A program made the position numbers and the translations under genes. This document shows, in pieces, positions 1 to 64,000 of a DNA stretch of 64,000 bases. The notes under the pieces are model-generated. The model was not told the origin of the DNA and did no database searches. It worked only from the letters and a program-made list of their open reading frames with translations. Origin of the DNA: Methylorubrum sp. B1-46 (GTDB lineage Bacteria > Pseudomonadota > Alphaproteobacteria > Rhizobiales > Beijerinckiaceae); contig NZ_CP088247.1 of NCBI RefSeq assembly GCF_021117295.1, positions 4,541,001 through 4,605,000 on the forward strand, given 5' to 3'. The first letter of the stretch is position 1. Every line of letters starts with the position of its first letter.

Positions 1-92
1 AGGAGCAGCGGCAGGAGCGCCAGCGGCAGGAGCCAGAGCAGCCAGGGCGTGGCCACGCCGAGGGAGGGGAGGAGCGCCGTCACCCGCGTCAC
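1..92 (-). CDS. mxaC: MxaC, N-terminal fragment (cut by window edge)
   Basis: Only about 30 codons are inside the window. The start is a GTG whose last two bases belong to the TGA stop of mxaA (GTGA overlap at 89-92), the same junction used between mxaR/mxaS and mxaS/mxaA. The visible peptide ends in a hydrophobic run beginning TPWLLWLLPLALLPLL, typical of the first membrane segment of membrane-anchored von Willebrand A proteins such as MxaC and BatA. MxaC is known to be needed, with MxaA, MxaK and MxaL, for calcium insertion into methanol dehydrogenase. The identification rests on operon position plus this segment, because the vWA domain lies outside the window. Confidence 0.75.
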   Translation of the reverse strand, partial: MTRVTALLPSLGVATPWLLWLLPLALLPLL

Positions 93-1021
93 GCGCTCCG
101 CTCGACCGCGCCGAGGCGGCGCAGCAGGGTCTCGGCCTCGGGCAGGGGCAGCGTCGTGCCGGCCCCGGCGGTGTCCCGGCCGAAGAAGGCCAGCCGCGAG
201 GCGGAGAAGAACGTTTGGAGGCCCTCCGCCTGAGCCTGGAAAGCCGGGTGCCGCCCCAGGAAATCCGGCAGGTCGTCGGCGAGCACCCGGCGCCCGTCGG
301 TGGCGTCGAGGCCGCGATGCAGGGCGAGCAGCGCCTCGCGGTACAGGGCTTCCCCCTGCGATTGCCGTTTCGCCCGGCCAAGCGCTTTCAGCGCCTGCGC
401 GAAGGGCCGGCCGCGGCGATGTCCGAAAATCCACCATGCCCGGTCGTAGGCGAGCAGCCCCAGCGCCAGGACGGCGAGCGCGAGGAAACCTGCGGCGGAG
501 GCCAGGGCCGGCTGCGGATCGAGGCGCGGGGTGCGTCCGTCGGGCCGGAGGTACTCGGCCGGGTCGTCGCGCCGCTCGGGCTGCACCTCGCGAAGGGGCG
601 AGACGCCGATCTTCCAGGTCGGCACCTGCGCCACCGCCGTGGTCGATCCGTTCGTGCCGGCACTCTCGACCGTGACGGGAAAGCCCGGCACTTCGAGGGT
701 GCGGGCATCGAGCGCCACGTAGAAGTCCTGATAGGTCAGGCGCAGGCGGATCACATGCGCGCCGTCAGCCCCCCGGCTCTCTTCGGTGCGCACGTCGCGC
801 AGGTCGAGCCAGTAGGTGACCGGGCCGGGCTTCGGCAGGGAAGGGCGCTGCAGGGTGAAACCGGGATCGGTGCGGATCTCGGCCTGGACCTGCACGAGAT
901 CGCCCTGGAAATAGCCGAAGGCGCGGGGCGTGCGCAGCTCGACGCCGCGCACCTGGGCGGCGGCCGGCAGCGACACCAGCGCGAGGAGGAGGGCGAGACC
1001 AAGCGCGCGCATCGCTCTCAC
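89..1021 (-). CDS. mxaA: MxaA, methanol dehydrogenase calcium-insertion protein
   Basis: A protein of 310 residues translated from a GTG that overlaps the mxaS stop; an ATG three codons in is the alternative start. Residues 1-22 form a signal peptide ending AAAQ. A beta-rich periplasmic domain follows to about residue 165, then one membrane helix at about 172-190 and a basic cytoplasmic tail of about 115 residues rich in helices. This layout matches MxaA, which together with MxaC, MxaK and MxaL loads Ca2+ into periplasmic methanol dehydrogenase. It sits in the order mxaR-mxaS-mxaA-mxaC with four-base overlaps on both sides, which implies translational coupling. The assignment relies on operon position and topology, since I see no catalytic motif. 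Confidence 0.9.
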   Translation of the reverse strand: MRAMRALGLALLLALVSLPAAAQVRGVELRTPRAFGYFQGDLVQVQAEIRTDPGFTLQRPSLPKPGPVTYWLDLRDVRTEESRGADGAHVIRLRLTYQDFYVALDARTLEVPGFPVTVESAGTNGSTTAVAQVPTWKIGVSPLREVQPERRDDPAEYLRPDGRTPRLDPQPALASAAGFLALAVLALGLLAYDRAWWIFGHRRGRPFAQALKALGRAKRQSQGEALYREALLALHRGLDATDGRRVLADDLPDFLGRHPAFQAQAEGLQTFFSASRLAFFGRDTAGAGTTLPLPEAETLLRRLGAVERSA

Positions 1022-1887
1022 GTCGTCATCAGGTGGCGGCTCAAGGCTTCCGCGTCGAAGCGGTCGGCGAGCCGGAAGGGCGGACGGGCGAAGGGGGTGC
1101 AGATCCGGCGCAAGCGTTCGACGCGCTCGGCCTCGCGGGCGATCCAGCGGCGGCGCAAGGACGGGCGCAGGAAGACGAGGCGGCGCCCGGCGCCCTCCAG
1201 GTCATCGAGCTCCACGAGGCCCCAGGCCGGCAGGTCTTCGGCCTCTGCGGAATCGGCCAGCAGCACCGGGGTCACGTCGTGCAGCGCCAGCGCCGAGAAG
1301 ACCGCCTCGATCAGCGCCTCCGGCCAGCGGAAATCGGAGACGAGGAAGATCAGCTTCGGGCGCCCGGCGAGGCGGCGCGCGGCCTCCAGCAGGCCCTCGG
1401 CGCCGCGTCCATCGCCGATCGCCTCGCCCAGGCGCGCGGCGGCAGCCTGGGCGGCGGCGCGGTGGCGGGTGGCGGGCAGGGTGAGGTCGTCGCGCAGGGT
1501 GTTGTCGCAGGCGATCATGCCGAAGCCGTCGCCGATCCGCGTCGCCGAGCGGGCGAGCGTGGCGCAGAAGGCCTGCGCCAGTTCGCGCCGGTCGGCCCGG
1601 CCGCGGAAGCGCATCGAGGCGGAGAGATCGACGAGCGCATAGGTCTCGACCGGGCTGCGCGCCTCGAAGCGGCGCACGAACACGCCCTCGAACGGGTCGC
1701 GGAGCGACGCGCGCAGATCGATGCGGCGGGCATCCGGCAGGCGTGAGAAGCTGACCTGATCGCGGAACGTGCCGAGGCCGCCGGCATCGCGCCCGCGATG
1801 GGCGCCGACCCGGTGTCCGCCGGGCCGCCAGCGCGGCCAGTAGATGATGTCGGCCGTGTCGCTGACCCCGTCCTCCGGGCCGCTCAC
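1018..1887 (-). CDS. mxaS: MxaS, DUF58-family methanol dehydrogenase accessory protein
   Basis: A protein of 289 residues starting at a GTG inside the mxaR stop (GTGA). An upstream extension in the same frame is non-coding in character and lies inside mxaR. It has the DUF58 pattern: a basic region around RRIDLRASLRDPFEG, then a vWA-like core containing VDLSASMRF, in which the D-x-S-x-S of a metal-binding (MIDAS) site is visible. DUF58 proteins commonly pair with MoxR ATPases, and here the partner is the adjacent mxaR product. The role in methanol oxidation is known genetically (assembly or activation), but the biochemical step is not. No membrane segment is visible, so it is probably cytoplasmic. 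Confidence 0.9.
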   Translation of the reverse strand: MSGPEDGVSDTADIIYWPRWRPGGHRVGAHRGRDAGGLGTFRDQVSFSRLPDARRIDLRASLRDPFEGVFVRRFEARSPVETYALVDLSASMRFRGRADRRELAQAFCATLARSATRIGDGFGMIACDNTLRDDLTLPATRHRAAAQAAAARLGEAIGDGRGAEGLLEAARRLAGRPKLIFLVSDFRWPEALIEAVFSALALHDVTPVLLADSAEAEDLPAWGLVELDDLEGAGRRLVFLRPSLRRRWIAREAERVERLRRICTPFARPPFRLADRFDAEALSRHLMTT

Positions 1888-2915
1888 GGGGCGGGCACCG
1901 TCTCGAACACCGCGCGGATGAGGTCGGGCACGATCTGCGCGCGCCGCATCTCGTAGACGGGCTCGAGGAAGACGCGGTGGGCCATCACCTCGGGGAAGAC
2001 GGCGCGGATATCCTCCGGCACGAGCCAGTCCCGGCCCTCCAGCCAAGCGCGGACGCGGGCGGCGCGCACGAGGAAGGCGACGCCGCGGGGCGAGGCGCCG
2101 CCCTGGATCAGGCGGTCCATGTCGATGCCCGGCAGCCGGATGCCGGCGGGGCCGGGGCGCACCAGCGCCTCCCACAGGCCGACGACGTAGGTCTCGATCG
2201 CCGGCTCGGCCGAGATCGCGTGCTGGATCGCGCTGGCGATGGTGCCGATGCGGTCATGGTCGAGCACGCCGGCCGCGACCGCCCCGGTCAGCCGGTCGGT
2301 GTCGTGGAAGCGGGGATCGAAGACGAGGTCGCGGCGGGCTTGAGCATCGCGCGGCGCCTCCATGCCGATCTCCATGAGGAAGCGGTCGCGGGCGGCGGCC
2401 GGCAGCTCGAAGGTCTCCTCGCGCTCGACCCGGTTGCGGTCGGCGAAGACCTGGAGGTTGGGGAAGCGGTACTCGCGGTTGAAGGCGGTGACGCTGCGCT
2501 CGGCCATGATGCGCAGGAGCAGCGCGTGGACCTGGGGCCGGGCGCGGTTGATCTCGTTGAAGAAGAACACCGACAGGTCTTCCGCCTGCCGCAGCACCGG
2601 GCCCGGTTCGACCCGCGGGCGGCCGTCCTCGCCGAGATAGGTGTGATAGATCAGGTCGGTGGGCATCATGTCGACGGTGCCCTCGACGCGCTCATAGGCG
2701 CCGCCGAGAGCCCGCGCCACCGCGCGCAGCAGCGTGGTCTTGCCGACGCCGACATCGCCTTCGAGCATGACGTGGCCGCGGGCGAAGATCGCGATCGTGA
2801 GCAGGCGGATCGCCCGCTCCTGGCCGACGACGACCTTGCCGACCTCGCGCTCGAAGCGCGCGGCCGCATCCCGCCAGTCGGTGAGCATGGCGTCGCCGGG
2901 GCGCAGGGTATTCAT
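1884..2915 (-). CDS. mxaR: MxaR, MoxR-family AAA+ ATPase
   Basis: A 343-residue MoxR AAA+ ATPase. Visible motifs are Walker A GDVGVGKTT, Walker B-like FFFNEINRA, sensor-type residues around ELPAAARDRF, and the C-terminal lid. MoxR proteins act as chaperone-like ATPases together with DUF58 and vWA partners, here MxaS and MxaC, in activating methanol dehydrogenase. I chose the ATG at 2915 because it gives the usual MoxR length. A GTG at 2954 preceded by GGGAG adds 13 residues and is a real alternative. The gene lies 290 bp beyond mxaI with a repeat-bearing gap between them, and overlaps mxaS by four bases. Confidence 0.93.
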   Translation of the reverse strand: MNTLRPGDAMLTDWRDAAARFEREVGKVVVGQERAIRLLTIAIFARGHVMLEGDVGVGKTTLLRAVARALGGAYERVEGTVDMMPTDLIYHTYLGEDGRPRVEPGPVLRQAEDLSVFFFNEINRARPQVHALLLRIMAERSVTAFNREYRFPNLQVFADRNRVEREETFELPAAARDRFLMEIGMEAPRDAQARRDLVFDPRFHDTDRLTGAVAAGVLDHDRIGTIASAIQHAISAEPAIETYVVGLWEALVRPGPAGIRLPGIDMDRLIQGGASPRGVAFLVRAARVRAWLEGRDWLVPEDIRAVFPEVMAHRVFLEPVYEMRRAQIVPDLIRAVFETVPAP

Positions 2916-3031
2916 TCGGCGGTTGGCCTTTGTTTCTTGTTTAGAGTGCCTCACAAAACTCCCAGTCTCTGACCGTCGTCATTCTGGCAATGACGGCGCA
3001 GCGGGGGGGAGAGACACTGAGACGCCCTCGC

Positions 3032-3120
3032 GTGAGCGAGGATCGGGAGAGGGGAGCGCCGCGTCCGGAGAGTTCGGAGCCGGCCCCTCTCCCGCCTGCT
3101 TCGCAGGCACCCTCCCCCGT
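3032..3120. repeat. GC-rich palindromic interspersed repeat between mxaI and mxaR
   Basis: The gap between mxaI and mxaR contains a block with GGGAGAGGGGAGCGCC (3045-3060) followed by cctctcccgcctg, cttcg, caggcaccctcccc. A closely similar block lies at 21592-21722 between sdhE and mfd, with GGGCGAGGGGAGCGCC and the same cctctcccgcct and ggcaccctccccc segments. Both are non-coding and can fold into GC stems. It is best read as a copy of a dispersed palindromic repeat. It may also act as an RNA stem that separates expression of mxaFJGI from mxaRSAC. Confidence 0.6.
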
Positions 3121-3205
3121 CTCACGTCGGGCTTGCCCGGCTGAGCACTCAGGAATGCGGATATCGGGCAGGCCCGATCTCCGTGGGGGAGGGTGGAGGT
3201 GCGGA

Positions 3206-3496
3206 TCAGTTCGCCGAGATCTTGCTCACGTCGTACTCGAACTTGCCGGTCTTCTTGAAGTTCTCGACGCGCTTCTTGTTGCGCTCTTCCATCTGCTTAA
3301 TGGAATCGGCCTGCTTGTTCAGCTCCTTGGGGTCGTGCTTGGGGTCGTACTTGGAGCCGGCGATCTTCTCGGGGAAGCCGGGCTTCGGCTCCCAGCAATT
3401 GCCCGGCGCCTTGCACTTGGTGCCGTCATAGGCGAGCGCCGGGGCGGCAAGGCCGGACAGGGCGACGGCGGCGGCGATGATGAGCGTGGACTTCAT
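3206..3496 (-). CDS. mxaI: MxaI, methanol dehydrogenase small (beta) subunit
   Basis: A 96-residue precursor of the beta subunit of the alpha2-beta2 methanol dehydrogenase, acting in the periplasm. A signal peptide of about 22 residues ends ALA before YDGTKCKAPGNCWEPK. The mature chain keeps the two close cysteines and the long lysine-rich helix (KELNKQADSIKQMEERNKKR) that wraps the MxaF subunit. The ATG at 3496 is preceded by GGAGGAAACC; an in-frame start four codons upstream is less well placed. The sequence is almost identical to the M. extorquens protein as I remember it. The stop is followed by about 290 bp before mxaR. Confidence 0.97.
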   Translation of the reverse strand: MKSTLIIAAAVALSGLAAPALAYDGTKCKAPGNCWEPKPGFPEKIAGSKYDPKHDPKELNKQADSIKQMEERNKKRVENFKKTGKFEYDVSKISAN

Positions 3497-3507
3497 GGTT
3501 TCCTCCA

Positions 3508-3555
3508 CTTCTTGAGACGTGCTCTTGGGTGAGCCTGATCTTCTTGGGACGTGCT
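3508..3555. repeat. 16-bp direct repeats in the mxaG-mxaI spacer
   Basis: CTTCTTGAGACGTGCT at 3508-3523 and CTTCTTGGGACGTGCT at 3540-3555 are direct copies with one mismatch, starting 32 bp apart, immediately upstream of the mxaI ribosome binding site. They could be a duplication or part of the leader structure. No function is known. Confidence 0.6.
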
Positions 3556-3628
3556 TTCGTGGGATGTGGCGAGCGGCGTCCTCGCCCCCTCGATCGCGCC
3601 GGTCGATCCGGCCCGAATCCCGAACGGA

Positions 3629-4231
3629 TCACTCCTCCAGCGGCTTGCACTGGCCCTTGGCGTCCTTCGGGATGACTTCGCCCTGCTTGTAGGGCGTGTA
3701 GGCCTTCTTCTGCTCGTCGTTGAGCCAGACCGCGTCCTGCTTCGGCCCCGTATAGAGGTGGCGAATCCAGGCGATGGTCTGCAGCATCTCGTCGGGCGTC
3801 AGATTCTCGTTGTGCGGGCCCATCATGCCGTTGGCGCCGCCGAAGATCGTCGCGAACAGGCCGACATCGGTCGTGTTCGACGGATAGGTCCAGTAATTGT
3901 CGTTGAGACCTGGTCCGAGCTTGCCCTCGGCAAGATGCCCGTGGCAGCCCGAGCACGAAGTCGCGTAGAGGCTCTCGCCGTTGCGCAGGCACGACTTGTC
4001 GTCGATGTAGAGGTTCTCGCCGGTCTCGAAGAACTTCTTCACGGCGGGCGTGTCGCGGCCGCCCTCCTTGCCCTGCGTCACGTCCAGCGCCTCGCCGGTC
4101 ACGGTGTTGCGGAACACCACGCCCGATTGCGGGCCCGATTGCGGCTGGGCCAGGGCGGGAAGGCTGCCCAGAACGCCGCCGAAGAGCGCGAAGCCGAGGA
4201 GGGCGGTACCGATCTTTGTCCGGTTCATCAT
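3629..4231 (-). CDS. mxaG: MxaG, cytochrome cL, electron acceptor of methanol dehydrogenase
   Basis: A c-type cytochrome precursor of 200 residues. Residues 1-28 form the signal peptide (ends PALA), and the haem site CSGCH is at 93-97. The downstream segment [10 protein letters not shown] contains candidate axial methionines. Cytochrome cL is the specific periplasmic electron acceptor of MxaFI and passes electrons to cytochrome cH. The ATG at 4231 (or the next codon, 4228) is chosen because a signal peptide starts there. In-frame upstream starts at 4252 and 4279 would place charged residues in front of it. The gene lies 44 bp beyond mxaJ and 132 bp before mxaI. Confidence 0.97.
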
Positions 4232-4275
4232 TGTCTTGGTCTTGGTCCTCATCACGGAAGCGATCGCGCGGCGGC

Positions 4276-5154
4276 TCAATTCGAGACGGGCAGCACGGGC
4301 ACGCCCTCCTCCTTGAGGATCGCCTCGATCTTGGGCTTGGCCTTCTCCAGGGCGGCATCGATCTCCGCTTTCAGGGCGGTGTCGTCCTTGCGCACGCCCA
4401 TCGACTGGTCGAAGCTCTGCGGCATCTTCTGGCCGTCGCTGCGGGTGGTGTCGTCGGGCACCGGGGTCATGCGCAGCTTGGTCGAGGAATCGCGCACGTA
4501 GCGGGCGACGTCGGGCCCGAAGGCCACGCCGACCTCGGCCTTGCCGGTGGCGACCTCGCTCACCATCCGGGCCGGGTCGATCTGCGTGTATTGGTTCCGC
4601 GGCGCGCGGAAGTTCACCAGCGAGTAGAGGTAGGCCATGTCCTCCTCGTAGCGGCCGATGTCCTTGAGCATCGCCTCGGCCGGCGTGCCGAAGCCGACCA
4701 CCATGTGGCTGACTTCCTTCAGGCGCGGGTCGGACCAGGACTTGATGTCGAGATCCTTGTCGGCGCGGGTGAGGAAGACGTAGCCGGAGCGGTAGTACGG
4801 CTTGCTGGTGAGCACCCGGGGATCGTCGGAATCGAGCCCGACCACCACGTCGCAGGTCTTCTTCTCCAGCCCGTCGCGCACGAGGTAGATCGCGGGCTTA
4901 CCCAGCCAGACGAACTGGGCCTTGCGGCCCATCGCTTCGGCGACGGCGGTGGCGATGCGGTTCTCGAGGCCCGAGCCGTCCTTCATCGAGAGCGGCGGCT
5001 GCTCGGCGGCGCAGATGCGCAAGGTGCCGGCATCGGGTTTGGCAGCCTCGGCGGCTTTCTTGTCCTGCGCCAGGGCAGGGGCGCACAGGCCGGTCAAGGC
5101 CGCGAGGGCGACGGCCGATGCGACGGCTCGGCGACGTCCGTTCACGAGCGACAT
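4276..5154 (-). CDS. mxaJ: MxaJ, periplasmic methanol oxidation protein (SBP_bac_3-like)
   Basis: A 292-residue secreted protein with a signal peptide ending PALA at about residue 28, followed by a type 3 solute-binding-protein fold ([20 protein letters not shown] near the mature N-terminus). MxaJ is required for active methanol dehydrogenase and has been found associated with it. It is thought to assist assembly rather than to serve a transporter, and no permease gene lies nearby. The ATG at 5154 follows AGAGGAAACGAAG. The longer open frame upstream is non-coding spacer. It is the second gene of the cluster, 263 bp after mxaF with two stem-loops between them. Confidence 0.96.
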
Positions 5155-5325
5155 CTTCGTTTCCTCTGGATTATTCTTATGACGTCTTGGCGCGGGGCTC
5201 AGGCACGTCGTCGGATGTCCCGCCGGGACGATCCGGGCCTGCCCACCACGCATCTCCCGTGCAGATCGTCGCCGGTGCCGGGGCATCGGCACGTTCGAGG
5301 AAACGTCCTGCGGAGAGTGGAGCGC

Positions 5326-5391
5326 GGTGGTGCGGACCGTTTTGAGGGCCCGCACCACCCCAGCCCTGTCCCTCCCCCGCGAGGGGGAGGG
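5326..5391 (-). terminator. Two consecutive stem-loops between mxaF and mxaJ
   Basis: Downstream of mxaF, GGTGGTGCGG (5326-5335) pairs with CCGCACCACC (5350-5359). CCCTCCCCC (5370-5378) pairs with GGGGGAGGG (5383-5391) around a GCGA loop. There is no good U-tract, so full termination is doubtful. A partial terminator or a 3' stabiliser of the mxaF message is more likely. Either would help explain how MxaF can be made in excess over downstream products. Confidence 0.55.
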
Positions 5392-5417
5392 GAGGCTCGT
5401 CTGCCGATTGCTTGGCC

Positions 5418-7298
5418 TTACTTGGCGGCCGACTTCCACTCGCCGACGTTCGGATCGTCGTAGGGACCCTTGCCGTCGAGCGAGAAGACGATCACGCCGC
5501 CGCCCATCTGGGTGTAGTTGGCAAGCTTCTTGAAGGCGCCCACCGCACCGAGACCGGCGGTCGGGTCGGCGAGGTCGAACACGAGGCCCACGCCCGGCCA
5601 GCCGCCGACGCCGTAGTAGATGGCGACGTACTGCGTGCCCTTGTGGCTGTAGGTCATCGGGTAGCCGATGGCGCCGGACGGGATCTTGAACTTCCAGAGA
5701 AGGTCGCCGTTGTCGGAGTCACGCGCCTTCAGGTAGCCGTCGAGCGTGCCGTAGAAGACGAGGTCGCCCGCGGTGGCCATGGTGCCGCCCCACACGGCGA
5801 AGCGCTCCATCTTCTCCCACTTATAGTCGCCGGTGATCGCGTTGTACGCCTTGATCTGGCCGAGACCTTCGTAGTTCTGACGGTCGCCCTTCGGGCCCGG
5901 ATACATGTTCAGCGTCGCACCGACGAAGAACTGACCCGCACGATAGGGAAGCATGAAGGGCTCCCAATCCATGCAGATGTGGTTGATGCCCATGAAGAAC
6001 AGTTCACGCTTCGGATCGTACGAGTCGTGACCCTGGTTGTGGTAGCCCATCGCCGAAGGGCAGATGTCCTTGGCGAGGTGGTCCATCCGGGTGCCGTATT
6101 CCGGATCGCGCACCGGCTGGCCGGTCTTCAGGTCGACCGACTTGAACACGTTGACCGTGTCGTCGAGCTTGTTGGCCGAGACCAGCGAGCCGTCGGTGCG
6201 GTCGAGCGTGTAGACGATGCCGTTGCGGTCCGGGTGGGTCAGCAGCTTGCGGGTCTTGCCGTCCTTGTCCTTCTGCTCGGAGAGCATCATGACGTTGACG
6301 CCGGCGTAATCCCACTCGTCGTGCGGGGTCTTCTGGTAGCCGAACTTGGCCTCACCCGTATCGGCGTCGCGGCCGAAGATCGTCATCGTCCACTTGTTGT
6401 CGCCCGGACGCATGGTCTCGTTCCACGGCGCCGGGTTGCCGGTGCCGAAGTAGATCAGGTTGGTGCCCGGATCGTAGGCGTACCAGCCCCAGTTGGTGCC
6501 GCCGCCGATCTTCCAGGCGTCACCCTCCCAGGTGCCAGTGCCGAGGTTCTTCTGGCCGTAATGGGGGTTCTTGATGTTGAAGTCGGAGGCCAGCAGCAGG
6601 TCCTTGTCCGGACCCGTGGCATAGGCGCGCCACACCTGCTCGCCGGTCTTGACGTCGTAGGCGGTGAGGTAGCCGCGCACGCCGAGCTCGGCGCCCGAGG
6701 AGCCGATGATCACCTTGTCCTTGACGACATAGGGGGCGATGGTGAGCGTCGAGCCGACCTTGATGTCGGAGTTCTCGACCTTCCACACCGTCTCGCCCGT
6801 CTCGGCGTTGAGCGCGGCGACGTTGCCGTCGAGCTGCGTCTTGAGGATCAGCGCCGGGGTCTTGCCGTCGCCGGGCCAGTAGGCAAGGCCGCGGTTGACG
6901 AGGTCGCAGCAGGCCACCGCGCGGGCGGCCGGGTTCTGCTTCGGCTTGTCCTGCCACAGAATCGTGCCCGGATCGTCGAGACCCAGCGCGAAGGTGTTGT
7001 TCGGGAACGAGGTGTGGATGTACATCTTGCCGTCGACGACGAGCGGCGCGCCCTCGTGGCCGTTGAGCAGACCGGTGGAGAACGTCCAGGCCGGCCGAAG
7101 CTGCTTCACGTTGCTCTTGTTGATCTGCTTCAACTCGCTGTAGTTGTCCGAGTCGTAGTTCTTACCGGGCATCACCCAGTTTTCGTCTTTCTTCGACAAC
7201 TCGACCAGCTTGTCGTTGGCGTATGCGGCGCTCGACAGCGCGGCCGGCGCGAGCGCCAGCATCGCCAAGGCCGAGACCGATGTCACAAACCTGCTCAT
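5418..7298 (-). CDS. mxaF: MxaF, calcium-dependent PQQ methanol dehydrogenase large subunit
   Basis: A 626-residue precursor with a 27-residue signal peptide; the mature chain begins NDKLVELSK. It is the eight-bladed PQQ quinoprotein that oxidises methanol to formaldehyde in the periplasm. Visible key residues in precursor numbering are the vicinal disulphide Cys130-Cys131 (AVACCDLV), calcium ligands Glu204 and Asn288, and the catalytic base Asp330 (HDEWDYAG). The residue two beyond Asp330 is Ala, not the Asp of lanthanide-dependent XoxF enzymes, so this is the calcium type. ATG 7298 is preceded by GAGGAGACGCAGG. It is the first gene of the mxa operon, with an unusually well-conserved promoter upstream. 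Confidence 0.99.
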
Positions 7299-7409
7299 CC
7301 TGCGTCTCCTCACTGAACCGCCTCGCCTTTCGGCCTCGCGGCATCTCTCAGACGTTTTTCTGAGGTTCCGGGCTCGCTCCGAAGTCCTTCGAAGTGCCGC
7401 GTCGTGGAA

Positions 7410-7448
7410 CTAAGAGGATTCTTAGATCGCTGCGGTCTTATAAAAGAC
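7410..7448 (-). promoter_or_regulatory. Two short hairpins in the mxaF 5' leader
   Basis: Within the roughly 168-nt untranslated leader of mxaF, CTAAGA (7410-7415) pairs with TCTTAG (7420-7425) around GGAT. GTCTT (7435-7439) pairs with AAGAC (7444-7448). They lie just downstream of the presumed transcription start near 7466. They are perfect but short, so their function in RNA stability or regulator binding is inference. Confidence 0.45.
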
Positions 7449-7472
7449 TTATTAGCGTCCCTTCGCCTATAA

Positions 7473-7502
7473 TTTCTAGGCTTCGATTGAACGATATGTC
7501 TT
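7473..7502 (-). promoter_or_regulatory. mxaF promoter (AAGACA / TAGAAA)
   Basis: On the minus strand AAGACA (7502-7497) is followed after 18 bp by TAGAAA (7478-7473). These hexamers are those reported for methanol-inducible mxaF promoters of M. extorquens. A start near 7466 would give a leader of about 168 nt before ATG 7298, close to the known long mxaF leader. Surrounding bases are AT-rich for this genome. The remainder of the 370-bp gap (7503-7668) is upstream DNA shared with the divergent protease gene. Confidence 0.85.
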
Positions 7503-7668
7503 TAGCTGGTCGGACATTTCTTGCCGGGACGATAAGGTAATTCTAAAATTGCCAAGGGGCAGTGTCCGGTTCTTGGCATGTTGGCTTGACCGCCGCCGAG
7601 GCCCGGCGCACCACTATCGTCAACGGGTCCTCGCGAAGCGGCCCGGTGCAGCGGGAGGTCGTTCGGCG

Positions 7669-8550
7669 ATGGCGCAGGGGCGGCGCGCACGGCGCGTTCT
7701 GGCGATGGGGGGCGTGCTCGCGCTGGTAGCAATCGCAGGCAGCCGCGCCCCGGCGGGAGACGATCCGACGCACCGGGCCTCCGCGGTGGCTCCACACGAT
7801 CTCGCGAGGGGCCGGAGCGCCGCGCTCTACCCCCATGACGGGCGCCGCGACATGACGGGCGGCGACCGGGCCCGCTATCCGGGAGCCGGGGTTCTGTGGT
7901 GCCGCCGCTCGGACGGGGTGCCGCAGAAGGCCGCGGCCGCGTGGCTGATCGGCACGGCCTCGCTCGTGATGCTGAACGCCCACAACTTCCGAAACCGGCA
8001 GCTCGAGACGACGCGATCGGTCGGCGATTGCTATTTTCAGATCGGCGGCCGCAACTACGACTTCGTCGCCGACAGCCTGCGGCTCGGCGTGGCCGCGAAC
8101 GCCACACGCCTCCACATCACCGACGATTGGGCGTTGCTGCGCCTCGCGCAGCCCGCCGACGCCCCGCGCCAGCCGGTGCCGGAGGCGGCTCCCGACCTGC
8201 CCACGGGCGACCTCGCGCTTGCCGTGACCCTCGTCGCTCCCGGCGGTCACCAGAACTACCGGGGCGACAGCAGCCTGGAGACCTGCACGGTCCGCCGGAT
8301 CGATCCGCCGACGGAGGGCGGCATCCGCCGTGCCCGCCACGATTGCAACGACGGCTATGGCGGCTCGGGTTCGGGGCTGTTCGATGAGGCCGGGCGGCTC
8401 GTGGCCATGCAGAGCGCCTCGCTCTCGATGAACTCCCGGCACGCCTTCGACATCGAGTTCCATTACGGCTCCGCCCTGCTCATCGAGGGCGAATTGCTCG
8501 ACGCCCTGCGCCGGGCGCAGCGGGAGGACGGAGCGCGGCCGGCACCGTGA
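7669..8550 (+). CDS. Secreted trypsin-like serine protease, divergent from mxaF
   Basis: A 293-residue protein with a basic N-terminus and hydrophobic segment (about 10-25) fitting a signal peptide or anchor. The trypsin-like fold is suggested by a triad in the right order: His105 in LNAHN, Asp153 in TDDWALL, and Ser233 in GGSGSGLF, the last resembling the G-x-S-G-S motif of glutamyl-type proteases. Several cysteines could form disulphides. ATG 7669 follows GGGAGGTCGTTCGGCG; the longer open frame starting at 7549 runs through promoter DNA. In M. extorquens the gene divergent from mxaF is the methanol-regulated mxaW, and I cannot tell from sequence alone whether this is the same gene. The substrate is unknown. 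Confidence 0.75.
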   Translation: MAQGRRARRVLAMGGVLALVAIAGSRAPAGDDPTHRASAVAPHDLARGRSAALYPHDGRRDMTGGDRARYPGAGVLWCRRSDGVPQKAAAAWLIGTASLVMLNAHNFRNRQLETTRSVGDCYFQIGGRNYDFVADSLRLGVAANATRLHITDDWALLRLAQPADAPRQPVPEAAPDLPTGDLALAVTLVAPGGHQNYRGDSSLETCTVRRIDPPTEGGIRRARHDCNDGYGGSGSGLFDEAGRLVAMQSASLSMNSRHAFDIEFHYGSALLIEGELLDALRRAQREDGARPAP

Positions 8551-8696
8551 AGCGGGACGCGTGGCCGACTGACTCGGCAGAATCCTTGTGGACAGGGCCG
8601 ATCTTCGGCCGGGGGTGGGTCAGGATGCCCCCGGAACACCGGCCATGCACTCCGGTTGCCCGGACTCCAACCGAGACACCGGGAGACGACAGGTCC

Positions 8697-8894
8697 ATGT
8701 CGAAACATCTGAAGACGGACACGCCGAGCGATGCCGACCTGAAGGGCAATCCGGGCATCGGCCAGTCGAAGGGCATGACCGGGACGGATCCGGAGGCGAT
8801 CCGGGGTGACTCCACCGTCGAGGGCGATGTCGAGAACGAGACTACACCCGAAGGCGGGATCGATCCCAATCATCGCGGGCGGAGCAACGCCTGA
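8697..8894 (+). CDS. Small hydrophilic hypothetical protein
   Basis: A 65-residue acidic, low-complexity protein (MSKHLKTDTPSDADLKGN and onward) rich in Gly, Asp, Glu and Pro, predicted to be disordered, with no cysteine and no membrane segment. ATG 8697 follows GGGAGACGACAGG. It has its own 147-bp upstream gap after the protease gene and ends 19 bp before the convergent DUF4336 gene. I do not recognise a function; proteins of this type are often stress-induced in this order of bacteria. Confidence 0.6.
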   Translation: MSKHLKTDTPSDADLKGNPGIGQSKGMTGTDPEAIRGDSTVEGDVENETTPEGGIDPNHRGRSNA

Positions 8895-8912
8895 GCGATC
8901 GTCGAGGAGGAC

Positions 8913-9647
8913 TCAGTCGAGCAGCCAACGGAGGGAGCGGCGCAACTCGTTCGTGCCGTTCCGGTCGAACCAAGCGCCGTGGCTGAACACCACGCGCTCC
9001 GGCGACAGGGCGACGAGCTTCGCGGCGGCACGGGCCGCCGCGCGCTTGTGCAGGCGGATCACCAGCCGAAGATAGATCGGCGCGCGCCCGTCGGGCGCGG
9101 TCGCTCCGGCGATTCGCAGAAGCGGGCGCAGCAGGAGCGGCAGCTTGCCCGGTTCCAGGTTCAGCACGAGGTCGGTCAGAATCAGCGTCGCCGAGGCGGC
9201 GTGGAAGAACGCCACCTCCCGGAACCCGAGCCCGCCGGGCACCACGGTCTGCGTCAGATCGGCGGACCATTCGGGCGGCGCCGCCTCGCCGAGATCCCGG
9301 TCCAGCCGCAGGCCGGCCTGACGGACCTGCCGGCGCTGGCGCAGGTTCGGGGCGGCCCAGGTCAGGGCCTGCGGGCAATGGCGCTGCCATTCCTTCAGAT
9401 AGGTCCAGTGCGCGACGTTGGGCGCGACGAGGTGGCGGATCGGCCCGAGCGCCTCGATCTCGCGGTGCAGGCCCGCCTCGTAACGGGTCGGCGAGTGCAG
9501 CCAGAGGCTGCCATCGGAGAGCCGCACCACGGTCATGCGCACCGGCAACGGCAGCCCGGCGGCGTGGATCGGGCCGCTATCCACGATCCAGAGGCCGAAG
9601 GCCACGGGCTTGAGCACATCGAGGGGAGGGTAGGTCGGATCGCTCAC
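8913..9647 (-). CDS. DUF4336 protein, metallo-beta-lactamase-like fold
   Basis: A 244-residue protein with the DUF4336 pattern: an N-terminal FGLWIVDSGPI segment, then GPIRHLVAPNVAHWTYLKEW and, near the C-terminus, VVFSHGAWFDRNG. The family resembles metallo-beta-lactamase hydrolases, but the canonical HxHxDH is reduced (APNVAHW), so metal-dependent hydrolysis is uncertain. The start is taken at GTG 9647. The frame is open to 9752, but that extension would be translated through a long inverted repeat at 9747-9797. It is convergent with the small gene before it and divergent from the MBL gene at 10010. Its physiological role is unknown. Confidence 0.65.
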   Translation of the reverse strand: MSDPTYPPLDVLKPVAFGLWIVDSGPIHAAGLPLPVRMTVVRLSDGSLWLHSPTRYEAGLHREIEALGPIRHLVAPNVAHWTYLKEWQRHCPQALTWAAPNLRQRRQVRQAGLRLDRDLGEAAPPEWSADLTQTVVPGGLGFREVAFFHAASATLILTDLVLNLEPGKLPLLLRPLLRIAGATAPDGRAPIYLRLVIRLHKRAAARAAAKLVALSPERVVFSHGAWFDRNGTNELRRSLRWLLD

Positions 9648-9746
9648 GGCATCGGGCCCGGAATCGAGGATCGGAATCGAGGGTGGCCCATCATGGAGCC
9701 GCCGCTCGGCAACCGCGTGACAGGGACACGGGAAGCGGCACGGGAG

Positions 9747-9797
9747 CAGCATTTGCGTGGCAATTCAGGGCGATTCAGCCTGAATTTGCAAATGCTG
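9747..9797. repeat. Nested inverted repeat between divergent genes
   Basis: CAGCATTTGC (9747-9756) is the exact complement of GCAAATGCTG (9788-9797). Inside it AATTCAGG (9762-9769) is the exact complement of CCTGAATT (9779-9786). Eighteen base pairs of matched arms enclose a 9-bp centre. It lies in the 362-bp gap between the divergent genes starting at 9647 and 10010, so it is not a terminator for either. It is AT-rich relative to its surroundings. Operator, structured RNA or a mobile palindromic unit are all possible. Confidence 0.75.
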
Positions 9798-10009
9798 GTT
9801 TTCTTGGGCGAATGCCCGGTTTCTTGGTCAGTCTATAGCCTTTCAACCTCAGCGTTCTCGCGAAGTTTCTGACAAACACTCGGCGGCGATCGTTTCTGTC
9901 CTGTCGCGATCCGGGAACAAAGCTTTCGCGCCGGCCTTCCCGTGAGGACCGATCCTGCACGGCCGGAGCGCCGGCCGAATTCTCGTCCCACCTCGCACAG
10001 GAGAAGGCT

Positions 10010-10909
10010 GTGGCGCAGCAGATCCCGATCAGCCGCCAAGCCCGCGCCGACGACCCGCGGGCCGATGCCGAGCGCGACGACGGCACCCACGAAATCGCGC
10101 CCGATCTTGCCTATCGCCGCCTTGTCCTGGCCAACGTCGTGTTCGTCGGCGCCTCCGGCGCGGGGGACCGCAACTGGGTCCTCGTCGATGCCGGCATTCC
10201 GGGCTCGAAGGCGGCGATCCGCAACGCCGCCGCCGCCCGCTTCGGCGAGGGCGCCCGGCCGGCGGCCATCGTCCTGACCCACGGCCATTTCGACCATGTC
10301 GGCGTGCTGGAGGATCTGGCGGAGGAGTGGGACGTTCCCGTCTACGCCCACGGCCTCGAACACCCCTATCTCGACGGCAGCGCCTCTTACCCGACGCCGG
10401 ATCCGAGTGTCGGCGGCGGATTGATGGCGCGCATCGCGCCGCTCTATCCCACCAAGCCGGTGGACGTGTCCGCGCGCCTGCAACGCCTGCCCGCCGACGG
10501 CAGCGTGCCGCCGATGCCGGGCTGGCGCTGGCTGCACACGCCGGGCCATGCGCCGGGCCACGTCTCGTTCTGGCGCGAGGCCGATCGCAGCCTGATCGCG
10601 GGCGATGCCTTCGTCACCACCGCGCAGGAATCGGCCTATGCCGTCGTCACACAGGAGCCGGAGATCCACGGCCCGCCGATGTATCTGACGCTCGATTGGC
10701 CGGCGGCGGGCGGCTCCGTGCGCAGCCTCGCCGCGCTCCGGCCCGAGCGGGCGATCACCGGCCACGGACGTCCCCTCCAGGGACCGGAGCTGCGCCGCGG
10801 CCTCGACGCGCTGGCCCAAGATTTCGAGCGCGTCGCGGTGCCGGACCAGGGCCGCTACGTCGAGACGCCGGCGCGGGCCGAGGACGGTTCCGCCTACCGC
10901 TCGCCGTGA
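10010..10909 (+). CDS. Metallo-beta-lactamase-fold hydrolase
   Basis: A 299-residue MBL-superfamily hydrolase. The zinc-binding motif THGHFDHVG lies at about 94-102, a second histidine is in HTPGHAPGHVSFW, an Asp ligand in IAGDAFVTT, and a final His in AITGHGRP. There is no signal peptide, so it acts in the cytoplasm. The substrate cannot be read from sequence; relatives include glyoxalase II-like and quorum-quenching lactonase-like enzymes. The start is GTG 10010 after AGGAGAAGGCT. It is followed after 11 bp by the DUF2243 gene and probably shares its transcript. Confidence 0.8.
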   Translation: MAQQIPISRQARADDPRADAERDDGTHEIAPDLAYRRLVLANVVFVGASGAGDRNWVLVDAGIPGSKAAIRNAAAARFGEGARPAAIVLTHGHFDHVGVLEDLAEEWDVPVYAHGLEHPYLDGSASYPTPDPSVGGGLMARIAPLYPTKPVDVSARLQRLPADGSVPPMPGWRWLHTPGHAPGHVSFWREADRSLIAGDAFVTTAQESAYAVVTQEPEIHGPPMYLTLDWPAAGGSVRSLAALRPERAITGHGRPLQGPELRRGLDALAQDFERVAVPDQGRYVETPARAEDGSAYRSP

Positions 10910-10920
10910 GACGGACGGCG

Positions 10921-11454
10921 ATGGCGACGCGCGATCAACCGGGCGTTCCCGTGCCGACCGAGGGTGCCGACTTCCCGGTCGCGGCGGGCGTGCTGTTCGG
11001 GCTCGGTCTCGGCGGCTTCTTCGACGGGATCGTGCTGCATCAGGTGCTGCAATGGCACCACATGCTCAGTTCCTGGTACCCGATCACCTCGATCGAGAAC
11101 CTCGAACGCAACACGTTGTGGGACGGCATCTTCCACAGCGCGACCTACGTCTTCGTCGTGATTGGGCTGTTCGTCCTGTGGCGCCGGGCGCGGGGGCGGC
11201 ACCTGCGCTGGTCGAACCGGGCGCTGACCGGCAGCCTGCTCGTCGGCTGGGGGCTGTTCAACCTCGTCGAAGGGCTGATCGACCACCACTGGCTCGGTGT
11301 GCACCACGTCAACGAGCGGGTGGACCGGGCGTACTGGCTCGCCTGGGATCTCGGCTTCCTCGCCTGGGGCCTCGCCATGCTGCTCGGCGGCCTCTGGCTG
11401 CTGCGGCGTGGGCGCGGGCCTGCCGAAGCGGCTCCTGCGGCGCTCCGGCGATGA
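10921..11454 (+). CDS. DUF2243 integral membrane protein
   Basis: A 177-residue protein with four hydrophobic segments and the DUF2243 signature GLGLGGFFDGIVLHQVLQWHH, followed by conserved histidines in HSATYVF and in DHHWLGVHHVN. Such clustered histidines in membrane helices suggest metal or haem binding, but the family function is not established. ATG 10921 is close behind the MBL gene. Its TGA stop overlaps the ATG of the next small gene (ATGA at 11451-11454), so the two are probably translated together. Confidence 0.8.
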   Translation: MATRDQPGVPVPTEGADFPVAAGVLFGLGLGGFFDGIVLHQVLQWHHMLSSWYPITSIENLERNTLWDGIFHSATYVFVVIGLFVLWRRARGRHLRWSNRALTGSLLVGWGLFNLVEGLIDHHWLGVHHVNERVDRAYWLAWDLGFLAWGLAMLLGGLWLLRRGRGPAEAAPAALRR

Positions 11455-11651
11455 GGCGGGCGGGGGAAGGCGACCTGCGGCGGGACGCCGGCCATTCGCG
11501 GCCGGGAAGCGATCGCCTGCGGCGGGTTTGGCCCTGGCTCGCCCTGGCCGTGGGACTCGGCCTCGCAACGATGCCGGCTTGGCGTGCTCTGGCGTTTGGC
11601 GTCCGGCTGAGCGTGGACGATCTTCTGCGGATTCGCTGTCTGCCGTGGTGA
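11451..11651 (+). CDS. Small single-pass membrane protein coupled to DUF2243 gene
   Basis: A 66-residue protein beginning with a basic hydrophilic stretch, then one hydrophobic helix (VWPWLALAVGLGLATMP, about 26-43), then a short tail ending RIRCLPW. It starts at the ATG that overlaps the DUF2243 stop by four bases, which is the main evidence that it is translated. No family is recognised. The next 206 bp to glmU hold no gene that I can see. Confidence 0.55.
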   Translation: MRRAGEGDLRRDAGHSRPGSDRLRRVWPWLALAVGLGLATMPAWRALAFGVRLSVDDLLRIRCLPW

Positions 11652-11857
11652 GGACCCTCAGCTCGTCACCTTCGCGTCGCGACCCGTTCCATCCGAGCCG
11701 TTCGCTCGCTCGTGCCGGCGCCGTGATGCCTGCCCTTCGCGCTCGCCATACGATCGGTTAAACGGTCCGTCGATTCAGTGTCTCTCGCGTCGCTCCCGCC
11801 ATTGTTGGCGAGGGTGGGCGTCCGGAAGCACGCCCAGACGACAGGAAGCGGATCTCG

Positions 11858-13243
11858 ATGACGGCAGGCGCGAACAAGGGGGCGGAGAGCGGCTTCACCG
11901 CGATCGTGCTGGCGGCCGGCAAGGGCACGCGTATGCGTTCCGACCGGCCCAAGGTGCTTCATGCGCTGGCCAACCGCTCGATGCTCGGCCACGTGCTCGC
12001 CGCCGTGCAGGAGGCAGGGGCCTCCCGCCTCGCAGTGGTGGTCGAGCCGGGCCGCGAGGACGTCGCTCGCGAGATCGAGCGGCTGGCGCCCGGCGCCGGC
12101 GTTCACCCCCAGGCCGAGCGGCTCGGCACCGCGCATGCGGTCCTCGCCGCCCGTGCGGCCCTGGAGGGGGGGCAGGACGTGATCGTGGCCTTCGGCGACA
12201 CGCCGCTGATCACGGCCGAGACCTATGCCCGCCTGCGCGCCCCCCTGCGCGAGGGCGCGGCGGTGGCGGTGCTGGCTTTTGAGGCCGCCGACCCCACCGG
12301 CTACGGGCGCGTTCTGACGGAAGGCGGCCGCGTCCTGGCGATCCGCGAGGAGAAGGATGCGTCGGAAGACGAGCGCCGCGTGTGTCTGTCGAATGCCGGG
12401 CTGATGGCGCTCTCGGGCGCGCACGCCCTCTCTCTGCTGGAGCGGATCGGCAACGACAACGCCAACCGCGAATACTACCTCACCGATGCGGTGGCGCTCG
12501 CCGTCGCCGATGGGCTCTCCGTCGCGGTCGTGCCGGTGGACGAGGCGGAGGCGCAGGGGGTCAACGACCGGGTGCAGCTCAGCCAGGCCGAGGCCACGAT
12601 CCAGGCGCGCCTACGCCGGGCGGCCCAGCTCGGCGGGGCGACGCTGATCGCCCCCGAGACGGTGTTCCTGAGCGTCGACACGATTCTCGGACGCGACGTC
12701 GTCGTCGAGCCCCACAGTGTGTTCGGCCCCGGCGTCGTCGTCGGCGACGGCTGCACCATCCGCGCCTTCTCGCACCTGCACGACGCTCGGCTGATGGAGG
12801 GGGCCGATATCGGCCCGCATGTGCGCCTGCGCGGCGGCGCGGTGCTGGGGGCGGGCGTGCATCTCGGCAACTTCGTCGAGATCAAGAACGCGACCCTGCA
12901 CGCGGGCGCCAAGGCCTCGCACCTGACCTATCTCGGCGACGCCGAGGTCGGAGCGGGCGCCAATATCGGCGCGGGCACCATCACCTGCAATTACGACGGC
13001 GTGTCGAAGCACCGCACAACCATCGGCGCGGGCGCCTTCATCGGCTCGAACTCGGCGCTGGTGGCGCCGGTGAGCGTCGGCGCGGGCGCGTTGGTCGGGG
13101 CCGGCTCGGTCATCACCCGCGACGTGCCGGCGGACGCGCTCGCCGTGGCGCGGGGGCGGCAGGTCACCCGCGAGGGAGCGGCCAAGACCCTGCGTCAGTC
13201 GCTGAAGGCCGCCAAGGCTGCCCGAGAAGCCAGGGAGGGCTGA
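11858..13243 (+). CDS. glmU: GlmU, bifunctional GlcN-1-P acetyltransferase / GlcNAc-1-P uridyltransferase
   Basis: A 461-residue enzyme making UDP-GlcNAc for peptidoglycan and LPS. The N-terminal uridyltransferase domain carries LAAGKGTRM at 18-26 with the downstream Lys, and DTPLI in the active site. The C-terminal half is a left-handed beta-helix of hexapeptide repeats (VGAGANIGAGTITCNYDG), with the acetyltransferase His region ASHLTYLGD and the CoA-site segment SNSALVAPV. Length is normal. ATG 11858 follows AGGAAGCGGATCTCG. It precedes glmS by 180 bp on the same strand; the two supply consecutive steps of hexosamine synthesis, with GlmM encoded elsewhere. Confidence 0.97.
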   Translation: MTAGANKGAESGFTAIVLAAGKGTRMRSDRPKVLHALANRSMLGHVLAAVQEAGASRLAVVVEPGREDVAREIERLAPGAGVHPQAERLGTAHAVLAARAALEGGQDVIVAFGDTPLITAETYARLRAPLREGAAVAVLAFEAADPTGYGRVLTEGGRVLAIREEKDASEDERRVCLSNAGLMALSGAHALSLLERIGNDNANREYYLTDAVALAVADGLSVAVVPVDEAEAQGVNDRVQLSQAEATIQARLRRAAQLGGATLIAPETVFLSVDTILGRDVVVEPHSVFGPGVVVGDGCTIRAFSHLHDARLMEGADIGPHVRLRGGAVLGAGVHLGNFVEIKNATLHAGAKASHLTYLGDAEVGAGANIGAGTITCNYDGVSKHRTTIGAGAFIGSNSALVAPVSVGAGALVGAGSVITRDVPADALAVARGRQVTREGAAKTLRQSLKAAKAAREAREG

Positions 13244-13423
13244 GCGGGCGGGTCAGAGGGCTCTTGTGGCAGGTGCTGGCCTTCTGGCGCCGCGATCCGT
13301 ACAAGCCCCTTCATCCGCGCCGCGCTTCAGGTCGGGCTCCTGCATCGCGGGAGCCGGATCCGGGCGAGCCTCCCATACGGGATGGAACGGCGCATTTCTG
13401 ATCGAGCGTCTTCAGGATCGGCC

Positions 13424-15250
13424 ATGTGCGGAATCGTCGGCATCGTCGGGCGTGAGTCAGTCGCGGACGCACTGGTCGAGGCGTTGCGACGGCTCGAATA
13501 TCGCGGCTACGATTCGGCCGGCATCGCCACCCTGGATCATGGCCGGCTCGACCGGCGGCGTGCCGAGGGCAAGCTCTCGAACCTGCAGCGCAAGCTCGCC
13601 GAGACGCCGCTGCCGGGCGACATCGGCATCGGCCATACCCGCTGGGCGACGCACGGACGCCCGAACGAGACCAATGCTCACCCGCACGCCACCGAGCGGC
13701 TGGCCGTGGTCCATAACGGGATCATCGAGAATTTTCGCGAGTTGAAGGCCGAACTCGTGGCGGCGGGCGCGCGCTTCGAGAGCGAGACCGACACCGAGGT
13801 GGTGGCCCAACTCGTGAGCCACCTGATGGGACAGGGGCTCGGGCCGGTGGCCGCGGTCGAGGCGGCGCTGCCGCGCCTGCACGGTGCCTTCGCCCTGGCC
13901 TTCCTGTTCGCGGGCGAGGAAAACTTCCTGATCGGCGCCCGCCACGGCGCGCCGCTCGCCATTGGCTACGGGCAGGGTGAGACCTATCTCGGCTCGGACG
14001 CGCTCGCGCTCGCGCCGTTCACCGACGAGATCACCTATCTCGAAGAGGGCGACTGGGCGATCCTGACCCGCGACGGCGCCGAGATTCGGGACATCACCGA
14101 AGCCCCGGTGCGCCGGCCGCGCCAGCGCATCGCGACGCAGGCCTACCTCGTCGACAAGGGCAATCACCGCCACTTCATGGCCAAGGAGATCCACGAGCAG
14201 CCGGAAGTCGTCGGCCGCACGCTAGCCCACTACATTGACATGGCCCGCGGCCGGGTCGTCGTGCCCGAGGCGCTGCCCTTCGACTTCGCCCGGCTCTCGC
14301 GCCTCTCGATCACCGCCTGCGGCACCGCCTACTATGCCGGTCTCGTCGCCAAATACTGGTTCGAGACCGTGGCGCGCCTGCCGGTCGAGATCGACGTCGC
14401 CTCCGAGACCCGCTACCGCGAGCCGCCGCTGGAGCGGGATGGGCTGACGCTGGTGATCTCGCAATCGGGCGAGACCGCCGACACGCTCGCCTCGCTGCGC
14501 TACGCCAAGGCCCAAGGCCAGCACACCCTGGCGGTGGTCAACGTGCCGACCTCGACCATCGCGCGGGAATCCTCGGCGGTGATGCCGACCTTCGCCGGGC
14601 CCGAGATCGGGGTGGCCTCCACGAAGGCCTTCTCCTGCCAGCTCACGGTGCTGCTCTGCCTCGCGCTGGCCGCCGGGCGCGCCCGCGGCGTGCTGGATGC
14701 GGAGCGCGAGCGTGCCATCGTCGATGCGCTCATCACCGCCCCCGGCCTGATGGCCGAGGCGGTCAAGATGGAAGCCGAGGTCGAGGGGCTCGCCCGCGAG
14801 ATCGCGAAAGCCCGCGACGTGCTCTATCTGGGGCGCGGCACGAGCTACCCGATGGCGCTCGAAGGTGCCTTGAAGCTGAAGGAAATCAGCTACATCCACG
14901 CCGAAGGCTACGCGGCGGGCGAACTCAAGCATGGGCCGATCGCCCTGATCGACGAGAGCGTGCCGGTGATCGTGATCGCCCCCCACGACGCGATCTTCGA
15001 GAAGACCGTCTCGAACATGCAGGAGGTCGCCGCCCGCGGCGGCCGAATCATCCTTGTCGGAGACGCCAAGGGCGCGGCCGCGGCCGGACTCGACACGCTG
15101 GCGACGCTGACCATGCCGGACGTGGACCCGGTGATCGCGCCGATCGTCTACGCGGTGCCGATCCAGCTCATCGCCTACCACACCGCCGTCTTCATGGGGA
15201 AAGACGTCGACCAGCCGCGCAATCTGGCCAAATCCGTCACGGTGGAGTGA
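13424..15250 (+). CDS. glmS: GlmS, glutamine-fructose-6-phosphate aminotransferase
   Basis: A 608-residue enzyme that makes glucosamine-6-phosphate. The start at ATG 13424 is decided by the catalytic N-terminal cysteine, which must be residue 2 (MCGIVGIVG); the open frame extends upstream to 13382. The glutaminase domain shows HTRWATHG and NGIIENF. Two SIS isomerase domains carry SQSGETADTLASL and GRGTSYPMALEGALKLKE. The C-terminus is the conserved NLAKSVTVE. Alphaproteobacteria lack the glmS ribozyme, and I see none in the 180-bp leader. The gene is convergent with the HbpS-like gene, with a stem-loop between them. Confidence 0.98.
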   Translation: MCGIVGIVGRESVADALVEALRRLEYRGYDSAGIATLDHGRLDRRRAEGKLSNLQRKLAETPLPGDIGIGHTRWATHGRPNETNAHPHATERLAVVHNGIIENFRELKAELVAAGARFESETDTEVVAQLVSHLMGQGLGPVAAVEAALPRLHGAFALAFLFAGEENFLIGARHGAPLAIGYGQGETYLGSDALALAPFTDEITYLEEGDWAILTRDGAEIRDITEAPVRRPRQRIATQAYLVDKGNHRHFMAKEIHEQPEVVGRTLAHYIDMARGRVVVPEALPFDFARLSRLSITACGTAYYAGLVAKYWFETVARLPVEIDVASETRYREPPLERDGLTLVISQSGETADTLASLRYAKAQGQHTLAVVNVPTSTIARESSAVMPTFAGPEIGVASTKAFSCQLTVLLCLALAAGRARGVLDAERERAIVDALITAPGLMAEAVKMEAEVEGLAREIAKARDVLYLGRGTSYPMALEGALKLKEISYIHAEGYAAGELKHGPIALIDESVPVIVIAPHDAIFEKTVSNMQEVAARGGRIILVGDAKGAAAAGLDTLATLTMPDVDPVIAPIVYAVPIQLIAYHTAVFMGKDVDQPRNLAKSVTVE

Positions 15251-15270
15251 GCCGCCGAGGACTGTCGTTT

Positions 15271-15303
15271 GGCGCATCGACTCGGCCTCCGGATCGATGC
15301 GCC
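15271..15303. terminator. Stem-loop between convergent glmS and HbpS-like gene
   Basis: GGCGCATCGA (15271-15280) pairs exactly with TCGATGCGCC (15294-15303). It lies in the 64-bp gap between two convergent genes, the expected place for a shared terminator. An A-run (15308-15313) lies on the right side rather than a clear U-tract, so efficiency is uncertain. Confidence 0.55.
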
Positions 15304-15314
15304 TCTCAAAAAAC

Positions 15315-15749
15315 TCAGGTGCGCCAGGGGTGGTCGGGCAACTCAGTGTCGCCGATCGCGCTGGCGCCGGCGAGCGCCACCGCGTCGTCGTTCTCCACCG
15401 ACGAGCCGCTGACGCCGATGGCGCCCGACATCTCTCCGTCCGCATCGACGATCGGGATGCCGCCGGGGAAGGTGATCAGGCCCTGGTTCGAGTGCTCGAT
15501 GCCGTAGAGCGAGCCGCCCGGCTGCGACAGCGAGCCGATCTGCCCGGTCTTCATACCGAAGAACACGGCGGTCTTGGCCTTCTTCTGGGCGATGTCGATC
15601 GAACCGACCCAGGCGCCGTCCATGCGGTGGAAGGCCTTCAGGTTGCCGCCGGAATCGACCACGGCGATGCACATCTGCGTGCCGAGTTCGACCGCCTTGG
15701 CGCGCGCGGCCTCAATCGCCTTTTCCGCCTGCTCGATGGTGACGTGCAT
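15315..15749 (-). CDS. GlcG/HbpS family protein (DUF336)
   Basis: A 144-residue single-domain protein of the GlcG/HbpS (DUF336) family, recognisable from [16 protein letters not shown] near the N-terminus, [18 protein letters not shown] in the middle, and the glycine-rich [20 protein letters not shown]. Members bind haem or cobalamin-like cofactors, or accompany glycolate and propanediol metabolism genes, but the partner here is unknown. ATG 15749 is used because GGGAGAGGACGC precedes it and homologues begin there. A GTG at 15785 is possible. It has no signal peptide and no operon partner, as it is divergent from the DUF502 gene. Confidence 0.82.
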
Positions 15750-15969
15750 CGCGTCCTCTCCCTGAAACTCGTATACCTTGGCCACAGCGGGCCCCTTCGA
15801 GGTAAGAGGGCGCGGCCCTCGATCAAGTTGCCTCGCGCACCACTCAATCGGCCCGCCGGCGCCTGCCGCTCTTGAGCCGTCGGTGCGCAGCCGCTACGTC
15901 TCTGCCCGGAGAGCCGGAGGTCGGGATGACGCCGTCCGCCCGCTCGTTCCGCCTCCCCGAGGTGCATGC

Positions 15970-16773
15970 GTGGCGCCGACCCTCTCGCCGATTCCGGACG
16001 CTCCGGAACCCGCCTCGTCCAAGACGCGCGTCAGCGCCCGCGGCCGGCTGCGGACCTACTTCCTCACCGGCGTGATCGTCGCAGGTCCGCTCGCGATCAC
16101 GATCTACATCACGTGGTGGTTCATCGCCCTGATCGACGGCTGGGTGAAGCCGCTGGTGCCGGCGAGCTACCTGCCCGACCACTATCTGCCGTTCTCGATT
16201 CCGGGTCTCGGCCTGCTCATCGCCTTCGTGGCGGTGACGATGCTCGGCTTCCTCACCGCCAACCTCGTCGGGCGCTCGGTGGTGGAGTTCGGCGAGGTGC
16301 TGCTCGCCCGCACGCCCGTCATCTCAGGCCTTTATCGCGGCCTGCGCCAGATCTTCGAGACGCTGTTCTCGGCCAACGGCACCTCGTTCCGCACCGTCGG
16401 ACTCGTGGAGTTTCCGGTCAAGGGGACATGGTCGGTAGTGTTCCTCTCGGCCCCCGCCGCGAACGAGGTGCAGGGTGCGCTCCAGGCCAAGGAGGGTGGC
16501 CGGCACGATTATGTCGGCGTGTTCCTACCCTGCGCGCCGAACCCGACCACCGGATTCTTCTTCTACCTGCCGCGGGCCGAGATCGTGGAGATCAATATCA
16601 GCGTGGACGAGGCGGCCAAGCTCGTGATGTCGGCCGGCGTGATCCAGCCGGAGGATCCGCGGGCGGGCTTCCATGCCATGGCCGCGTCCCTGCGCCAGGC
16701 ACAAGTGGGGGAGAGCGAGGCGGCCTCTGAGACGGAAAAGACGCGCCGGGAACCGGCACGCCCTGATCTCTAA
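15970..16773 (+). CDS. DUF502 integral membrane protein
   Basis: A 267-residue protein with two N-terminal membrane helices: LRTYFLTGVIVAGPLAITIY at about 27-46 and a second around LGLLIAFVAVTMLGFLTANL. The DUF502 signature RTPVISGLYRGLRQIFETLF follows, then a soluble beta-rich domain. Its function is not established. The start is GTG 15970 after GAGGTGC; the open frame extends back to 15778 with no coding character. It is convergent with the next small gene, with 27 bp between them. Confidence 0.8.
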   Translation: MAPTLSPIPDAPEPASSKTRVSARGRLRTYFLTGVIVAGPLAITIYITWWFIALIDGWVKPLVPASYLPDHYLPFSIPGLGLLIAFVAVTMLGFLTANLVGRSVVEFGEVLLARTPVISGLYRGLRQIFETLFSANGTSFRTVGLVEFPVKGTWSVVFLSAPAANEVQGALQAKEGGRHDYVGVFLPCAPNPTTGFFFYLPRAEIVEINISVDEAAKLVMSAGVIQPEDPRAGFHAMAASLRQAQVGESEAASETEKTRREPARPDL

Positions 16774-16800
16774 AGATGTGATCCGCGACGCGGCTGCGCC

Positions 16801-17130
16801 TCAGTGTTGCAGCGAAGCCTTCTCGACCGGCAGCGTCGGCGGGGTCGCGTCGGCGACCTGATGCCCGGTCACGGGGCGGGCGACCGGCGAGGAGGACCAG
16901 TCGGTCGCGATCTGGGCGGTCAGCAGCAGGGCGAGACCCGCGCAGAGCGCGTTGGCCGCGATCCAGAGCCGGCGCGAGGATTGCCGCACGGCCTTCGCCA
17001 GAGCGTCCGTCGTGGTCTCGTCGCGCGCCGCGCGATCCGAGATCGGCATGAGCCAGGGTTCGACGGAAAGCGCGTCGGCTCCCCAATTCTCGGAGGAACC
17101 CGGCAGGCGTTGGAACGGTGCGATCGACAT
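16801..17130 (-). CDS. Small membrane protein of unknown function
   Basis: A 109-residue protein beginning MSIAPFQRLPGSSENWG. It has a hydrophilic N-terminal half, one membrane helix (LWIAANALCAGLALLLTAQIA at about 65-85), and a Pro/Ser/Val-rich tail that would be outside. ATG 17130 follows a near-perfect AAGGAGG, which strongly supports translation. It lies downstream of recG on the same strand, but 283 bp away and behind a block of CTGAACG boxes. No family is recognised. Confidence 0.65.
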   Translation of the reverse strand: MSIAPFQRLPGSSENWGADALSVEPWLMPISDRAARDETTTDALAKAVRQSSRRLWIAANALCAGLALLLTAQIATDWSSSPVARPVTGHQVADATPPTLPVEKASLQH

Positions 17131-17358
17131 CGCGATCCTCCTTTTTTCCAGTGGCACCCCGGTCTACGAGGCCGTTTGTTCATCTCCAGTTAAGCGGCAA
17201 TTTGGGCAGATACAAGGTGTCTTCGATATTTGTGCCCGGACGAGCCCTCGGGTGCGGGCTCAAAATCACGCGCTAAGTTGCTGATTTTCCATGACGAACG
17301 CTGTCGCATCGCGCAGCGTTGCCGCAGCTGTTCACCCTTTCGTGCCGATGCCGGGTTC

Positions 17359-17417
17359 CTGAACGTGCCGTTCAGATTCCGGGGATTCTGAACGGAAACC
17401 TGAACGTTTTCGTTCAG
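17359..17417. repeat. Five CTGAACG boxes at the recG 3' end
   Basis: The 7-mer CTGAACG occurs at 17359-17365, 17388-17394 and 17400-17406. Its complement CGTTCAG occurs at 17369-17375 and 17411-17417. They form nested hairpins, including CCGTTCAGA (17368-17376) with TCTGAACGG (17387-17395), and CTGAACG-TTTT-CGTTCAG at 17400-17417. The last box overlaps the recG stop codon. This may be a terminator array for recG or an operator upstream of the gene ending at 16801. Confidence 0.75.
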
Positions 17418-19543
17418 CCCGCACCGATCAGCCGGATCGCGGCTTCCCGCTCGAACAGGTAGAGCAGCACCCTCAGTGCCCGGCCGCGCTCGCTCTGGAG
17501 GCGCGGGTCGCGCTCCACGATCAGCCGCGCGTCGTCGCGGGCGGCCTCCAACAGGTCGCCGTCGGTCTCGAGCCGGGCAAGGCGGAAGGCGGCCGCGCCG
17601 GACTGGCGGGTGCCGAGCACCTCGCCCTCGCCGCGCAGCCGCAGGTCTTCCTCGGCGATGCGAAAGCCGTCCTCGCTCGAGCGCATCATCTCCAGCCGCG
17701 CCTTGGCCACCTGCCCGAGCGGGCCGCGGTAGAGCAGCAGGCAGGAGGAGGCCTTCGAACCGCGCCCGACCCGGCCGCGGAGCTGGTGGAGCTGGGCCAG
17801 CCCGAAGCGCTCGGCATGCTCGATCACCATGATGGTGGCCTCCGGCACATCGACGCCGACCTCCACCACCGTGGTCGAGACGAGCACGCGGGTGCGCCCC
17901 GTTGCGAACGCCTCCATCGCCGCGTCCTTCTCCGGCCCCGGCATCTTGCCGTGGATCAGGCCGACCGCGTCGCCGAAATGCTTCTTCAGATCCTCGAACC
18001 GCTCGCCCGCCGCGGCGAGATCGACGTACTCGGATTCGGCGACCAGCGGGCAGATCCAGTAGACCCGGTCGCCCGCCGCCAGCGCCCGGTGCAGGCCGCC
18101 CACCACCTCGTCGATGCGCTCCACCGGCACGGTGATGGTCTTGATCGGCTGGCGCCCGGCCGGCTTCTCGTCGAGCACCGAGACGTCCATGTCGCCGAAG
18201 AAGGTCAGCGCCAGGGTGCGGGGGATCGGGGTCGCGGTCATCACCAGGATGTCCACCGCCTCGCCCTTGGCGCCAAGCGCGAGGCGCTGGTGCACGCCGA
18301 AGCGGTGCTGCTCGTCCACCACGGCGAGGCCGAGATCGCGGAAGGCGACCGATTCCTGGAACAGGGCGTGGGTGCCGACCACGATGTCGATCTCGCCCGC
18401 CGCCAGATCCGCCAGCGTCGCCCGGCGCTCGGCGGCCCGATCGCGGCCGGTCAGCAGGCGAAGACGCATGGCGCCGGCGAGCGGCACCAGCCGCTCGTAA
18501 TGCTGGCGCGCCAGGATCTCGGTCGGGGCCATCAGGGCGGCCTGCCGCCCGGCCTCGACAGCGGAGGCCATGGCGAGCAACGCCACGGCGGTCTTGCCGG
18601 AGCCGACATCGCCCTGGAGCAGGCGCAGCATCCGCCGCTCAGAGGCCATGTCGGCGCGGATCTCCTCCACCGCCCGCGCCTGCGCCCCGGTGAGTGCGAA
18701 GGGCAGCGCCGCCTCGACCTGTGCCTTCAGGTGCCCGTCGCCGGCATTGACCCGGCCGGCCTTGCGTCGCTGCCGGGCCCGCACCAGGGCGAGCGCGAGC
18801 TGCGAGGCCAGCAGCTCGTCATAGGCGAGGCGCTTGCGCGCGGGGCTCGCGGGCGGCGCCTGTCCCTCGACCGGGGGAGGGGGCGCCTCTTCCGGCCGAT
18901 GCTCGATGCGCAGGGCCTCGGCAAACGGCGGGAAGCGGTTGCGGGCGAGATAGGACGCGTCCTGCCACTCGGGCAGGACGGGAAGCCGGTCGAGCGCGCC
19001 GTGGACGATCTTGCTGATGACCCGTGAGGTCAGCCCCTCGGTCGCGCCGTAGATCGGCTCGACCGCGGGCAGGCTCGCCAGCCCCTCCTGGTCGAGGATG
19101 CGCGAGGGATGCACCATCTGCCGGGTGCCGTCCCACAGGTCGATCCGGCCGGAGACGTAGCGGTGGCTGCCCACTGGCAGCATCTTCTCGATGCGCCCGC
19201 GCGGCATGCCGAAGAACACGAGGCTGATGTCGCCGGTCCCGTCCTCGACCAGCACCCGGAAGGCCCGCTTGCCGAGAGCCGGCGGACGGTGGGCCACCAC
19301 GGTGACGCCGAGGGTCACGGGTTCGCCCGTCGGCGCGTCGCGGATCGAGCCGCAGAGGGGGCGGGCGACGCCGCTCTGGGGGAGGTGGAACAGCAGGTCG
19401 GCGACGCGGGCCGGCCGCTCCTCGGAGCCCAGCAGCTTCTCGATCAGCGGCGCGATCTTCGGCCCGACGCCGGGCAGGCCGCGGGCGGGGGCGAAGAGCG
19501 GATCGAGGATGCTGGGGCGTAAGGACGGGGCGTCGTCGGTCAT
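17414..19543 (-). CDS. recG: RecG, ATP-dependent DNA helicase for fork reversal
   Basis: A 709-residue superfamily 2 helicase that remodels stalled forks and branched DNA. It has an N-terminal wedge/OB domain (GVTVVAHRPP, VEDGTGDISLVFFG), Walker A LLQGDVGSGKTAV, the DEQH box (VVDEQHRFG), TATPIPRT, and the C-terminal helicase domain with HQLRGRVGRG and the TRG region near FRLARLETDGD. The start is ATG 19543. Its first base pairs overlap the stop of the HEAT-like gene (ATGA), so translation is coupled. The long open frame upstream of 19543 is antisense noise over that gene. It is near sdhE and mfd, a neighbourhood common in Alphaproteobacteria. Confidence 0.97.
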   Translation of the reverse strand: MTDDAPSLRPSILDPLFAPARGLPGVGPKIAPLIEKLLGSEERPARVADLLFHLPQSGVARPLCGSIRDAPTGEPVTLGVTVVAHRPPALGKRAFRVLVEDGTGDISLVFFGMPRGRIEKMLPVGSHRYVSGRIDLWDGTRQMVHPSRILDQEGLASLPAVEPIYGATEGLTSRVISKIVHGALDRLPVLPEWQDASYLARNRFPPFAEALRIEHRPEEAPPPPVEGQAPPASPARKRLAYDELLASQLALALVRARQRRKAGRVNAGDGHLKAQVEAALPFALTGAQARAVEEIRADMASERRMLRLLQGDVGSGKTAVALLAMASAVEAGRQAALMAPTEILARQHYERLVPLAGAMRLRLLTGRDRAAERRATLADLAAGEIDIVVGTHALFQESVAFRDLGLAVVDEQHRFGVHQRLALGAKGEAVDILVMTATPIPRTLALTFFGDMDVSVLDEKPAGRQPIKTITVPVERIDEVVGGLHRALAAGDRVYWICPLVAESEYVDLAAAGERFEDLKKHFGDAVGLIHGKMPGPEKDAAMEAFATGRTRVLVSTTVVEVGVDVPEATIMVIEHAERFGLAQLHQLRGRVGRGSKASSCLLLYRGPLGQVAKARLEMMRSSEDGFRIAEEDLRLRGEGEVLGTRQSGAAAFRLARLETDGDLLEAARDDARLIVERDPRLQSERGRALRVLLYLFEREAAIRLIGAG

Positions 19544-20715
19544 CGGCGGGTGGGTTGGGGGACTGAGGTGCCCGATGACCGGGCGGCGCGTTCCTTCAGG
19601 ATGAAGGCGGCCCGCCAGCGCACGGACGGGCTCGTGTCGTCGGCCAGTCGTTCGACCAGGGCGTGCATCCGGTCGCCGAGGGCCGCGCGATGCACCGCCA
19701 GCCCGTCGGCCGCCACGCGCCGCACGACGGCGGAACGGTCCTGGGCGCCCTGTGCGATCAACGTCTCCAATTCCGAGGTCCGAACGAACCGGCGCTCCCC
19801 GATTACGCGAACGCGACGAGTGAGGCCATAGGACTTGTCGATCCATTCCCGCCGGTACCCCTCCGGCCATGTCGCCCGCTCCTCGATCAGGAAGCGCAGG
19901 GCACAGGCCCGGACGGAGGGCAGGACGGCATGGCGCGCCAGATCGGGCAGGAAGGGATCGAGGCCGGACCATCGGGCGGCGCGCTGAAGCCGCTTCCCCA
20001 TTCGGCCGGTTCGGGCGGTGCACAGCCGCTCGGCGAGCCGCGCGCAGACATCGGTTCGCATCATCAGATCATCGAGGACCCGCCCGTTATCCTCCTGTTC
20101 CGCCCGCCAGCGCTGCCATTCCGGCATCCGGTCGAGAAGGAAGAGTAGGGCTTCGGCCGCCGCCTCTGCCGCAGCGGCCGGGAAGAGGCGCAGGGCGGCG
20201 CTCCGCGCCGAGAGACGGACCGGAAGCGCCCAGTCGTTGAGCCGGTAGGCGATCGCCGCGATCTCGAAGGCGGTCCGGGCCGGGCCGCCCGGCATCCGCA
20301 GGGCGGCCTCGCGCACGTACCCGTCCGGATGGAAGACGAAGAGGCGATCGAGACCGGCCGTCGCGCAGAGGTGGGCCAGATCGGCCTCACGGTGTCGCCA
20401 CGCGGGCAGGTCTCCCGAAACGTGGCGTGAGAGCAGGATCAATTCCGCCACCGCGGCGCTGGCGGCCGGAACGGCAGCGGGGGAAAGGGCGGTGAGATCG
20501 GAGACGGCGGCTTCGAGATCGACCTGCTGCAGATTGCCGTCTCGAACGCCTTCGATCACATGCTGGATGCGGTCGAGGAGCGGGCCCGGTACGGCCACGC
20601 CGACTTGGCACGACGCCGGATCCCTGTCGTCCAGGCCGGACCAGGGCACCTCGCGCGCCGCGTTTTGACGCTGCAGCCGCGTCAGGACGGCGCGCATCCA
20701 TGTCGGCAAGTTCAT
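19540..20715 (-). CDS. HEAT-repeat-like protein coupled to recG
   Basis: A 391-residue, entirely helical, Ala/Leu/Arg-rich protein without signal peptide. The C-terminal part reads as HEAT-like repeats: FVRTSELETLIAQGAQDRS, then VVRRVAADGLAVH, then DDTSPSVRWRAAFILKERA. Such solenoids usually bind proteins or alkylated DNA, but no catalytic residue is recognisable. ATG 20715 follows GCGGAGGATGGG. The stop overlaps the recG start by four bases, so the two products are co-made. A DNA-repair or replication link is inferred only from that coupling. Confidence 0.7.
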   Translation of the reverse strand: MNLPTWMRAVLTRLQRQNAAREVPWSGLDDRDPASCQVGVAVPGPLLDRIQHVIEGVRDGNLQQVDLEAAVSDLTALSPAAVPAASAAVAELILLSRHVSGDLPAWRHREADLAHLCATAGLDRLFVFHPDGYVREAALRMPGGPARTAFEIAAIAYRLNDWALPVRLSARSAALRLFPAAAAEAAAEALLFLLDRMPEWQRWRAEQEDNGRVLDDLMMRTDVCARLAERLCTARTGRMGKRLQRAARWSGLDPFLPDLARHAVLPSVRACALRFLIEERATWPEGYRREWIDKSYGLTRRVRVIGERRFVRTSELETLIAQGAQDRSAVVRRVAADGLAVHRAALGDRMHALVERLADDTSPSVRWRAAFILKERAARSSGTSVPQPTRR

Positions 20716-20867
20716 CCCATCCTCCGCGACTCGGCTCGGCCACGCGCGCTCTCGCCGTCCGCATTGATGGCACACGAGACCGCGCCGGCGATGCTCCCCC
20801 GGAGCGCGGCGGTGAGCCGAGCGGCAGTCTTTGCCTCCGCTCGCTCGGATTGCCAGAGGAAGCGGCC

Positions 20868-21094
20868 ATGCGCGTCCTGCTGGCAGGCTCTTCCTGATGG
20901 CTCGGCCGGTTCCTCGCGCCGCCACGGCGCGCGGCGGGCCACGCCGTCACGAGGTTCGATAGGGCGCCGGGCCCCGAGCCGCAGGTGGTCGGCTCGGTGG
21001 CCGAAACCGGACCGATCGCGCGGGTCTTCGAGGCGGTGATCCATGCCGGCGCCCTGCACAAGCCGGACATCGCCCGCGTGCTCGACGCCCAGAG
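20868..21094 (+). pseudogene. Remnant of an NAD-dependent epimerase/dehydratase gene
   Basis: ATG 20868, preceded by GAGGAAGCGGCC, opens MRVLLAGSS, then a TGA stands where the Rossmann glycine (SGWLGRFL) should be. The same frame continues WLGRFLAPP and GHAVTRFDR, then VVGSVAETGPIARVF and VIHAGALHKPDIARV, the core of SDR-type epimerases. Similarity stops near 21094, so three quarters of the gene is missing. It is clearly a broken relic with one nonsense codon plus a large truncation. The rest of the 538-bp gap (20716-20867, 21095-21253) shows no gene. Confidence 0.7.
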
Positions 21095-21253
21095 CACGGG
21101 CGCGCCGCTGCCCTTCACGCACGATCCTTCGCGCACGATGCGAGTTACGTTTCGCCGCAGGTTCGGGCGATGGGGCGCCCCATACGCTGACGCCGTTTGC
21201 CCACGGCCGCACGCCCCTCTACATGCGGGTTCAGGATTACCAGGGGACAGCCC

Positions 21254-21550
21254 ATGTCCGGCACCACCCGCACCAGCGCCGACCTCGACCCGCGCCGCCG
21301 CCGCACGCTGTTTCGCGCGTGGCACCGCGGCATCCGCGAGATGGATCTGATCATGGGCCGCTTCGCCGATGCCGAGATCGGCGCGTTGTCCGAGGAGGAA
21401 CTGACGCAGTTCGAGGCGCTGATCGAGGTGCCCGACCGTGACCTGTTCCGCTGGCTCACCGGCGAGGACGCGACGCCGGAGAATTACGACACCGCCGTCT
21501 ATCGCCGGCTCAAGGCGTTCCATCGGCACGACGCACCGATCCATAACTGA
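21254..21550 (+). CDS. sdhE: SdhE, FAD assembly factor for succinate dehydrogenase
   Basis: A 98-residue SdhE/DUF339 protein. The RGIREMDLIMGRFAD segment contains the RGxxE motif needed for covalent flavinylation of SdhA, and FRWLTGEDATPENYD closes the five-helix fold. It acts in the cytoplasm on succinate dehydrogenase. ATG 21254 follows AGGGGACAGCCC. It lies between recG (opposite strand) and mfd (same strand), an arrangement frequently seen in Alphaproteobacteria. A palindromic repeat separates it from mfd. Confidence 0.93.
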   Translation: MSGTTRTSADLDPRRRRTLFRAWHRGIREMDLIMGRFADAEIGALSEEELTQFEALIEVPDRDLFRWLTGEDATPENYDTAVYRRLKAFHRHDAPIHN

Positions 21551-21591
21551 ACTCGTCGGCGCAGGCCGGCTTCATCGAACGCGGCACCAAA

Positions 21592-21722
21592 TCCCTCTCC
21601 CCTCTGCGGGAGAGGGTGACCCGCGAAGCGGGTCGGGCGAGGGGAGCGCCCTTTCCGGACAGGTCGCCACCTCTCCCGCCTCGCATCCGCGCGGCACCCT
21701 CCCCCGCAGAGGGGGAGGGTTC
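21592..21722. repeat. GC-rich palindromic interspersed repeat between sdhE and mfd
   Basis: The block contains three hairpins: CCCTCTCCC (21593-21601) with GGGAGAGGG (21608-21616), ACCCGC-GAA-GCGGGT just after it, and CCCTCCCCC with GGGGGAGGG at its right end. The middle carries GGGCGAGGGGAGCGCC, shared with the block at 3032-3120. It ends about 27 bp before the mfd start, which has no clear ribosome binding site. Confidence 0.7.
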
Positions 21723-21748
21723 TTCACTGCCTCTTTATCCAAGAATCG

Positions 21749-24700
21749 ATGGCCAAGCCCCAGCCCAAGCCGCCCGCTCCCGCCTCGAAGCCGCAGATTG
21801 CCCGCTTCGCCCTGCCGAAATCGGCGCCGCTGACCAAGGCGCTCGATGCGATCAAGCGTGGCGACAGCCCGACGCTGGCCTCCGTGCCCGACGGCTTCGA
21901 CGCGCTGGTGGCCGCCGACCTCGCCCGGGCGCTGTCGGGCACCTTCGAGGGGCCGGCGGTGCTGGTCCACGTCGCGCGGGATTCCGGGCGCTCCAACGCC
22001 TTCCAGAACGCGCTGAAATTCGTCGCTCCCGAGATCGAGGCGATGAGTTTTCCGGCCTGGGACTGCCAGCCCTACGACCGCGTCTCGCCCAATGCCGCGA
22101 TCGCCGCGCAGCGCATGACCGCGCTCTCGCGGCTGACCCGCTCGCGCTCGTCGGAAGAGAAGCCGCGCATCCTCTGCACCACGGTGAACGCCCTGGTGCA
22201 GCGGGTGCCGCCCCGCGCCCGGGTTGCGGTCGAGACCTTCTCGGCGGCGATCGGCAACGTGGTGCCGATGGACAAGGTGGTGGCCTGGGTCGAGGCCAAC
22301 GGCTTCCTGCGCACCGGCACGGTGCGGGATACCGGCGAGTACGCCGTGCGCGGCGGCATCCTCGATCTCTCGCCGCCGGGCCTGCCGAACCCGATCCGCC
22401 TCGACTTCTTCGGCGACACCCTCGAATCGATCCGCGCCTTCGATCCCGAGACGCAGCGCACGGTGGGCTCGCTCCGCTCCCTGGACCTCGTGCCGATGAG
22501 CGAGGTGCAGCTCACCACCGAGACGATTCGGCGCTTCCGCCAGGGTTATCTCACGAGCTTCGGCGCGGCGACCCGCGACGACCGGCTCTACGAGACGGTG
22601 AGTGAGGGGCGGCGCTATGCCGGCCTCGAGCACTGGATGCCGTTGTTCTACGACGGCCTCGACACCCTGTTCGATTATCTCGGCGACGTGCCGATGCTGT
22701 TCGACCCGCAGGTCGAGGAAGCGGCGTCCGAGCGGCTCTCGCTGATCCAGGATTATTTCCAGGCCCGCGAGGCGGCGCTGAAGAACCCGCAATCGGGTGT
22801 GGCGCCCTACAAGCCGCTGCCGCCCCGCGCGCTCTACCTCACCCCTAACGAGTGGAAGGGTAAGGTCGAGGCCGGCACGGTGGCGCGGCTCACCCCCTTC
22901 GCCCAGCCGGATTCGGATGAGCGGGCGGTGATCGATTGCGGTGCCAGGGCCGGCCGCAACTTCGCGCCCGAGCGGGCCGACGAGGCGGCCAGCGTGTTCG
23001 ACGCCGCGGTGGCGCATATCCGCGACCTCCAAGCATCCGGGCATCACGTGATCCTTGGATCCTGGTCCGACGGTTCCCGCGACCGGCTCTGCGGCGTGCT
23101 GACCGATCACGGCCTGAAAAAACCGATCGAGATCAACACCTTCACGGCCGTGAACGCGCTCAAGCGCGGCACCGACGTGGCGGTCGCGGTCTGGGGCCTG
23201 GAGGCGGGCTTCACCCTCGACAAGCTGGCGGTGGTGGCCGAGGGCGACATCCTCGGTGACCGGCTGGTGCGCCAAAAGCGCAAGTCCAAACGGCCCCAGG
23301 ACATCATCCTGGAAGTGCAGGCGCTCCAGCCCGGCGACCTCGTGGTCCATGCCGATCACGGCATCGGCCGCTTCGTTGGCCTCAAGACCATCACCGCGGC
23401 CGGTGCGCCGCACGACTGCCTGGAACTGCAATATGCCGGCGGCCTGCTGCTCTTGCCGGTGGAGAATATCGAGCTTCTGACCCGCTACGGCTCGGAGGAT
23501 TCCGAGGTCGCGCTGGACCGCCTCGGCGGCGGGGCGTGGCAGGCCCGCAAGGCCAAGATGAAGCGCCGCATCCTCGAGATGGCGGGCGAACTCATCAAGG
23601 TGGCCGCCGCGCGCTTCGTGAAGCCCGCTCCCAGCCTCAAGGCCCCGGAGGGGCTCTACGAAGAGTTCGCCGCGCGCTTCGCCTTCCAGGAGACCGAGGA
23701 TCAGGCCAACGCCATCGACGCGGTGCTCGACGACCTCAATGCCGGGCGTCCGATGGACCGCCTCGTCTGCGGCGATGTCGGCTTCGGCAAGACCGAGGTG
23801 GCGCTCCGCGCGGCCTTCGCTTCGGCGATCTCGGGCAAGCAAGTCGCGGTGGTCGTACCCACCACCCTGCTCGCGCGCCAGCACTACCGTACCTTCGCCG
23901 AGCGCTTCAAAGGTCTGCCGATCAACGTGGCGCAGCTCTCGCGCTTCGTCTCGGCCGGCGATCAGCGCCAGACCCGCGCGGGGCTGGCCGAAGGCAAGGT
24001 CGACATCGTCGTCGGTACCCACGCGTTGCTGGCCAAGAACGTCGCCTTCAAGGATCTCGGCCTCATCATCGTCGATGAGGAGCAGCATTTCGGCGTCGCC
24101 CACAAGGAGCGGCTGAAGGCGCTCCAGGCGGACGTCCACGTGCTGACGCTCTCGGCCACCCCGATCCCGCGCACGCTGCAGCTCGCCATGACGGGCGTGC
24201 GCGAACTCTCGATCATCGCCACGCCGCCGGTGGATCGGCTGGCCGTGCGCACCTTCGTGACGCCGTTCGATCCCCTTCTGATCCGCGAGGCACTGCTGCG
24301 CGAGCGCTACCGTGGCGGACAGGCCTTCTACGTGGTGCCGCGCATCGAGGATCTGGCGGAGGTCAAGCGCTTCCTAGATCAGGAGATGCCGGAGGTGACG
24401 GTGGCGGTCGCCCATGGCCAGATGGCAGCGGGCCAGCTCGAGGACGTGATGACCGCGTTCTACGAGGGCAAGTACGACGTGCTGCTCTCGACCACCATCG
24501 TCGAATCCGGCCTCGACATCCCGACCGCGAACACGCTGATCGTGCACCGGGCCGACATGTTCGGGCTGGCCGCGCTCTACCAGCTCCGCGGGCGCGTCGG
24601 ACGCTCCAAGGCGCGGGCCTATGCTCTGTTCACGACGCCGGCCAACCGTCAGCTCACCACCCAGGCCGAGCAGCGGCTCAAGGTGCTCCAGAGCCTCGAC

Positions 24701-25345
24701 ACGCTCGGCGCCGGCTTCCAGCTCGCCTCCCACGACCTCGACATCCGCGGTGCCGGCAATTTGCTTGGCGACGCCCAGTCCGGCCACATCAAGGAAGTGG
24801 GCTACGAACTCTACCAGCAGATGCTAGAGGACGCCGTCACCGCGCTCAAGGCCGGGATCGAGGAGCCGGTGGAGGAGGCGTGGTCGCCGACCATCGCGCT
24901 CGGCGCGCCCGTGACGATCCCGGAGGATTACGTCGAGGATCTCACCGTCCGACTCGGTCTCTACCGCCGCCTCTCCACGCTGGAGAACGACGCCGAGATG
25001 GAGAGTTTTGGGGCCGAGCTGATCGACCGCTTCGGGCCCCTCCCGCCGGAGGTGGAGCAGCTCCTGAAGATCGTGACCATCAAGATCCTGTGCCGCGAGG
25101 CCAATGTCGAGAAAGTCGAGGCCGGGCCGAAGGGCGTCGTGGTCCACTTCCGCGAAAAGTCCTTCGCCAACCCGCAGGGGCTCGCCGCCATGGTCGTGGA
25201 GCAGGGCTCCTTCGCCAAGGTCCGTCCCGACATGAGCGTCGTGTTCATCCGCGAACTCGACACCGTGCCCAAGCGCCTGAAGGAGACGACGCAGATCATG
25301 CGCGGCCTCGTGACCATCGCCAAGCGGGCGACGAAGGCGGCGTGA
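21749..25345 (+). CDS. mfd: Mfd, transcription-repair coupling factor
   Basis: An 1198-residue ATPase that displaces stalled RNA polymerase and recruits UvrA. It has the UvrB-like N-terminal domains, the RNA polymerase-interacting domain (LQPGDLVVHADHGIGRFVGL near 525), Walker A CGDVGFGKTEVALRAAF, the DEEQ box (IVDEEQHFGVAHKERL), TLSATPIPRTLQ, the TRG motif region with QLRGRVGRSKARAYAL, and the TRCF C-terminal domain. It is slightly longer than the E. coli protein because of a Pro/Lys-rich start. ATG 21749 has no strong Shine-Dalgarno; no better start is seen. It is followed by 306 bp containing the csp promoter. Confidence 0.97.
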   Translation: MAKPQPKPPAPASKPQIARFALPKSAPLTKALDAIKRGDSPTLASVPDGFDALVAADLARALSGTFEGPAVLVHVARDSGRSNAFQNALKFVAPEIEAMSFPAWDCQPYDRVSPNAAIAAQRMTALSRLTRSRSSEEKPRILCTTVNALVQRVPPRARVAVETFSAAIGNVVPMDKVVAWVEANGFLRTGTVRDTGEYAVRGGILDLSPPGLPNPIRLDFFGDTLESIRAFDPETQRTVGSLRSLDLVPMSEVQLTTETIRRFRQGYLTSFGAATRDDRLYETVSEGRRYAGLEHWMPLFYDGLDTLFDYLGDVPMLFDPQVEEAASERLSLIQDYFQAREAALKNPQSGVAPYKPLPPRALYLTPNEWKGKVEAGTVARLTPFAQPDSDERAVIDCGARAGRNFAPERADEAASVFDAAVAHIRDLQASGHHVILGSWSDGSRDRLCGVLTDHGLKKPIEINTFTAVNALKRGTDVAVAVWGLEAGFTLDKLAVVAEGDILGDRLVRQKRKSKRPQDIILEVQALQPGDLVVHADHGIGRFVGLKTITAAGAPHDCLELQYAGGLLLLPVENIELLTRYGSEDSEVALDRLGGGAWQARKAKMKRRILEMAGELIKVAAARFVKPAPSLKAPEGLYEEFAARFAFQETEDQANAIDAVLDDLNAGRPMDRLVCGDVGFGKTEVALRAAFASAISGKQVAVVVPTTLLARQHYRTFAERFKGLPINVAQLSRFVSAGDQRQTRAGLAEGKVDIVVGTHALLAKNVAFKDLGLIIVDEEQHFGVAHKERLKALQADVHVLTLSATPIPRTLQLAMTGVRELSIIATPPVDRLAVRTFVTPFDPLLIREALLRERYRGGQAFYVVPRIEDLAEVKRFLDQEMPEVTVAVAHGQMAAGQLEDVMTAFYEGKYDVLLSTTIVESGLDIPTANTLIVHRADMFGLAALYQLRGRVGRSKARAYALFTTPANRQLTTQAEQRLKVLQSLDTLGAGFQLASHDLDIRGAGNLLGDAQSGHIKEVGYELYQQMLEDAVTALKAGIEEPVEEAWSPTIALGAPVTIPEDYVEDLTVRLGLYRRLSTLENDAEMESFGAELIDRFGPLPPEVEQLLKIVTIKILCREANVEKVEAGPKGVVVHFREKSFANPQGLAAMVVEQGSFAKVRPDMSVVFIRELDTVPKRLKETTQIMRGLVTIAKRATKAA

Positions 25346-25471
25346 AGACGTGGTGGGGCGAGGGAGATCTTCGCCTCAACACGCGCCACGCATTGAAGAA
25401 TCGCGGGTGCAGGCAGGTCGTTTCAAGCGATCTGCCAACAATTATTGCGCTACGAAAAATAAAATACCGCC

Positions 25472-25500
25472 TTGATAAAGCTCCATTCCAATTGCATATA
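25472..25500 (+). promoter_or_regulatory. Possible sigma-70-type promoter of the cold-shock gene
   Basis: TTGATA (25472-25477), a 17-bp spacer and CATATA (25495-25500) lie in the only AT-rich stretch of the mfd-csp gap (25430-25510). Initiation near 25507 would give a leader of about 145 nt before the csp ATG, in keeping with the long leaders of cold-shock genes. The remaining gap holds no gene. Confidence 0.5.
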
Positions 25501-25651
25501 AGTTCTCATCGATGCGAGGCCGGATTTTCTGGGCCGTAACGCCTCCGCAGGGCGGTTCTCATTTTCCTTCGTTATCGGTCGAACGACACAGCCTCGGTGC
25601 CGCAGGGCGCAGAGGCTCGCTAGCTGTATCCTGCGGAGACAAGGACATTCT

Positions 25652-25861
25652 ATGAGCACCGGCACCGTCAAGTGGTTCAACGAGCAGAAGGGCTTCGGCT
25701 TCATCCAGCCTGAGGACGGCTCGAAGGACGTTTTCGTCCACATCTCCGCCGTCGAGCGCGCCGGCCTGCGCGGCCTCACCGAGGGCCAGCGGGTCTCCTA
25801 CGAGATGGAAACCGACCGCCGTTCCGGCAAGCAGTCGGCGGGACAGCTCCAGGTCGCGTAA
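25652..25861 (+). CDS. CspA-family cold-shock protein
   Basis: A 69-residue single cold-shock domain that binds single-stranded RNA and DNA as a chaperone. RNP1 KGFGFI is at 14-19 and RNP2 VFVHI at about 28-32, with the conserved WFN start ([10 protein letters not shown]). ATG 25652 follows AAGGACATTCT. A strong intrinsic terminator begins 25 bp after the stop. Which csp paralogue this is cannot be decided. The downstream DUF6481 gene has an almost identical ribosome-binding region. Confidence 0.96.
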
Positions 25862-25885
25862 TCCGCGCCTGAACCCGACATGTCG

Positions 25886-25920
25886 AAGCCGCTCCGGTCC
25901 GGAGCGGCTTTGCGCTTTTT
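25886..25920 (+). terminator. Intrinsic terminator after csp
   Basis: AAGCCGCTCCG (25886-25896) pairs exactly with CGGAGCGGCTT (25900-25910) around a GTC loop and is followed by TTGCGCTTTTT. An 11-bp GC stem plus a U-tract make this a convincing Rho-independent terminator. Confidence 0.9.
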
Positions 25921-25965
25921 AGGCCGCGGTTCGCTCCTCGAGCCCGGCACGATCAAGGACACTCT

Positions 25966-26334
25966 GTGAGCTTCAGCAAACAAAACTCCTTCGACGACCG
26001 TCGCCAGGATTCCGCCTCCGCACGGGAGGCCATGCTCGCCCGCTTTCGCGCCCGCCCCTCCCAGGACGATCCGGCCGTCGTGGCGCGCGGCGCCGAGCGC
26101 CGCGCGATCGCCGCCGCTCGCGAAGAGCGGGTTCAGGAGCGTGAGCTGCAGCGGCGCCTCGAAGCCGAGCGGCTGGCCGCCATCGCCGCCGCGGAGCGCG
26201 AGGCGGAGGCTGCGCGCAAGGCTGCCGAGATCGAGGCAGCCGCCGAGCGCGCCCGTCTCGCTCAGGCCAAGCAGAAAGAGGAGCGGGACGCCCGCTACGC
26301 CGCCCGCAAAGCCAAGATCAAACTGCGGCGCTGA
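25966..26334 (+). CDS. Small highly charged helical protein (DUF6481-like)
   Basis: A 122-residue Ala/Arg/Glu-rich protein: an N-terminal MSFSKQNSFDDRR motif, a segment ARFRARPSQDDPAVVARGAERRA, then a long continuous helix of about 60 residues rich in EAER repeats, likely a coiled coil. It resembles the alphaproteobacterial DUF6481 family, whose function is unknown. GTG 25966 follows AAGGACACTCT, differing by one base from the same region of csp, suggesting shared translational control or duplication of the leader. It starts 45 bp after the csp terminator. Confidence 0.75.
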   Translation: MSFSKQNSFDDRRQDSASAREAMLARFRARPSQDDPAVVARGAERRAIAAAREERVQERELQRRLEAERLAAIAAAEREAEAARKAAEIEAAAERARLAQAKQKEERDARYAARKAKIKLRR

Positions 26335-26507
26335 CCGCCTGTCGGCAGCCGTGGCCGCGAGCCGGACCCGTCCGGCGCGCGGAACCTGCCTCGGCACGGC
26401 GCCGGAGCCGATTTCGATCCCCGCCTCAGGCCACGATCGGCGCTCGTTCGTTGCTCCGATGGGGCTCGCCTCCGCCCGAAGCCGTCTTCGACGCTCCGGC
26501 GGAAAGA

Positions 26508-26553
26508 GCATCATCCCGGAAGGGAATCGCCGGCTTTCGGAAAAAGATGGTGC
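26508..26553. repeat. Palindromic dispersed repeat, copy 1
   Basis: GCATCATC (26508-26515) pairs with GATGGTGC (26546-26553) with one mismatch, and the interior ends in gccggctttcgg. The same arrangement, GCATCGTC...CCGAAAG...CTTTCGG...GACGATGC, occurs at 30528-30573 and 30591-30636. It lies in the 290-bp gap between the DUF6481-like gene and the small gene at 26625, which otherwise shows no gene. Confidence 0.75.
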
Positions 26554-26624
26554 AAAAACAAAGGCCGAGAGCCTGGTCCTGGATCCGATATCCAGGGCGA
26601 AGCTCTCGCGTCGAGGAGATACCG

Positions 26625-26822
26625 ATGATGCACAAGTTCAAGCTCGGCCAGCGCGTTCGCCGCGCTCAATCCTCGCCTCTCGACGAGCGACTGGGTTTCG
26701 CCGCGGTCAGCGAGATCGTCCGTCTGATGCCCGACGATCCGACGGGGGAGCCATCCTACCGGATCCGCTCGGGCTCGGCGGAACGCGCCGTCCGTGAGAG
26801 CGAGATCGTCGCGGCGGCGTAG
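26625..26822 (+). CDS. Small hypothetical protein, SH3-like
   Basis: A 65-residue protein beginning MMHKFKLGQRVRRAQSS, with beta-prone segments FAAVSEIVRLMP and PSYRIRSGSAERAVRESEIV. The pattern G-x-x-V, then Y-x-I-R, then E-x-x-V resembles small SH3-like barrels seen in many rhizobial proteins; the function is unknown. The start is ATG 26625 (or the adjacent ATG 26628), preceded by GAGGAGATACCG. It is convergent with the receiver-like gene, with a terminator between. Confidence 0.7.
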   Translation: MMHKFKLGQRVRRAQSSPLDERLGFAAVSEIVRLMPDDPTGEPSYRIRSGSAERAVRESEIVAAA

Positions 26823-26926
26823 GCCCCTCACAAGATCCTCGGTCACCGACCGCTCTCCCTCCGGCGAGGATAGCGCCGCGGGCGTTTTGTGAGAGACACG
26901 GGGCCCCGCTCGCCCTCGCGCCAATG

Positions 26927-26951
26927 AAAAAGGCGGGCCCCTCGGCCCGCC
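26927..26951 (-). terminator. Intrinsic terminator for the receiver-like gene
   Basis: On the minus strand GGCGGGCC (26951-26944) pairs with GGCCCGCC (26939-26932) and is followed by TTTTTC (26931-26926). It starts 27 bp after the stop of the gene ending at 26978. On the plus strand there is no U-run, so it serves mainly the minus-strand gene. Confidence 0.8.
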
Positions 26952-26977
26952 CGTCATTGTCCCGTTAAGGGAAAGCC

Positions 26978-27319
26978 CTAAAGCTCCGGCTCATTAAGCA
27001 CGTAGGGTCCGATTCGGCTCTTCAAATCGACGGGTGCGCCGGCGCGGGGACCTGCGTCGTCCATCTCGATCACCGGGATTCCGCCGACGCGCATCTGCTC
27101 ACGCAGGCGGTTGGCCAGGGCGGCAATCTGCGGGTTCGGGCTGGAAGAGAGCTGGAGAACGATCGCCGCGGGGCGAGCGATCACGGCGAGAACATCGTCG
27201 GCCGCCTCGATCGAAGCGGTCACGCTCGCGTAACCGAGCCCGGCAAGGTCGGCGGCAAGAGAGCGATCGACGGCCCGGCGGCCATCGTCTACGACGAGCA
27301 CTTGTTGCAGCGCACCCAT
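26978..27319 (-). CDS. Receiver-like protein lacking the phospho-acceptor Asp
   Basis: A 113-residue stand-alone domain with the response-regulator fold. The acidic pair is present (VLVVDDGRR at about 8-16), but the third-strand position that should read V-x-x-D is AIVLQLSSS, so the phosphorylated aspartate is absent. The Lys end strand is also unclear. It is therefore a pseudo-receiver, presumably a protein-binding module. ATG 27319 is chosen because the fold begins there. It has a weak Shine-Dalgarno, and the open frame continues upstream to 27454. A terminator follows. Confidence 0.6.
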   Translation of the reverse strand: MGALQQVLVVDDGRRAVDRSLAADLAGLGYASVTASIEAADDVLAVIARPAAIVLQLSSSPNPQIAALANRLREQMRVGGIPVIEMDDAGPRAGAPVDLKSRIGPYVLNEPEL

Positions 27320-27578
27320 AAGCTTCAGCGTTACCCCATGTCGCGCCTCGTGTGAAGAGGCACCCCGGATAACCCGCACGGCCACGATTGGTTCGCCGGC
27401 CATGCAGATCAATTCAACATGGAATCGTCTGGCTGAAGGTCTGATGAACTGCACTGCACAGGCCGTGACGAGGCGCGGCGCGGTGTGTGGCTCTCGCGGT
27501 TATTCGTTGATATTGCTGATCTTTTCTTCGCCGCGATAAAGACGTGGATGCCGCGCGCGCCGCAGTTGGCGGGCCGGA

Positions 27579-29075
27579 CTACGCGGACGCAAAATTCTCC
27601 GGTAGATCGGCGGATTCAGACGTCTCGACCGCCTCGATCGCGGTCGCGAGGCCCGCGAACAGCACCGGCGCGTAGGATGTCTCCCGCCAAGCGCCGTCCG
27701 GCGCGTCCGGCGGATTGCCGCGTTGCAGCGCCTTCACGGTGCAGGCTTGACCGCGGAAGGCGAGGCGCCCGTCCGGCTCGTGCCGCAGCGCCATCAGCGT
27801 GGCGGGGAGGGCGAGGCGCTCCGGCTTGCCGAGCACGAGAGAGAGATCGCCCGCCGTCCCGCGCCGTCCGGAGAGCAGTGCCGTCTCGTCGAAGACGATC
27901 GTATCGACCACCGTGTCGAGCCGCAGGCTCTGCGGCAGGCCCACGGCGCGACTGCGGCCGGGGAGGCGGGTCGGTGCCCGGTGCACTAGGGCGACCGAGC
28001 GCAGATCCGCCGGCATGTCGCGGCCGGCGAGGTTCTTTTCGAGGAAGGCGGGAGCGACCAGATGGGTCGGCCCCGGCCGGCGCAGGGCCGCCGCGAAGGC
28101 TGCCCCGTCGAAGAGCGGCAGCGTTTCCAGGCTCGCGCCCGCCACGAGGGCGGCGGCGAGCCCGGTGGCGAGGCCGCGCAGGTCGTGCGGGGCGATCAGA
28201 CTGAGGATGCGCTCGGCGGGGGCGACCCGCATCGCCACGAGATGCGCGGCGGCGGCCGCCACCACCGATTCGCCGCTGCGGTAGACCGGCCGCTCGGGAT
28301 CGCCTCCGACGAAGCTGATGAGGCCGGCGGATTCGGGCGCCGGTCCGGTGGGCTCTCCGGCGGGGCCGTCGAGAACGAACCGGTCAAGGTTGATCACCCC
28401 GTCCGGCACGTCGGGGCCGAAGGCAGCGAGGTAGCGCAGGCCGAAATAGCGCGCGGCGACATTGCAGAGGCGTTGCGCGGGTGCGGCGGAGCCGAGCCGG
28501 GCCTGGGTCAGAACCGCGCTCAGCGCCACGTTCTGCGCCGCGGCGAGCAGGCGCTCCTCGTCCCAGGAGACCGGCAGGAGGCAGGCGACGTGGCCGGCGG
28601 CCTCGACGGCGAGGATCGCCAGCGCGCTCTCGGCCGAGCCCGGCAGGCACAGGCCGATGCGGCTTCCCGGCGGCAGGCGCCAACTGCGCAGGCCGCGGGC
28701 GAGGCGCTCGACGATCTCGGCGGCGGCGGCGTAGGTCCAGGTGATGGCAGGCCGGTCGCTCCAATCCGGCTTGTCGGCAGGATCGACGACCGCGATCCGG
28801 TCGGGATGGCGCCGGGCCGTGGCGGTCAGCAGGCTGCCGAGGCTGACACGCCTCTGCGGCGCGGCGGCCTGTACCCGAGGCGGAGCCTCGTCGGGGGCCG
28901 CGTCCGTCGCCAAGCCCGCGGGCCTGTCGGACGCATCCTTCGAAGCCTGCTGCGCGGCCCCTTGCGCGGCCTCTTGCAAAGCGCCCTGCAAGGCGCGTTG
29001 CAGGGCCCCTTGCAGAGCGTCCTGCAAGGCCCGCGGCGACGCCTCAGCTTGCGTGATAGCCCGTTGCGCCGACAC
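27579..29075 (-). CDS. Divergent AMP-binding-like protein with ALQ repeats, probably inactive
   Basis: A 498-residue protein resembling the N-terminal domain of acyl-CoA/AMP ligases (TYAAAAEIVERLARGLRSWRLPPGSRIGLCLPGS, then VEAAGHVACLLPVSWDEERL). The phosphate-binding TSGTTGxPKG loop is replaced by LISFVGGDPERPVYRSG, and the C-terminal catalytic domain is short. It probably cannot adenylate in the usual way. Residues 15-45 are a tandem ALQ-D/G/R repeat encoded by 12-bp repeats (28970-29030). The GTG start at 29075 follows GAGGGCGGG. The gene is divergent from the ethylene-receptor-like kinase, 194 bp away. Its function is unknown. Confidence 0.65.
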   Translation of the reverse strand: MSAQRAITQAEASPRALQDALQGALQRALQGALQEAAQGAAQQASKDASDRPAGLATDAAPDEAPPRVQAAAPQRRVSLGSLLTATARRHPDRIAVVDPADKPDWSDRPAITWTYAAAAEIVERLARGLRSWRLPPGSRIGLCLPGSAESALAILAVEAAGHVACLLPVSWDEERLLAAAQNVALSAVLTQARLGSAAPAQRLCNVAARYFGLRYLAAFGPDVPDGVINLDRFVLDGPAGEPTGPAPESAGLISFVGGDPERPVYRSGESVVAAAAAHLVAMRVAPAERILSLIAPHDLRGLATGLAAALVAGASLETLPLFDGAAFAAALRRPGPTHLVAPAFLEKNLAGRDMPADLRSVALVHRAPTRLPGRSRAVGLPQSLRLDTVVDTIVFDETALLSGRRGTAGDLSLVLGKPERLALPATLMALRHEPDGRLAFRGQACTVKALQRGNPPDAPDGAWRETSYAPVLFAGLATAIEAVETSESADLPENFASA

Positions 29076-29119
29076 TCGCGCCCGCCCTCGAAAACCACCC
29101 CGTTTGATGAATGAATAGG

Positions 29120-29136
29120 GTTAAGCAAGGCTTAAC
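29120..29136. promoter_or_regulatory. Inverted repeat between divergent AMP-binding-like and kinase genes
   Basis: GTTAAG (29120-29125) and CTTAAC (29131-29136) are exact complements with a 5-bp spacer, in a locally AT-rich part of the divergent promoter region. This is the size and place of an operator, though no binding protein is known. Confidence 0.45.
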
Positions 29137-29269
29137 GTTTGAGGGCCGAGGGCGTCTCGCGTAGAGAATTGCAGGCAGGGAGGCGGCCTTGGCCGGAGGA
29201 CCCGATTCCTGTTGAGCATGTGAGCGCGCGGTCTGTAGGATCGCGTGCAGGTGAGCCGGGGCCGAAGCG

Positions 29270-30526
29270 ATGCTCGAACTTCTGCGGCGGCTGTGGGAGG
29301 TCGAGAATCTTTCGCCCCACGGCATCTGTCTGCTCTGGCGCCCGGAGCTGATCTGGACGCACGTCGTCTCCGACAGCCTGATCGCCTTCGCCTATTTCTC
29401 GATTCCCGTCGGCCTGGCTTACTTCGTGTCCCACCGCCGGGACGTGGTGTTCGGCTGGATCTTCTGGTCGTTCGCGGTGTTCATCACCGCCTGCGGCGCG
29501 ACGCATCTCATGGCAATCTGGACGCTCTGGGTGCCGGATTACGGGCTGGAGGCTGCGGTCAAGCTCCTGACGGGCTTGGCCTCCATCGGCACGTCGGTGG
29601 CGCTCTGGGTCCTGATGCCGAAGGCGCTGACGCTGCCGTCTCCCACTCAGCTCCGGCAGGCCAACGAGGCGCTGGAGGCGCGCATCCGGGAGCGCGACGC
29701 GGCGCTCGCCGCCTTGGAAGCCGCCAATGCCGAGCGCCAGCGCGCCGAGGAAGCGCTGCGCCAGAGCCAGAAGATGGAGGCGATCGGCCAGCTCACCGGC
29801 GGCGTGGCCCACGACTTCAACAACCTGCTCAACGTGGTGCTGCTCAACCTCGACCGGGTCGAGCGCGGCCTGCCCGAGGAGAGTCCCCTGCGCAAGCGCC
29901 TGGGCGATGCGATGAAGGGCGCCGAGCGGGCGGCGACGATGACGCACAAGCTGCTGGCCTTCGCCCGCCGCCAGCCGCTCTCGCCGGTGAGCACCGACGT
30001 CAACGCCCAGATCGCCTCCTTCGCCGAGTTCCTGGGCGGCACGATCGGCTCGCGGATCCGGCTCGAGACCGATCTCGCCCCGAACCTGCCGCGGGTGAAC
30101 GTCGATCCCAACCAGTTCGAGAACGCGATCCTCAACCTCGCGGTCAACGCCCGCGACGCGATGCCGGAGGGTGGGACCCTGACGCTGGCCACCCGGCTGC
30201 TGCCGGGGGGCGAGGGGCTTGCGGTGGAAGTGTCAGACACCGGAACCGGGATGACGCCGGAGGTCGAGGCCCACGCCTTCGAGCCGTTCTTCACCACGAA
30301 GCCGGTGGGGCAGGGGACGGGCCTGGGGCTCAGCCAGGTGTTCGGCTTCGCGCAGCAATCGGGCGGCAACGCCACCTTCGTGCGCGGCGACCGGCCCGGC
30401 ACGACGGTGCGCCTGTCCTTCCCGGCACAGGGGTCGGTTGCGAACCGTCCGGCACCGACGCGGCCAGCACCGGGCGCCGAGTCCGATTTCGCGCCGCTGA
30501 TGCCACCGGTGGTGGCCGCGGGCTAG
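29270..30526 (+). CDS. Ethylene-receptor-like histidine kinase
   Basis: A 418-residue membrane histidine kinase. The N-terminus has three hydrophobic helices whose sequence follows plant ETR1: SDSLIAFAYFSIPVGLAYFV and FITACGATHLMAIWT. Asp35, Tyr42, Ile45, Pro46, Cys75 and His79 correspond to ETR1 Asp25, Tyr32, Ile35, Pro36, Cys65 and His69 with a constant offset of 10. The last two are the copper ligands of the ethylene site. There is no GAF domain. A coiled coil (about 128-165) leads to the H-box (GGVAHDFNNLL, His181), an N-box (LNLAVNARDAM) and ATP lid motifs SDTGTGM and GTGLGL. A response regulator follows. Sensing of ethylene or copper is inference. Confidence 0.9.
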   Translation: MLELLRRLWEVENLSPHGICLLWRPELIWTHVVSDSLIAFAYFSIPVGLAYFVSHRRDVVFGWIFWSFAVFITACGATHLMAIWTLWVPDYGLEAAVKLLTGLASIGTSVALWVLMPKALTLPSPTQLRQANEALEARIRERDAALAALEAANAERQRAEEALRQSQKMEAIGQLTGGVAHDFNNLLNVVLLNLDRVERGLPEESPLRKRLGDAMKGAERAATMTHKLLAFARRQPLSPVSTDVNAQIASFAEFLGGTIGSRIRLETDLAPNLPRVNVDPNQFENAILNLAVNARDAMPEGGTLTLATRLLPGGEGLAVEVSDTGTGMTPEVEAHAFEPFFTTKPVGQGTGLGLSQVFGFAQQSGGNATFVRGDRPGTTVRLSFPAQGSVANRPAPTRPAPGAESDFAPLMPPVVAAG

Positions 30527-30527
30527 A

Positions 30528-30661
30528 ACATCGTCCTGAAAGGCGCCCGCCGGTTTTCGGGAAAAGGCGATGCGCGAACGAGGGGCTGTAGCATCGTCCC
30601 GAAAGGTGGCCGCCGGCTTTCGGGAAAAGACGATGCGCGAACAAGGGAATAGAGCATCGTC
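30528..30661. repeat. Palindromic dispersed repeat, two tandem copies plus a half copy
   Basis: Copies at 30528-30573 and 30591-30636 share GCATCGTC, CCGAAAG, a ccgccgg core, CTTTCGG, gaaaa and GACGATGC, forming a hairpin with an internal bulge. A half copy, GCATCGTC, sits at 30654-30661. They begin just after the kinase stop codon and fill most of the gap before the response regulator gene. Another copy is at 26508-26553. Confidence 0.8.
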
Positions 30662-30713
30662 GCGACGGGGTGCGGTGGCCGTCACGGCAGCGAGAGGGAG
30701 GGAGAGGCGAGGG

Positions 30714-31076
30714 ATGATCGACAAGCGGACGGTGCTCGTCGTCGAGGACGAAGAGATGCTGCTCAACGCCGTGACCATGGAGTTCGAGGATGCCGGCTTT
30801 GCCGTGCTCAGCGCGGGCACCGCGGAGGAGGCCTATGGCCTGCTCCAGGGGGCCGAGCGGGTCGATCTCCTCTTCACCGACATCCGCCTGCCGGGCCAAC
30901 TCGACGGCTGGGACCTCGCCGAACGCGCCCGCCTGCTCCATCCGGCCCTGCCGGTGATCTACGTGACCGGCTACAGCAGCGAGCAGCCCCGGCAGGTGAG
31001 CGAGAGCGTGCTGGTGATGAAGCCCTACCGCATGACGGCGATCATGAGCGCCGCGCAGCAATTGGGGGTGGGGTAA
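30714..31076 (+). CDS. Single-domain response regulator (CheY-like)
   Basis: A 120-residue receiver domain with no output domain. The acidic pocket is VLVVEDEEM, the phospho-acceptor Asp lies in LLFTDIRLPG, the Thr in VIYVTGYSS, and the Lys in VLVMKPYRM. ATG 30714 follows a purine-rich GGGAGGGAGAGGCGAGGG. It lies downstream of the ethylene-receptor-like kinase in the same direction, separated by 187 bp of palindromic repeats, and is its probable partner. In many related kinases this receiver is fused to the C-terminus. Confidence 0.88.
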   Translation: MIDKRTVLVVEDEEMLLNAVTMEFEDAGFAVLSAGTAEEAYGLLQGAERVDLLFTDIRLPGQLDGWDLAERARLLHPALPVIYVTGYSSEQPRQVSESVLVMKPYRMTAIMSAAQQLGVG

Positions 31077-31163
31077 GCCGGCCGGCTCCTATGGATTCCG
31101 GATTCCCCTGTGCGGCCCCGGGATGACGGAAAGCGGCATCGAAGCGATCAAGCGAACGCCGTA

Positions 31164-32795
31164 TCACTCCTCCCGCGCCTTCTCCCTCAAGACGAACTTC
31201 TGCACCTTGCCCGTCGAGGTCTTCGGCAACTCGCCGAACACGATGTGGCGCGGCAACTTGTAGGGCGCGAGCCGCTCGCGGCACCACGCGACCAACTCCT
31301 CGGAGGTCGCCTCCCGGCCCTCCTTCAGCTCGATGAAGGCGCAAGGGGTCTCGCCCCACTTCGCGTCGGGCTTGGCCACCACGGCGGCGGCGGCGACGGA
31401 GGGGTGCTTGAACAGCGCGTCCTCGACCTCGATCGAGGAGATGTTCTCGCCGCCGGAGATGATGATGTCCTTCGAACGGTCCTTCAACTGAATGTAGCCG
31501 TCGGGATGCTTCACCCCGAGATCGCCGGAGCGGAACCAGCCGCCCGCGAAGGCGGCCTGCGTCGAGGCCGGGTTCTTCAGATAGCCGCGCATCACCACAT
31601 TGCCGCGGAACATCACCTCGCCGAGGCTCGTCCCGTCGGCGGGCAGCGACTCCATCGTCTCGGGATCGCGCACGTCGAGCCCTTCCAGAACGGGGTAGCG
31701 CACGCCTTGGCGCGCCTTCTTCTTCGCCCGCTCATCGGGGGCCAGCGCGTCCCAATCCTCGTGCCACGCATTCACGACCGCCGGGCCGTAGGTCTCGGTC
31801 AGGCCGTAGAGGTGGGTGACGTCGAAGCCGGCCTCGCCCATGGCGGCGAGGACCGCCTCGGGCGGCGGCGCGGCGGCGGTGAGGAAGTGGACGCGCTGGG
31901 GGAGGGGACGCTTCTGCGCGTCGGGGGCGTTGAGCAGCGTCGACATCACGATCGGCGCGCCCGACAGGTGGGTGACGCCGTGCTCGGCCAGCGCCGCGTA
32001 CATCGCGGGCGCCCGCACCTGGCGCAGGCAGACATGGGTGCCGGCCACGATCGAGAGCGTCCACGGGAAGCACCAGCCGTTGCAGTGAAACATCGGCAAG
32101 GTCCAGAGATAGACCGCGTGCTGCGGCAGCCCGGCGGTGATGACGTTGCCGAGCGAGAGCAGGGCCGCGCCGCGGTGGTGATAGACCACGCCCTTCGGGT
32201 CGCCCGTGGTGCCGGAGGTGTAATTCAGCGAGATCGCGTCCCACTCGTCGCCCGGCATCGCCCAGTCGTAATCGGGATCGCCCTCGGCCAGGAGCGCCTC
32301 GTAGCCGGTCTCGCCGAGGGGCGCGCCCTCGCCGGTGAATTCCGGATCGTCGTAGTCGATGACGAGGGGCGAGACCCCGGCCCGGTCGAGCGCCTCGCGG
32401 CCGATCCGCGCGAATTCGCGATCGACGATGAACACCTTGGCCTCGCCGTGGTCGAGACAGAAGGCGAGCGCCGCCGCGTCGAGGCGCGTGTTGAGGGTGT
32501 TGAGCACCGCCCCCGTCATCGGCACGCCGTAGTGGCACTCGATCATCGCCGGCGTGTTGGCCAGCAGCACGGCGACGGTGTCGCCGCGGCCGATGCCGCG
32601 TGCCGCCAGGGCCGCGGCGAGGCGGCGGCAGCGGGCGTAGAGCTCGGCGTAAGGACGACGCAGGGATCCGTGAATCACCGCGACCTGATCCGGGAAGGTG
32701 CGGGCGGCGCGGTCGAGATAGGTCAGCGGCGTGAGCGGCTGATAATTGGCGGGGTTTCGATCGAGATCCCGATCGTAGATCGTCGCACGCGTCAT
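31164..32795 (-). CDS. Acyl-CoA synthetase (AMP-forming)
   Basis: A 543-residue ANL-superfamily enzyme that activates a carboxylic acid to its CoA thioester through an acyl-AMP. The P-loop LNYTSGTTGDPKGVVYHHRG, the A5 motif YGLTETYGP, the A7 motif GWFRSGDLGV, the hinge KDRSKDIIISGGENISS and the catalytic lysine in TSTGKVQKFVLR are all present. It most resembles the medium-chain and methylmercaptopropionate-type ligases; the exact substrate cannot be told. ATG 32795 is used, with 19-bp direct repeats 43-80 bp upstream of it. It is convergent with the response regulator gene. Confidence 0.92.
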   Translation of the reverse strand: MTRATIYDRDLDRNPANYQPLTPLTYLDRAARTFPDQVAVIHGSLRRPYAELYARCRRLAAALAARGIGRGDTVAVLLANTPAMIECHYGVPMTGAVLNTLNTRLDAAALAFCLDHGEAKVFIVDREFARIGREALDRAGVSPLVIDYDDPEFTGEGAPLGETGYEALLAEGDPDYDWAMPGDEWDAISLNYTSGTTGDPKGVVYHHRGAALLSLGNVITAGLPQHAVYLWTLPMFHCNGWCFPWTLSIVAGTHVCLRQVRAPAMYAALAEHGVTHLSGAPIVMSTLLNAPDAQKRPLPQRVHFLTAAAPPPEAVLAAMGEAGFDVTHLYGLTETYGPAVVNAWHEDWDALAPDERAKKKARQGVRYPVLEGLDVRDPETMESLPADGTSLGEVMFRGNVVMRGYLKNPASTQAAFAGGWFRSGDLGVKHPDGYIQLKDRSKDIIISGGENISSIEVEDALFKHPSVAAAAVVAKPDAKWGETPCAFIELKEGREATSEELVAWCRERLAPYKLPRHIVFGELPKTSTGKVQKFVLREKAREE

Positions 32796-32837
32796 CGGTC
32801 TCGCCTCCCTGTTCGAAGGAGATTATCCGAGCTGCGC

Positions 32838-32875
32838 AGGCGAAACGACAGAGAACAGGCGAAACCACAGAGAAA
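32838..32875. promoter_or_regulatory. Two tandem 19-bp repeats upstream of the acyl-CoA synthetase gene
   Basis: AGGCGAAACGACAGAGAAC (32838-32856) and AGGCGAAACCACAGAGAAA (32857-32875) are adjacent copies with two mismatches, 43-80 bp upstream of the ATG at 32795. Spacing near two helical turns suggests a binding site for a regulator, but this is inference. Confidence 0.5.
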
Positions 32876-32955
32876 AGGCCCCGCGGGCAGATGCCCGGGA
32901 GCCTTGTCGGATCAGGTTCGAGAGGGGGAGGGCGAGAGCGGCCGAAAAGGGCCGA

Positions 32956-33150
32956 TCAACGCTCCCGGCCGCTGAGGAGCTTCTCCAGGGCGGCGAGCCC
33001 GCTGCGCTCGGCAGCCTCTTCCGTGGTCTGCACCCGATCGGCGCGCTGAAACAGCTTGCCGTTCCGGCGGATGGCCCAGGTGAAGTGCCCAGCGGGGCGC
33101 TCGCAGGCTTCGATTTCGAGGGTGTAGGGATTTGCGCTGTTGTTTGCCAT
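32956..33150 (-). CDS. Small conserved hypothetical protein
   Basis: A 64-residue protein beginning MANNSANPYTLEIE, with a beta-hairpin-like segment (CERPAGHFTWAIRRNGKLFQRADR) followed by a helix (TEEAAERSGLAALEKLLSG). Short proteins of this pattern recur in Methylobacterium and rhizobia, and the function is unknown. ATG 33150 is chosen on the start of the conserved region. It shares a divergent upstream region with the ArnT-like gene. Confidence 0.65.
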   Translation of the reverse strand: MANNSANPYTLEIEACERPAGHFTWAIRRNGKLFQRADRVQTTEEAAERSGLAALEKLLSGRER

Positions 33151-33410
33151 GAGTGGGATATAGGGACGCCCTCCCGGTCCGGCTACCCACCCGGTGCATG
33201 GTTGCGTTGCTTTTCGCGGGCGAGCCCGCCGCCGCGGCGCGTCAGGCCCTCGCATTTGACAATCCGAAGCGGATCATCGACACGGCGCCCGGCCGGGGCG
33301 CGGGCCGTCCTCCGGCCTTTTTCATCCGCGCCCGAGCCGCCGATGCCCGTTCCTCCCCACCCGAGCCGGACCGCACCGAGATGGGGCGCGAGATGGGGCG
33401 GATGCCGCCC

Positions 33411-35207
33411 ATGATCGATCTCGGCGTCGCGCCGGCCGCGTCGGCGCGGGCGGAGGGGATCCGGCCGCCGGCCGCCTTGCTGGCCGGCCTCCTGAACCGC
33501 GTGGATCGGGTACTGTCCTTCGGGGCGGCGAGCCATCTCCGGGCCTGCCTTCTGCTTCTGCTCATCGGGCTCGCGAGTTTCCTGCCGGGCTTCGCCTCGC
33601 TCCAGCCGATGGACCGGGATGAGCCGCGCTTCGCCCAGGCCTCCAAGCAGATGCTGGAGACGGGCGACCTCGTCGATATCCGCTTCCAGGCCGAGGCGCG
33701 CCACAAGAAGCCGGTCGGGATCTACTGGGCACAGGCCGCCGCTGTGGCCGCCGGCGAGGCGCTCGGCGTCCCGCGGGCGCGCACGCAGATCGGTCTCTAC
33801 CGCATCCCCTCCCTCCTCGGCGCGCTGGCGGCGACCCTGCTGACCTACTGGGCGGCGCTCGCCCTGCTCGACCGGCGCCGGGCGCTGCTGGCGGCGGCGC
33901 TGTTTTCCGCCTGCATCATGCTCTCGGCCGAAGCGCGGCTGGCCAAGACCGACGCGCTGCTCACCGCCTGTTCGGTCGCCGCCTTCGGCGCGCTCGCCCG
34001 CGCCTGGCTCGGCCGCGCCCAGCTGGAGCGCCGCCGCGGTCCGGCCTCGCTCGGGACGGCGCTCGTCTTCTGGCTCGGGATCGCCCTCGGCGTGCTCGTG
34101 AAGGGGCCGATGGTGCCGCTGTTTGCCGGCCTCGCCGCCCTCGTCCTCTCCTTACGCGAGGGCTCCGCCCGCTGGCTCCTCGACCTCCGGCCGCGGCTGG
34201 GGCTCCTCATCACGCTGGTCGTGGTGGCGCCCTGGTTCCTGGCGATCGCCTGGAAGAGCGGCGGCGCCTTCTTCGGCGAGGCGGTGGGGCGCGACATGCT
34301 CGGCAAGGTCGGCTCCGGTGCCGAGAAGCATTGGGGCCCGCCTGGCGCCTACGCACTCGCCTTCTTCGCCACCTTCTGGCCGGGCGCGGCCTTCGCCGCC
34401 CTGGCGATCCCCTTCGCTTGGGCGCGGCGGGGCGAGGAGGCAGTGGCGCTGCTGCTGGCCTGGATCGTGCCGATGTGGCTGATCTTCGAGGCGGTGCCGA
34501 CCAAGCTGCCGCACTACGTCCTGCCGCTGATGCCGGCGGTGGCGATCCTCACCGTGCTGGCGCTGTCGCGCGGCGCGCTCGACCCGCGCCGTCCGGGCGC
34601 GCGCTGGGTGGCGGGTCTCGTCGTGCTGATCCCGGTTGGGCTGACGCTGGGCCTGAGCCTCGCCGCATGGCGCCTCGATCACGTGCTGCCGCTCGCCGCC
34701 CTGCCGCTGCTCCTCGCCGCCTGCGCCCTGGCGGCGCTCGCCTGGGCCGTCTTCGCGCAAGGCGGCCGGCAAAGAGCGGGGCAACGGGCCGGGGAGGGCG
34801 CTCTGGCCCTCGGCATCGCCGCCTCGGTGGTGCTGTCGGCCGCCGTCTTCGGCCTGACCCAACCGGTGCTGCAGAGTCTCAAGGTCTCGCCGCGTCTCGC
34901 CGCGATCCGCGACGCCCTGCCCTGCGAGGCTCCGCGCGTGGCGAGCCTGGGGCTCCGCGAGCCGAGCCTCGTCTTCACCATCGGCACGGATCTGGCCATG
35001 CTGAATTCCGGCGCGGAGGCCGCCGCCTTCCTGCGAGAGGGCGGCTGCCGCCTCGTGCTGGTCGAGGACCGGTTCGCAGCCGAATTCGCCGCCGCGGAAG
35101 GCGGGCTCCCGCTGAGCCCCGCCGGCCGGGTCACGGGCTTCAACATCAACGGCGGCAAGCCGGTCGGGGTCTCCGCCTACGCCGCGCTGCCGGGCGCCAC
35201 ACCATGA
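33411..35207 (+). CDS. ArnT-like membrane glycosyltransferase (GT83)
   Basis: A 598-residue protein with about 12 membrane helices and a periplasmic C-terminal domain. The first loop carries the catalytic-type motif MDRDEPRFAQASKQMLETGD, with HKKPVGIYWAQA after it, the signature of ArnT/PMT enzymes that transfer a sugar from a lipid carrier to lipid A. The probable start is ATG 33411. Frame-matched ATGs at 33381, 33393 and 33402 and an open frame back to 33153 leave some doubt. It overlaps the GT2 gene by four bases (ATGA at 35204-35207) and is followed by a LAB_N gene, so an envelope lipid modification pathway is likely. Confidence 0.88.
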   Translation: MIDLGVAPAASARAEGIRPPAALLAGLLNRVDRVLSFGAASHLRACLLLLLIGLASFLPGFASLQPMDRDEPRFAQASKQMLETGDLVDIRFQAEARHKKPVGIYWAQAAAVAAGEALGVPRARTQIGLYRIPSLLGALAATLLTYWAALALLDRRRALLAAALFSACIMLSAEARLAKTDALLTACSVAAFGALARAWLGRAQLERRRGPASLGTALVFWLGIALGVLVKGPMVPLFAGLAALVLSLREGSARWLLDLRPRLGLLITLVVVAPWFLAIAWKSGGAFFGEAVGRDMLGKVGSGAEKHWGPPGAYALAFFATFWPGAAFAALAIPFAWARRGEEAVALLLAWIVPMWLIFEAVPTKLPHYVLPLMPAVAILTVLALSRGALDPRRPGARWVAGLVVLIPVGLTLGLSLAAWRLDHVLPLAALPLLLAACALAALAWAVFAQGGRQRAGQRAGEGALALGIAASVVLSAAVFGLTQPVLQSLKVSPRLAAIRDALPCEAPRVASLGLREPSLVFTIGTDLAMLNSGAEAAAFLREGGCRLVLVEDRFAAEFAAAEGGLPLSPAGRVTGFNINGGKPVGVSAYAALPGATP

Positions 35208-35971
35208 GCATGACGAACGATCCCGAGCCGCGCCTCAGCGTGGTGGTGCCGGTGAAGAACGAGGCCGGCAACATCGAGGCGCTGGTGGCCGAGATCGGCC
35301 ATGCCTGCCACAACCTTGCGCCGTTCGAGGTCATCTACGTCGATGACGGCTCAACGGACGAGACCCTGGCCACGCTCCAGGGGCTGCGGGGCAAGCATCC
35401 CTGGCTCCGAGTCGTGCGCCACGACCGCAGCGGCGGCCAGAGCGGGGCGGTGCGCAGCGGCGTGCTGCGCGCCCGTGCGCCCGTCATTGCCACCCTCGAC
35501 GGCGATGGCCAGAACGACCCCTCCTTCATCCCCGTGCTCTTCGCCGCCCTCGAACAGGGCGGCGCGAGCATCGGCCTCGCCCAGGGTCAGCGGATCGGCC
35601 GAAAAGGGGCCTGGAAGCAATTCCAGTCGAAGATCGCCAACGGCGTGCGCGGAAAGATCCTGAAGGACGCCACCCGCGACACCGGCTGCGGCCTCAAGGT
35701 GTTCCGTCGCGAGGTCTACCTCGCGCTGCCCTATTTCGACGCGCTCCACCGCTTCATGCCGGCGCTCGTCACCCGCGAGGGGTTCGGGGTGGTCCACCGC
35801 GACGTGGTGGACCGGCCGCGCTTCACCGGCCGCTCGAATTACGGGATGTTCGACCGGCTCTGGGTCGGCATCCTCGATCTGGCCGGGGTGTGGTGGCTGA
35901 TCCGGCGGCGGCGCCCGGCCCCGCGGGCCGAGGATGTGCCCGAGGACCTGCCGCACAGCGAGACCCGGTGA
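35204..35971 (+). CDS. Family 2 glycosyltransferase, polyprenol-phosphate type
   Basis: A 255-residue GT2 enzyme of the DPM1/ArnC type. LSVVVPVKNEAGNIEALV opens the nucleotide-sugar fold, DDGSTD and LDGDGQNDP give the metal-binding aspartates, and the C-terminal part lacks the two membrane helices of ArnC, ending hydrophilic. It should load a sugar on undecaprenyl phosphate for the adjacent ArnT-like enzyme. Translation is coupled to that gene by an ATGA overlap, and LAB_N follows after 4 bp. The sugar (aminoarabinose, galacturonic acid or other) cannot be told. Confidence 0.9.
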   Translation: MSMTNDPEPRLSVVVPVKNEAGNIEALVAEIGHACHNLAPFEVIYVDDGSTDETLATLQGLRGKHPWLRVVRHDRSGGQSGAVRSGVLRARAPVIATLDGDGQNDPSFIPVLFAALEQGGASIGLAQGQRIGRKGAWKQFQSKIANGVRGKILKDATRDTGCGLKVFRREVYLALPYFDALHRFMPALVTREGFGVVHRDVVDRPRFTGRSNYGMFDRLWVGILDLAGVWWLIRRRRPAPRAEDVPEDLPHSETR

Positions 35972-35975
35972 CCCC

Positions 35976-36305
35976 ATGCTGATCCAGCTCGCCGAGGACC
36001 TCCCGGCCTATTTCTACGACGTGTTCGTCACCCGCTTCGATTTCTGGCTGGTGTTCGGCATCGGGGCGCAGCTCGTGTTCGGCTCGCGCTTCATCCTGCA
36101 ATGGATCGCCAGCGAGCGGGCGGGCAAGAGCGTGATGCCGCTCTCGTTCTGGTTCCTGTCGATCCTCGGCGGGCTGATGACCCTGGTCTACGGCTTCGTG
36201 CGCCGGGAGCCGGTGATCATCATCGGCCAGGGCCTCTCGACCGTCATCTACCTGCGCAACCTCGCCCTGATCTTTCGCGAGCGGCGCCGCGCCCGCAACA
36301 GCTGA
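35976..36305 (+). CDS. Lipid A biosynthesis N-terminal domain (LAB_N) membrane protein
   Basis: A 109-residue protein with three membrane helices and the LAB_N pattern: FWLVFGIGAQLVFGSRFILQW, then SVMPLSFWFLSILGG, then the PVIIIGQGLSTVIYLRNL segment. LAB_N proteins accompany ArnT and GT2 genes in many Proteobacteria and resemble small transporter or flippase-type subunits. It is the third gene of the operon (33411-36305), 4 bp after the GT2 gene, and is followed 15 bp later by DUF2721. Confidence 0.88.
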   Translation: MLIQLAEDLPAYFYDVFVTRFDFWLVFGIGAQLVFGSRFILQWIASERAGKSVMPLSFWFLSILGGLMTLVYGFVRREPVIIIGQGLSTVIYLRNLALIFRERRRARNS

Positions 36306-36320
36306 GACGGGCCGGACCGC

Positions 36321-36794
36321 ATGTTCCCGACCGGTTTCGAGGCGGCCGACCCCGAGAGCATCGCCCACATCATTCAGGTGGCGCTCGCCCCCGCCTTCCT
36401 GCTCTCGGCGCTGGCGACCCTGCTCAACGTGTTCTCGACCCGGCTGGGCCGCGTCGCCGACAAGGTCGATGCGCTCTCGGCCAGCCTGCCCGGCGCGAAC
36501 GCGGAGGCGCGGGCGACGCTGGCCCTGCGCCTCGCCTACCTGCGCCGCCGCTCACTCCTGCTCGACGGCGCCGTGGTGCTGGCGAGCCTCGGCGGCGTGA
36601 TGACGGGGGCGGCCGTGCTGACCCTGTTCGTCGGCGCGCTCAGGGACGCCTCCGCGGCCTCGGTTCTGCTCGCCTGCTTCGGCCTCGCGCTTGCCTGCAC
36701 CATCCTGGCGATCCTGGCCTTTCTCGCTGAGATCCGTCTGGCCGGCCGGGGCATAAGGCTTGAGGTCGAGCGCAAGCAGGACCGGGCGGCGTAA
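36321..36794 (+). CDS. DUF2721 membrane protein
   Basis: A 157-residue protein with three membrane helices. The DUF2721 pattern is visible in IQVALAPAFLLSALATLLNVFSTRLGRV near the N-terminus, followed by a cytoplasmic loop with LRLAYLRRRS and two more helices. The function is unknown. It is probably the last gene of the lipid-modification operon because only 15 bp separate it from LAB_N. A long palindromic repeat follows its stop. Confidence 0.82.
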   Translation: MFPTGFEAADPESIAHIIQVALAPAFLLSALATLLNVFSTRLGRVADKVDALSASLPGANAEARATLALRLAYLRRRSLLLDGAVVLASLGGVMTGAAVLTLFVGALRDASAASVLLACFGLALACTILAILAFLAEIRLAGRGIRLEVERKQDRAA

Positions 36795-36811
36795 GGCTTG
36801 CCACCGCGCCA

Positions 36812-36905
36812 CCGTCATCGCGAGCGCCAGCGAAGCGATCCAGGCCGCCGCCTCATCCGGAGTGGTTGCGTCCTGGATCGCTTCGGCTCCGCCTCGCGAT
36901 GACGG
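36812..36905. repeat. 94-bp palindromic interspersed repeat between convergent genes
   Basis: CCGTCATCGCGAG (36812-36824) is the exact complement of CTCGCGATGACGG (36893-36905). CGAAGCGATCCAGG (36831-36844) is the exact complement of CCTGGATCGCTTCG (36872-36885). This resembles the 'tcatcgcgag...gaagcgatccagg' repeat common between genes in this order. It lies between the convergent DUF2721 and monooxygenase genes and could act as a bidirectional terminator. Confidence 0.85.
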
Positions 36906-36912
36906 AAAGCGC

Positions 36913-38427
36913 TCAGCCTGGGGCTGATGCCGCAGAGGGGCGTTGCCCGATATCCGCAGACCGATGTGGATCGAAGAGGCTGTAATCCTCCGCCCGCATC
37001 CGCTCGGTGCCGCGCACGTAATCACTCACGGTGCCGGGCCAGAGCGTGCGGTTGCGCCCCGATCGGTCGAGATACCAGCTGCCGCAGCCGCCTTCGGTCC
37101 AGATGCTGCCCTCCATCCGGGCATCGACCTCGGCGCGGAAGCGCGCTTGCGCCTCGGGCCGCACCTCCAGCACGCCGCCGGGATGGTCCCGCAGCCGCTC
37201 CAGCGCGTCGAGGACATGGGCGACCTGGGCCTCGACCATCAGGAGCACCGAGTTGTGCCCGAGCCCGGTATTGGGGCCGAGCAGCAGGAAGAAGTTCGGA
37301 AAGCCCGCGACCGAAACCCCGTGGAAGGCGTCCGCCCCGCCCTTCCAGGCCTGGAGCAGGCTGAGGCCATCGCGCCCGATCACCTCGGTGCGCAGGAGGC
37401 TGCCGCCGGGAGAGAAGCCGGTGGCGAAGATCAGCACGTCGAGCGGATGCTCGGTTCCGTCCGCGGTGACGACGCCGTGGGGCAGCACCGCGCGGATCGG
37501 GGCGGTGACAAGGCTCGCATGGGGCCGGGCCAGGGCCGGGTAATAGTCGTCGGAGAGGAGCACACGCTTGCACCCGAGGCGGTAATCGGGCGTAAGCCGC
37601 TCGCGCAGGTCCGGGTCGGCGATCGAAGCGGCGAGGTGCCGGCGTGCTCCCGCTTCGGCGAGTGCAGTGATGGTCGAGACGCGGGTGAAGCCGAGAAGCG
37701 CCGCGGCCTCCCGGCGCCAGAACAGCGAGGCGCGGTAGAGCCGGCGCAGGGGCGCGAGCCGCATCAGGCGTCGGCGCCCGCCTCCGACCGGGCGGTCGCC
37801 GCGGGGCAGGATCCAGGGGGCCGAGCGCTGGAACTGCGTGAGGTGGGCGACCTGGTCGACGATTTCCGGCACGAACTGCACCGCGCTCGCCCCCGTGCCG
37901 ATGACGCCGACGCGCTTGCCCCGCAGGTCGCAGGCATGGTCCCAGGCCGCGGAGTGGAAGGCGGTGCCGGCGAAGCTGTCCAGGCCGGGCAGGCGGGGCA
38001 GGGCCGGGTGGTGCAGGGCGCCCATCGCGCCCACCAGCACGCGGGCGCAGACGTCGCCCCGGTCGGTCTCGACCCGCCACAGGCCCGCGGCCGCATCGAA
38101 GACGGCGCGCTCGACGCGGGTCTCCAGCCGCAGGAGCGGCGCGAGGCCGTGCGCGGCGACGAGCCCCTCCAGATAGCTCTGAATCTCGGGCTGGGGCGCG
38201 AACAGGCGGCTCCAGTCGGATTTCGGGGCAAAGGAAAGGGAGTAGAGTTGCGAGGGCACGTCGCAGGCCGCCCCCGGATAGGTGTTCTCCCGCCACGTCC
38301 CGCCGACGCCCGCGGCCTTTTCCAGCACGACGAGGCGGTCGAACCCGGCCTGCCGCGCGCGGATCGCCATGGCGAGCCCGGAGAAGCCGGCGCCGACGAT
38401 GACAAAGTCGAGGGGCGCCTCGCTCAT
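36913..38427 (-). CDS. Baeyer-Villiger-type flavin monooxygenase
   Basis: A 504-residue FAD/NADPH monooxygenase. Two Rossmann motifs (VGAGFSGLAM at 11-20 and VGVIGTGASAVQ at about 173-184) flank the Baeyer-Villiger fingerprint FxGxxxHxxxW, here FAGTAFHSAAW at 152-162. NTGLGHNS lies near the C-terminus. Such enzymes insert oxygen next to a ketone to give an ester or lactone. ATG 38427 overlaps the esterase stop by four bases, and an SDR precedes that. The open frame continues to 39165, but that part is antisense to the esterase. The substrate is unknown; long-chain or cyclic ketones are typical. Confidence 0.9.
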   Translation of the reverse strand: MSEAPLDFVIVGAGFSGLAMAIRARQAGFDRLVVLEKAAGVGGTWRENTYPGAACDVPSQLYSLSFAPKSDWSRLFAPQPEIQSYLEGLVAAHGLAPLLRLETRVERAVFDAAAGLWRVETDRGDVCARVLVGAMGALHHPALPRLPGLDSFAGTAFHSAAWDHACDLRGKRVGVIGTGASAVQFVPEIVDQVAHLTQFQRSAPWILPRGDRPVGGGRRRLMRLAPLRRLYRASLFWRREAAALLGFTRVSTITALAEAGARRHLAASIADPDLRERLTPDYRLGCKRVLLSDDYYPALARPHASLVTAPIRAVLPHGVVTADGTEHPLDVLIFATGFSPGGSLLRTEVIGRDGLSLLQAWKGGADAFHGVSVAGFPNFFLLLGPNTGLGHNSVLLMVEAQVAHVLDALERLRDHPGGVLEVRPEAQARFRAEVDARMEGSIWTEGGCGSWYLDRSGRNRTLWPGTVSDYVRGTERMRAEDYSLFDPHRSADIGQRPSAASAPG

Positions 38428-39338
38428 GCGGCGGACCCCTTCTCGGACTGGGCGTCCACCCGGAGGGCACGGTGCAGGAAGGCTGCCGCCCCGTCGAGGG
38501 AGCGGCGCGCCTCGGGCAGGAAGCTCTCGGCGAGTTGCCAAGCATGCGCCACCACGGGGAAGACGGTGAGTTCGACCGGCACGCCCGCTTCCCGCGCCTT
38601 CTCGGCGAGCCGCAAGGAATCGTCGCGCAGGATCTCGCGGGCGCCGACATGGATCAGGAGCGGCGGGAAGCCGGAAAAGTCGGCCTCGATCGGCGAGGCG
38701 CGCGGGTCGGCGGGATCGGCCCCGGCGAGGTAGGCCGGCACGAGCCGCATCAGAGATTCCGGGCGGAACATCGCGTCGCGCCGTCCATTCGTGCGGAACG
38801 AGGCGCTGCGGCCGATCAGGTCGGTGGCCGGCGAGAACAGGGCGGCGGCCGCGGGCGGGTGCAGGCCGAGGCGGCGCGCCTCGATGATCGTGGTCAGCGC
38901 CAGGGTGCCGCCCGCGGAATCCCCGGCCACGACTGCCGGTCCGGCCGGCGCGAGCGCGGCCCAGACGGCCGCGCAATCCTCGACGGCGGCGGGGAAGGGG
39001 TGCTCCGGCGCCAACCGGTAATCCGGGGTGAACACCCGGAAGCCGGCCCTGGCGAAATGCCCGGTGACCGGACGGTAGACCTGCGCCGAGCAGGCGATGA
39101 AGCCGCCGCCGTGGAGGTAGAGCAGGGTGGGGCGCTCGCCGCCCGCCGCTTCGGCCTGCGCCCACTCGCCGGGCACGCCGCCGACCACGCCGGGCGTGAA
39201 GGCGACGCCGGCAGGCGCCGGGAACCGGGCGCCCTCGAAGGCGCGGCGGATCGCGTAGACGTCGAGAGTCCGGCCGATCCGCCGCTTCACCGCGAGGCGG
39301 ATGGCGAGATCGTAGATGTGGGCGCGCAGGCTCGCCAT
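38424..39338 (-). CDS. Alpha/beta hydrolase, hormone-sensitive-lipase-type esterase
   Basis: A 304-residue esterase. The oxyanion motif HGGGF lies in LLYLHGGGFIACS, the nucleophile elbow is GDSAGG, the Asp is in REILRDDSLRLAEK or just before it, and the His is in VVAHAW. It belongs to the HSL-like (GDSAG) group acting on short to medium acyl esters and lactones. ATG 39338 is followed by a normal start (MASLRAHIYD). It lies between an SDR (17 bp upstream) and the Baeyer-Villiger enzyme (four-base overlap), so it probably hydrolyses the ester made by the latter. Confidence 0.88.
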   Translation of the reverse strand: MASLRAHIYDLAIRLAVKRRIGRTLDVYAIRRAFEGARFPAPAGVAFTPGVVGGVPGEWAQAEAAGGERPTLLYLHGGGFIACSAQVYRPVTGHFARAGFRVFTPDYRLAPEHPFPAAVEDCAAVWAALAPAGPAVVAGDSAGGTLALTTIIEARRLGLHPPAAAALFSPATDLIGRSASFRTNGRRDAMFRPESLMRLVPAYLAGADPADPRASPIEADFSGFPPLLIHVGAREILRDDSLRLAEKAREAGVPVELTVFPVVAHAWQLAESFLPEARRSLDGAAAFLHRALRVDAQSEKGSAA

Positions 39339-39355
39339 ACTCGTTCGTCTCGAAT

Positions 39356-40180
39356 TCACGTATCTCGAAGGGCGCGGCGGATCAGCGACCAGTAGCGCAC
39401 CGGCATCAGGCGCTGGATCAGCACGGCGCGGCGGGCATCGGAGCCGATCAGCACGCGGGGCGCCCGCGTCTCGATCCCGCGCAGGATCGCCGCGGCCGCG
39501 GTTTCCGGGCGCAGGATCAGCAGGCGCTCGAAGGCGGCGAGCCCCGCGGCGGCCTCGCGCGGATCCTTGGCGCGGGGCGTGCGGGCGTTGCGGGCGATGG
39601 CAGTGGCGACGCCGCCCGGATGCACCAGGGTAACGCCGAGCCCGGTCCCCTCGCATTCGTGGCGCAGGGCCTCGGTGAAGCCGCGCACGGCGAACTTGCT
39701 CGCCGCGTAGGCCGCCTGCCCCGCCGGCGCAATGATGCCGAACAGGCTCGACAGGTTGACGATCTGCGCCTGGGGCTCGGCTCGCAGCAGCGGCAGGCAG
39801 GCATGGGTCAGCCGCATCACCGCGTGCAGGTTCACGTCCATCAGCCAGTCGATATCGGCTGGGTCGGTCTCCTCGAACCGCCCGCCGAGCGCCACCCCGG
39901 CATTGTTGACGAGAAGCTGCAGCCCGCCGTGACGGGCCCGGACCGCCTCCGGCAGGGCCAGCAGCGCCGCGCGGTCGGTCAGGTCGAGCACGTGTTCGCT
40001 CACCGCGACACCGGCGGCGCGGGCGGCCTGCGCCGTCCGGGCGAGGCCTTCTGCGTCCCGGTCGGCGAGCGCCAGGGCGCAGCCGCGCGCGGCCAGCGCG
40101 AGGCTCAAGGCCGCGCCGATCCCGCTCGCCGCTCCCGTGACGAGGGCGGTGCGGCCCCGCAGAACGAAGCGCTGTCCCAT
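39356..40180 (-). CDS. Short-chain dehydrogenase/reductase
   Basis: A 274-residue classical SDR. The cofactor motif TGAASGIG is at 15-22, NNAGVA at about 92-97, catalytic Ser in VNLSSLFG, and the YAASK catalytic pair. The Asp after the second strand (ADRDAEGLA) suggests NAD(H). It probably oxidises an alcohol to the ketone used by the monooxygenase. It is the first gene of the operon SDR-esterase-monooxygenase, with SelO ending 6 bp before it on the same strand. Confidence 0.88.
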   Translation of the reverse strand: MGQRFVLRGRTALVTGAASGIGAALSLALAARGCALALADRDAEGLARTAQAARAAGVAVSEHVLDLTDRAALLALPEAVRARHGGLQLLVNNAGVALGGRFEETDPADIDWLMDVNLHAVMRLTHACLPLLRAEPQAQIVNLSSLFGIIAPAGQAAYAASKFAVRGFTEALRHECEGTGLGVTLVHPGGVATAIARNARTPRAKDPREAAAGLAAFERLLILRPETAAAAILRGIETRAPRVLIGSDARRAVLIQRLMPVRYWSLIRRALRDT

Positions 40181-40186
40181 CGCCTC

Positions 40187-41749
40187 TCAGCTCTCCGGGG
40201 GGAGGGGGCGCGTGCCGGTGGCCTCGGCCATGGTCTCGATCGCGGCCAGCTTGGCGTGGAACGCCGACCAGTCGTTGGCCTCCGCGATCGGCGCCCAGAG
40301 CGCCTCGACCTCGTCGATCAGCATCGTGCAGGGGTTTTCGCGGGCGAAATAGGGATGGTCGAGGTTGGCATTGGCAGAGGGCCGCATCGCCTGGAGCGCG
40401 GCATGGACCGGGCGGAAGGCGTCGCCGGCGTAGTGCTCGCCCGCCGGGCTCCGGGCGGCGCGAGGCTCGCTTGCCAGCCCGCCGCGCCAGTCGAAGAAGA
40501 CCTGCTCGAACGGAGCGCGACTCTTTTCGAGAAAGGCCCAGAAGGCGCCGACCAGCCGGTGGACCGCCCCCTCGCCCTCCCCCTGCGCGGGCGTCACCCC
40601 GAGCCGGAACAGGATCGTCTCGGCGAAGGCGTCCTGAAGTGCCGGGCCGAAGCTCTTGAGTCCCGCCTCCAGCCGCTCCTTGGGGACGAGGCCGAGCAGG
40701 CAATCGGCCAGCCGGCTCAGGTTCCAGAACAGGGCCTCGGGCTGGCGGCCGAAGCTGTAGAGGCCCCACTCGTCGAAATAGGCGGCGGTGAAAGCCGGAT
40801 CGTGCACGGGCACGAAGCGCCAGGGGCCGTAATCGAAGCTCTCGCCGGTGACGTTGATGTTGTCGGTGTTGAGCACGCCATGGACGAAGCCCGCGGCCAT
40901 CCACTGCGCCCCCATCCGCGCCACCCGCGCGACCATCGCCTCGAAGAACTGGGCCGCGCGCTCGGCCGTCTCGGCCTCTTGGATGCCGGGATAGTAGGTC
41001 TCGACCACGTGATCGACGAGGTGGGCGATGGCCTCCGGCTGTTCGAGGAACAGGAAGCGCTGGAAGGTGCCGATGCGCAGGTGCGAGTGCGACAGCCGCA
41101 CCAGCACAGCCGAACGGGTGGGAGAGGGCTCGTCGCCTCGCTCCAGCGCCTCGCCGGTCTCGATCAGGCTGAAGGATTTCGAGGTCTCGACGCCGAGCGC
41201 CTCCAGCATGGCGGTGGCGAGCACCTCGCGCACGCCGCCCTTCAGGGTGAGCCGACCGTCCGCCCCGCGCGACCAGGGTGTCGTTCCGCTGCCCTTGGTG
41301 CCGAGATCGAGCAGCCGGCGATCATGGAGGTCATGGAGTTGCGCGAACAGGAAGCCGCGCCCGTCGCCGAGATCGGGATTGTAGGAGCGGAACTGGTGGC
41401 CGTGATAGCGCAGCGCCAGCGGGTGCTCGAACGAGCCGGGCAGGGGGGTGAACCGCGCGAAATGGGCGATCCAGGCCTCGTCCGACAGCGCGTCGAGCCC
41501 GACGCGGCGCGCCCAGGACTGATTGCGGTAGCGCAGGATCGCCGAGGGGAAATCGGCGGGCGCCACGACGTCGAAGAAGTCGGGTCCGAGATCGGCGTGG
41601 CGGCGCGAGGGTCTGAAATCGGGCAGGGGTTCGGCTCCGGTGCGGCGGGAGGAGTCGGGCAGGCGAGGGGGAACGTCAAGCCGACGAAAGGGTGAACCCA
41701 GGGCGATCGCTTGAAAGCGATCACCCTGGATTTTTGTTGCTGGCCTCAA
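40187..41749 (-). CDS. selO: SelO/YdiU protein adenylyltransferase (pseudokinase AMPylase)
   Basis: A SelO-family protein of up to 520 residues that AMPylates target proteins through an inverted-ATP kinase fold. Visible motifs are ALRYHGHQF, NPDLGDGRGFLF, GTKGSGTTPWSRGADGRL and HGVLNTDNINVTGESFDYGPW. The C-terminal Cys or Sec found in some members is absent (ends PLPPES). The start is uncertain: the frame opens at TTG 41749, but no ATG or GTG exists before about residue 60. Translation from 41749 would pass through a hairpin at 41698-41729, so the real start may be an internal TTG or CTG after it. Confidence 0.85.
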   Translation of the reverse strand: MRPATKIQGDRFQAIALGSPFRRLDVPPRLPDSSRRTGAEPLPDFRPSRRHADLGPDFFDVVAPADFPSAILRYRNQSWARRVGLDALSDEAWIAHFARFTPLPGSFEHPLALRYHGHQFRSYNPDLGDGRGFLFAQLHDLHDRRLLDLGTKGSGTTPWSRGADGRLTLKGGVREVLATAMLEALGVETSKSFSLIETGEALERGDEPSPTRSAVLVRLSHSHLRIGTFQRFLFLEQPEAIAHLVDHVVETYYPGIQEAETAERAAQFFEAMVARVARMGAQWMAAGFVHGVLNTDNINVTGESFDYGPWRFVPVHDPAFTAAYFDEWGLYSFGRQPEALFWNLSRLADCLLGLVPKERLEAGLKSFGPALQDAFAETILFRLGVTPAQGEGEGAVHRLVGAFWAFLEKSRAPFEQVFFDWRGGLASEPRAARSPAGEHYAGDAFRPVHAALQAMRPSANANLDHPYFARENPCTMLIDEVEALWAPIAEANDWSAFHAKLAAIETMAEATGTRPLPPES

Positions 41750-41900
41750 TCACCGGCGCCCGCCTCCGCGGGCTCAGGCTTTCGCTCCGATCGACGCCTC
41801 GGCCAAAGCCGAGGCCTGCTCCGCGCAGCGCTCTTCGCGCCGCGAAGCCGCTCAAGCGGCTTCGAGCAATGGCCCTTAGGGTGAACCCGGCAGCGGGGAG
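41690..41900. repeat. Cluster of hairpins upstream of selO and the EamA gene
   Basis: Several stem-loops lie in a row in this divergent region: a long one around AGGGCGATCGCTT and AAGCGATCACCCT (about 41698-41729), GCCTCGGC-caaa-GCCGAGGC near 41805-41824, and CGAAGCCGCT-ca-AGCGGCTTCG near 41850-41875. The short direct repeat AGGGTGAACCC flanks the block on both sides (about 41689 and 41877). This looks like a composite palindromic element rather than ordinary promoter DNA. Confidence 0.6.
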
Positions 41901-42004
41901 GGATGATCCCTTCACCGAATGGCTGCCGTGCCCTTCCGTGGCTATTCCGCGTCCTGCGCGGCATGGCATCGGACCGGTACGAGCCCCGAGCACGGATTCC
42001 CTGC

Positions 42005-42937
42005 GTGACCCAAGGCACTCCCGGCGCCCGCGCCTCCGCCGCGGCCTACCCGATCCTGACGCTGACCACCCTGCTCTGGGCGGGCAACACGGTGGCCGGC
42101 AAGTGGGCGGTCGGCGAGGTCTCGCCGCAGGTGCTCACCACCCTGCGCTGGGCCTTCGCCTTCGCGGTGCTGGCGGTGGTGGCGCGCCGGGCCATCCTGG
42201 CGGACCGTGACCGGCTGATGCAGCGCTGGCCCTACCTGTTCCTGATGGGGGCCTTCGGCTTCACCATCTTCGCGAGCCTGTTCTACGCCGCCGGCACCTA
42301 CACCACCGCCGTCAACGTCGCGCTGATCCAGGGGGCGGTTCCCGTCTTCGTCATGGCGCTGAACTTCGCCGTGCGCCGCGTGCCGGTGCGGGCCGGGCAG
42401 GTGTTGGGCGCCGCCGTCACCCTGGTGGGCGTCGCGGTGGCGACCACCCACGGCGATCTCGCGGTGCTGGCCCATCTCGGCCTCAATCGCGGCGACGGGC
42501 TGATGCTCGCGGCAAGCCTCGTCTATGCCGGCTACACCGTGGCGCTGACCGGGCGGCCTCCGGTGTCGGGCCTCGCCTTCTTCACCGCGCTGGCGCTCGC
42601 CGCCTTCCTCACCTCGCTGCCGCCGCTGGCCGCCGAATGGGCGCTCGGCCGCGCGATCTGGCCCACGACCGCAACGGCTTGGGCCATCGTCGCCTTCGTC
42701 GCGCTCGGGCCCTCGCTGCTGGCGCAGCTCTCCTTCATTCGCGGCGTCGAACTGATCGGCCCGAACCGGGCCGGGCTGTTCGTGAACCTCGTGCCGGTCT
42801 TCGGCGCCGGGCTCGCCGTGCTGCTGGCGGGGGAACCTTTCGGCGGGGCCGAGGGGCTGGCGCTCCTCCTCGTGCTCGGCGGCATCCTCATCGCCGAGAT
42901 CGCCGGGCGGCGCGCGGCACGAGCCAGGGCCGGCTGA
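42005..42937 (+). CDS. EamA-family (DMT) membrane transporter
   Basis: A 310-residue protein with ten membrane helices and two EamA repeats: AAAYPILTLTTLLWAGNTVAGKW opens the first and GDGLMLAASLVYAGYTVAL the second. The conserved LIGPNRAGLFVNLVPVFGAGLAVLLAGE near the end is typical. It is probably a metabolite or drug exporter of the inner membrane; the substrate cannot be told. The start is taken at GTG 42005; an in-frame ATG at 41963 is an equal alternative, as neither has a clear Shine-Dalgarno. The gap to the next gene (42938-43181) shows no gene. Confidence 0.85.
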   Translation: MTQGTPGARASAAAYPILTLTTLLWAGNTVAGKWAVGEVSPQVLTTLRWAFAFAVLAVVARRAILADRDRLMQRWPYLFLMGAFGFTIFASLFYAAGTYTTAVNVALIQGAVPVFVMALNFAVRRVPVRAGQVLGAAVTLVGVAVATTHGDLAVLAHLGLNRGDGLMLAASLVYAGYTVALTGRPPVSGLAFFTALALAAFLTSLPPLAAEWALGRAIWPTTATAWAIVAFVALGPSLLAQLSFIRGVELIGPNRAGLFVNLVPVFGAGLAVLLAGEPFGGAEGLALLLVLGGILIAEIAGRRAARARAG

Positions 42938-43181
42938 AGGCGGGCAAAGTCAGGGACGGTCTCGGGGAAGGTGAGGGCGCGGCCCCGTCCCGCGCGGGGC
43001 TGGTGACAGGGGAGGCGGGACCGAAGGAAGCGACCGGAAGCGATGTCATCCCCGGCCGATCCAAGGACGGGCGGGAGAAACCGGCACCGAAAAACCGGCA
43101 CCGCGGTGACCGGGACACAGAATGGGCCTCAAAACCCGTTAGAGTTCCTTCGAATCACCGTCGTGGATCTTTCCCATCGCA

Positions 43182-44204
43182 ATGTCGTCTCCCCTCGCCC
43201 CAGCCGCTGGGCGGCCGCCCGCGCCCTCGTGGCTCGGCGACGCCGCCGCCCTGGGGGCGACGGGGGTCGCGGTCGCCCTGCGCCATGCCCTAGACGACGT
43301 GCTGCCGCCGGGCTTCCCGTTCCTGACCTTCTTCCCGGCGGTGATCCTGACGACGTTCTTCTTCGGCCTGCGGCCGGGGATCGTCTGCGCGGTGCTCTCG
43401 GGGCTCGCCGCGTGGTACTTCTTCATCGGCGAGGCCGGCACCTTCCGGCTTGATGCGCAGACGGGGCTGGCGCTCGGCTTCTACGCCTTCATCGTCGCCG
43501 TCGACATCGCCCTCATCCACCTGATGCGTGTCGCGGGCGAGCGCCTGAGCGCGGAGCGGGCGGTCAGCGCGCAACTCTACGAGCAGCAGCGCACCATGTT
43601 CCAGGAGCTGCAGCACCGGGTCGCCAACAACATGCAGTTCGTGGCGGCCCTGCTCGCCCTGCAGCGACGCAAGGTCGTCGAGAACCCGCAGGAAGCGGTC
43701 GGCGTCTTCGACGAGGCGCAGACCCGGCTGGAGACGATCGCGCGCATCCATCGCCGCCTCTACGACCCGGCCCTGGCCGACCTGCCCGTGGGCACGTACC
43801 TCCAGGAGCTCTGCACCGACCTGCTCGGCGCCACGGGTGCGCGCAACATCGTCTGCCTCGTCGACGTGCCGCCGGTGCGCCTCGACCTCGCCCGCCTCAC
43901 CACCCTGTCGCTGCTCGTGGTGGAAGTGGTGACGAATGCCCTGAAGCACGCCTTTCAGGGGAGCGGGCGCGGCACCATCACCATCCGGCTCGAAACCCTC
44001 GACGGAGGACAGGCGGCGCTCAGCATCGCCGACGACGGGCCGGGGATTCCCGCGAGCTTCGACCCGGCGGCGAGCCGCAGCCTCGGCTTCCGGATCGTCC
44101 AGGGGCTGGCTGCGCAGCTCGACGGCACGCTGTCCTACGCCAACGAGGGCGGCACGGTCGTCCGTCTCGTCTTTGCCACCGGGCCTGCGCCCGCCGCGGC
44201 TTGA
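43182..44204 (+). CDS. Membrane histidine kinase, HWE/HisKA_2 type with DUF4118 sensor
   Basis: A 340-residue kinase. Residues about 20-118 form four membrane helices of the DUF4118 kind (PFLTFFPAVILTTFFFGLRPG, AVLSGLAAWYFFI). The phospho-accepting His145 is in QELQHRVANNMQF, typical of HisKA_2/HWE kinases, which in Alphaproteobacteria often act in the general stress response or light signalling. ATP-binding motifs are VVEVVTNALKHAF, ADDGPGIP and SLGFRIVQGL. No response regulator lies next to it, so its partner is elsewhere (a PhyR-type link is possible but not shown). Confidence 0.9.
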   Translation: MSSPLAPAAGRPPAPSWLGDAAALGATGVAVALRHALDDVLPPGFPFLTFFPAVILTTFFFGLRPGIVCAVLSGLAAWYFFIGEAGTFRLDAQTGLALGFYAFIVAVDIALIHLMRVAGERLSAERAVSAQLYEQQRTMFQELQHRVANNMQFVAALLALQRRKVVENPQEAVGVFDEAQTRLETIARIHRRLYDPALADLPVGTYLQELCTDLLGATGARNIVCLVDVPPVRLDLARLTTLSLLVVEVVTNALKHAFQGSGRGTITIRLETLDGGQAALSIADDGPGIPASFDPAASRSLGFRIVQGLAAQLDGTLSYANEGGTVVRLVFATGPAPAAA

Positions 44205-44655
44205 CGGGACCGGCGTCGGACGGTGCCGACCGGGGCAGGGCGCCTCCAGCGAGCCTGAAGTCATACCGTTTCCGGTCGAGCGCTAGGCATTCGGCTCCGC
44301 GTCGTCGTGAGCTTCCACGAAACGATCCGGCCGCTGCCGACCGTCGGTCATCCGGTTGCCAAACGCCTGCTCCAGCCGCGTCCAAGCTGTTCGCATAAGA
44401 TATATTATGGAACCTGAGGGCGCCTGCAGGCCGCCTTTCCGCAACCATTAACCATAACTTCCCGGGATTTTCCCGGTTTTCCGCCCCTGGCTGCCGATAT
44501 CGCCCGCACCATGAGATCGGCCGCATGAGATCGGCCGCATGCCGATCGGTTGGGATTGGTGTCGGCGAACGCGGACCCGATCCCTCGCAATCGTCACAAT
44601 CGTCGGGCACCAGCGGCAGGATCGGGAAACAGAACCGGCTGTCAGACGCTTCGCC
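44205..44655. other. 451-bp intergenic region with a tandem 14-mer
   Basis: No gene is apparent. ATGAGATCGGCCGC is repeated head-to-tail at 44511-44524 and 44525-44538 and followed by a partial third copy (atgccgatcgg). An AT-rich stretch (taagatatattatgg near 44396-44411; attaaccataac near 44448) could hold the promoter of the following esterase. CCGGGattttCCCGG forms a small hairpin near 44462-44476. Confidence 0.5.
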
Positions 44656-45471
44656 ATGTCGTTCCGCACGCTTCCTGGACTAATCCTCGCCACCGCCCTC
44701 GCCGGCCCGCTCGGCCTGTCCGGCGCCTGCGCGCAGCCCGATGCGCCGCCGATCTCCGCTTCGGTCCCGGCCTCGCAGATGCCGGCCTCGGCCGAGCGCC
44801 TGCCGACGAAGCTCGTCCGGCTCGCTTCGCTGCTCGGACGGGACGGCGAGGTGCGGATCGTGGCCTTCGGCTCCTCATCGACGGAAGGGGCGGGCGCCTC
44901 GTCGCCGGCCATGGCCTACCCTGCCCTGCTCGAGCGTGACCTCGAGGAGCGCCTCCAGATCGGCGCGTCGAGCCCGCGCTCGATCACCGTGATCAACCGC
45001 GGCAAGGGCGGCGACACCTCCGAGGCGATGGCGCGGCGCCTGGAGCGCGACGTGCTGACCGAGCGTCCGGATCTCGTGGTCTGGCAAACCGGCAGCAACG
45101 ATCCGCTCGCCGGGGTGCCGCTGGAGCGCTTCGTCCAACTGACCCGTGCGGGCATCCTGGCGATCCGGGCGACGGGTGCCGACGTGGTGCTGATGGACCA
45201 GCAATGGTGCCAGAAGCTCACGGGCGTGGAGGGCGCCGAGCGCTACGGCGAGGCGCTTCACGCGCTCGCCGCCGAACTCGGCGTGCCGGTGATCCGCCGC
45301 CGCGCCCTGATGCAGTCCTGGGTCACGCACGGGCTGATGACCCCGGCCCAGATGATCGGCCCCGACGGACTGCACATGACCGATGCCGGCTACCGCCAGC
45401 TCGCCAAGGCGGCCGCCGCCCAGATCCTCGTCGGTGCGGGCCTGATCCAGCCCTCGCTCGCCCGGAACTGA
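44656..45471 (+). CDS. Secreted SGNH/GDSL hydrolase
   Basis: A 271-residue protein with a signal peptide (to about residue 27, ending GACAQ). SGNH blocks are visible: block I FGSSSTEGAG with Ser74 as the likely nucleophile, the Gly block NRGKGGDTSE, the Asn block WQTGSNDPL, and block V DGLHMTDAGY with the Asp-x-x-His pair. The GDS of block I is GSS, a known variation. It should act in the periplasm on esters of polysaccharides or lipids. ATG 44656 lies in front of the signal peptide; the upstream open frame to 44539 is not coding. Confidence 0.88.
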   Translation: MSFRTLPGLILATALAGPLGLSGACAQPDAPPISASVPASQMPASAERLPTKLVRLASLLGRDGEVRIVAFGSSSTEGAGASSPAMAYPALLERDLEERLQIGASSPRSITVINRGKGGDTSEAMARRLERDVLTERPDLVVWQTGSNDPLAGVPLERFVQLTRAGILAIRATGADVVLMDQQWCQKLTGVEGAERYGEALHALAAELGVPVIRRRALMQSWVTHGLMTPAQMIGPDGLHMTDAGYRQLAKAAAAQILVGAGLIQPSLARN

Positions 45472-45494
45472 CCCCGGAACCGACCGGGGCAGGG

Positions 45495-45935
45495 ATGTCG
45501 TTTCGCTTGAAAAGCCCCCTCCCCGCCTTCCCGGTCCGTCCCATGAAGCAGACCGAACTGACCGAGGCGACGCTCGCCGCCTTCCTCGATGCCTTCTACG
45601 CGCGGGTGCGCCACGACCCGCTGATCGGGCCGGTCTTCGCGGAAAAAATCCCGGACGAGGCCTGGCCGCGCCACCTCGCCACGATCCGCGATTTCTGGTC
45701 CTCGGTGCTGCTGAAGACCGGCCGCTACAAGGGCAACCCGTTCGGCCGCCATCTCGGCATCGAAGGGATTGCGCCGGCGCATTTCGCGCGCTGGCTCGGC
45801 CTGTTCGAGGAGACGGCGCGAGAGGTTTTCGAGCCGGAGATCGCGACCGAGATCGTCGAGCGGGCGCATCGCATCGGCGACAGCCTCAAGGCCGGCCTGT
45901 TCTTCCGGCCCGAGATGCGCGGCGTTCGCGCCTGA
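45495..45935 (+). CDS. Group III truncated haemoglobin
   Basis: A 146-residue truncated globin. The group III pattern is present: RHDPLIGPVFAEKI, then W-x-x-HLATIRDFWSSVLL, then YKGNPFGRHLGIEGIAPAHFARW, with His86 a likely proximal haem ligand. Such proteins bind O2, CO or NO and are thought to help with nitrosative stress. The start is ATG 45495 after GGGGCAGGG; ATG 45543 is possible and gives the usual shorter form. It is 23 bp after the esterase gene and ends 4 bp from the convergent MBL gene. Confidence 0.88.
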   Translation: MSFRLKSPLPAFPVRPMKQTELTEATLAAFLDAFYARVRHDPLIGPVFAEKIPDEAWPRHLATIRDFWSSVLLKTGRYKGNPFGRHLGIEGIAPAHFARWLGLFEETAREVFEPEIATEIVERAHRIGDSLKAGLFFRPEMRGVRA

Positions 45936-45939
45936 TCCC

Positions 45940-46764
45940 TCAGAGATCGACGGTCGCGCTCAGCCCGTCATGGGCCGGCACCACGTTCGCCGGCAGCTTC
46001 CTCGCCAAGGTCGCGTAGTCGAGATCGGTGTGGAGGTTGGTCAGGATGGCCCGGCGCGGGGCCACCTCCTCGATCAGTGCCAGTGCATCCGAGACCGAAT
46101 AGTGCGACGGGTGAGGGGTCTCGCGCAGGGCATCGATGATGAGCAGGTCGAGACCGTGCAAGCGCGCCTTGGCCGCCTCGGGCATCACGCTGACGTCCGG
46201 CGCGTAGGCGGCGGGGCCGAAGCGGAAGCCGTGGGCGATCTCGTTGCCGTGCTCCATGCGGAAGGCCTCCGCCTCGATCGGCCCACCCGCGCCTTCGATG
46301 GCGAGGCGCTCGCCCGCCCGCATCTCGTGCAGGTCGAGGATCGGCGGGTAGAGGCTGCCCGGAGGCGTCTCGAAGGCGTAGCCGAAGCGCTTGATCAGCA
46401 TCGCGCGGGTGAGGGGATCGGCATGGACCGGGATGCGCCGGTGCATGTGGATGACGAGGGGCCGGACATCGTCGATGCCGTGGGTGTGGTCGGCATGCGC
46501 ATGGGTGTAGAGCAGGGCGTCGAGGCGGGTGACGCCGGCATCGATGAGTTGCTCGCGCAGGTCCGGCGAGGTGTCGACCAGCACCGTGGTGGCCCCCTCC
46601 CCTTCGTTTCCTTGCCCGTTTCCTGGGCGCCGCTCGACCAGCAGCGAGCAGCGGCGGCGGCGGTTGCGCGGGTCGGCCGGATCGCAGGCGCCCCAGCCGT
46701 AGCCGACCCGCGGCACGCCGCCGGACGAGCCGCAGCCGAGGATGCGCAGGCTCAAGACCGGCAT
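45940..46764 (-). CDS. MBL-fold phosphohydrolase, PhnP-like
   Basis: A 274-residue metallo-beta-lactamase-fold enzyme of the PhnP/RNase Z-like group. LGCGSSGGVPR opens the fold and THAHADHTHGIDDVRPL carries the zinc ligands. A His in FRMEHGNEIAHGF, the Asp in LIIDALRE, and NLHTDLDYATL complete the set. PhnP acts on cyclic phosphate esters; the family next to tatD and metG in Alphaproteobacteria has no proven substrate. ATG 46764 follows GGGGAGGGCGC. It is the last gene of the run metG-tatD-MBL, 16 bp after tatD. Confidence 0.9.
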   Translation of the reverse strand: MPVLSLRILGCGSSGGVPRVGYGWGACDPADPRNRRRRCSLLVERRPGNGQGNEGEGATTVLVDTSPDLREQLIDAGVTRLDALLYTHAHADHTHGIDDVRPLVIHMHRRIPVHADPLTRAMLIKRFGYAFETPPGSLYPPILDLHEMRAGERLAIEGAGGPIEAEAFRMEHGNEIAHGFRFGPAAYAPDVSVMPEAAKARLHGLDLLIIDALRETPHPSHYSVSDALALIEEVAPRRAILTNLHTDLDYATLARKLPANVVPAHDGLSATVDL

Positions 46765-46780
46765 GCGCCCTCCCCTTTCA

Positions 46781-47578
46781 TCATGCGCGGACGCCCTCGA
46801 TCGCCGCGGCCTTCGAGAACAGCCGGTAGAAGTTGGCCGTCGTACGCGCGGAAAAATCCTCGAAGGGCAGGTCGAGCGCCTTGGCCAGCACCCGCGCGGT
46901 GTCGGCGGTGTAGGCCGGCTCGCAGCGCCGGCCCCGGTGCGGCTCGGGCGCGAGGAACGGCGCGTCGGTCTCGACCAGGATGCGGTCGAGGGGCACGCTG
47001 CGGGCGATGTCGCGCAGCGCGTCCGACCGGCGGAAGGTGACGATGCCGGAGAAGGAAACCGACAGGCCGAGTTCGACCCCGACCTCAGCCAGCCGGGCGC
47101 CGGACGAGAAGCAGTGCAGCACCGCCTTGAACGGCGCCCTCGCCATCTCGTCGGTGAGCACCGCCTCCATATGGGCGTCGGCATCACGGGAATGGATCAC
47201 CAGCGGCAGCCCGGAGAGGCGCGCGGCCTCGATATGGGCGCGCAGCACCCGCTCCTGCACCGCCTCCGGCGCGGCGTCCTCATAATGGTAGTCGAGCCCC
47301 GCCTCGCCGATGCCGACGCAGCGCGGAGCCTCGGCGAGCGCGGCGATCGTCTCGGCCGGCACGTCCGGCTCCTCGGCGGCGCCGTGCGGGTGGGTGCCCA
47401 CCGTGTACCAGACCGCCGCGTGCGCCTCGGCCAGCGCGCGGTAGCTGTCGGCCTTGGCAATCCGCGTCGAGATCGTGAGGAGGCGGGTCACGCCGGCCTG
47501 TGCCGCGCGGGCGATCACGCCGGGAATGTCCTGCGCGAAGTCCGGGAAGTCGAGATGGCAGTGGCTGTCGACCAGCAT
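46781..47578 (-). CDS. tatD: TatD-family metal-dependent deoxyribonuclease
   Basis: A 265-residue TIM-barrel hydrolase. The metal ligands are visible in order: DSHCHLDF at 4-11, GIGEAGLDYHYE, VIHSRDADAHM, LHCFSSGA and ETDAPFLAPEPHRGRRCEP. TatD enzymes are 3'-5' nucleases linked to DNA repair and turnover. Length is normal and ATG 47578 is the natural start. It lies 57 bp after metG and 16 bp before the MBL gene, a classic alphaproteobacterial arrangement. Confidence 0.93.
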   Translation of the reverse strand: MLVDSHCHLDFPDFAQDIPGVIARAAQAGVTRLLTISTRIAKADSYRALAEAHAAVWYTVGTHPHGAAEEPDVPAETIAALAEAPRCVGIGEAGLDYHYEDAAPEAVQERVLRAHIEAARLSGLPLVIHSRDADAHMEAVLTDEMARAPFKAVLHCFSSGARLAEVGVELGLSVSFSGIVTFRRSDALRDIARSVPLDRILVETDAPFLAPEPHRGRRCEPAYTADTARVLAKALDLPFEDFSARTTANFYRLFSKAAAIEGVRA

Positions 47579-47635
47579 AGTCGCTTTTGATGAATCTTAT
47601 TGGAGGAGGGCGCGATGCGGGCGAGGACGGCCCTC

Positions 47636-49204
47636 TCAGGCCATCGCCTCCGGCTTCTCGAACCGCGGAAAAATCGGCGCCGGGGCGGGCAGCGGCGTGC
47701 CGCCCCGCAGGCGGTGCTCTTCGCCGGTGAAGGCGAAGCTGCGTCGATCCACCGGCACGGCGAGGAGATCGAGCAGAGCCGAGCCCGCCGTCGGCACGAA
47801 GGGCTGCACCATCAGGCCGACCCGGCGCAGGGTCTCGACCGTGACGTAGAGCACCGTGTTCATGCGCGCCGGATCGCTCTTTCGCAGCTTCCACGGCTCC
47901 TCGGAGGCGAAATAGCGGTTGGCCTCGCCGACCACAGCCCAGATCTCGGCCAGGATCGCGTGGAGCGCCAGATTCTGCATCAGCCCCCGCGCCTTGTCCG
48001 GCAGCGCGGCGGCGGCCGCGAGCAGGCGCTCGTCGGCCTCCGTGAAGGCGCCGGGATCGGGCACCGTGCCCTCACAATTCTTCGCAATCATCGAGAGCGA
48101 GCGCTGGGCGAGGTTGCCCAGATCGTTGGCGAGATCCGCGTTGATGCGGTTGATGATCGCCTCGTGGTCGTAATTGCCGTCGCCGCCGAAGGGGGCCTCG
48201 CGCAGGAGGAAGTAGCGCACCGGATCGACGCCGTAGGTGCCGACGAGATCGAGCGGATCGACCACGTTGCCCAGCGACTTCGACATCTTCTCGCCGCGGC
48301 TCAGGAAGAAACCGTGGCCGAACACGCGCTTGGGCAGCGGCAGTCCGGCCGACATCAGGAAGGCCGGCCAGTAGACCGCGTGGAAGCGGACGATGTCCTT
48401 GCCGATGATATGCAGGCTCGCCGGCCAGAACCGGGCGTTCGGAGCTTCCGCGTCGGGAAAGCCCGTCACCGTGAGGTAGTTGGTCAGGGCATCGACCCAG
48501 ACATACATGACGTGGCCGGGATGATCCGGCACCGGCACGCCCCAGTCGAAGGTGGTGCGGCTGACCGAGAGATCCTTGAGGCCGGAGCGCACGAAGCTCG
48601 CGACCTCGTTCATCCGCGTCTCGGGACCGAGGAAGTCCGGCTGCTCCGCGTACAGCTTGAGCAGGGGCTCCTGATACTTCGAGAGACGGAAGAGGTAGTT
48701 CTCCTCCTCCATCCACTCGACGGGCGTGTCCGTCTTGATCGAGCGGCGGCCGCCGTCGGGACCCAGAACGGTCTCGGCCTCGTCGTAATAGGCCTCGTCG
48801 CGCACGGAGTACCAGCCGGCATATTTGGCCAGATAGATGTCGCCGTTGGCCTCCATGCGCCGCCACAGCTCCTGCGCGGCGGCGTAGTGGTCGGCTTCCG
48901 TGGTGCGGATGAAGCGGTCGTAGGTGCAGTCGAGCCGGTCGGCCACCGCCTTGAAGCGCCCGGCCATGTCGTCGACGAAGGCGCGCGGTGTCACGCAGGC
49001 TTTGGCGGCCGTCTGCTGGATCTTGAGGCCGTGCTCGTCGGTGCCGGTGGTGAACAGCACGTCGCGCCCGTCGAGGCGGTGGAAGCGGGCGATGGCGTCG
49101 GTGGCGATCACCTCGTAGGCGTGGCCGATATGCGGCGCGCCGTTGGGGTAGGAGATCGCCGTGGTGATGAGGAAGGGCTCGTTCGCCTTCTCGCTCGCGC
49201 TCAC
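47636..49204 (-). CDS. metG: MetG, methionyl-tRNA synthetase
   Basis: A class I synthetase of about 522 residues. HIGH lies in [12 protein letters not shown], the KMSKS loop in [12 protein letters not shown], and [14 protein letters not shown] marks the connective peptide. The zinc-knuckle cysteines of the E. coli type are absent, as is the C-terminal EMAP-like tRNA-binding domain. GTG 49204 is chosen because the conserved domain starts about 10 residues later. An ATG at 49267 would add 21 residues, and neither has a clear Shine-Dalgarno. It usually follows holB directly; here holB lies 3.8 kb away. Confidence 0.95.
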
Positions 49205-49339
49205 GTCAGAGGATGTCCCGGATACGAAGGGTCGGTCGGACTGAAGAGCCTTGTGGCGCGAAACCATGCCGCGACGCAACCGGACCCCACGCCCCGAGGG
49301 CACGACACCGCTTTCCCGCCGCGGCTAGTTCCAAACGCA

Positions 49340-49373
49340 AGAAAGCCCCGCCGGGGACCCGGCGGGGCTTTCT
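49340..49373 (-). terminator. Strong stem-loop after the small membrane gene
   Basis: AGAAAGCCCCGCCGGG (49340-49355) is the exact complement of CCCGGCGGGGCTTTCT (49358-49373), a 16-bp perfect stem with a 2-nt loop. On the minus strand it ends in CTTTCTTGCG and lies 28 bp after the stop of the gene at 49401, so it terminates that gene. It may also insulate metG. Confidence 0.85.
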
Positions 49374-49400
49374 CGATCGTGATGGATCCGTGGAGGGCGC

Positions 49401-49613
49401 TCAGGCGGCGCGCCGGACGGCGAGGGGGGAGAGGTTCTCGTTGCCGACCTTGACCGCACCGCGCTGGACGGTGGGCGCCGCACCACCGATGGCGGCGAAT
49501 TCACCGGCGGAAGCAGTGCCGGCCTTCGGGCCGAGGCGGTTGGCCACCAGGGTGACCAGGGCAATGTTGACGGCGCCAGCAGCGACGGCAGCGAGGAGAG
49601 CCAGAGAGATCAT
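49401..49613 (-). CDS. Small single-pass membrane protein
   Basis: A 70-residue protein starting MISLALLAAVAAGAVNIALV, a single membrane helix, followed by a hydrophilic tail (NRLGPKAGTASAGEFAAIGG and on). The ATG at 49613 is preceded by AGGACGCTTCCC, and a strong terminator follows, supporting real expression. No family is recognised. It is the first small gene in the block between metG and holB. Confidence 0.6.
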   Translation of the reverse strand: MISLALLAAVAAGAVNIALVTLVANRLGPKAGTASAGEFAAIGGAAPTVQRGAVKVGNENLSPLAVRRAA

Positions 49614-49761
49614 GGGAAGCGTCCTGTCCGGTGTGTCTGCGGTGTGTTGCGTTGCAGCGTATGTGCCACCGCGGCGCACCTTTTGGTATACCAGACACCA
49701 AATGCCAGATATTCGCTGAATGCATGGATCGCGGCTGGGCAGGAGCGAGACCCGACATTAT

Positions 49762-49804
49762 TGCATTATGATGCACATTAATCTGCAAAATGATCTATTT
49801 TGCA
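49762..49804. promoter_or_regulatory. Two AT-rich inverted repeats between divergent small genes
   Basis: TGCAT (49762-49766) pairs with ATGCA (49771-49775), and TGCAAAAT (49784-49791) pairs exactly with ATTTTGCA (49797-49804). They lie in the 311-bp divergent gap (49614-49924), the most AT-rich part of the area, where a further TTTGGT/ACCAAA pair occurs near 49681. They are possible operators for one or both flanking genes. Confidence 0.5.
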
Positions 49805-49924
49805 TGGACACGGGATCGGGCCTCGGTTTAATCCTTGCTGCCAATGGGGCGGCCGAGTAGTGCGGCTCGAGCGTGATTCAGAAGCGTCGAGCGGTCATCG
49901 CCGGTGTCTTCGGGGAATGTCTGC

Positions 49925-50125
49925 ATGTCCATCGCCAGAATTCGCGAGACCGACGAGCAGTGGGTCGAGCTTCCAGAGCCGGACCTTGAGCGCTACCTGC
50001 TGCACGCGCGCGGCCAAGCTGCCAACGATAATCGCCGCTTATCGGCCGAAACCTTTCGCACCGTTCAGCTCGGTGCGTGCGTGGCGCTGATCGGGGCCGC
50101 CACGCTCATCGGTGCCTTGATCTGA
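49925..50125 (+). CDS. Small protein with C-terminal membrane helix
   Basis: A 66-residue protein: hydrophilic N-terminal part (MSIARIRETDEQWVELPEPD) followed by GQAANDNRR, then a C-terminal helix (VQLGACVALIGAATLIGALI), so a tail-anchored topology. The ATG at 49925 follows GGGGAATGTCTGC; an in-frame GTG at 49904 adds seven residues. A bidirectional terminator follows. The function is unknown. Confidence 0.55.
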   Translation: MSIARIRETDEQWVELPEPDLERYLLHARGQAANDNRRLSAETFRTVQLGACVALIGAATLIGALI

Positions 50126-50168
50126 GCGACGCCTCGGATCGTCGGCTCGCAGCCCATCGCTGACAACG

Positions 50169-50196
50169 AAAAAAGGCGCCTAGCGGCGCCTTCTTC
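50169..50196. terminator. Bidirectional terminator between convergent genes
   Basis: AAGGCGCC (50173-50180) pairs with GGCGCCTT (50185-50192) around TAGC, extended by GAAAA on the left and CTTC on the right. It has an A-run on one side and a T-rich run on the other, so it can terminate both the gene ending at 50125 and the DUF892 gene ending at 50235. Confidence 0.8.
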
Positions 50197-50234
50197 GTCT
50201 CGGTGGGTCCAGGACCTATTTCAAGCGGCCGGTT

Positions 50235-50786
50235 TCAGGCGGCCTTGCGGCGGCTCTTGCCCTTCGCTTCTCCCTCGCCCCCCTCGTCGGTGCCGTCCGA
50301 GGCCTCGGCATTGAGGCTCTCGGCGATCTGCGTGAGCAACTGGTCGGTCTTCTTCTCTTCCTGCAGGGTTTCATCGAGCAGCTTGGCGGCGTCCGCGTAG
50401 CCGAGCTGGCTCGCCCAGGTCTTCAGCGTGCCGTAGCGGGCGATCTCGTAGTGCTCCACAGCCTGCGCGCACGCGGCCAGCACGGCATCGGCCGCCGGGC
50501 TGTCCTCGAAATCCTCGAGATCCTCCTCCATCTCGGAGGTGAGGCCCTGCATCGCCTCGCAGGTCTTGGCGCGCGCCGGCTTGCCGATGATCTCGAAGAT
50601 CTGCTGCAGCCGCTCGACCTGATTGGCGCTTTCCTCGGCGTGGGTCTCGAAGGCTTGGCGCAGGTCCTCGTGCTCGGCCGCCTTGGCCGATTTCTTCAGC
50701 GCACGCACGGACTGCTTTTCCGCGTAATAAACATCCTTCAGCGTCTCATAGAACGCGTCGTGCAAAGTTTTCTGCTTGGTAGCCAT
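50235..50786 (-). CDS. DUF892 (YciF-type) ferritin-like protein
   Basis: A 183-residue helical protein of the YciE/YciF DUF892 family. LHDAFYETLKDVYYAEKQSVRAL opens the four-helix bundle, with Glu/His ligands of a diiron-like site in VEHYEIARYGTLKTWA. The tail is Gly/Glu/Lys-rich and ends KSRRKAA. The family is linked to general stress and oxidative protection. ATG 50786 follows GGAGATATTTTACT; the open frame upstream to 50855 is spacer. Confidence 0.9.
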   Translation of the reverse strand: MATKQKTLHDAFYETLKDVYYAEKQSVRALKKSAKAAEHEDLRQAFETHAEESANQVERLQQIFEIIGKPARAKTCEAMQGLTSEMEEDLEDFEDSPAADAVLAACAQAVEHYEIARYGTLKTWASQLGYADAAKLLDETLQEEKKTDQLLTQIAESLNAEASDGTDEGGEGEAKGKSRRKAA

Positions 50787-50950
50787 AGTAAAATATCTCC
50801 GTTTGTCTGAAAGAGTGGGCAGCGGGAGTGGCCTAACCGGCGGCCTGTCCTGCAAAAACGCAAAGCTCGGCGCTTGGGTCCGAAAATCATCGGGGGAAAG
50901 ACTGCAAAATTCCGGGAACTTTTGGTGCCCCCGATCACCCCGCGAACGGC

Positions 50951-51142
50951 TCAGTCCTCCACAACCGCGACCTGTCCCGCGATGCCGTCCGTCTTGCCGC
51001 TGAGGCCCGGCACTTCATCGAGTTGGCGCAGGCTGGTGAAGCGGCCCCGCTCTTCGCGGTAGCGCACGATCTCGAAGCCGTGGCCCTTCAGCGCCGGCAC
51101 CTCATCCAGTTCCTCGGCGGTCGCGGTGTTGAGATCGAGCAT
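50951..51142 (-). CDS. Small helix-hairpin-helix protein, ComEA-like
   Basis: A 63-residue protein made of one helix-hairpin-helix pair: LNTATAEELDEVPALKGHG, then IVRYREERGRFTSLRQLDEVPGL. This matches the DNA-binding module of ComEA/competence proteins, but there is no signal peptide or membrane anchor. It probably binds DNA non-specifically in the cytoplasm. ATG 51142 follows AGGAAGCCGCC. It is divergent from the acyltransferase gene. Confidence 0.8.
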   Translation of the reverse strand: MLDLNTATAEELDEVPALKGHGFEIVRYREERGRFTSLRQLDEVPGLSGKTDGIAGQVAVVED

Positions 51143-51362
51143 GGCGGCTTCCTGTTCGGCCGGGACGGAACGTCAGCGGTCTAGGCCGGTTCCGCGTCTC
51201 ATCCCCCCGAACGGCAGGTCTGCCGCGCAGCCTGTGGCCGAACGGCAGCAGGCGCCGAGGAACGCCGCCGTCACACCAAAACCGCCCAAGTCTTCGGTAC
51301 GGGTCAGGTCCGTAAGCCGGCGGGGATCCGTCGCGCCCGCTGGGGTCGGACCACGCATCGTC

Positions 51363-52988
51363 ATGCTCGCACGTCTCGCCAGGAGGTTGTCCAGGCCCGC
51401 ACGGACGGCGCCGCTGGTCGCCGCACATCCGTCGACCGGCCTCGCACCGAGCGTCGCCCCGGAGGCCGTCTCCGCCCCGGTCGGCCGCCGCGCGACCGCC
51501 GGCCTGGCCAACATCCAGATCCTGCGCGGAGTCGCGGCGGCGGTGGTGCTCGTCCACCACGCGGCGGTCTACGCCCAGCTCCTGCGCGGCGCGGACCGTC
51601 TGTTCCCGACCTTCGACGCGATGATGGGGCTGTGGGGCGTCGCCGTCTTCTTCGCGATCTCGGGCTCCCTCATGGCGGGTCTCGTGGTGCGCGACCGCCC
51701 CCTGGTGTTTCTGGCGCACCGGATCTCGCGAATCTTCCCGACCTATCTCGCGGTCGTGGCGCTGTTCGCCGCTGTGTTCGCCGCCCTCGGCCTGAGCCTC
51801 GGCGGTCTCGCGCCGCTCTCCCTGTCGCTCGCGCCCGCCGGCCCGCGCAGCTACGCGCTCAACGTCGAGTGGACCCTCGTCTTCGAGACGAGCTTCTATG
51901 TCGGCCTGTTCCTGCTGGCGAGCGCCGGCCTCGCCCGCCGCATCGTGCCGCTGGCCGTCCTCTGGCTGGCTCTGCTGGCGGCGGCCTTCCTGCTGCTGCC
52001 GGCAGCCTCGCGCGATCTGGTCCTGCCGCCGGCCTATCTGCTTCCCCTGATGGCCGCCTGCGTGCCCTTCGCCGGCGGCCTGCTGCTGCCCCGGCTGATC
52101 GCCTCCGGCCGGATGACACCCGTGGCCGGGTTGCTGGCGCTGCCGCTGTTCGCCGCCTGCCTCTTCGTCGAGCGCGATGCGGCGCGCTGGCTCGGCGGGA
52201 TCGCGGCTTTGCTGCTCGTGGGGGCCGCGGCCTCGGCCCGTCAGGCAAGGGGTGAGGGCGCCGCGACGCGGGCGGCGCTCGCCCTCGGGGATGCGAGCTA
52301 CCTGCTCTACCTCATCCACGTCCCGGTGCTGGTGCTGACTGCCTGGGCGGTGCCCGCCCACTGGTCCGGCTTCGCCTACGGCCTCACCGCCGTCATGGCC
52401 GCGCTCGGGCTCGCTGCGCTGCTCGGGCCCTTCGATCTCGCGCTCTACCGCGCCCTGCGCCGCCGCATCGACGCGGCCGCGCCCGCCACCCTCAAGCGCG
52501 GGCTGGCCGCCTACCTGCTGATGTTTGCCGGTTGTGCCGCCTGGGGCAGCGCCGAGACCGCCCGCAACAACGGGCACGAGCGGCGGGCGCGCGCGGCGCT
52601 GGCCGCCCTGCCCCCTGAGGCCTGGACCGGCCCCGGTGCGGCCAAAGCGACGATCGAGGGCCGCGGCCTCGCGCTTCCCCCATCGATGCAGGCCGCGCTG
52701 GAGGGCATCGAGCCCGCCTCGCCGGTCGATACCGTGGTCTCGGCCTACGCCTACGATCCGGCGCGGCCGAAGCAGACCTACCTGCTGGCCGTCTACTGCT
52801 CCGGCCGCCTGATCGGCCTCGATCGGCCGCGCCGGTGGCGCAAGGACCTCGCCGCCGTGACCGGTTCGACGCGGCCGGGCCGGATCGGCTTCCTGATGCA
52901 GATCCCCACCGCCGCCTGCGCGGGGGACCCGGCTCCGCTCGTGCTCGCCATCGATATGGAGGGGCGGATGGCCGTGCTGGGGCGCTGA
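51363..52988 (+). CDS. Acyltransferase 3 family membrane protein
   Basis: A 541-residue protein. The start of the acyltransferase-3 domain is visible as IQILRGVAAAVVLVHHAAVY (conserved His pair), followed by about ten membrane helices to about residue 375 and a soluble C-terminal extension of about 150 residues. Such enzymes O-acylate surface polysaccharide or peptidoglycan. ATG 51363 is used; the frame is open back to 51126 with no better start. It is convergent with holB, with a stem-loop between. Confidence 0.85.
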   Translation: MLARLARRLSRPARTAPLVAAHPSTGLAPSVAPEAVSAPVGRRATAGLANIQILRGVAAAVVLVHHAAVYAQLLRGADRLFPTFDAMMGLWGVAVFFAISGSLMAGLVVRDRPLVFLAHRISRIFPTYLAVVALFAAVFAALGLSLGGLAPLSLSLAPAGPRSYALNVEWTLVFETSFYVGLFLLASAGLARRIVPLAVLWLALLAAAFLLLPAASRDLVLPPAYLLPLMAACVPFAGGLLLPRLIASGRMTPVAGLLALPLFAACLFVERDAARWLGGIAALLLVGAAASARQARGEGAATRAALALGDASYLLYLIHVPVLVLTAWAVPAHWSGFAYGLTAVMAALGLAALLGPFDLALYRALRRRIDAAAPATLKRGLAAYLLMFAGCAAWGSAETARNNGHERRARAALAALPPEAWTGPGAAKATIEGRGLALPPSMQAALEGIEPASPVDTVVSAYAYDPARPKQTYLLAVYCSGRLIGLDRPRRWRKDLAAVTGSTRPGRIGFLMQIPTAACAGDPAPLVLAIDMEGRMAVLGR

Positions 52989-53002
52989 ACGCGTCTCAGG
53001 CT

Positions 53003-53042
53003 GAAGCCGGCTGCTCCCTTCGGGAAGGGCGACTTCGGCTTC
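53003..53042. terminator. Stem-loop between convergent acyltransferase and holB genes
   Basis: GAAGCCG (53003-53009) pairs with CGGCTTC (53036-53042). A central CCCTTC-GG-GAAGGG adds a second hairpin. It occupies almost all of the 57-bp convergent gap, as expected for a shared terminator, though no U-tract is present. Confidence 0.55.
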
Positions 53043-53045
53043 CGC

Positions 53046-54119
53046 TCATGCCCGTGCGGCGGCGGCCAGTTCGCGGAAGGCCGCGAGCACCAGCGGCCGG
53101 CGGTCGAGGTTGTAGATCGCCGCCTCGCGGGCGGAGGACGCGATGCGCTCGGCCGCCTCGACGAGCCCGAGCAGGCGCGCCGGACCCTCGCCCTGGCGCC
53201 GGTCGAGTTCGGCCGCGACGTGGCGTTGAATCGTGTCGAGGGCGGTGGCCAGAAGCCCCTCGGCATCGCGGCCGGCCAGCGTCTCGGCGAGCTTGAGGAC
53301 GCGCCGCCCATCGGGCTCGGGCAGGCCGGCCAGCAGCGCCGACACCTCCGCCTCGACCGCGGCGGTGGCCGGATCGAGCAGGGCCACGGCGCGAGCCACC
53401 GAGCCCTCGCACAGCGCCGCCGCCCGCCCCAGGGCCGCCGCATCGGGCCGGGCGAAGGGGGGCGGGAAACCCTCGATCACCGTGCGGACGTCGGCCTCGG
53501 GGAGGGCGCGCAGGGAGAGCGCCCGGCAGCGGGAGCGGATCGTCGGCAGCAGGCGGCCGGGCGCGTGCGAGACGATGAGGAAGATCGCCCGCGGCGGCGG
53601 CTCCTCGATCATCTTGAGGAGGGCGTTGGCGCTGTTGGCGTTGAGATCCTCGGCGCTGTCGACGATGCAGACGCGCCAGCCCCCCTCCCCGCCCGCGGTC
53701 GAGCCGAACAGGGCGAGCGCCTCGCGGGCGGCATCGACCGAGATGCGGGTCGGCAGGGTCTTGGCGCCGGGGGCCTGGACCCGGCGGAGCGCCACGAGGT
53801 TCGGATGCGACAGGGCCGCCACCTGGCGCGCGGCCGGATGATCCTCCGGCACGTCGAGGGAGTCGGGGGCCGGAAGCGAGCGCGGATCGGCGACGAGCCG
53901 GCGCGCGACGCGGTAGGCCAGCGTCGCCTTGCCGATGCCCGCAGGGCCGCCGATCAGCCAAGCGTGGTGGAGCCGGCCCGCGGCCAGAGCGCGGGCGAAG
54001 GCGGCCTCCGCCGCGGCATGGCCAAGGAGGCGGGTCTGTTCGCGCGGGCGCGGAATGTTGGCGAGATCGCCCGCCTCGGCCTCGGTGCGGGCAGCGTCGC
54101 GGGCGGAGCTAGGCCGCAT
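53046..54119 (-). CDS. holB: HolB, DNA polymerase III delta-prime subunit
   Basis: A 357-residue clamp-loader subunit. The AAA+ domain shows GGPAGIGKATLAYRVAR, the DnaX-like Walker B region VCIVDSAEDLNANSANALLKMIEEPP, and sensor residues SHAPGRLLPTIRSRC. The C-terminal collar domain is helical. It functions in replication with the tau/gamma and delta subunits. ATG 54119 overlaps the end of tmk by 11 bases, so the two are co-transcribed. The open frame beyond 54119 is antisense to tmk. metG, its usual neighbour, lies 3.8 kb further. Confidence 0.93.
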   Translation of the reverse strand: MRPSSARDAARTEAEAGDLANIPRPREQTRLLGHAAAEAAFARALAAGRLHHAWLIGGPAGIGKATLAYRVARRLVADPRSLPAPDSLDVPEDHPAARQVAALSHPNLVALRRVQAPGAKTLPTRISVDAAREALALFGSTAGGEGGWRVCIVDSAEDLNANSANALLKMIEEPPPRAIFLIVSHAPGRLLPTIRSRCRALSLRALPEADVRTVIEGFPPPFARPDAAALGRAAALCEGSVARAVALLDPATAAVEAEVSALLAGLPEPDGRRVLKLAETLAGRDAEGLLATALDTIQRHVAAELDRRQGEGPARLLGLVEAAERIASSAREAAIYNLDRRPLVLAAFRELAAAARA

Positions 54120-54798
54120 GATCGTGGCCCTCCCCCGCGGCCGCGAGCAGGTCCGGCCGCCAGGCGGAGACGGCTTCGCGGATCCGGGCCTCGACCGCGT
54201 CGGGGCCGAGATCGGCATCGATGAGGCGGCAGCGCTCGGGCTCCGCCTCGGCGATGGCGCGGAAGGCCGCCCGCAGCCGCTCATGGAAGTGCAGGCCCTC
54301 CGCCTCGAAGCGGTCGGCGGGGGGCCCCTCCCCGCGCCTTTGCGCTCGGGCGAGCCCGGCCTCGGGCGGCAGATCGAGGATCAGGGTGAGGTCGGGGCGC
54401 AGGCCCTCCAGCGTCACCCGCTCCAGGCTGGCGATCAGCCCCGGCTCCAGGCCGCCGGCCGCGCCCTGGTAGGCGCGGGTCGAGTCGGAGAAGCGGTCGC
54501 ACAGCACGATCGCGCCGCGGGCGAGCGCGGGGCGGATCAGCCCCTCGATATGATCGATGCGGGCGGCGGCGAACATCAGCGCCTCGGCAAACGGCCCGTA
54601 GGGCTTGGCCACGCCGCGCAGCAGCGCCGCGCGCAGCTCCTCCGCCCGCTTCGTGCCGCCGGGCTCGCGGGTGGTCACGACCTCGCGCCCGCTCGCCTGC
54701 CTCAGGGCTTCGGCAAGGCGCGCGATCTGGGTGGACTTACCCGCCCCCTCCCCGCCCTCGAAGGTGATGAAGACGCCCCGCGGCGCATCGCTCGACAT
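54109..54798 (-). CDS. tmk: Tmk, thymidylate kinase
   Basis: A 229-residue kinase converting dTMP to dTDP. The P-loop is FEGGEGAGKSTQ at 13-24, followed by the DRF-type motif TTREPGGT, VLCDRFSDSTRAYQGAAGG and the LID region LARAQRRGEG. ATG 54798 is close to the conserved start. It overlaps holB by 11 bases. The next upstream gene, on the same strand, is the pot permease gene ending 42 bp before it. Confidence 0.95.
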   Translation of the reverse strand: MSSDAPRGVFITFEGGEGAGKSTQIARLAEALRQASGREVVTTREPGGTKRAEELRAALLRGVAKPYGPFAEALMFAAARIDHIEGLIRPALARGAIVLCDRFSDSTRAYQGAAGGLEPGLIASLERVTLEGLRPDLTLILDLPPEAGLARAQRRGEGPPADRFEAEGLHFHERLRAAFRAIAEAEPERCRLIDADLGPDAVEARIREAVSAWRPDLLAAAGEGHDHAA

Positions 54799-54839
54799 GG
54801 GGCGGGGCTAGCACAGTGAAGGGCCGCGCGCGACCATCG

Positions 54840-55616
54840 CTACACCGCCGCGCCCTTCCGTCCCGTCAGCCAGGAGGCGGCCAGCACCACGAGGCCGACC
54901 ATGGCGATCATGAGGGTCGAGGCGGCGTTGATCTCCGGATTCACCCCGAGCCGGACCTGGCTGTAGATCCGCATCGGCAGGGTGGTGGCGCCCGGCCCCG
55001 AGACGAAGCTCGCGATCACGAGGTCGTCGAGCGACAGGGTGAAGGCGAGCAGGAACCCGGCGGCGACGGACGGCGCGATCAGCGGCAGGGTGACACTGAG
55101 AAAGACGCGGGCCGGCCCGGCGCCGAGATCGGCGGCAGCCTCCTCCAGCGAGCGGTCGAGACCTTTCAGGCGTGCGCCGACCACCACCGCGACGAAGCCG
55201 GTGGCGAAGGTCGCGTGGGCAATGACCAGGGTCGCGATGCCTCGGTCGAGGCCGATGCCGACGAAGAGCAGCAGCAGCGACAGCCCGGTGATGACTTCCG
55301 GCATCACCATCGGCGCGTAGAGGAGACCGGTATAGGCGCCGCGCCCGAGGAAGCGCCCGTGCCGGTCGAGCGCGAGCGCGGCGCAGGTGCCGAGCACGCC
55401 GGCGATGCTGGCCGAGAGGACCGCGACCTTGAGTGAGACGAGGGCGGCGGCGATCAGCGGCCCGTCCCGGAACAGCACGCCGTACCACTGGGTCGAGAAC
55501 CCGCCCCAGACCGTGACGAGCTTCGAGGCGTTGAACGAGTAGACGATCAGCACGAGGATCGGCGCGTAGAGGAAGATCAGCGCCAGGGCGAGCGCCGTGC
55601 GGGCGAAGAGGCTCAT
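54840..55616 (-). CDS. potI: Polyamine-type ABC transporter inner-membrane permease (PotI/PotC-like)
   Basis: A 258-residue permease with six membrane helices. The EAA loop is visible as LKGLDRSLEEAAADLGAGPARVFLSVTLPLIAPS, and the FVSGPGATTLPMRIYSQVRLGVNPEINAAS segment is characteristic of spermidine/putrescine permeases. ATG 55616 overlaps the preceding potH stop by four bases. It is the last gene of potG-potH-potI. Confidence 0.88.
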   Translation of the reverse strand: MSLFARTALALALIFLYAPILVLIVYSFNASKLVTVWGGFSTQWYGVLFRDGPLIAAALVSLKVAVLSASIAGVLGTCAALALDRHGRFLGRGAYTGLLYAPMVMPEVITGLSLLLLFVGIGLDRGIATLVIAHATFATGFVAVVVGARLKGLDRSLEEAAADLGAGPARVFLSVTLPLIAPSVAAGFLLAFTLSLDDLVIASFVSGPGATTLPMRIYSQVRLGVNPEINAASTLMIAMVGLVVLAASWLTGRKGAAV

Positions 55617-56650
55617 CGGCTGGCCCCTTCCGCCGCTTCCTCCCGGCGCAGCTCCGCCTCGCGGAACAGCACCACGGGCCCGACCACGAGGATCAGCAGC
55701 AGCACCGCCACGGCGGAAGCGAGCGGCCAGTCGCGGTTGGAGAAGAACTCGCTCCACAGCACGCGCCCGAGCATCAGCGTGTCCGAGCCGCCGAGCAGAT
55801 CGGGGATGATGAACTCGCCGACCATTGGGATGAAGCAGAGCAGCGCCCCGGCGGCGAGGCCGGGCAGGCTCAGCGGCAGCGTGACGGTGAAGAAGGCCCG
55901 CGCCCGCGACGCGCCGAGATCGGCCGCAGCCTCGGTGAGGGCCGGGTCGAGCCGGCTCATCACCGCGTAGAGCGGCAGCACCATGAAGGGCAGGTAGGCG
56001 TAAGTCAGCCCAATCAGCACGCCGAACGGGCCGTCGAGGATCGGCAGCGGCGCGGCGATCAGGCCGAGCTTGAGCAGGCCCGCGTTGAGCAATCCCTCGG
56101 GTTTGAGGATCGCGATCCAGGCGTAGACCCGGATGAGAAAGCTCGTCCAGAACGGCACGATGACGAGCGCTACCAGGATCGGCTGCCAGCGCGAAGAGGC
56201 GCGGGCCATGGCGTAGGCCGTCGGCGTGCCGATCAGAACGAGGATCGCGGTGGCGAGCGCAGCGTAGCCGAGCGAGGAGAGGGCAGCGTCGCGATAGAGC
56301 GCGTCGGCCGCGATCATCCCGTAATTCTGGAAGTCGAGCGCCTCGAAGAACTCACGCCAGCCCTCCAGGCCGCCATCCCATTCCAGCACCGGCAGGTAGG
56401 GCGGCTGGGCGGTGGCCGGCGAGGAGAAGCTGATCTTCAGCGTCACCGCGAAGGGCACGAGGAAGAACAGAGCCAGCCACAGCAGCGGCAGGCCCCGGAC
56501 GAGGCCCCGGCCGATCTTACGCTGCAGTGACGCCGACCGATGGCCGGCCTCCCTGCGTTCGGCGGATGCCCGCCGCCCCGCATTCGCGGGGTCAACCGGC
56601 GATGCGCGGTCATCGCCGGTTGGTTGTTGTTGTGGCGACAGGCCGCTCAT
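55613..56650 (-). CDS. potH: Polyamine-type ABC transporter permease (PotH/PotB-like)
   Basis: A 345-residue permease with a long hydrophilic N-terminus (about 47 residues) before six membrane helices. LALFFLVPFAVTLKISFS is the first helix, and the EAA loop is LTEAAADLGASRARAFFTVTLPLSLPG. GEFIIPDLLGGSDTLMLGRVLW is the PotB/PotH-type end segment. Its start overlaps potG (ATGA at 56647-56650) and its stop overlaps potI, so translation is coupled throughout. The N-terminal extension is longer than in E. coli. Confidence 0.88.
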   Translation of the reverse strand: MSGLSPQQQPTGDDRASPVDPANAGRRASAERREAGHRSASLQRKIGRGLVRGLPLLWLALFFLVPFAVTLKISFSSPATAQPPYLPVLEWDGGLEGWREFFEALDFQNYGMIAADALYRDAALSSLGYAALATAILVLIGTPTAYAMARASSRWQPILVALVIVPFWTSFLIRVYAWIAILKPEGLLNAGLLKLGLIAAPLPILDGPFGVLIGLTYAYLPFMVLPLYAVMSRLDPALTEAAADLGASRARAFFTVTLPLSLPGLAAGALLCFIPMVGEFIIPDLLGGSDTLMLGRVLWSEFFSNRDWPLASAVAVLLLILVVGPVVLFREAELRREEAAEGASR

Positions 56651-57738
56651 GCCGGCAGGATCCGCGCGGCGTCGGCGGGCACAGCGACGGCGACGGTCTC
56701 GCCGACGGCCGGAATCGGGCCGGCGGTCGGCAGGGCGGCGGAGGCGCGCAGGGTCGTACCGTTGGCCATCTCGACCCGGTAGCGGATGCGGTCACCGAGG
56801 AAGGTCGCCTCGGTCAACCGGCCGGGGAGCCCCTCCGCCATGCCTTCCCCCTGCCCGCTCACGACCAGCCGCTCGGGCCGGATCGCGACCACGACCGGGT
56901 TGCCCGCCTCGCCCTCACCGCTCGCGCGCAGGAAGCCCAGGGCGGTCTCGACGCGACGCACGCCGCCTGATTCCGCCCGCCCGAGGCGGCCGTCGATCAG
57001 GTTCACGTCGCCGAGCAGGCCCGCGACGTAGCGGCTCGCCGGGCGCTCGTAGAGTTCGCGCGGCGGCCCCACCTGCACGAGGCGCCCGCGCTCCATCACG
57101 CCGATCCGGTCTGCGAGCGCCATCGCCTCCTCGGCGTCGTGGGTGACGACGACGAAGCTCGTCCCGAGCCGCCGCTGGATCGCCCGCAATTCCCCTTGCG
57201 TCTCCTCGCGCAAGGCCCGGTCCAGCGCCCCGAGCGGCTCGTCGAGGAGCAGCAGGCGCGGCTCGCGGGCGAGCGCGCGGGCGAGCGCCACCCGCTGGCG
57301 CTGCCCGCCGGAGAGCGTGTCGGGGCGGCGCGCCTCGAACCCTTCGAGCCGCACGAGCCGGAGCAGCGCCTTCACCCGCTCGGCACTCTCGGCCCGGCTC
57401 AAGCCCAGTCCCTTCAGCCCGTAGGCGAGGTTGGCCGCCACGCTCAGATGCGGGAACAGCGCGTAGGACTGGAACATCATGTTGACCGGCCGCCGATGCG
57501 GCGGCAGCGCGGTCAGGTCGGTCTCGCCGAGCCGAATCGTGCCGGAATCGGGCGTCTCGAATCCGGCCACCATCCGCAGCAGGGTGCTCTTGCCGCAGCC
57601 GGAGGGACCGAGCAGGCAGAAGAACTCAGCCCCCGCCAGATCGAGTGAGACGTCATCGACCGCCGTGTGCGGGCCGAAGCGCTTAGTGATCCGCTCCAGG
57701 CGGAGCCTCTGTTCCGGATGGGAGGTGCTGGCGTGCAA
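56647..57738 (-). CDS. potG: Polyamine-type ABC transporter ATP-binding protein (PotG/PotA-like)
   Basis: A 363-residue ATPase. Walker A is GPSGCGKST, the signature LSGGQRQR, Walker B LLLLDEPLGALD, and the switch His in VVTHDAEEA. A C-terminal TOBE domain carries VVAIRPERLVV. The start appears to be TTG 57738; no ATG or GTG exists before residue 60, so the true start is somewhat uncertain. No substrate-binding protein gene (PotF/D) is present in the operon, so it must be elsewhere or shared. The Crp/Fnr gene upstream is 87 bp away. Confidence 0.88.
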   Translation of the reverse strand: MHASTSHPEQRLRLERITKRFGPHTAVDDVSLDLAGAEFFCLLGPSGCGKSTLLRMVAGFETPDSGTIRLGETDLTALPPHRRPVNMMFQSYALFPHLSVAANLAYGLKGLGLSRAESAERVKALLRLVRLEGFEARRPDTLSGGQRQRVALARALAREPRLLLLDEPLGALDRALREETQGELRAIQRRLGTSFVVVTHDAEEAMALADRIGVMERGRLVQVGPPRELYERPASRYVAGLLGDVNLIDGRLGRAESGGVRRVETALGFLRASGEGEAGNPVVVAIRPERLVVSGQGEGMAEGLPGRLTEATFLGDRIRYRVEMANGTTLRASAALPTAGPIPAVGETVAVAVPADAARILPA

Positions 57739-57825
57739 GATGGATCTTCGGACCGGCGTCGCGAGGGATTTCGGCGACTTGTCTGTTGCGGAGGGCGATG
57801 ATCAAAAAACGGTGATCCGGACGCC

Positions 57826-58518
57826 TCACGCGTCCTCGCGCAGCGCCTCCTGCACCCGCGCCTCCAGCAGGTCGGGGCGGCGGATGACGAGGGCGCCGCG
57901 GGTGCGGTCGATCAGGCCTTCGCCCGCCATCACCGTGAACTCGCGGGTCACCTGCTCCCGACGGCAGCCGATGCGGGCGGCCAGCACGTGGTGGTAGGGC
58001 GGCGGCGTCACCACCCGCTCCCCGTCCTGGCCCGCCCGCGGCACCGAGAGGCGCAGCAGCTCGGCGTAGAGTCGGTGGCGCAGGTCGAGCAGCGCGTGCT
58101 CCATCAGGCGGGTGTTCAGCTCGCGCACGCGCTTGGCGAGCAGGCGGAACAGCCGGTCGGCGATGGCTTCCGAGGCGAACACGATCTGGCGGAAGACCGG
58201 GGCGGGCACCACACAGACCTCGCCGCGGGTGAGCGCGGTGACGTTGGCCGAGCGGCCGATGCCGTCCAGCGCCGCCAGCTCGCCGAAGAAGGCGCCGGTG
58301 CGCATCTCGCCGAGGATGACCTCCTTGCCGGACTGGGACCGGTTGAGGATGCGCACCTCGCCCATGGCGAGGAAGTACACATCGGTCGAGATGTCGTCGT
58401 AATCGACGAGCGTCTCGTTCTCGTCGAAGCGCCGCCAATGGCAGCGCGTCTCGAATGGGGAGAGATCGACACCCGGTTCCTTGAAGAACGGGATGCTCGC
58501 CAACCGGCCTGTCGCCAC
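57826..58518 (-). CDS. Crp/Fnr-family transcriptional regulator
   Basis: A 230-residue regulator. The cyclic-nucleotide-like beta-roll domain shows GEVRILNRSQSGKEVILGEMRTGAFFGELAAL, and the C-terminal winged helix has the HTH VLAARIGCRREQVTREFTVM. There is no cysteine cluster, so it is not an Fe-S FNR. GTG 58518 follows AAGAGGC. An 18-bp perfect palindrome lies 15 bp upstream of the start, strongly suggesting autoregulation. It may control the pot genes that follow. Confidence 0.9.
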   Translation of the reverse strand: MATGRLASIPFFKEPGVDLSPFETRCHWRRFDENETLVDYDDISTDVYFLAMGEVRILNRSQSGKEVILGEMRTGAFFGELAALDGIGRSANVTALTRGEVCVVPAPVFRQIVFASEAIADRLFRLLAKRVRELNTRLMEHALLDLRHRLYAELLRLSVPRAGQDGERVVTPPPYHHVLAARIGCRREQVTREFTVMAGEGLIDRTRGALVIRRPDLLEARVQEALREDA

Positions 58519-58532
58519 GCCTCTTGTACCTT

Positions 58533-58550
58533 AGTCTACGCGCGTAGACT
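58533..58550. promoter_or_regulatory. 18-bp perfect palindrome upstream of the Crp/Fnr gene
   Basis: AGTCTACGCGCGTAGACT is completely self-complementary and lies 15-32 bp before the GTG start of the regulator. This position between promoter and ribosome binding site is typical of an operator. It does not fit the Crp consensus TGTGA-N6-TCACA, so either this family member has another target or a different regulator binds. The rest of the gap (58551-58909) is gene-free. Confidence 0.8.
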
Positions 58551-58909
58551 GAATGGTGAGGCCCGCGCCGGGGCGGGTCAAGTCGCCGCGCGCGGCGGCC
58601 GGACGATTGAGGTGGACGGCGCGGGGCCTCGGCTGCTTTCCGTGTGTCGCGCCGGCGGGGGCGAGGCCTAGCCCAAGCGTAGGCTCGGAGAGCCTCAGCT
58701 GATTCGGGGCCGCCGGTTGCAATGGCGCCAAAAGGCTAAGCGGATAGGCACTTAGCCGAAGAACGAATAGCCAATCCGAATTGGCTTCCATGAAGTTGTC
58801 CGCCGCGCAACAGGTTTTTTGCACTGTGAGAAGTCATTTTCTGCGTGATTTTAGGAAGCATTAACCGTAACCTTTTGCTGCGGATCTGAGGCGATCGCGG
58901 AGTTAACCG
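58551..58909. other. Gene-free stretch upstream of the PilZ-like gene
   Basis: No convincing coding frame is present. The last 80 bp before ATG 58910 are AT-rich (tcattttctgcgtgattttagg, gcattaaccgtaac) and probably hold its promoter; no exact consensus could be assigned. Nothing else stands out. Confidence 0.5.
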
Positions 58910-59161
58910 ATGTTGGAAGGTTACCGTGACTTATTTCTGCAGGATGCTTTCAAGGTAGGACTGATTTCATCTTCAGAGAGCCGTGGTGATATTGGATGCC
59001 TCGTTTGGGACGAGACACCCGATGGCGTCGATGTCGAGGTCGGCGCAGATGTTGTTGTCCCTGATTCCGTGCGCTTATCCATTGCCTGTCTGAAGATCGA
59101 TTGTCGCTGCGCCGTGGTCGAGCGCGAAGGCTGCCGTCTTTATCTTGCATTCGTTCGCTGA
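58910..59161 (+). CDS. Small PilZ-like domain protein
   Basis: An 83-residue all-beta protein similar to the short PilZ-like proteins abundant in Methylobacterium: GCLVWDETPDGVDVEV, then VVVPDSVRLSI, then the pair of strands CRCAVVEREGCRLYLAFV. The RxxxR and D/NxSxxG c-di-GMP motifs are degenerate, so nucleotide binding is doubtful. The start is ATG 58910 with no strong Shine-Dalgarno. It sits alone on its strand 155 bp before the DUF2339 gene. Confidence 0.65.
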   Translation: MLEGYRDLFLQDAFKVGLISSSESRGDIGCLVWDETPDGVDVEVGADVVVPDSVRLSIACLKIDCRCAVVEREGCRLYLAFVR

Positions 59162-59316
59162 AGCGGCACTGCCTGACGATCAGGCCGCTCGTCATTTGCA
59201 AGACCGCGCGATCTATAGGATGCGTGGCGCGCTGATTCACGAGCGTGTGAGCCCCCGCACCCATCCGGTTCGGGAACGAGGCTAGCTTCGCCGCTCTCGA
59301 AGCGGGCGGGCGGTCG

Positions 59317-62028
59317 ATGGACGATGGACTTTTCCTGAGTGCGGTGCTGATCGCGCTGGCGCTCGCCCTGTCCTGTCCGGCGGCCCTGCTGCTGGCGCTG
59401 CGGCAGCGGCATCGGATTCAGGTTCTCGAGCGGCGCCTCGCCCTCGTAGAGGCGCGTCCGATCGCCGGCCCTGCGCCGATCCCGGCCGCAGCGCCCGCTG
59501 CGGCGCCGGAGCCGCGCGATGTCCGGCCGCCGGAGCCGCCGCCCGAACTCGCGACGCCGCGCAGCGCCGTCCCGGCCGTGACGCCGGGGCAACCGGTATC
59601 CGCGTCCTCCCCTGCCCTGCCCCCTGACCGCTCCCCGGCCCCGTCCATCGAGGAGCGCTTCGGCACCCGCTGGACCGTTTGGGTCGGTGGCCTCGCTCTC
59701 GCCTTCGGCGCGGTTCTGCTGGTGCGCTACTCGGCCGAGCGCGGCCTGTTCGGGCCGGGCGTGCGGATCGTCGGCGGGTTCGCCCTCGCCTTCGGCCTCG
59801 TCGGGCTCGGCGAGGTCCTGAGACGGCGCCTGCGCGGGGCCGCGTCGGTCCCCCCGGCCTGGCCCGACGTGCCGGCCATGGTCACCGCTGCCGGCACAGT
59901 CGGCCTGTTCGGAGCGGTCTACGCCGCGCACGCGCTCTACGGTTTCATCGGGCCGGGTCTCGCCTTCGCCGGGCTCGCGGTGACAGGCCTTGCCGCCATG
60001 TTCGCCGCCCTGCTGCACGGGCCGGCGCTCGCCGGGATCGGTCTCGTCGGGGCGCTGGCCACGCCGCTCCTCGTCGGCGGCGGGGGCACGAGCCTGTGGC
60101 CCCTCGCCCTCTACCTGCCGGTGGTGGCGGGCAGTGCCTACGCCTTCGCGTGGGCGAAGGGCTGGCGCGCGCTGGCGGTGGCGGCCGGCCTCGGTGCCGC
60201 GGCCTGGGCCCTGTTCCTCACGCTCCTGCCCGGCCAGAGCCTGGCCGTGCAGGCTCACCTCGTGCTGCAGCAGGCGCTGGCGGTGCTTGTCTTCGCCGTC
60301 CTGCCGGGCCGCGGGGTGCCCGACGCGCAGGCACGGCTCGACCGCTTTGCCGCCCTCGCCCTCGCGCTCGCGGGCGGCGTGGCGCTGGCAGTGCTCGGCC
60401 TGACGGCCACCGACGGCGGTCCGGGCTGGGCGGGCGCGGCCCTGGCCGCGACCGTTCTGCCCGCGCTCGCAGGCCTCGTGGCCGCGCCCGCCGCCGCCGG
60501 CAGCGCCGTTGCGGCCCTGACGCTCGCGGGCGCCCTCATGCTCTGGCCGCAGGCGTCAGACCCCGCGGTCACCCCCTTCTTCCTCCTCTGGTACGGAGCC
60601 GCGAATCCCGGCCTGCTGATCGCGCTGGCCGTAGCCGGTTCGCTCGCGGTCGCCGCAATCGGCGCGCTGCGGCTCCTGGGCGGCAGCGGCCTGCCCTACG
60701 CCACGGCGCTGACCTTCGCGGCCGGCGCGGCGGCGGCCCCGCTCGCCGCACTCGTGCTCGTCTATTTGCGGATCGCGGGCGGGGCGGTGGCGCCGGGCTT
60801 CGCCGCCGCGGCGGGTGTCCTGGCCGCGGGGTTCTGCAGCCTTGCCGCCCTGTGCCGACGCCAGGGCGACCAGACCCCCTCCCCGGCCCTGGCGCTCGGG
60901 CTCGGCGCCTTCGCCGCGGCGGCGGTGGCGAGCCTGTGCCTCGGTCTCGTCTTCGCCCTGTCGGGCGGCTCGCTGACGCCGGCCCTGGCCGGGGCAGCCC
61001 TCGCCACCGGCCTGATCGCCCGGCGCCTCGACATCCCGGCGCTGCGCTGGTGCGTGGCCGGGCTCGCCGCCCTCGTCGCCGCGCGTCTCGCCTGGGATCC
61101 GGCCCTGATCGGGGCGGATCTGTCGCGCACGCCGATCCTGAACGGGCTCGTGACCGCCTACGGCCTGCCGGCCCTGTGCTTCGGCCTCGCTGCCTGGGTG
61201 ATCCGTCGGCCGGGGCGGCCGGCCGACATTCCGGAACAGGTGGCGCAGGCCCTGAGCCTGCTCCTCTCGGGTCTGTTCGTCTTCCTGGAGATCCGCCACG
61301 CGCTCCATGGCGGCGACCTCTCCGCCCCCGGCACGAGCGTGCTGGAGCAGGGGCTGACGACGCTGACCGCCCTCGGCTTCTCCGGGGTGCTGACGTGGTT
61401 CTCCGGCCCCTCGCCCTCGCCGGTGATCCGCTTCGGTGGCCTCGCCTTCGCCTGCCTCGCCCTGCTCCAGGGCGCGCTCGGCCTCGGGCTTGCCGCCAAC
61501 CCCCTCCTGACCGACGAGCCGGTCGCGGGCGGGCTCGTCCTGAACGACGCCGTACTCGCCTACGCGCTTCCGGCGGCGGCTTCCTTCGCGCTGGCGCGGG
61601 CGGCGCGGGACGTGCGGCCCGTCTGGTTCGTGCGGATGGCGGGTGGTCTCGGGCTGGCGCTCAGCTTCCTCGCCCTGTGCCTCGCCGTGCGGCACGGCTT
61701 CCAGGGCGAGCGGCTCGGGCTCGACCGCGAGACCGGGCAGGCCGAGTGGTACACCTACTCGGCGGCGTGGCTCGCCCTCGGCCTGATCGCCCTCGGCTAC
61801 GGTATCCTGCGCGGCTCGGCCACCGCACGGCTGGCCTCCGCCGTGCTCGTTGGGCTGGCGACGCTCAAGGTGTTCCTGCTCGACCTTTCGGGGCTGGAGG
61901 GGCCTTTGCGGGCCCTGTCCTTCCTCGGGCTCGGCGGCTGCCTGATCGCCATCGGCCTCGTCTACCAGCGCCTCGTCTTCGCGCCCCCTCCCCCGCTCAT
62001 GCCGCCGTCCGCCGCGCCGGAGGCCTGA
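59317..62028 (+). CDS. DUF2339 large membrane protein
   Basis: A 903-residue protein with an N-terminal membrane helix, a Pro/Ala-rich linker (about 40-110) and then more than twenty membrane helices. EERFGTRWTVWVGGLALAFGAVLLVRYS is the DUF2339 signature. The function of this family is not known, but the size and helices suggest an inner-membrane transporter-like or envelope protein. The frame is intact for its whole length, with strong GC3 bias. It is followed by 536 bp without a clear gene. Confidence 0.9.
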   Translation: MDDGLFLSAVLIALALALSCPAALLLALRQRHRIQVLERRLALVEARPIAGPAPIPAAAPAAAPEPRDVRPPEPPPELATPRSAVPAVTPGQPVSASSPALPPDRSPAPSIEERFGTRWTVWVGGLALAFGAVLLVRYSAERGLFGPGVRIVGGFALAFGLVGLGEVLRRRLRGAASVPPAWPDVPAMVTAAGTVGLFGAVYAAHALYGFIGPGLAFAGLAVTGLAAMFAALLHGPALAGIGLVGALATPLLVGGGGTSLWPLALYLPVVAGSAYAFAWAKGWRALAVAAGLGAAAWALFLTLLPGQSLAVQAHLVLQQALAVLVFAVLPGRGVPDAQARLDRFAALALALAGGVALAVLGLTATDGGPGWAGAALAATVLPALAGLVAAPAAAGSAVAALTLAGALMLWPQASDPAVTPFFLLWYGAANPGLLIALAVAGSLAVAAIGALRLLGGSGLPYATALTFAAGAAAAPLAALVLVYLRIAGGAVAPGFAAAAGVLAAGFCSLAALCRRQGDQTPSPALALGLGAFAAAAVASLCLGLVFALSGGSLTPALAGAALATGLIARRLDIPALRWCVAGLAALVAARLAWDPALIGADLSRTPILNGLVTAYGLPALCFGLAAWVIRRPGRPADIPEQVAQALSLLLSGLFVFLEIRHALHGGDLSAPGTSVLEQGLTTLTALGFSGVLTWFSGPSPSPVIRFGGLAFACLALLQGALGLGLAANPLLTDEPVAGGLVLNDAVLAYALPAAASFALARAARDVRPVWFVRMAGGLGLALSFLALCLAVRHGFQGERLGLDRETGQAEWYTYSAAWLALGLIALGYGILRGSATARLASAVLVGLATLKVFLLDLSGLEGPLRALSFLGLGGCLIAIGLVYQRLVFAPPPPLMPPSAAPEA

Positions 62029-62564
62029 TGCGGCTCTTGAGCGACGGCCAAATCCGCTGTCGCGAAGGGATCGCCCGGATTTGGTAGGACACGGTCCCGT
62101 TCCGGCACGTCGCCCGTTTCCGGCATTGACCGTCGGCTAACCGGTCGCGGTCATTCTACGGGGGAGCCACGTTGCGTATCGGCTCGGTCGTGCGAACGAC
62201 ACCCCCCGCCGTCCCGGTTCGGACGGCGGGGACGCCGGCCCCCGCCGCACTCCGACGAGGGGCGGCCATAGCCGCCGAGGCGGCAGGCGAGGCCTCGGAT
62301 CCCCCGTCAGACCGGTTCGTTGATCGCTCGCGGTTCGTCTTCCTTTCGGCTTCGCCTCGCGATCGCAGATGAAAGCGCGAACGGCCGTCTCGGGGGCGTC
62401 CGGAACCGGCGCGTGCTCGGCCGCGGCCGGCCGGTCACGCGGCGGGGCGTCGCGGATCGGAACAGGGTCAAGGGATGGCTTCTTGCCCGGAGGAACCGGC
62501 GTCCCCGCGCGGCCGCACCCGCCGTGCCGGAGGGCGCCCCGGACCCACCGCGAAGGATTCGCGC
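62029..62564. other. 536-bp gene-poor region with two stem-loops
   Basis: CCAAATCCG (62048-62056) pairs with CGGATTTGG (62076-62084), 20 bp after the DUF2339 stop, which makes it a candidate terminator. CCCCGCCGTCC (62204-62214) pairs with GGACGGCGGGG (62221-62231) further on. A 66-codon frame at 62172 runs through the second hairpin and has no recognisable domain, so I do not call it. Nothing else convincing is present. Confidence 0.5.
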
Positions 62565-63038
62565 ATGCCCCATCGTTCGACCCGTCTCCGCCTCCCGTCC
62601 GTTCTGCTCGCCGCCGTGACCGGCCTCGCCCTGCCGGCCGCCGCCCTGGCCCAGGGGAAACCGCTGCCGCCGCCGGACAGCGACGCGATGCCGCCGGTCG
62701 AACTGACCGTCGAGATGCGCGACGGACGTCCCGTCTGCCAGCCGGCGGAACTGCGTCTGCCGGCCGACACCAACGTGGCGCTCAACGTGGTGAGTCGGGC
62801 CGATCAGCCGGTGACGATCACTATGCCGGGCCAGTTCGAGAACGGCCGCGTGCTCCACGCCGACGGCGACCTCGTCCACGTGGCGAGCGAGAAGGGGTAC
62901 ACGGTCAAGCGGGATGGGCGCGGGCAGTTGCGCCTCCGTACGGTCTCGGCCGGCGAGAAGACCTTCGCCTGCACCGGCGCCAACAGCCGGAGCAACCCGT
63001 TCGAGGGCAAGGTCATCCTGACCCCGCCCTCGGGCTGA
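62565..63038 (+). CDS. Secreted cupredoxin-like protein
   Basis: A 157-residue precursor. A signal peptide (about 30 residues, ending AALAQ) precedes a beta-sandwich of the cupredoxin shape: PVELTVEMRDGRPVCQPAELRLPADTNVAL opens it and EKTFACTGANSRSNPFEGKVIL closes it. The usual His-Cys-His-Met set is incomplete, since only a Cys near the end is placed like the copper cysteine, so metal binding is doubtful. ATG 62565 is chosen because the signal peptide begins there. The function is unknown. Confidence 0.7.
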   Translation: MPHRSTRLRLPSVLLAAVTGLALPAAALAQGKPLPPPDSDAMPPVELTVEMRDGRPVCQPAELRLPADTNVALNVVSRADQPVTITMPGQFENGRVLHADGDLVHVASEKGYTVKRDGRGQLRLRTVSAGEKTFACTGANSRSNPFEGKVILTPPSG

Positions 63039-63220
63039 GGCCCCGTCCCGTCCGATCGCATCTTGCCGGTGCCGCGCCGCCGGCAACAGCCCCGGCGACG
63101 TCGGCGGGCGATCAGGCTTGGCAGGCCCCATCCCCCATCCTGTAAAGGAAGGGACGAATCCGTGCCCCACCGTTTCGGCCGGGCACGGGTTCGGACCAGA
63201 GGATGCGGGACAGAGAGCGC

Positions 63221-63610
63221 ATGGCGAAGCCGGGGGACGAAGACGAGCAGGCCATCGACCGCCTGACCCTGTACATGCTGAAGGAGACCTATTGCGCGGC
63301 CGCGGGCGCCCTGATGCGGATGAGCCCGCAGGCCGCCGACGCGCTGTTCCAGGCCTTCGAGCGGCAGATCGCCGATGCGCTCCAGCGCATGCATGCCCAC
63401 CGCTCGGAAGGACCGGACTCGACCGCCATTGCCATGGCGGTCGGCGACCGGATCGCTGACATCCTCGATCAGGCCCACCGCCGCCAGTTCGAGCCGGCGA
63501 CCGCGCCGGGACCCGAGGATCGCAGCCTCAAGGCCGTGCGGGAATCGGGTCTCTCCGCCGAGGCGGTCGAGATCCTGGCCGACCTCCAGCGCCGCTTCCC
63601 CGCGCCCTGA
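63221..63610 (+). CDS. Small helical hypothetical protein
   Basis: A 129-residue soluble, mostly helical protein: IDRLTLYMLKETYCAAAGALMRM, then SPQAADALFQAFERQIADALQRMHAHR, then AVGDRIADILDQAHRRQF and SLSAEAVEILADLQRRF. No known domain is evident. ATG 63221 follows GAGAGCGC; an in-frame ATG at 63203 adds six residues. It is convergent with the MFS gene. Confidence 0.65.
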   Translation: MAKPGDEDEQAIDRLTLYMLKETYCAAAGALMRMSPQAADALFQAFERQIADALQRMHAHRSEGPDSTAIAMAVGDRIADILDQAHRRQFEPATAPGPEDRSLKAVRESGLSAEAVEILADLQRRFPAP

Positions 63611-63655
63611 ACCGTCGCCGCATCGGCGGCGACGGAGCGAAAACGGGGCGGACTC

Positions 63656-64000
63656 CTACTCCGCCGGCACCGCCCGCGGGGTCAGGGGCGCCGGCTCGTC
63701 CTCGAACGGGCGCTCGGGATGCATGGTGAAGGCCAGCCCCGCACCCAGCAGCAGCAGGCCGATCGAGCCGGCGAACGGCAGGATCCAGTTGCCGGTCAGA
63801 TCGACGATCAGGCCGAAGGTGAGCGGCGAGACGATCGCGGCAAACGCCGAGCCGAAATTCATCAGCCCGCTCGCCGTGCCGGCATATTGGGGCGCGATGT
63901 CCATCGGCACCGACCAGATCGGCCCGATCACCAGCTCGAGGAAGAAGAAGCCACCGCTGAGCAGCAGCGCCACCAGGGTGAGGTCCTTGGTGAAGAACAC
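63656..64000 (-). CDS. MFS transporter, C-terminal part (cut by window edge)
   Basis: The last 114 codons of a major facilitator protein. Two to three membrane helices are visible, with the loop WSVPMDIAPQYAGTASGLMNFG between, a pattern of anion:cation symporter-type MFS proteins (hexuronate/phthalate group). After the final helix a hydrophilic tail of about 25 residues ends RAVPAE. The N-terminal two thirds are beyond the window, so the substrate cannot be judged. Confidence 0.8.
   Translation of the reverse strand: MFFTKDLTLVALLLSGGFFFLELVIGPIWSVPMDIAPQYAGTASGLMNFGSAFAAIVSPLTFGLIVDLTGNWILPFAGSIGLLLLGAGLAFTMHPERPFEDEPAPLTPRAVPAE

Follow-up and report, generated by a model that had tools for sequence, protein, structure and literature searches.

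Our study addressed the question of whether a gene pair of Methylorubrum sp. B1-46 encodes an ethylene receptor and, if so, whether such a receptor could serve the perception of plant ethylene on leaves. The stretch of DNA that was analysed, hereafter the window, comprises 64 000 nucleotides and lies on the 5.39-Mb contig of a 5.50-Mb genome, in which one gene for a kinase with an ethylene-binding domain (EBD) was found, the next match having an E value of 0.38. A reading made from the sequence alone had proposed an ethylene-receptor-like kinase with a separate receiver, and such a pair is indeed found in Methylobacterium/Methylorubrum, the best named relative being M. aminovorans, with a sensor 98 % identical to that of the window. 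The window pair is a further member of the already known family of bacterial ethylene receptors and, judged from its sequence, is probably a two-gene two-component system whose sensor would be a copper-dependent ethylene-binding domain, a reading to which we give a probability of roughly three in four.

The gene pair and its surroundings

The kinase and receiver genes (Table 1) are flanked on either side by genes for AMP-binding enzymes, as identified by Pfam. In the divergent gene (window positions 27579–29075, minus strand) the Pfam match spans residues 84–205 only, and the N-terminus carries an Ala-Leu-Gln-rich repeat. The length of the receiver is counted from the chosen ATG, and its open frame could begin at 30570. 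The first copy of the 63-nt repeat overlaps the 3′ end of the kinase gene, and the tandem copies contain a hairpin. The core of the repeat was found at 101 sites in the genome with ≤2 mismatches, whereas its reversed pattern gave 5; the element is thus dispersed in the genome and has no specificity for the EBD kinase–receiver system.

Table 1. Features of the ethylene-receptor-like gene pair, in window coordinates, and loci of free-standing ethylene-binding domains
Feature	Position	Strand	Basis
EBD histidine kinase gene, 418 aa + stop	29270..30526	+	ORF list, Pfam, AlphaFold model
Parts of the EBD kinase in order: ETR1-like three-helix membrane domain, helical linker, DHp, ATPase			
Residues 16–20, PHGIC, before helix 1	29315..29329	+	P-H-x-x-C motif
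Ethylene-binding domain, residues 26–122	29345..29635	+	Pfam ETR1_N, residue alignment
Linker, residues 123–167, without PAS/GAF	29636..29770	+	Pfam, AlphaFold model
HisKA + HATPase_c kinase core, to residue 387	29771..30430	+	Pfam, structure searches
Two copies of 63-nt dispersed repeat, intergenic	30520..30645	+	Repeat search
Single-domain response regulator, 120 aa + stop, without output domain	30714..31076	+	ORF list, Pfam
Free-standing EBD loci	L075:5788-10103; L186–L191, L196, L197 (wider: L200–L206); L074:6693-9576		

The sensor domain

A search with an ethylene-binding-domain profile, which the sequence-only reading had proposed as a check, resulted in a match of Pfam ETR1_N to kinase residues 26–122 (E=1.1e-37), scoring 128.6 bits against a curated cut-off of 27 and covering the Pfam model from end to end. 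The likeness to plant ETR1 that had been claimed for the N-terminal 90 residues was borne out, but its extent was not, as the domain ends at residue 122. Among 385 genomes of the class, with our own counted, the same profile matched 28, as against 0 of 14 control genomes, which excludes a chance match.

All six ETR1 residues named in that reading (Asp25, Tyr32, Ile35, Pro36, Cys65 and His69) were found at an offset of exactly +10, and a seventh, Ile62, is also present as Ile72, giving Asp35, Tyr42, Ile45, Pro46, Ile72, Cys75 and His79 in the window (7/7). The list of seven consists of those six and of Ile62. Wang et al. 2006 is reported to have defined the residues of ETR1 that are required for ethylene binding, Ile62 among them. 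Lys91 of ETR1 aligns with Lys98 of the window, with a gap in the alignment, and in a pairwise BLAST of the ETR1 N-terminus against the window sensor the two were 35 % identical across 101 columns (E=5e-18). Passages of PMC11819568 state that seven residues of ETR1 are required for ethylene binding and name D25, C65, H69 and K91.

AlphaFold predicted helices at residues 25–54, 59–87 and 91–120, followed by a single helix (125–200) into the DHp (mean pLDDT 76.9, pTM 0.43, 25 sequences). In this model, the sensor is three predicted membrane helices joined to the kinase and, with helix 125–200 reaching the DHp, nothing but a helix would connect the two. No solved structure of the sensor domain was found by sequence search with the window domain or with ETR1, the former yielding just designed Pizza proteins via repeated short matches, and the fold search returned histidine-kinase entries in the 50 matches listed of 516. 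The P-H-x-x-C motif preceding helix 1 was present in 80/80 of the best named loci (the best 80 of 265, described below) and in AzoEtr1 of Azospirillum brasilense. It lies outside the seven ETR1 binding residues and is possibly a second metal site or a disulfide site.

The kinase and receiver

Pfam identified HATPase_c (E=1.7e-17) and Response_reg (E=4.1e-15), while HisKA, at 26.7 bits, fell 0.2 below its cut-off of 26.9. The phosphoacceptor His181 lies within GGVAHDFNNLL and, by Pfam and motif reading, the two-component set is complete, with an acceptor His, an ATPase domain and a receiver with the conserved Asp and Lys. The kinase had been described as free of GAF and PAS domains, and neither was reported by Pfam at E up to 1; the receiver is, as had also been described, a separate gene downstream of the kinase.

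When compared to NF010076, an NCBIfam hybrid kinase model of 540 positions, the kinase matched positions 146–402 (237 bits) and the receiver positions 416–526 (63 bits), both scores being far below the cut-off of 631. As the two proteins match successive parts of the model, they resemble a split hybrid kinase with its own receiver. This suggests that the window pair is a hybrid kinase whose receiver is a separate gene, and that the pairing of the two is likely. Among solved structures, the best match to the kinase core by sequence was the CckA chain 5idj (E=2.4e-45), which was also first in the fold search, with 39 % identity.

Distribution and layout among relatives

In the genus, a match was found in 44 of 111 species at E up to 0.001, leaving 67/111 without one. 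The sensor was at least 62 % identical to that of the window in 42 of the 44; the remaining two were G032 and G030, the latter having a hybrid kinase with an altered ethylene site. Weaker second copies with altered sites were seen in G048 and G050, and G051 also has a second weaker copy. In 41 of 42 genomes a receiver homologue shared contig and strand with the sensor and lay no more than ~1.6 kb away. The exception was G073, in which the kinase frame, close to a contig end, stops at 272 aa (L116) and the receiver match is on another contig. The binding residues and the Lys were complete in all 30 genus loci read, own locus counted.

Four genomes (G035, G048, G054 and G030; loci L080–L083) were considered as examples of a sensor swap on the same receiver; this was rejected, and as far as seen they are not swaps. 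Their receiver relatives are 53–64 % identical to the window receiver, and at E 1e-4 nothing in the 7-kb stretches around these loci matched the kinase core of the window.

Beyond the genus, a sample of the family produced matches at 1e-10 in 65 of 397 genomes and 18 of 43 genera. The class sample contained 29 loci besides our own, of which 27 were aligned and two were unalignable; all seven residues and the Lys were present in 20/27, and the site was incomplete in the other seven (L039, L043, L054, L055, L056, L058 and L061). In named genomes, scanning yielded 265 confirmed stretches, the best 80 of which were retained, with sensor identities of 59–98 %. As the patterns used were derived from close relatives, this set is biased towards the type found in the window; it consists partly of the same genomes as the genus and class samples, overlaps with the 30 genus loci and may omit the window's own record. 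The genera represented include Methylobacterium, Methylorubrum, Bradyrhizobium, Pseudolabrys, Microvirga, Beijerinckia and Methylocapsa, as well as Phenylobacterium, Tardiphaga and sphingomonads. The seven residues and the Lys were complete in 79/80 of these loci, L113 having Ser at the position of Pro46. Methylorubrum extorquens has a protein of 417 aa whose sensor domain is 95 % identical to that of the window.

Among these best 80 of 265, the receiver was separate and downstream in 47, fused in 29 and neither in four (L116, L129, L133 and L138). The kinases of the 47 two-gene loci are 327–428 aa, too short for an additional PAS domain, and four of the 47 were included in a Pfam scan. That scan, which covered 10 of the 80, revealed EBD-kinase, EBD-kinase-receiver, EBD-PAS-kinase-receiver and EBD-PAS-HWE kinase forms, the EBD of L138 (Phenylobacterium sp. 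J426) being joined to a PAS domain and an HWE-family kinase. A tree was made of the sensor domains of the window and 76 loci (77 in all; L087, L116, L133 and L138 were omitted), with every unfused row, including L129, labelled as split. The fused and split forms were clustered on it, with 2 changes compared to ~23.5 in shuffles, but its deep forks are weak. The sequence-only reading had presented the layout, a sensor fused directly to a kinase with the receiver in its own gene, as special. We found otherwise, as AzoEtr1 also has a separate receiver and the two-gene form without PAS makes up 47/80 of the best loci; given the many EBD architectures and the common two-gene form, the layout of the window is ordinary within the family.

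Selection and natural loss

Pairwise comparison (NG86) of the window with nine relatives inferred dN/dS values of 0.04–0.37 for the sensor, with dS reaching 1.06 for the farthest relative. Values were below 1 for both sensor and kinase core in 9/9 comparisons, and the sensor value was below that of the kinase core in 8/9, the exception being L098. The sensor is under purifying selection.

Loss was also observed. G032 (L069) has a kinase and a receiver that are 67 % and 59 % identical to those of the window, together with a degraded sensor that has lost the equivalents of Asp25, Tyr32, Pro36 and Lys91 and kept those of Cys65 and His69, which indicates that the kinase–receiver chassis can outlive the ethylene site. 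In M. rhodesianum (L077/L087), the sensor is intact and the kinase frame is broken, at 327 aa (P0008, four member sequences). An intact sensor was likewise accompanied by a kinase frame of 272 aa in L116 and of 243 aa in M. suomiense P0019; another M. suomiense record (L095) has 418 aa. G032 and M. rhodesianum are natural negative controls.

Free-standing ethylene-binding proteins

Two matches in small alphaproteobacterial genomes were proteins of 138 and 140 aa that consist of the EBD alone. A search for small EBD proteins of ~77–245 aa found 126, which include some fragments and contig ends; PF25487 was present in each of the 120 listed, and the named matches include Micavibrio and Maricaulis. 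In the order of one source genome (Micavibrio-like), 13 of 142 genomes matched, at 14 places, eight of which were taken as free-standing EBDs by frame length. The next gene matched the separate membrane kinase of L075 in all eight loci, and the free EBD of L074 is likewise followed by a separate membrane kinase. In L075 and five further loci, as far as the frames were read by eye, a single-domain receiver and a receiver-kinase then follow. The ethylene site lacks its Cys in two of the eight free-standing EBDs (L205 and L206).

A SCO1/SenC homologue was found directly upstream of the free EBD in three of the eight loci, supported by Pfam in L075 (E=6e-41) and by tblastn in the remaining pair (51 % and 41 %), and in three others the upstream gene resembles an ABC1/UbiB-type kinase by frame reading. 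A free EBD beside a copper chaperone fits, post hoc, with the idea of copper loading as the old core of the domain. A literature search for an ethylene receptor in Micavibrio found no paper.

A broader view, which we offer tentatively and would not back at even odds, is that the EBD is a portable alphaproteobacterial cassette placed on unrelated kinases and receivers, CckA-like here, of another type in Azospirillum and of the HWE type in Phenylobacterium. It would be a free membrane subunit of ~140 aa with a separate kinase in Micavibrio-like bacteria, would receive copper via a neighbouring SCO1-type chaperone in some lineages and, in methylotrophs, would link ethylene to a receiver in very few steps and without dependence on ACC deaminase.

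Ethylene as the probable ligand and alternative readings

Homology, intact binding residues, an intact kinase and receiver and conserved pairing together make a copper-dependent ethylene receptor the most likely reading. Counting against it are the identity of just 35 % to the plant receptor, a full site that is less constant in the class sample, the degraded sensor of G032, the broken kinase frame of M. rhodesianum and the 67/111 species of the genus that lack a match. As we envisage it, the kinase would be a dimer in the inner membrane, with Cu(I) held by Cys75 and His79 of helix 2, Asp35 and Lys98 positioning the copper site and ethylene binding to the copper. Binding would shift both helix 3 and the helical linker, which connects straight to the DHp helix, and this would alter the autophosphorylation of His181. 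A guess drawn from ETR1 and AzoEtr1 is that ethylene would probably lower the activity of the kinase. The phosphoryl group would pass to the small receiver encoded just downstream, and the receiver, having no DNA-binding part, would act via protein contact or as a phosphate relay.

The domain could instead sense periplasmic copper (or silver), with ethylene binding incidental and the system adjusting copper handling. This would agree with the Cys and His kept by G032 when other site residues were lost and with the SCO1/SenC gene upstream of the free EBD in three of eight Micavibrio-like loci, yet it would leave unexplained why all seven ETR1 residues and the Lys are conserved in 79/80 of the best named relatives and why AzoEtr1, 59 % identical in its sensor, binds ethylene. 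We consider it improbable, as the flanking genes are AMP-binding enzymes and probes for SCO1, DUF3299 and ABC permease had no homologue in the window at E 1e-4. A general copper neighbourhood was rejected, as the same probe search, covering the window and 118 loci with uneven flanks, found, apart from the two loci that had supplied the probes, a single SCO1 homologue, located in L076 at a distance of ~6.3 kb from the EBD.

Similarly improbable is that another small hydrophobic or unsaturated gas is sensed, or that light or redox is integrated, with ethylene as a weak ligand: the complete ETR1 site of the window sensor and the lack of any additional photosensory or PAS domain in the kinase speak against it, despite relatives from habitats without obvious plants and a SynEtr1 that is also light-responsive (passages of PMC11819568). 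A decaying or silent remnant is highly improbable, as both window genes are open with their motifs kept, all nine comparisons give dN/dS values below 1 for sensor and kinase core alike and the repeat, two copies of which separate the genes, is dispersed over 101 sites, even if M. rhodesianum, G073/L116 and G032 have a broken kinase frame, a 272-aa frame and a degraded sensor, respectively.

Plant ethylene and ACC deaminase

Perception of plant ethylene on leaves is treated here as a hypothesis because the relatives of the window sensor include groundwater MAGs and an isolate named Glacieibacterium frigidum, because 67/111 species of the genus have no match and because the genome has no ACC deaminase of its own above the curated family cut-off (best score 235 bits, compared to 392). 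In the genus, acdS exceeded the cut-off in 13 of the 42 sensor-bearing genomes, compared to 58 of the 69 others, which include G030 and G032 (p=3e-8); this test counts related species as independent. A positive link between receptor and ACC deaminase was therefore rejected, as the association runs the opposite way; the two tend to occur apart in the genus, probably as a clade effect, and this speaks against an ethylene programme common to both. In addition, passages of PMC3990490 describe a synthetic leaf community, with M. extorquens PA1 as one member, in which Variovorax alone shifted when the plants were ein2 mutants insensitive to ethylene, a result that counts against the ethylene reading.

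In the literature searched, no paper was found by title on an ethylene receptor of Methylobacterium, and the main family surveys lie outside that search. To our knowledge, the surveys of bacterial ethylene receptors likeliest to list Methylobacterium are Lacey and Binder 2016 and Carlew 2020. In the excerpts of a 2025 review of Methylobacterium, the word 'receptor' occurs once, for methanol taxis, and one article treating the ethylene receptor and ethylene-binding domain mentions Methylobacterium once. We do not claim that the receptor type of the window is unreported.

If ethylene is bound, a leaf-associated and genetically tractable group would become a test bed for leaf bacteria reading plant ethylene. 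A possible dependence of methylobacterial leaf colonization on ethylene perception would then be directly testable, using one deletion and the species that naturally lack the domain or carry it in degraded form.

Comparison with known systems

Hybrid kinases of the CckA/PRK13557 type have a kinase core that resembles that of the window, whereas the receiver of the window is separate and the input is an EBD. Tyr514, Lys518 and Trp523 of CckA, presumably its c-di-GMP contacts, read Phe, Gln and Asn in the window (5idj alignment). The plant ETR1 family has the three-helix ethylene domain in common with the window (35 % over 101 columns, 7/7 residues), but ETR1 has a GAF domain, which the window kinase lacks, and the window has the N-terminal PHGIC motif. 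A plant-derived gene is unlikely, as the identity is 35 % to ETR1 compared to 59 % to AzoEtr1 and 59–98 % to the 80 named loci. Plant receptors signal mainly to a Ser/Thr kinase, along a path that does not depend on the His kinase, according to passages of PMC11819568.

The output domains of bacterial EBD proteins are described, in passages of PMC7700396, as ranging 'from simple to complex'. Parts of PMC11819568 describe SynEtr1 of Synechocystis as an EBD kinase that signals, as in the window, to a separate response regulator; SynEtr1 perceives light as well, and a small RNA gene is activated by its regulator, whereas the window kinase has no photosensory domain and the window receiver has no output domain.

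The sensor of AzoEtr1 from Azospirillum brasilense Sp7 is 59 % identical, without gaps, to window residues 16–145 (130 residues) and shares its numbering (Asp35, Cys75, His79 and Lys98). It was read from a plasmid region of Sp7, starting at the forward-primer core given in the paper; the paper's reverse primer site was not found in this region, and its excerpted text describes the cloning of AzoEtr1 from another strain (PMC11819568). When produced in Pichia, AzoEtr1 residues 1–130 bind 14C-ethylene, and ethylene is predicted to inhibit the AzoEtr1 kinase, indirect evidence being cited for SynEtr1 (excerpts of PMC11819568). AzoRR-etr1 is a single-domain receiver of 135 aa that overlaps the end of the AzoEtr1 gene and is thus separate, as in the window. 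However, AzoEtr1 has 525 aa and a PAS domain (PMC11819568, in part), compared to 418 aa and no PAS in the window, and identity falls to just 29 % for the kinase and 35 % over 84 columns for the receiver. The window pair was therefore rejected as an orthologue of the whole AzoEtr1 system, and the low identities indicate that its kinase and receiver come from another branch.
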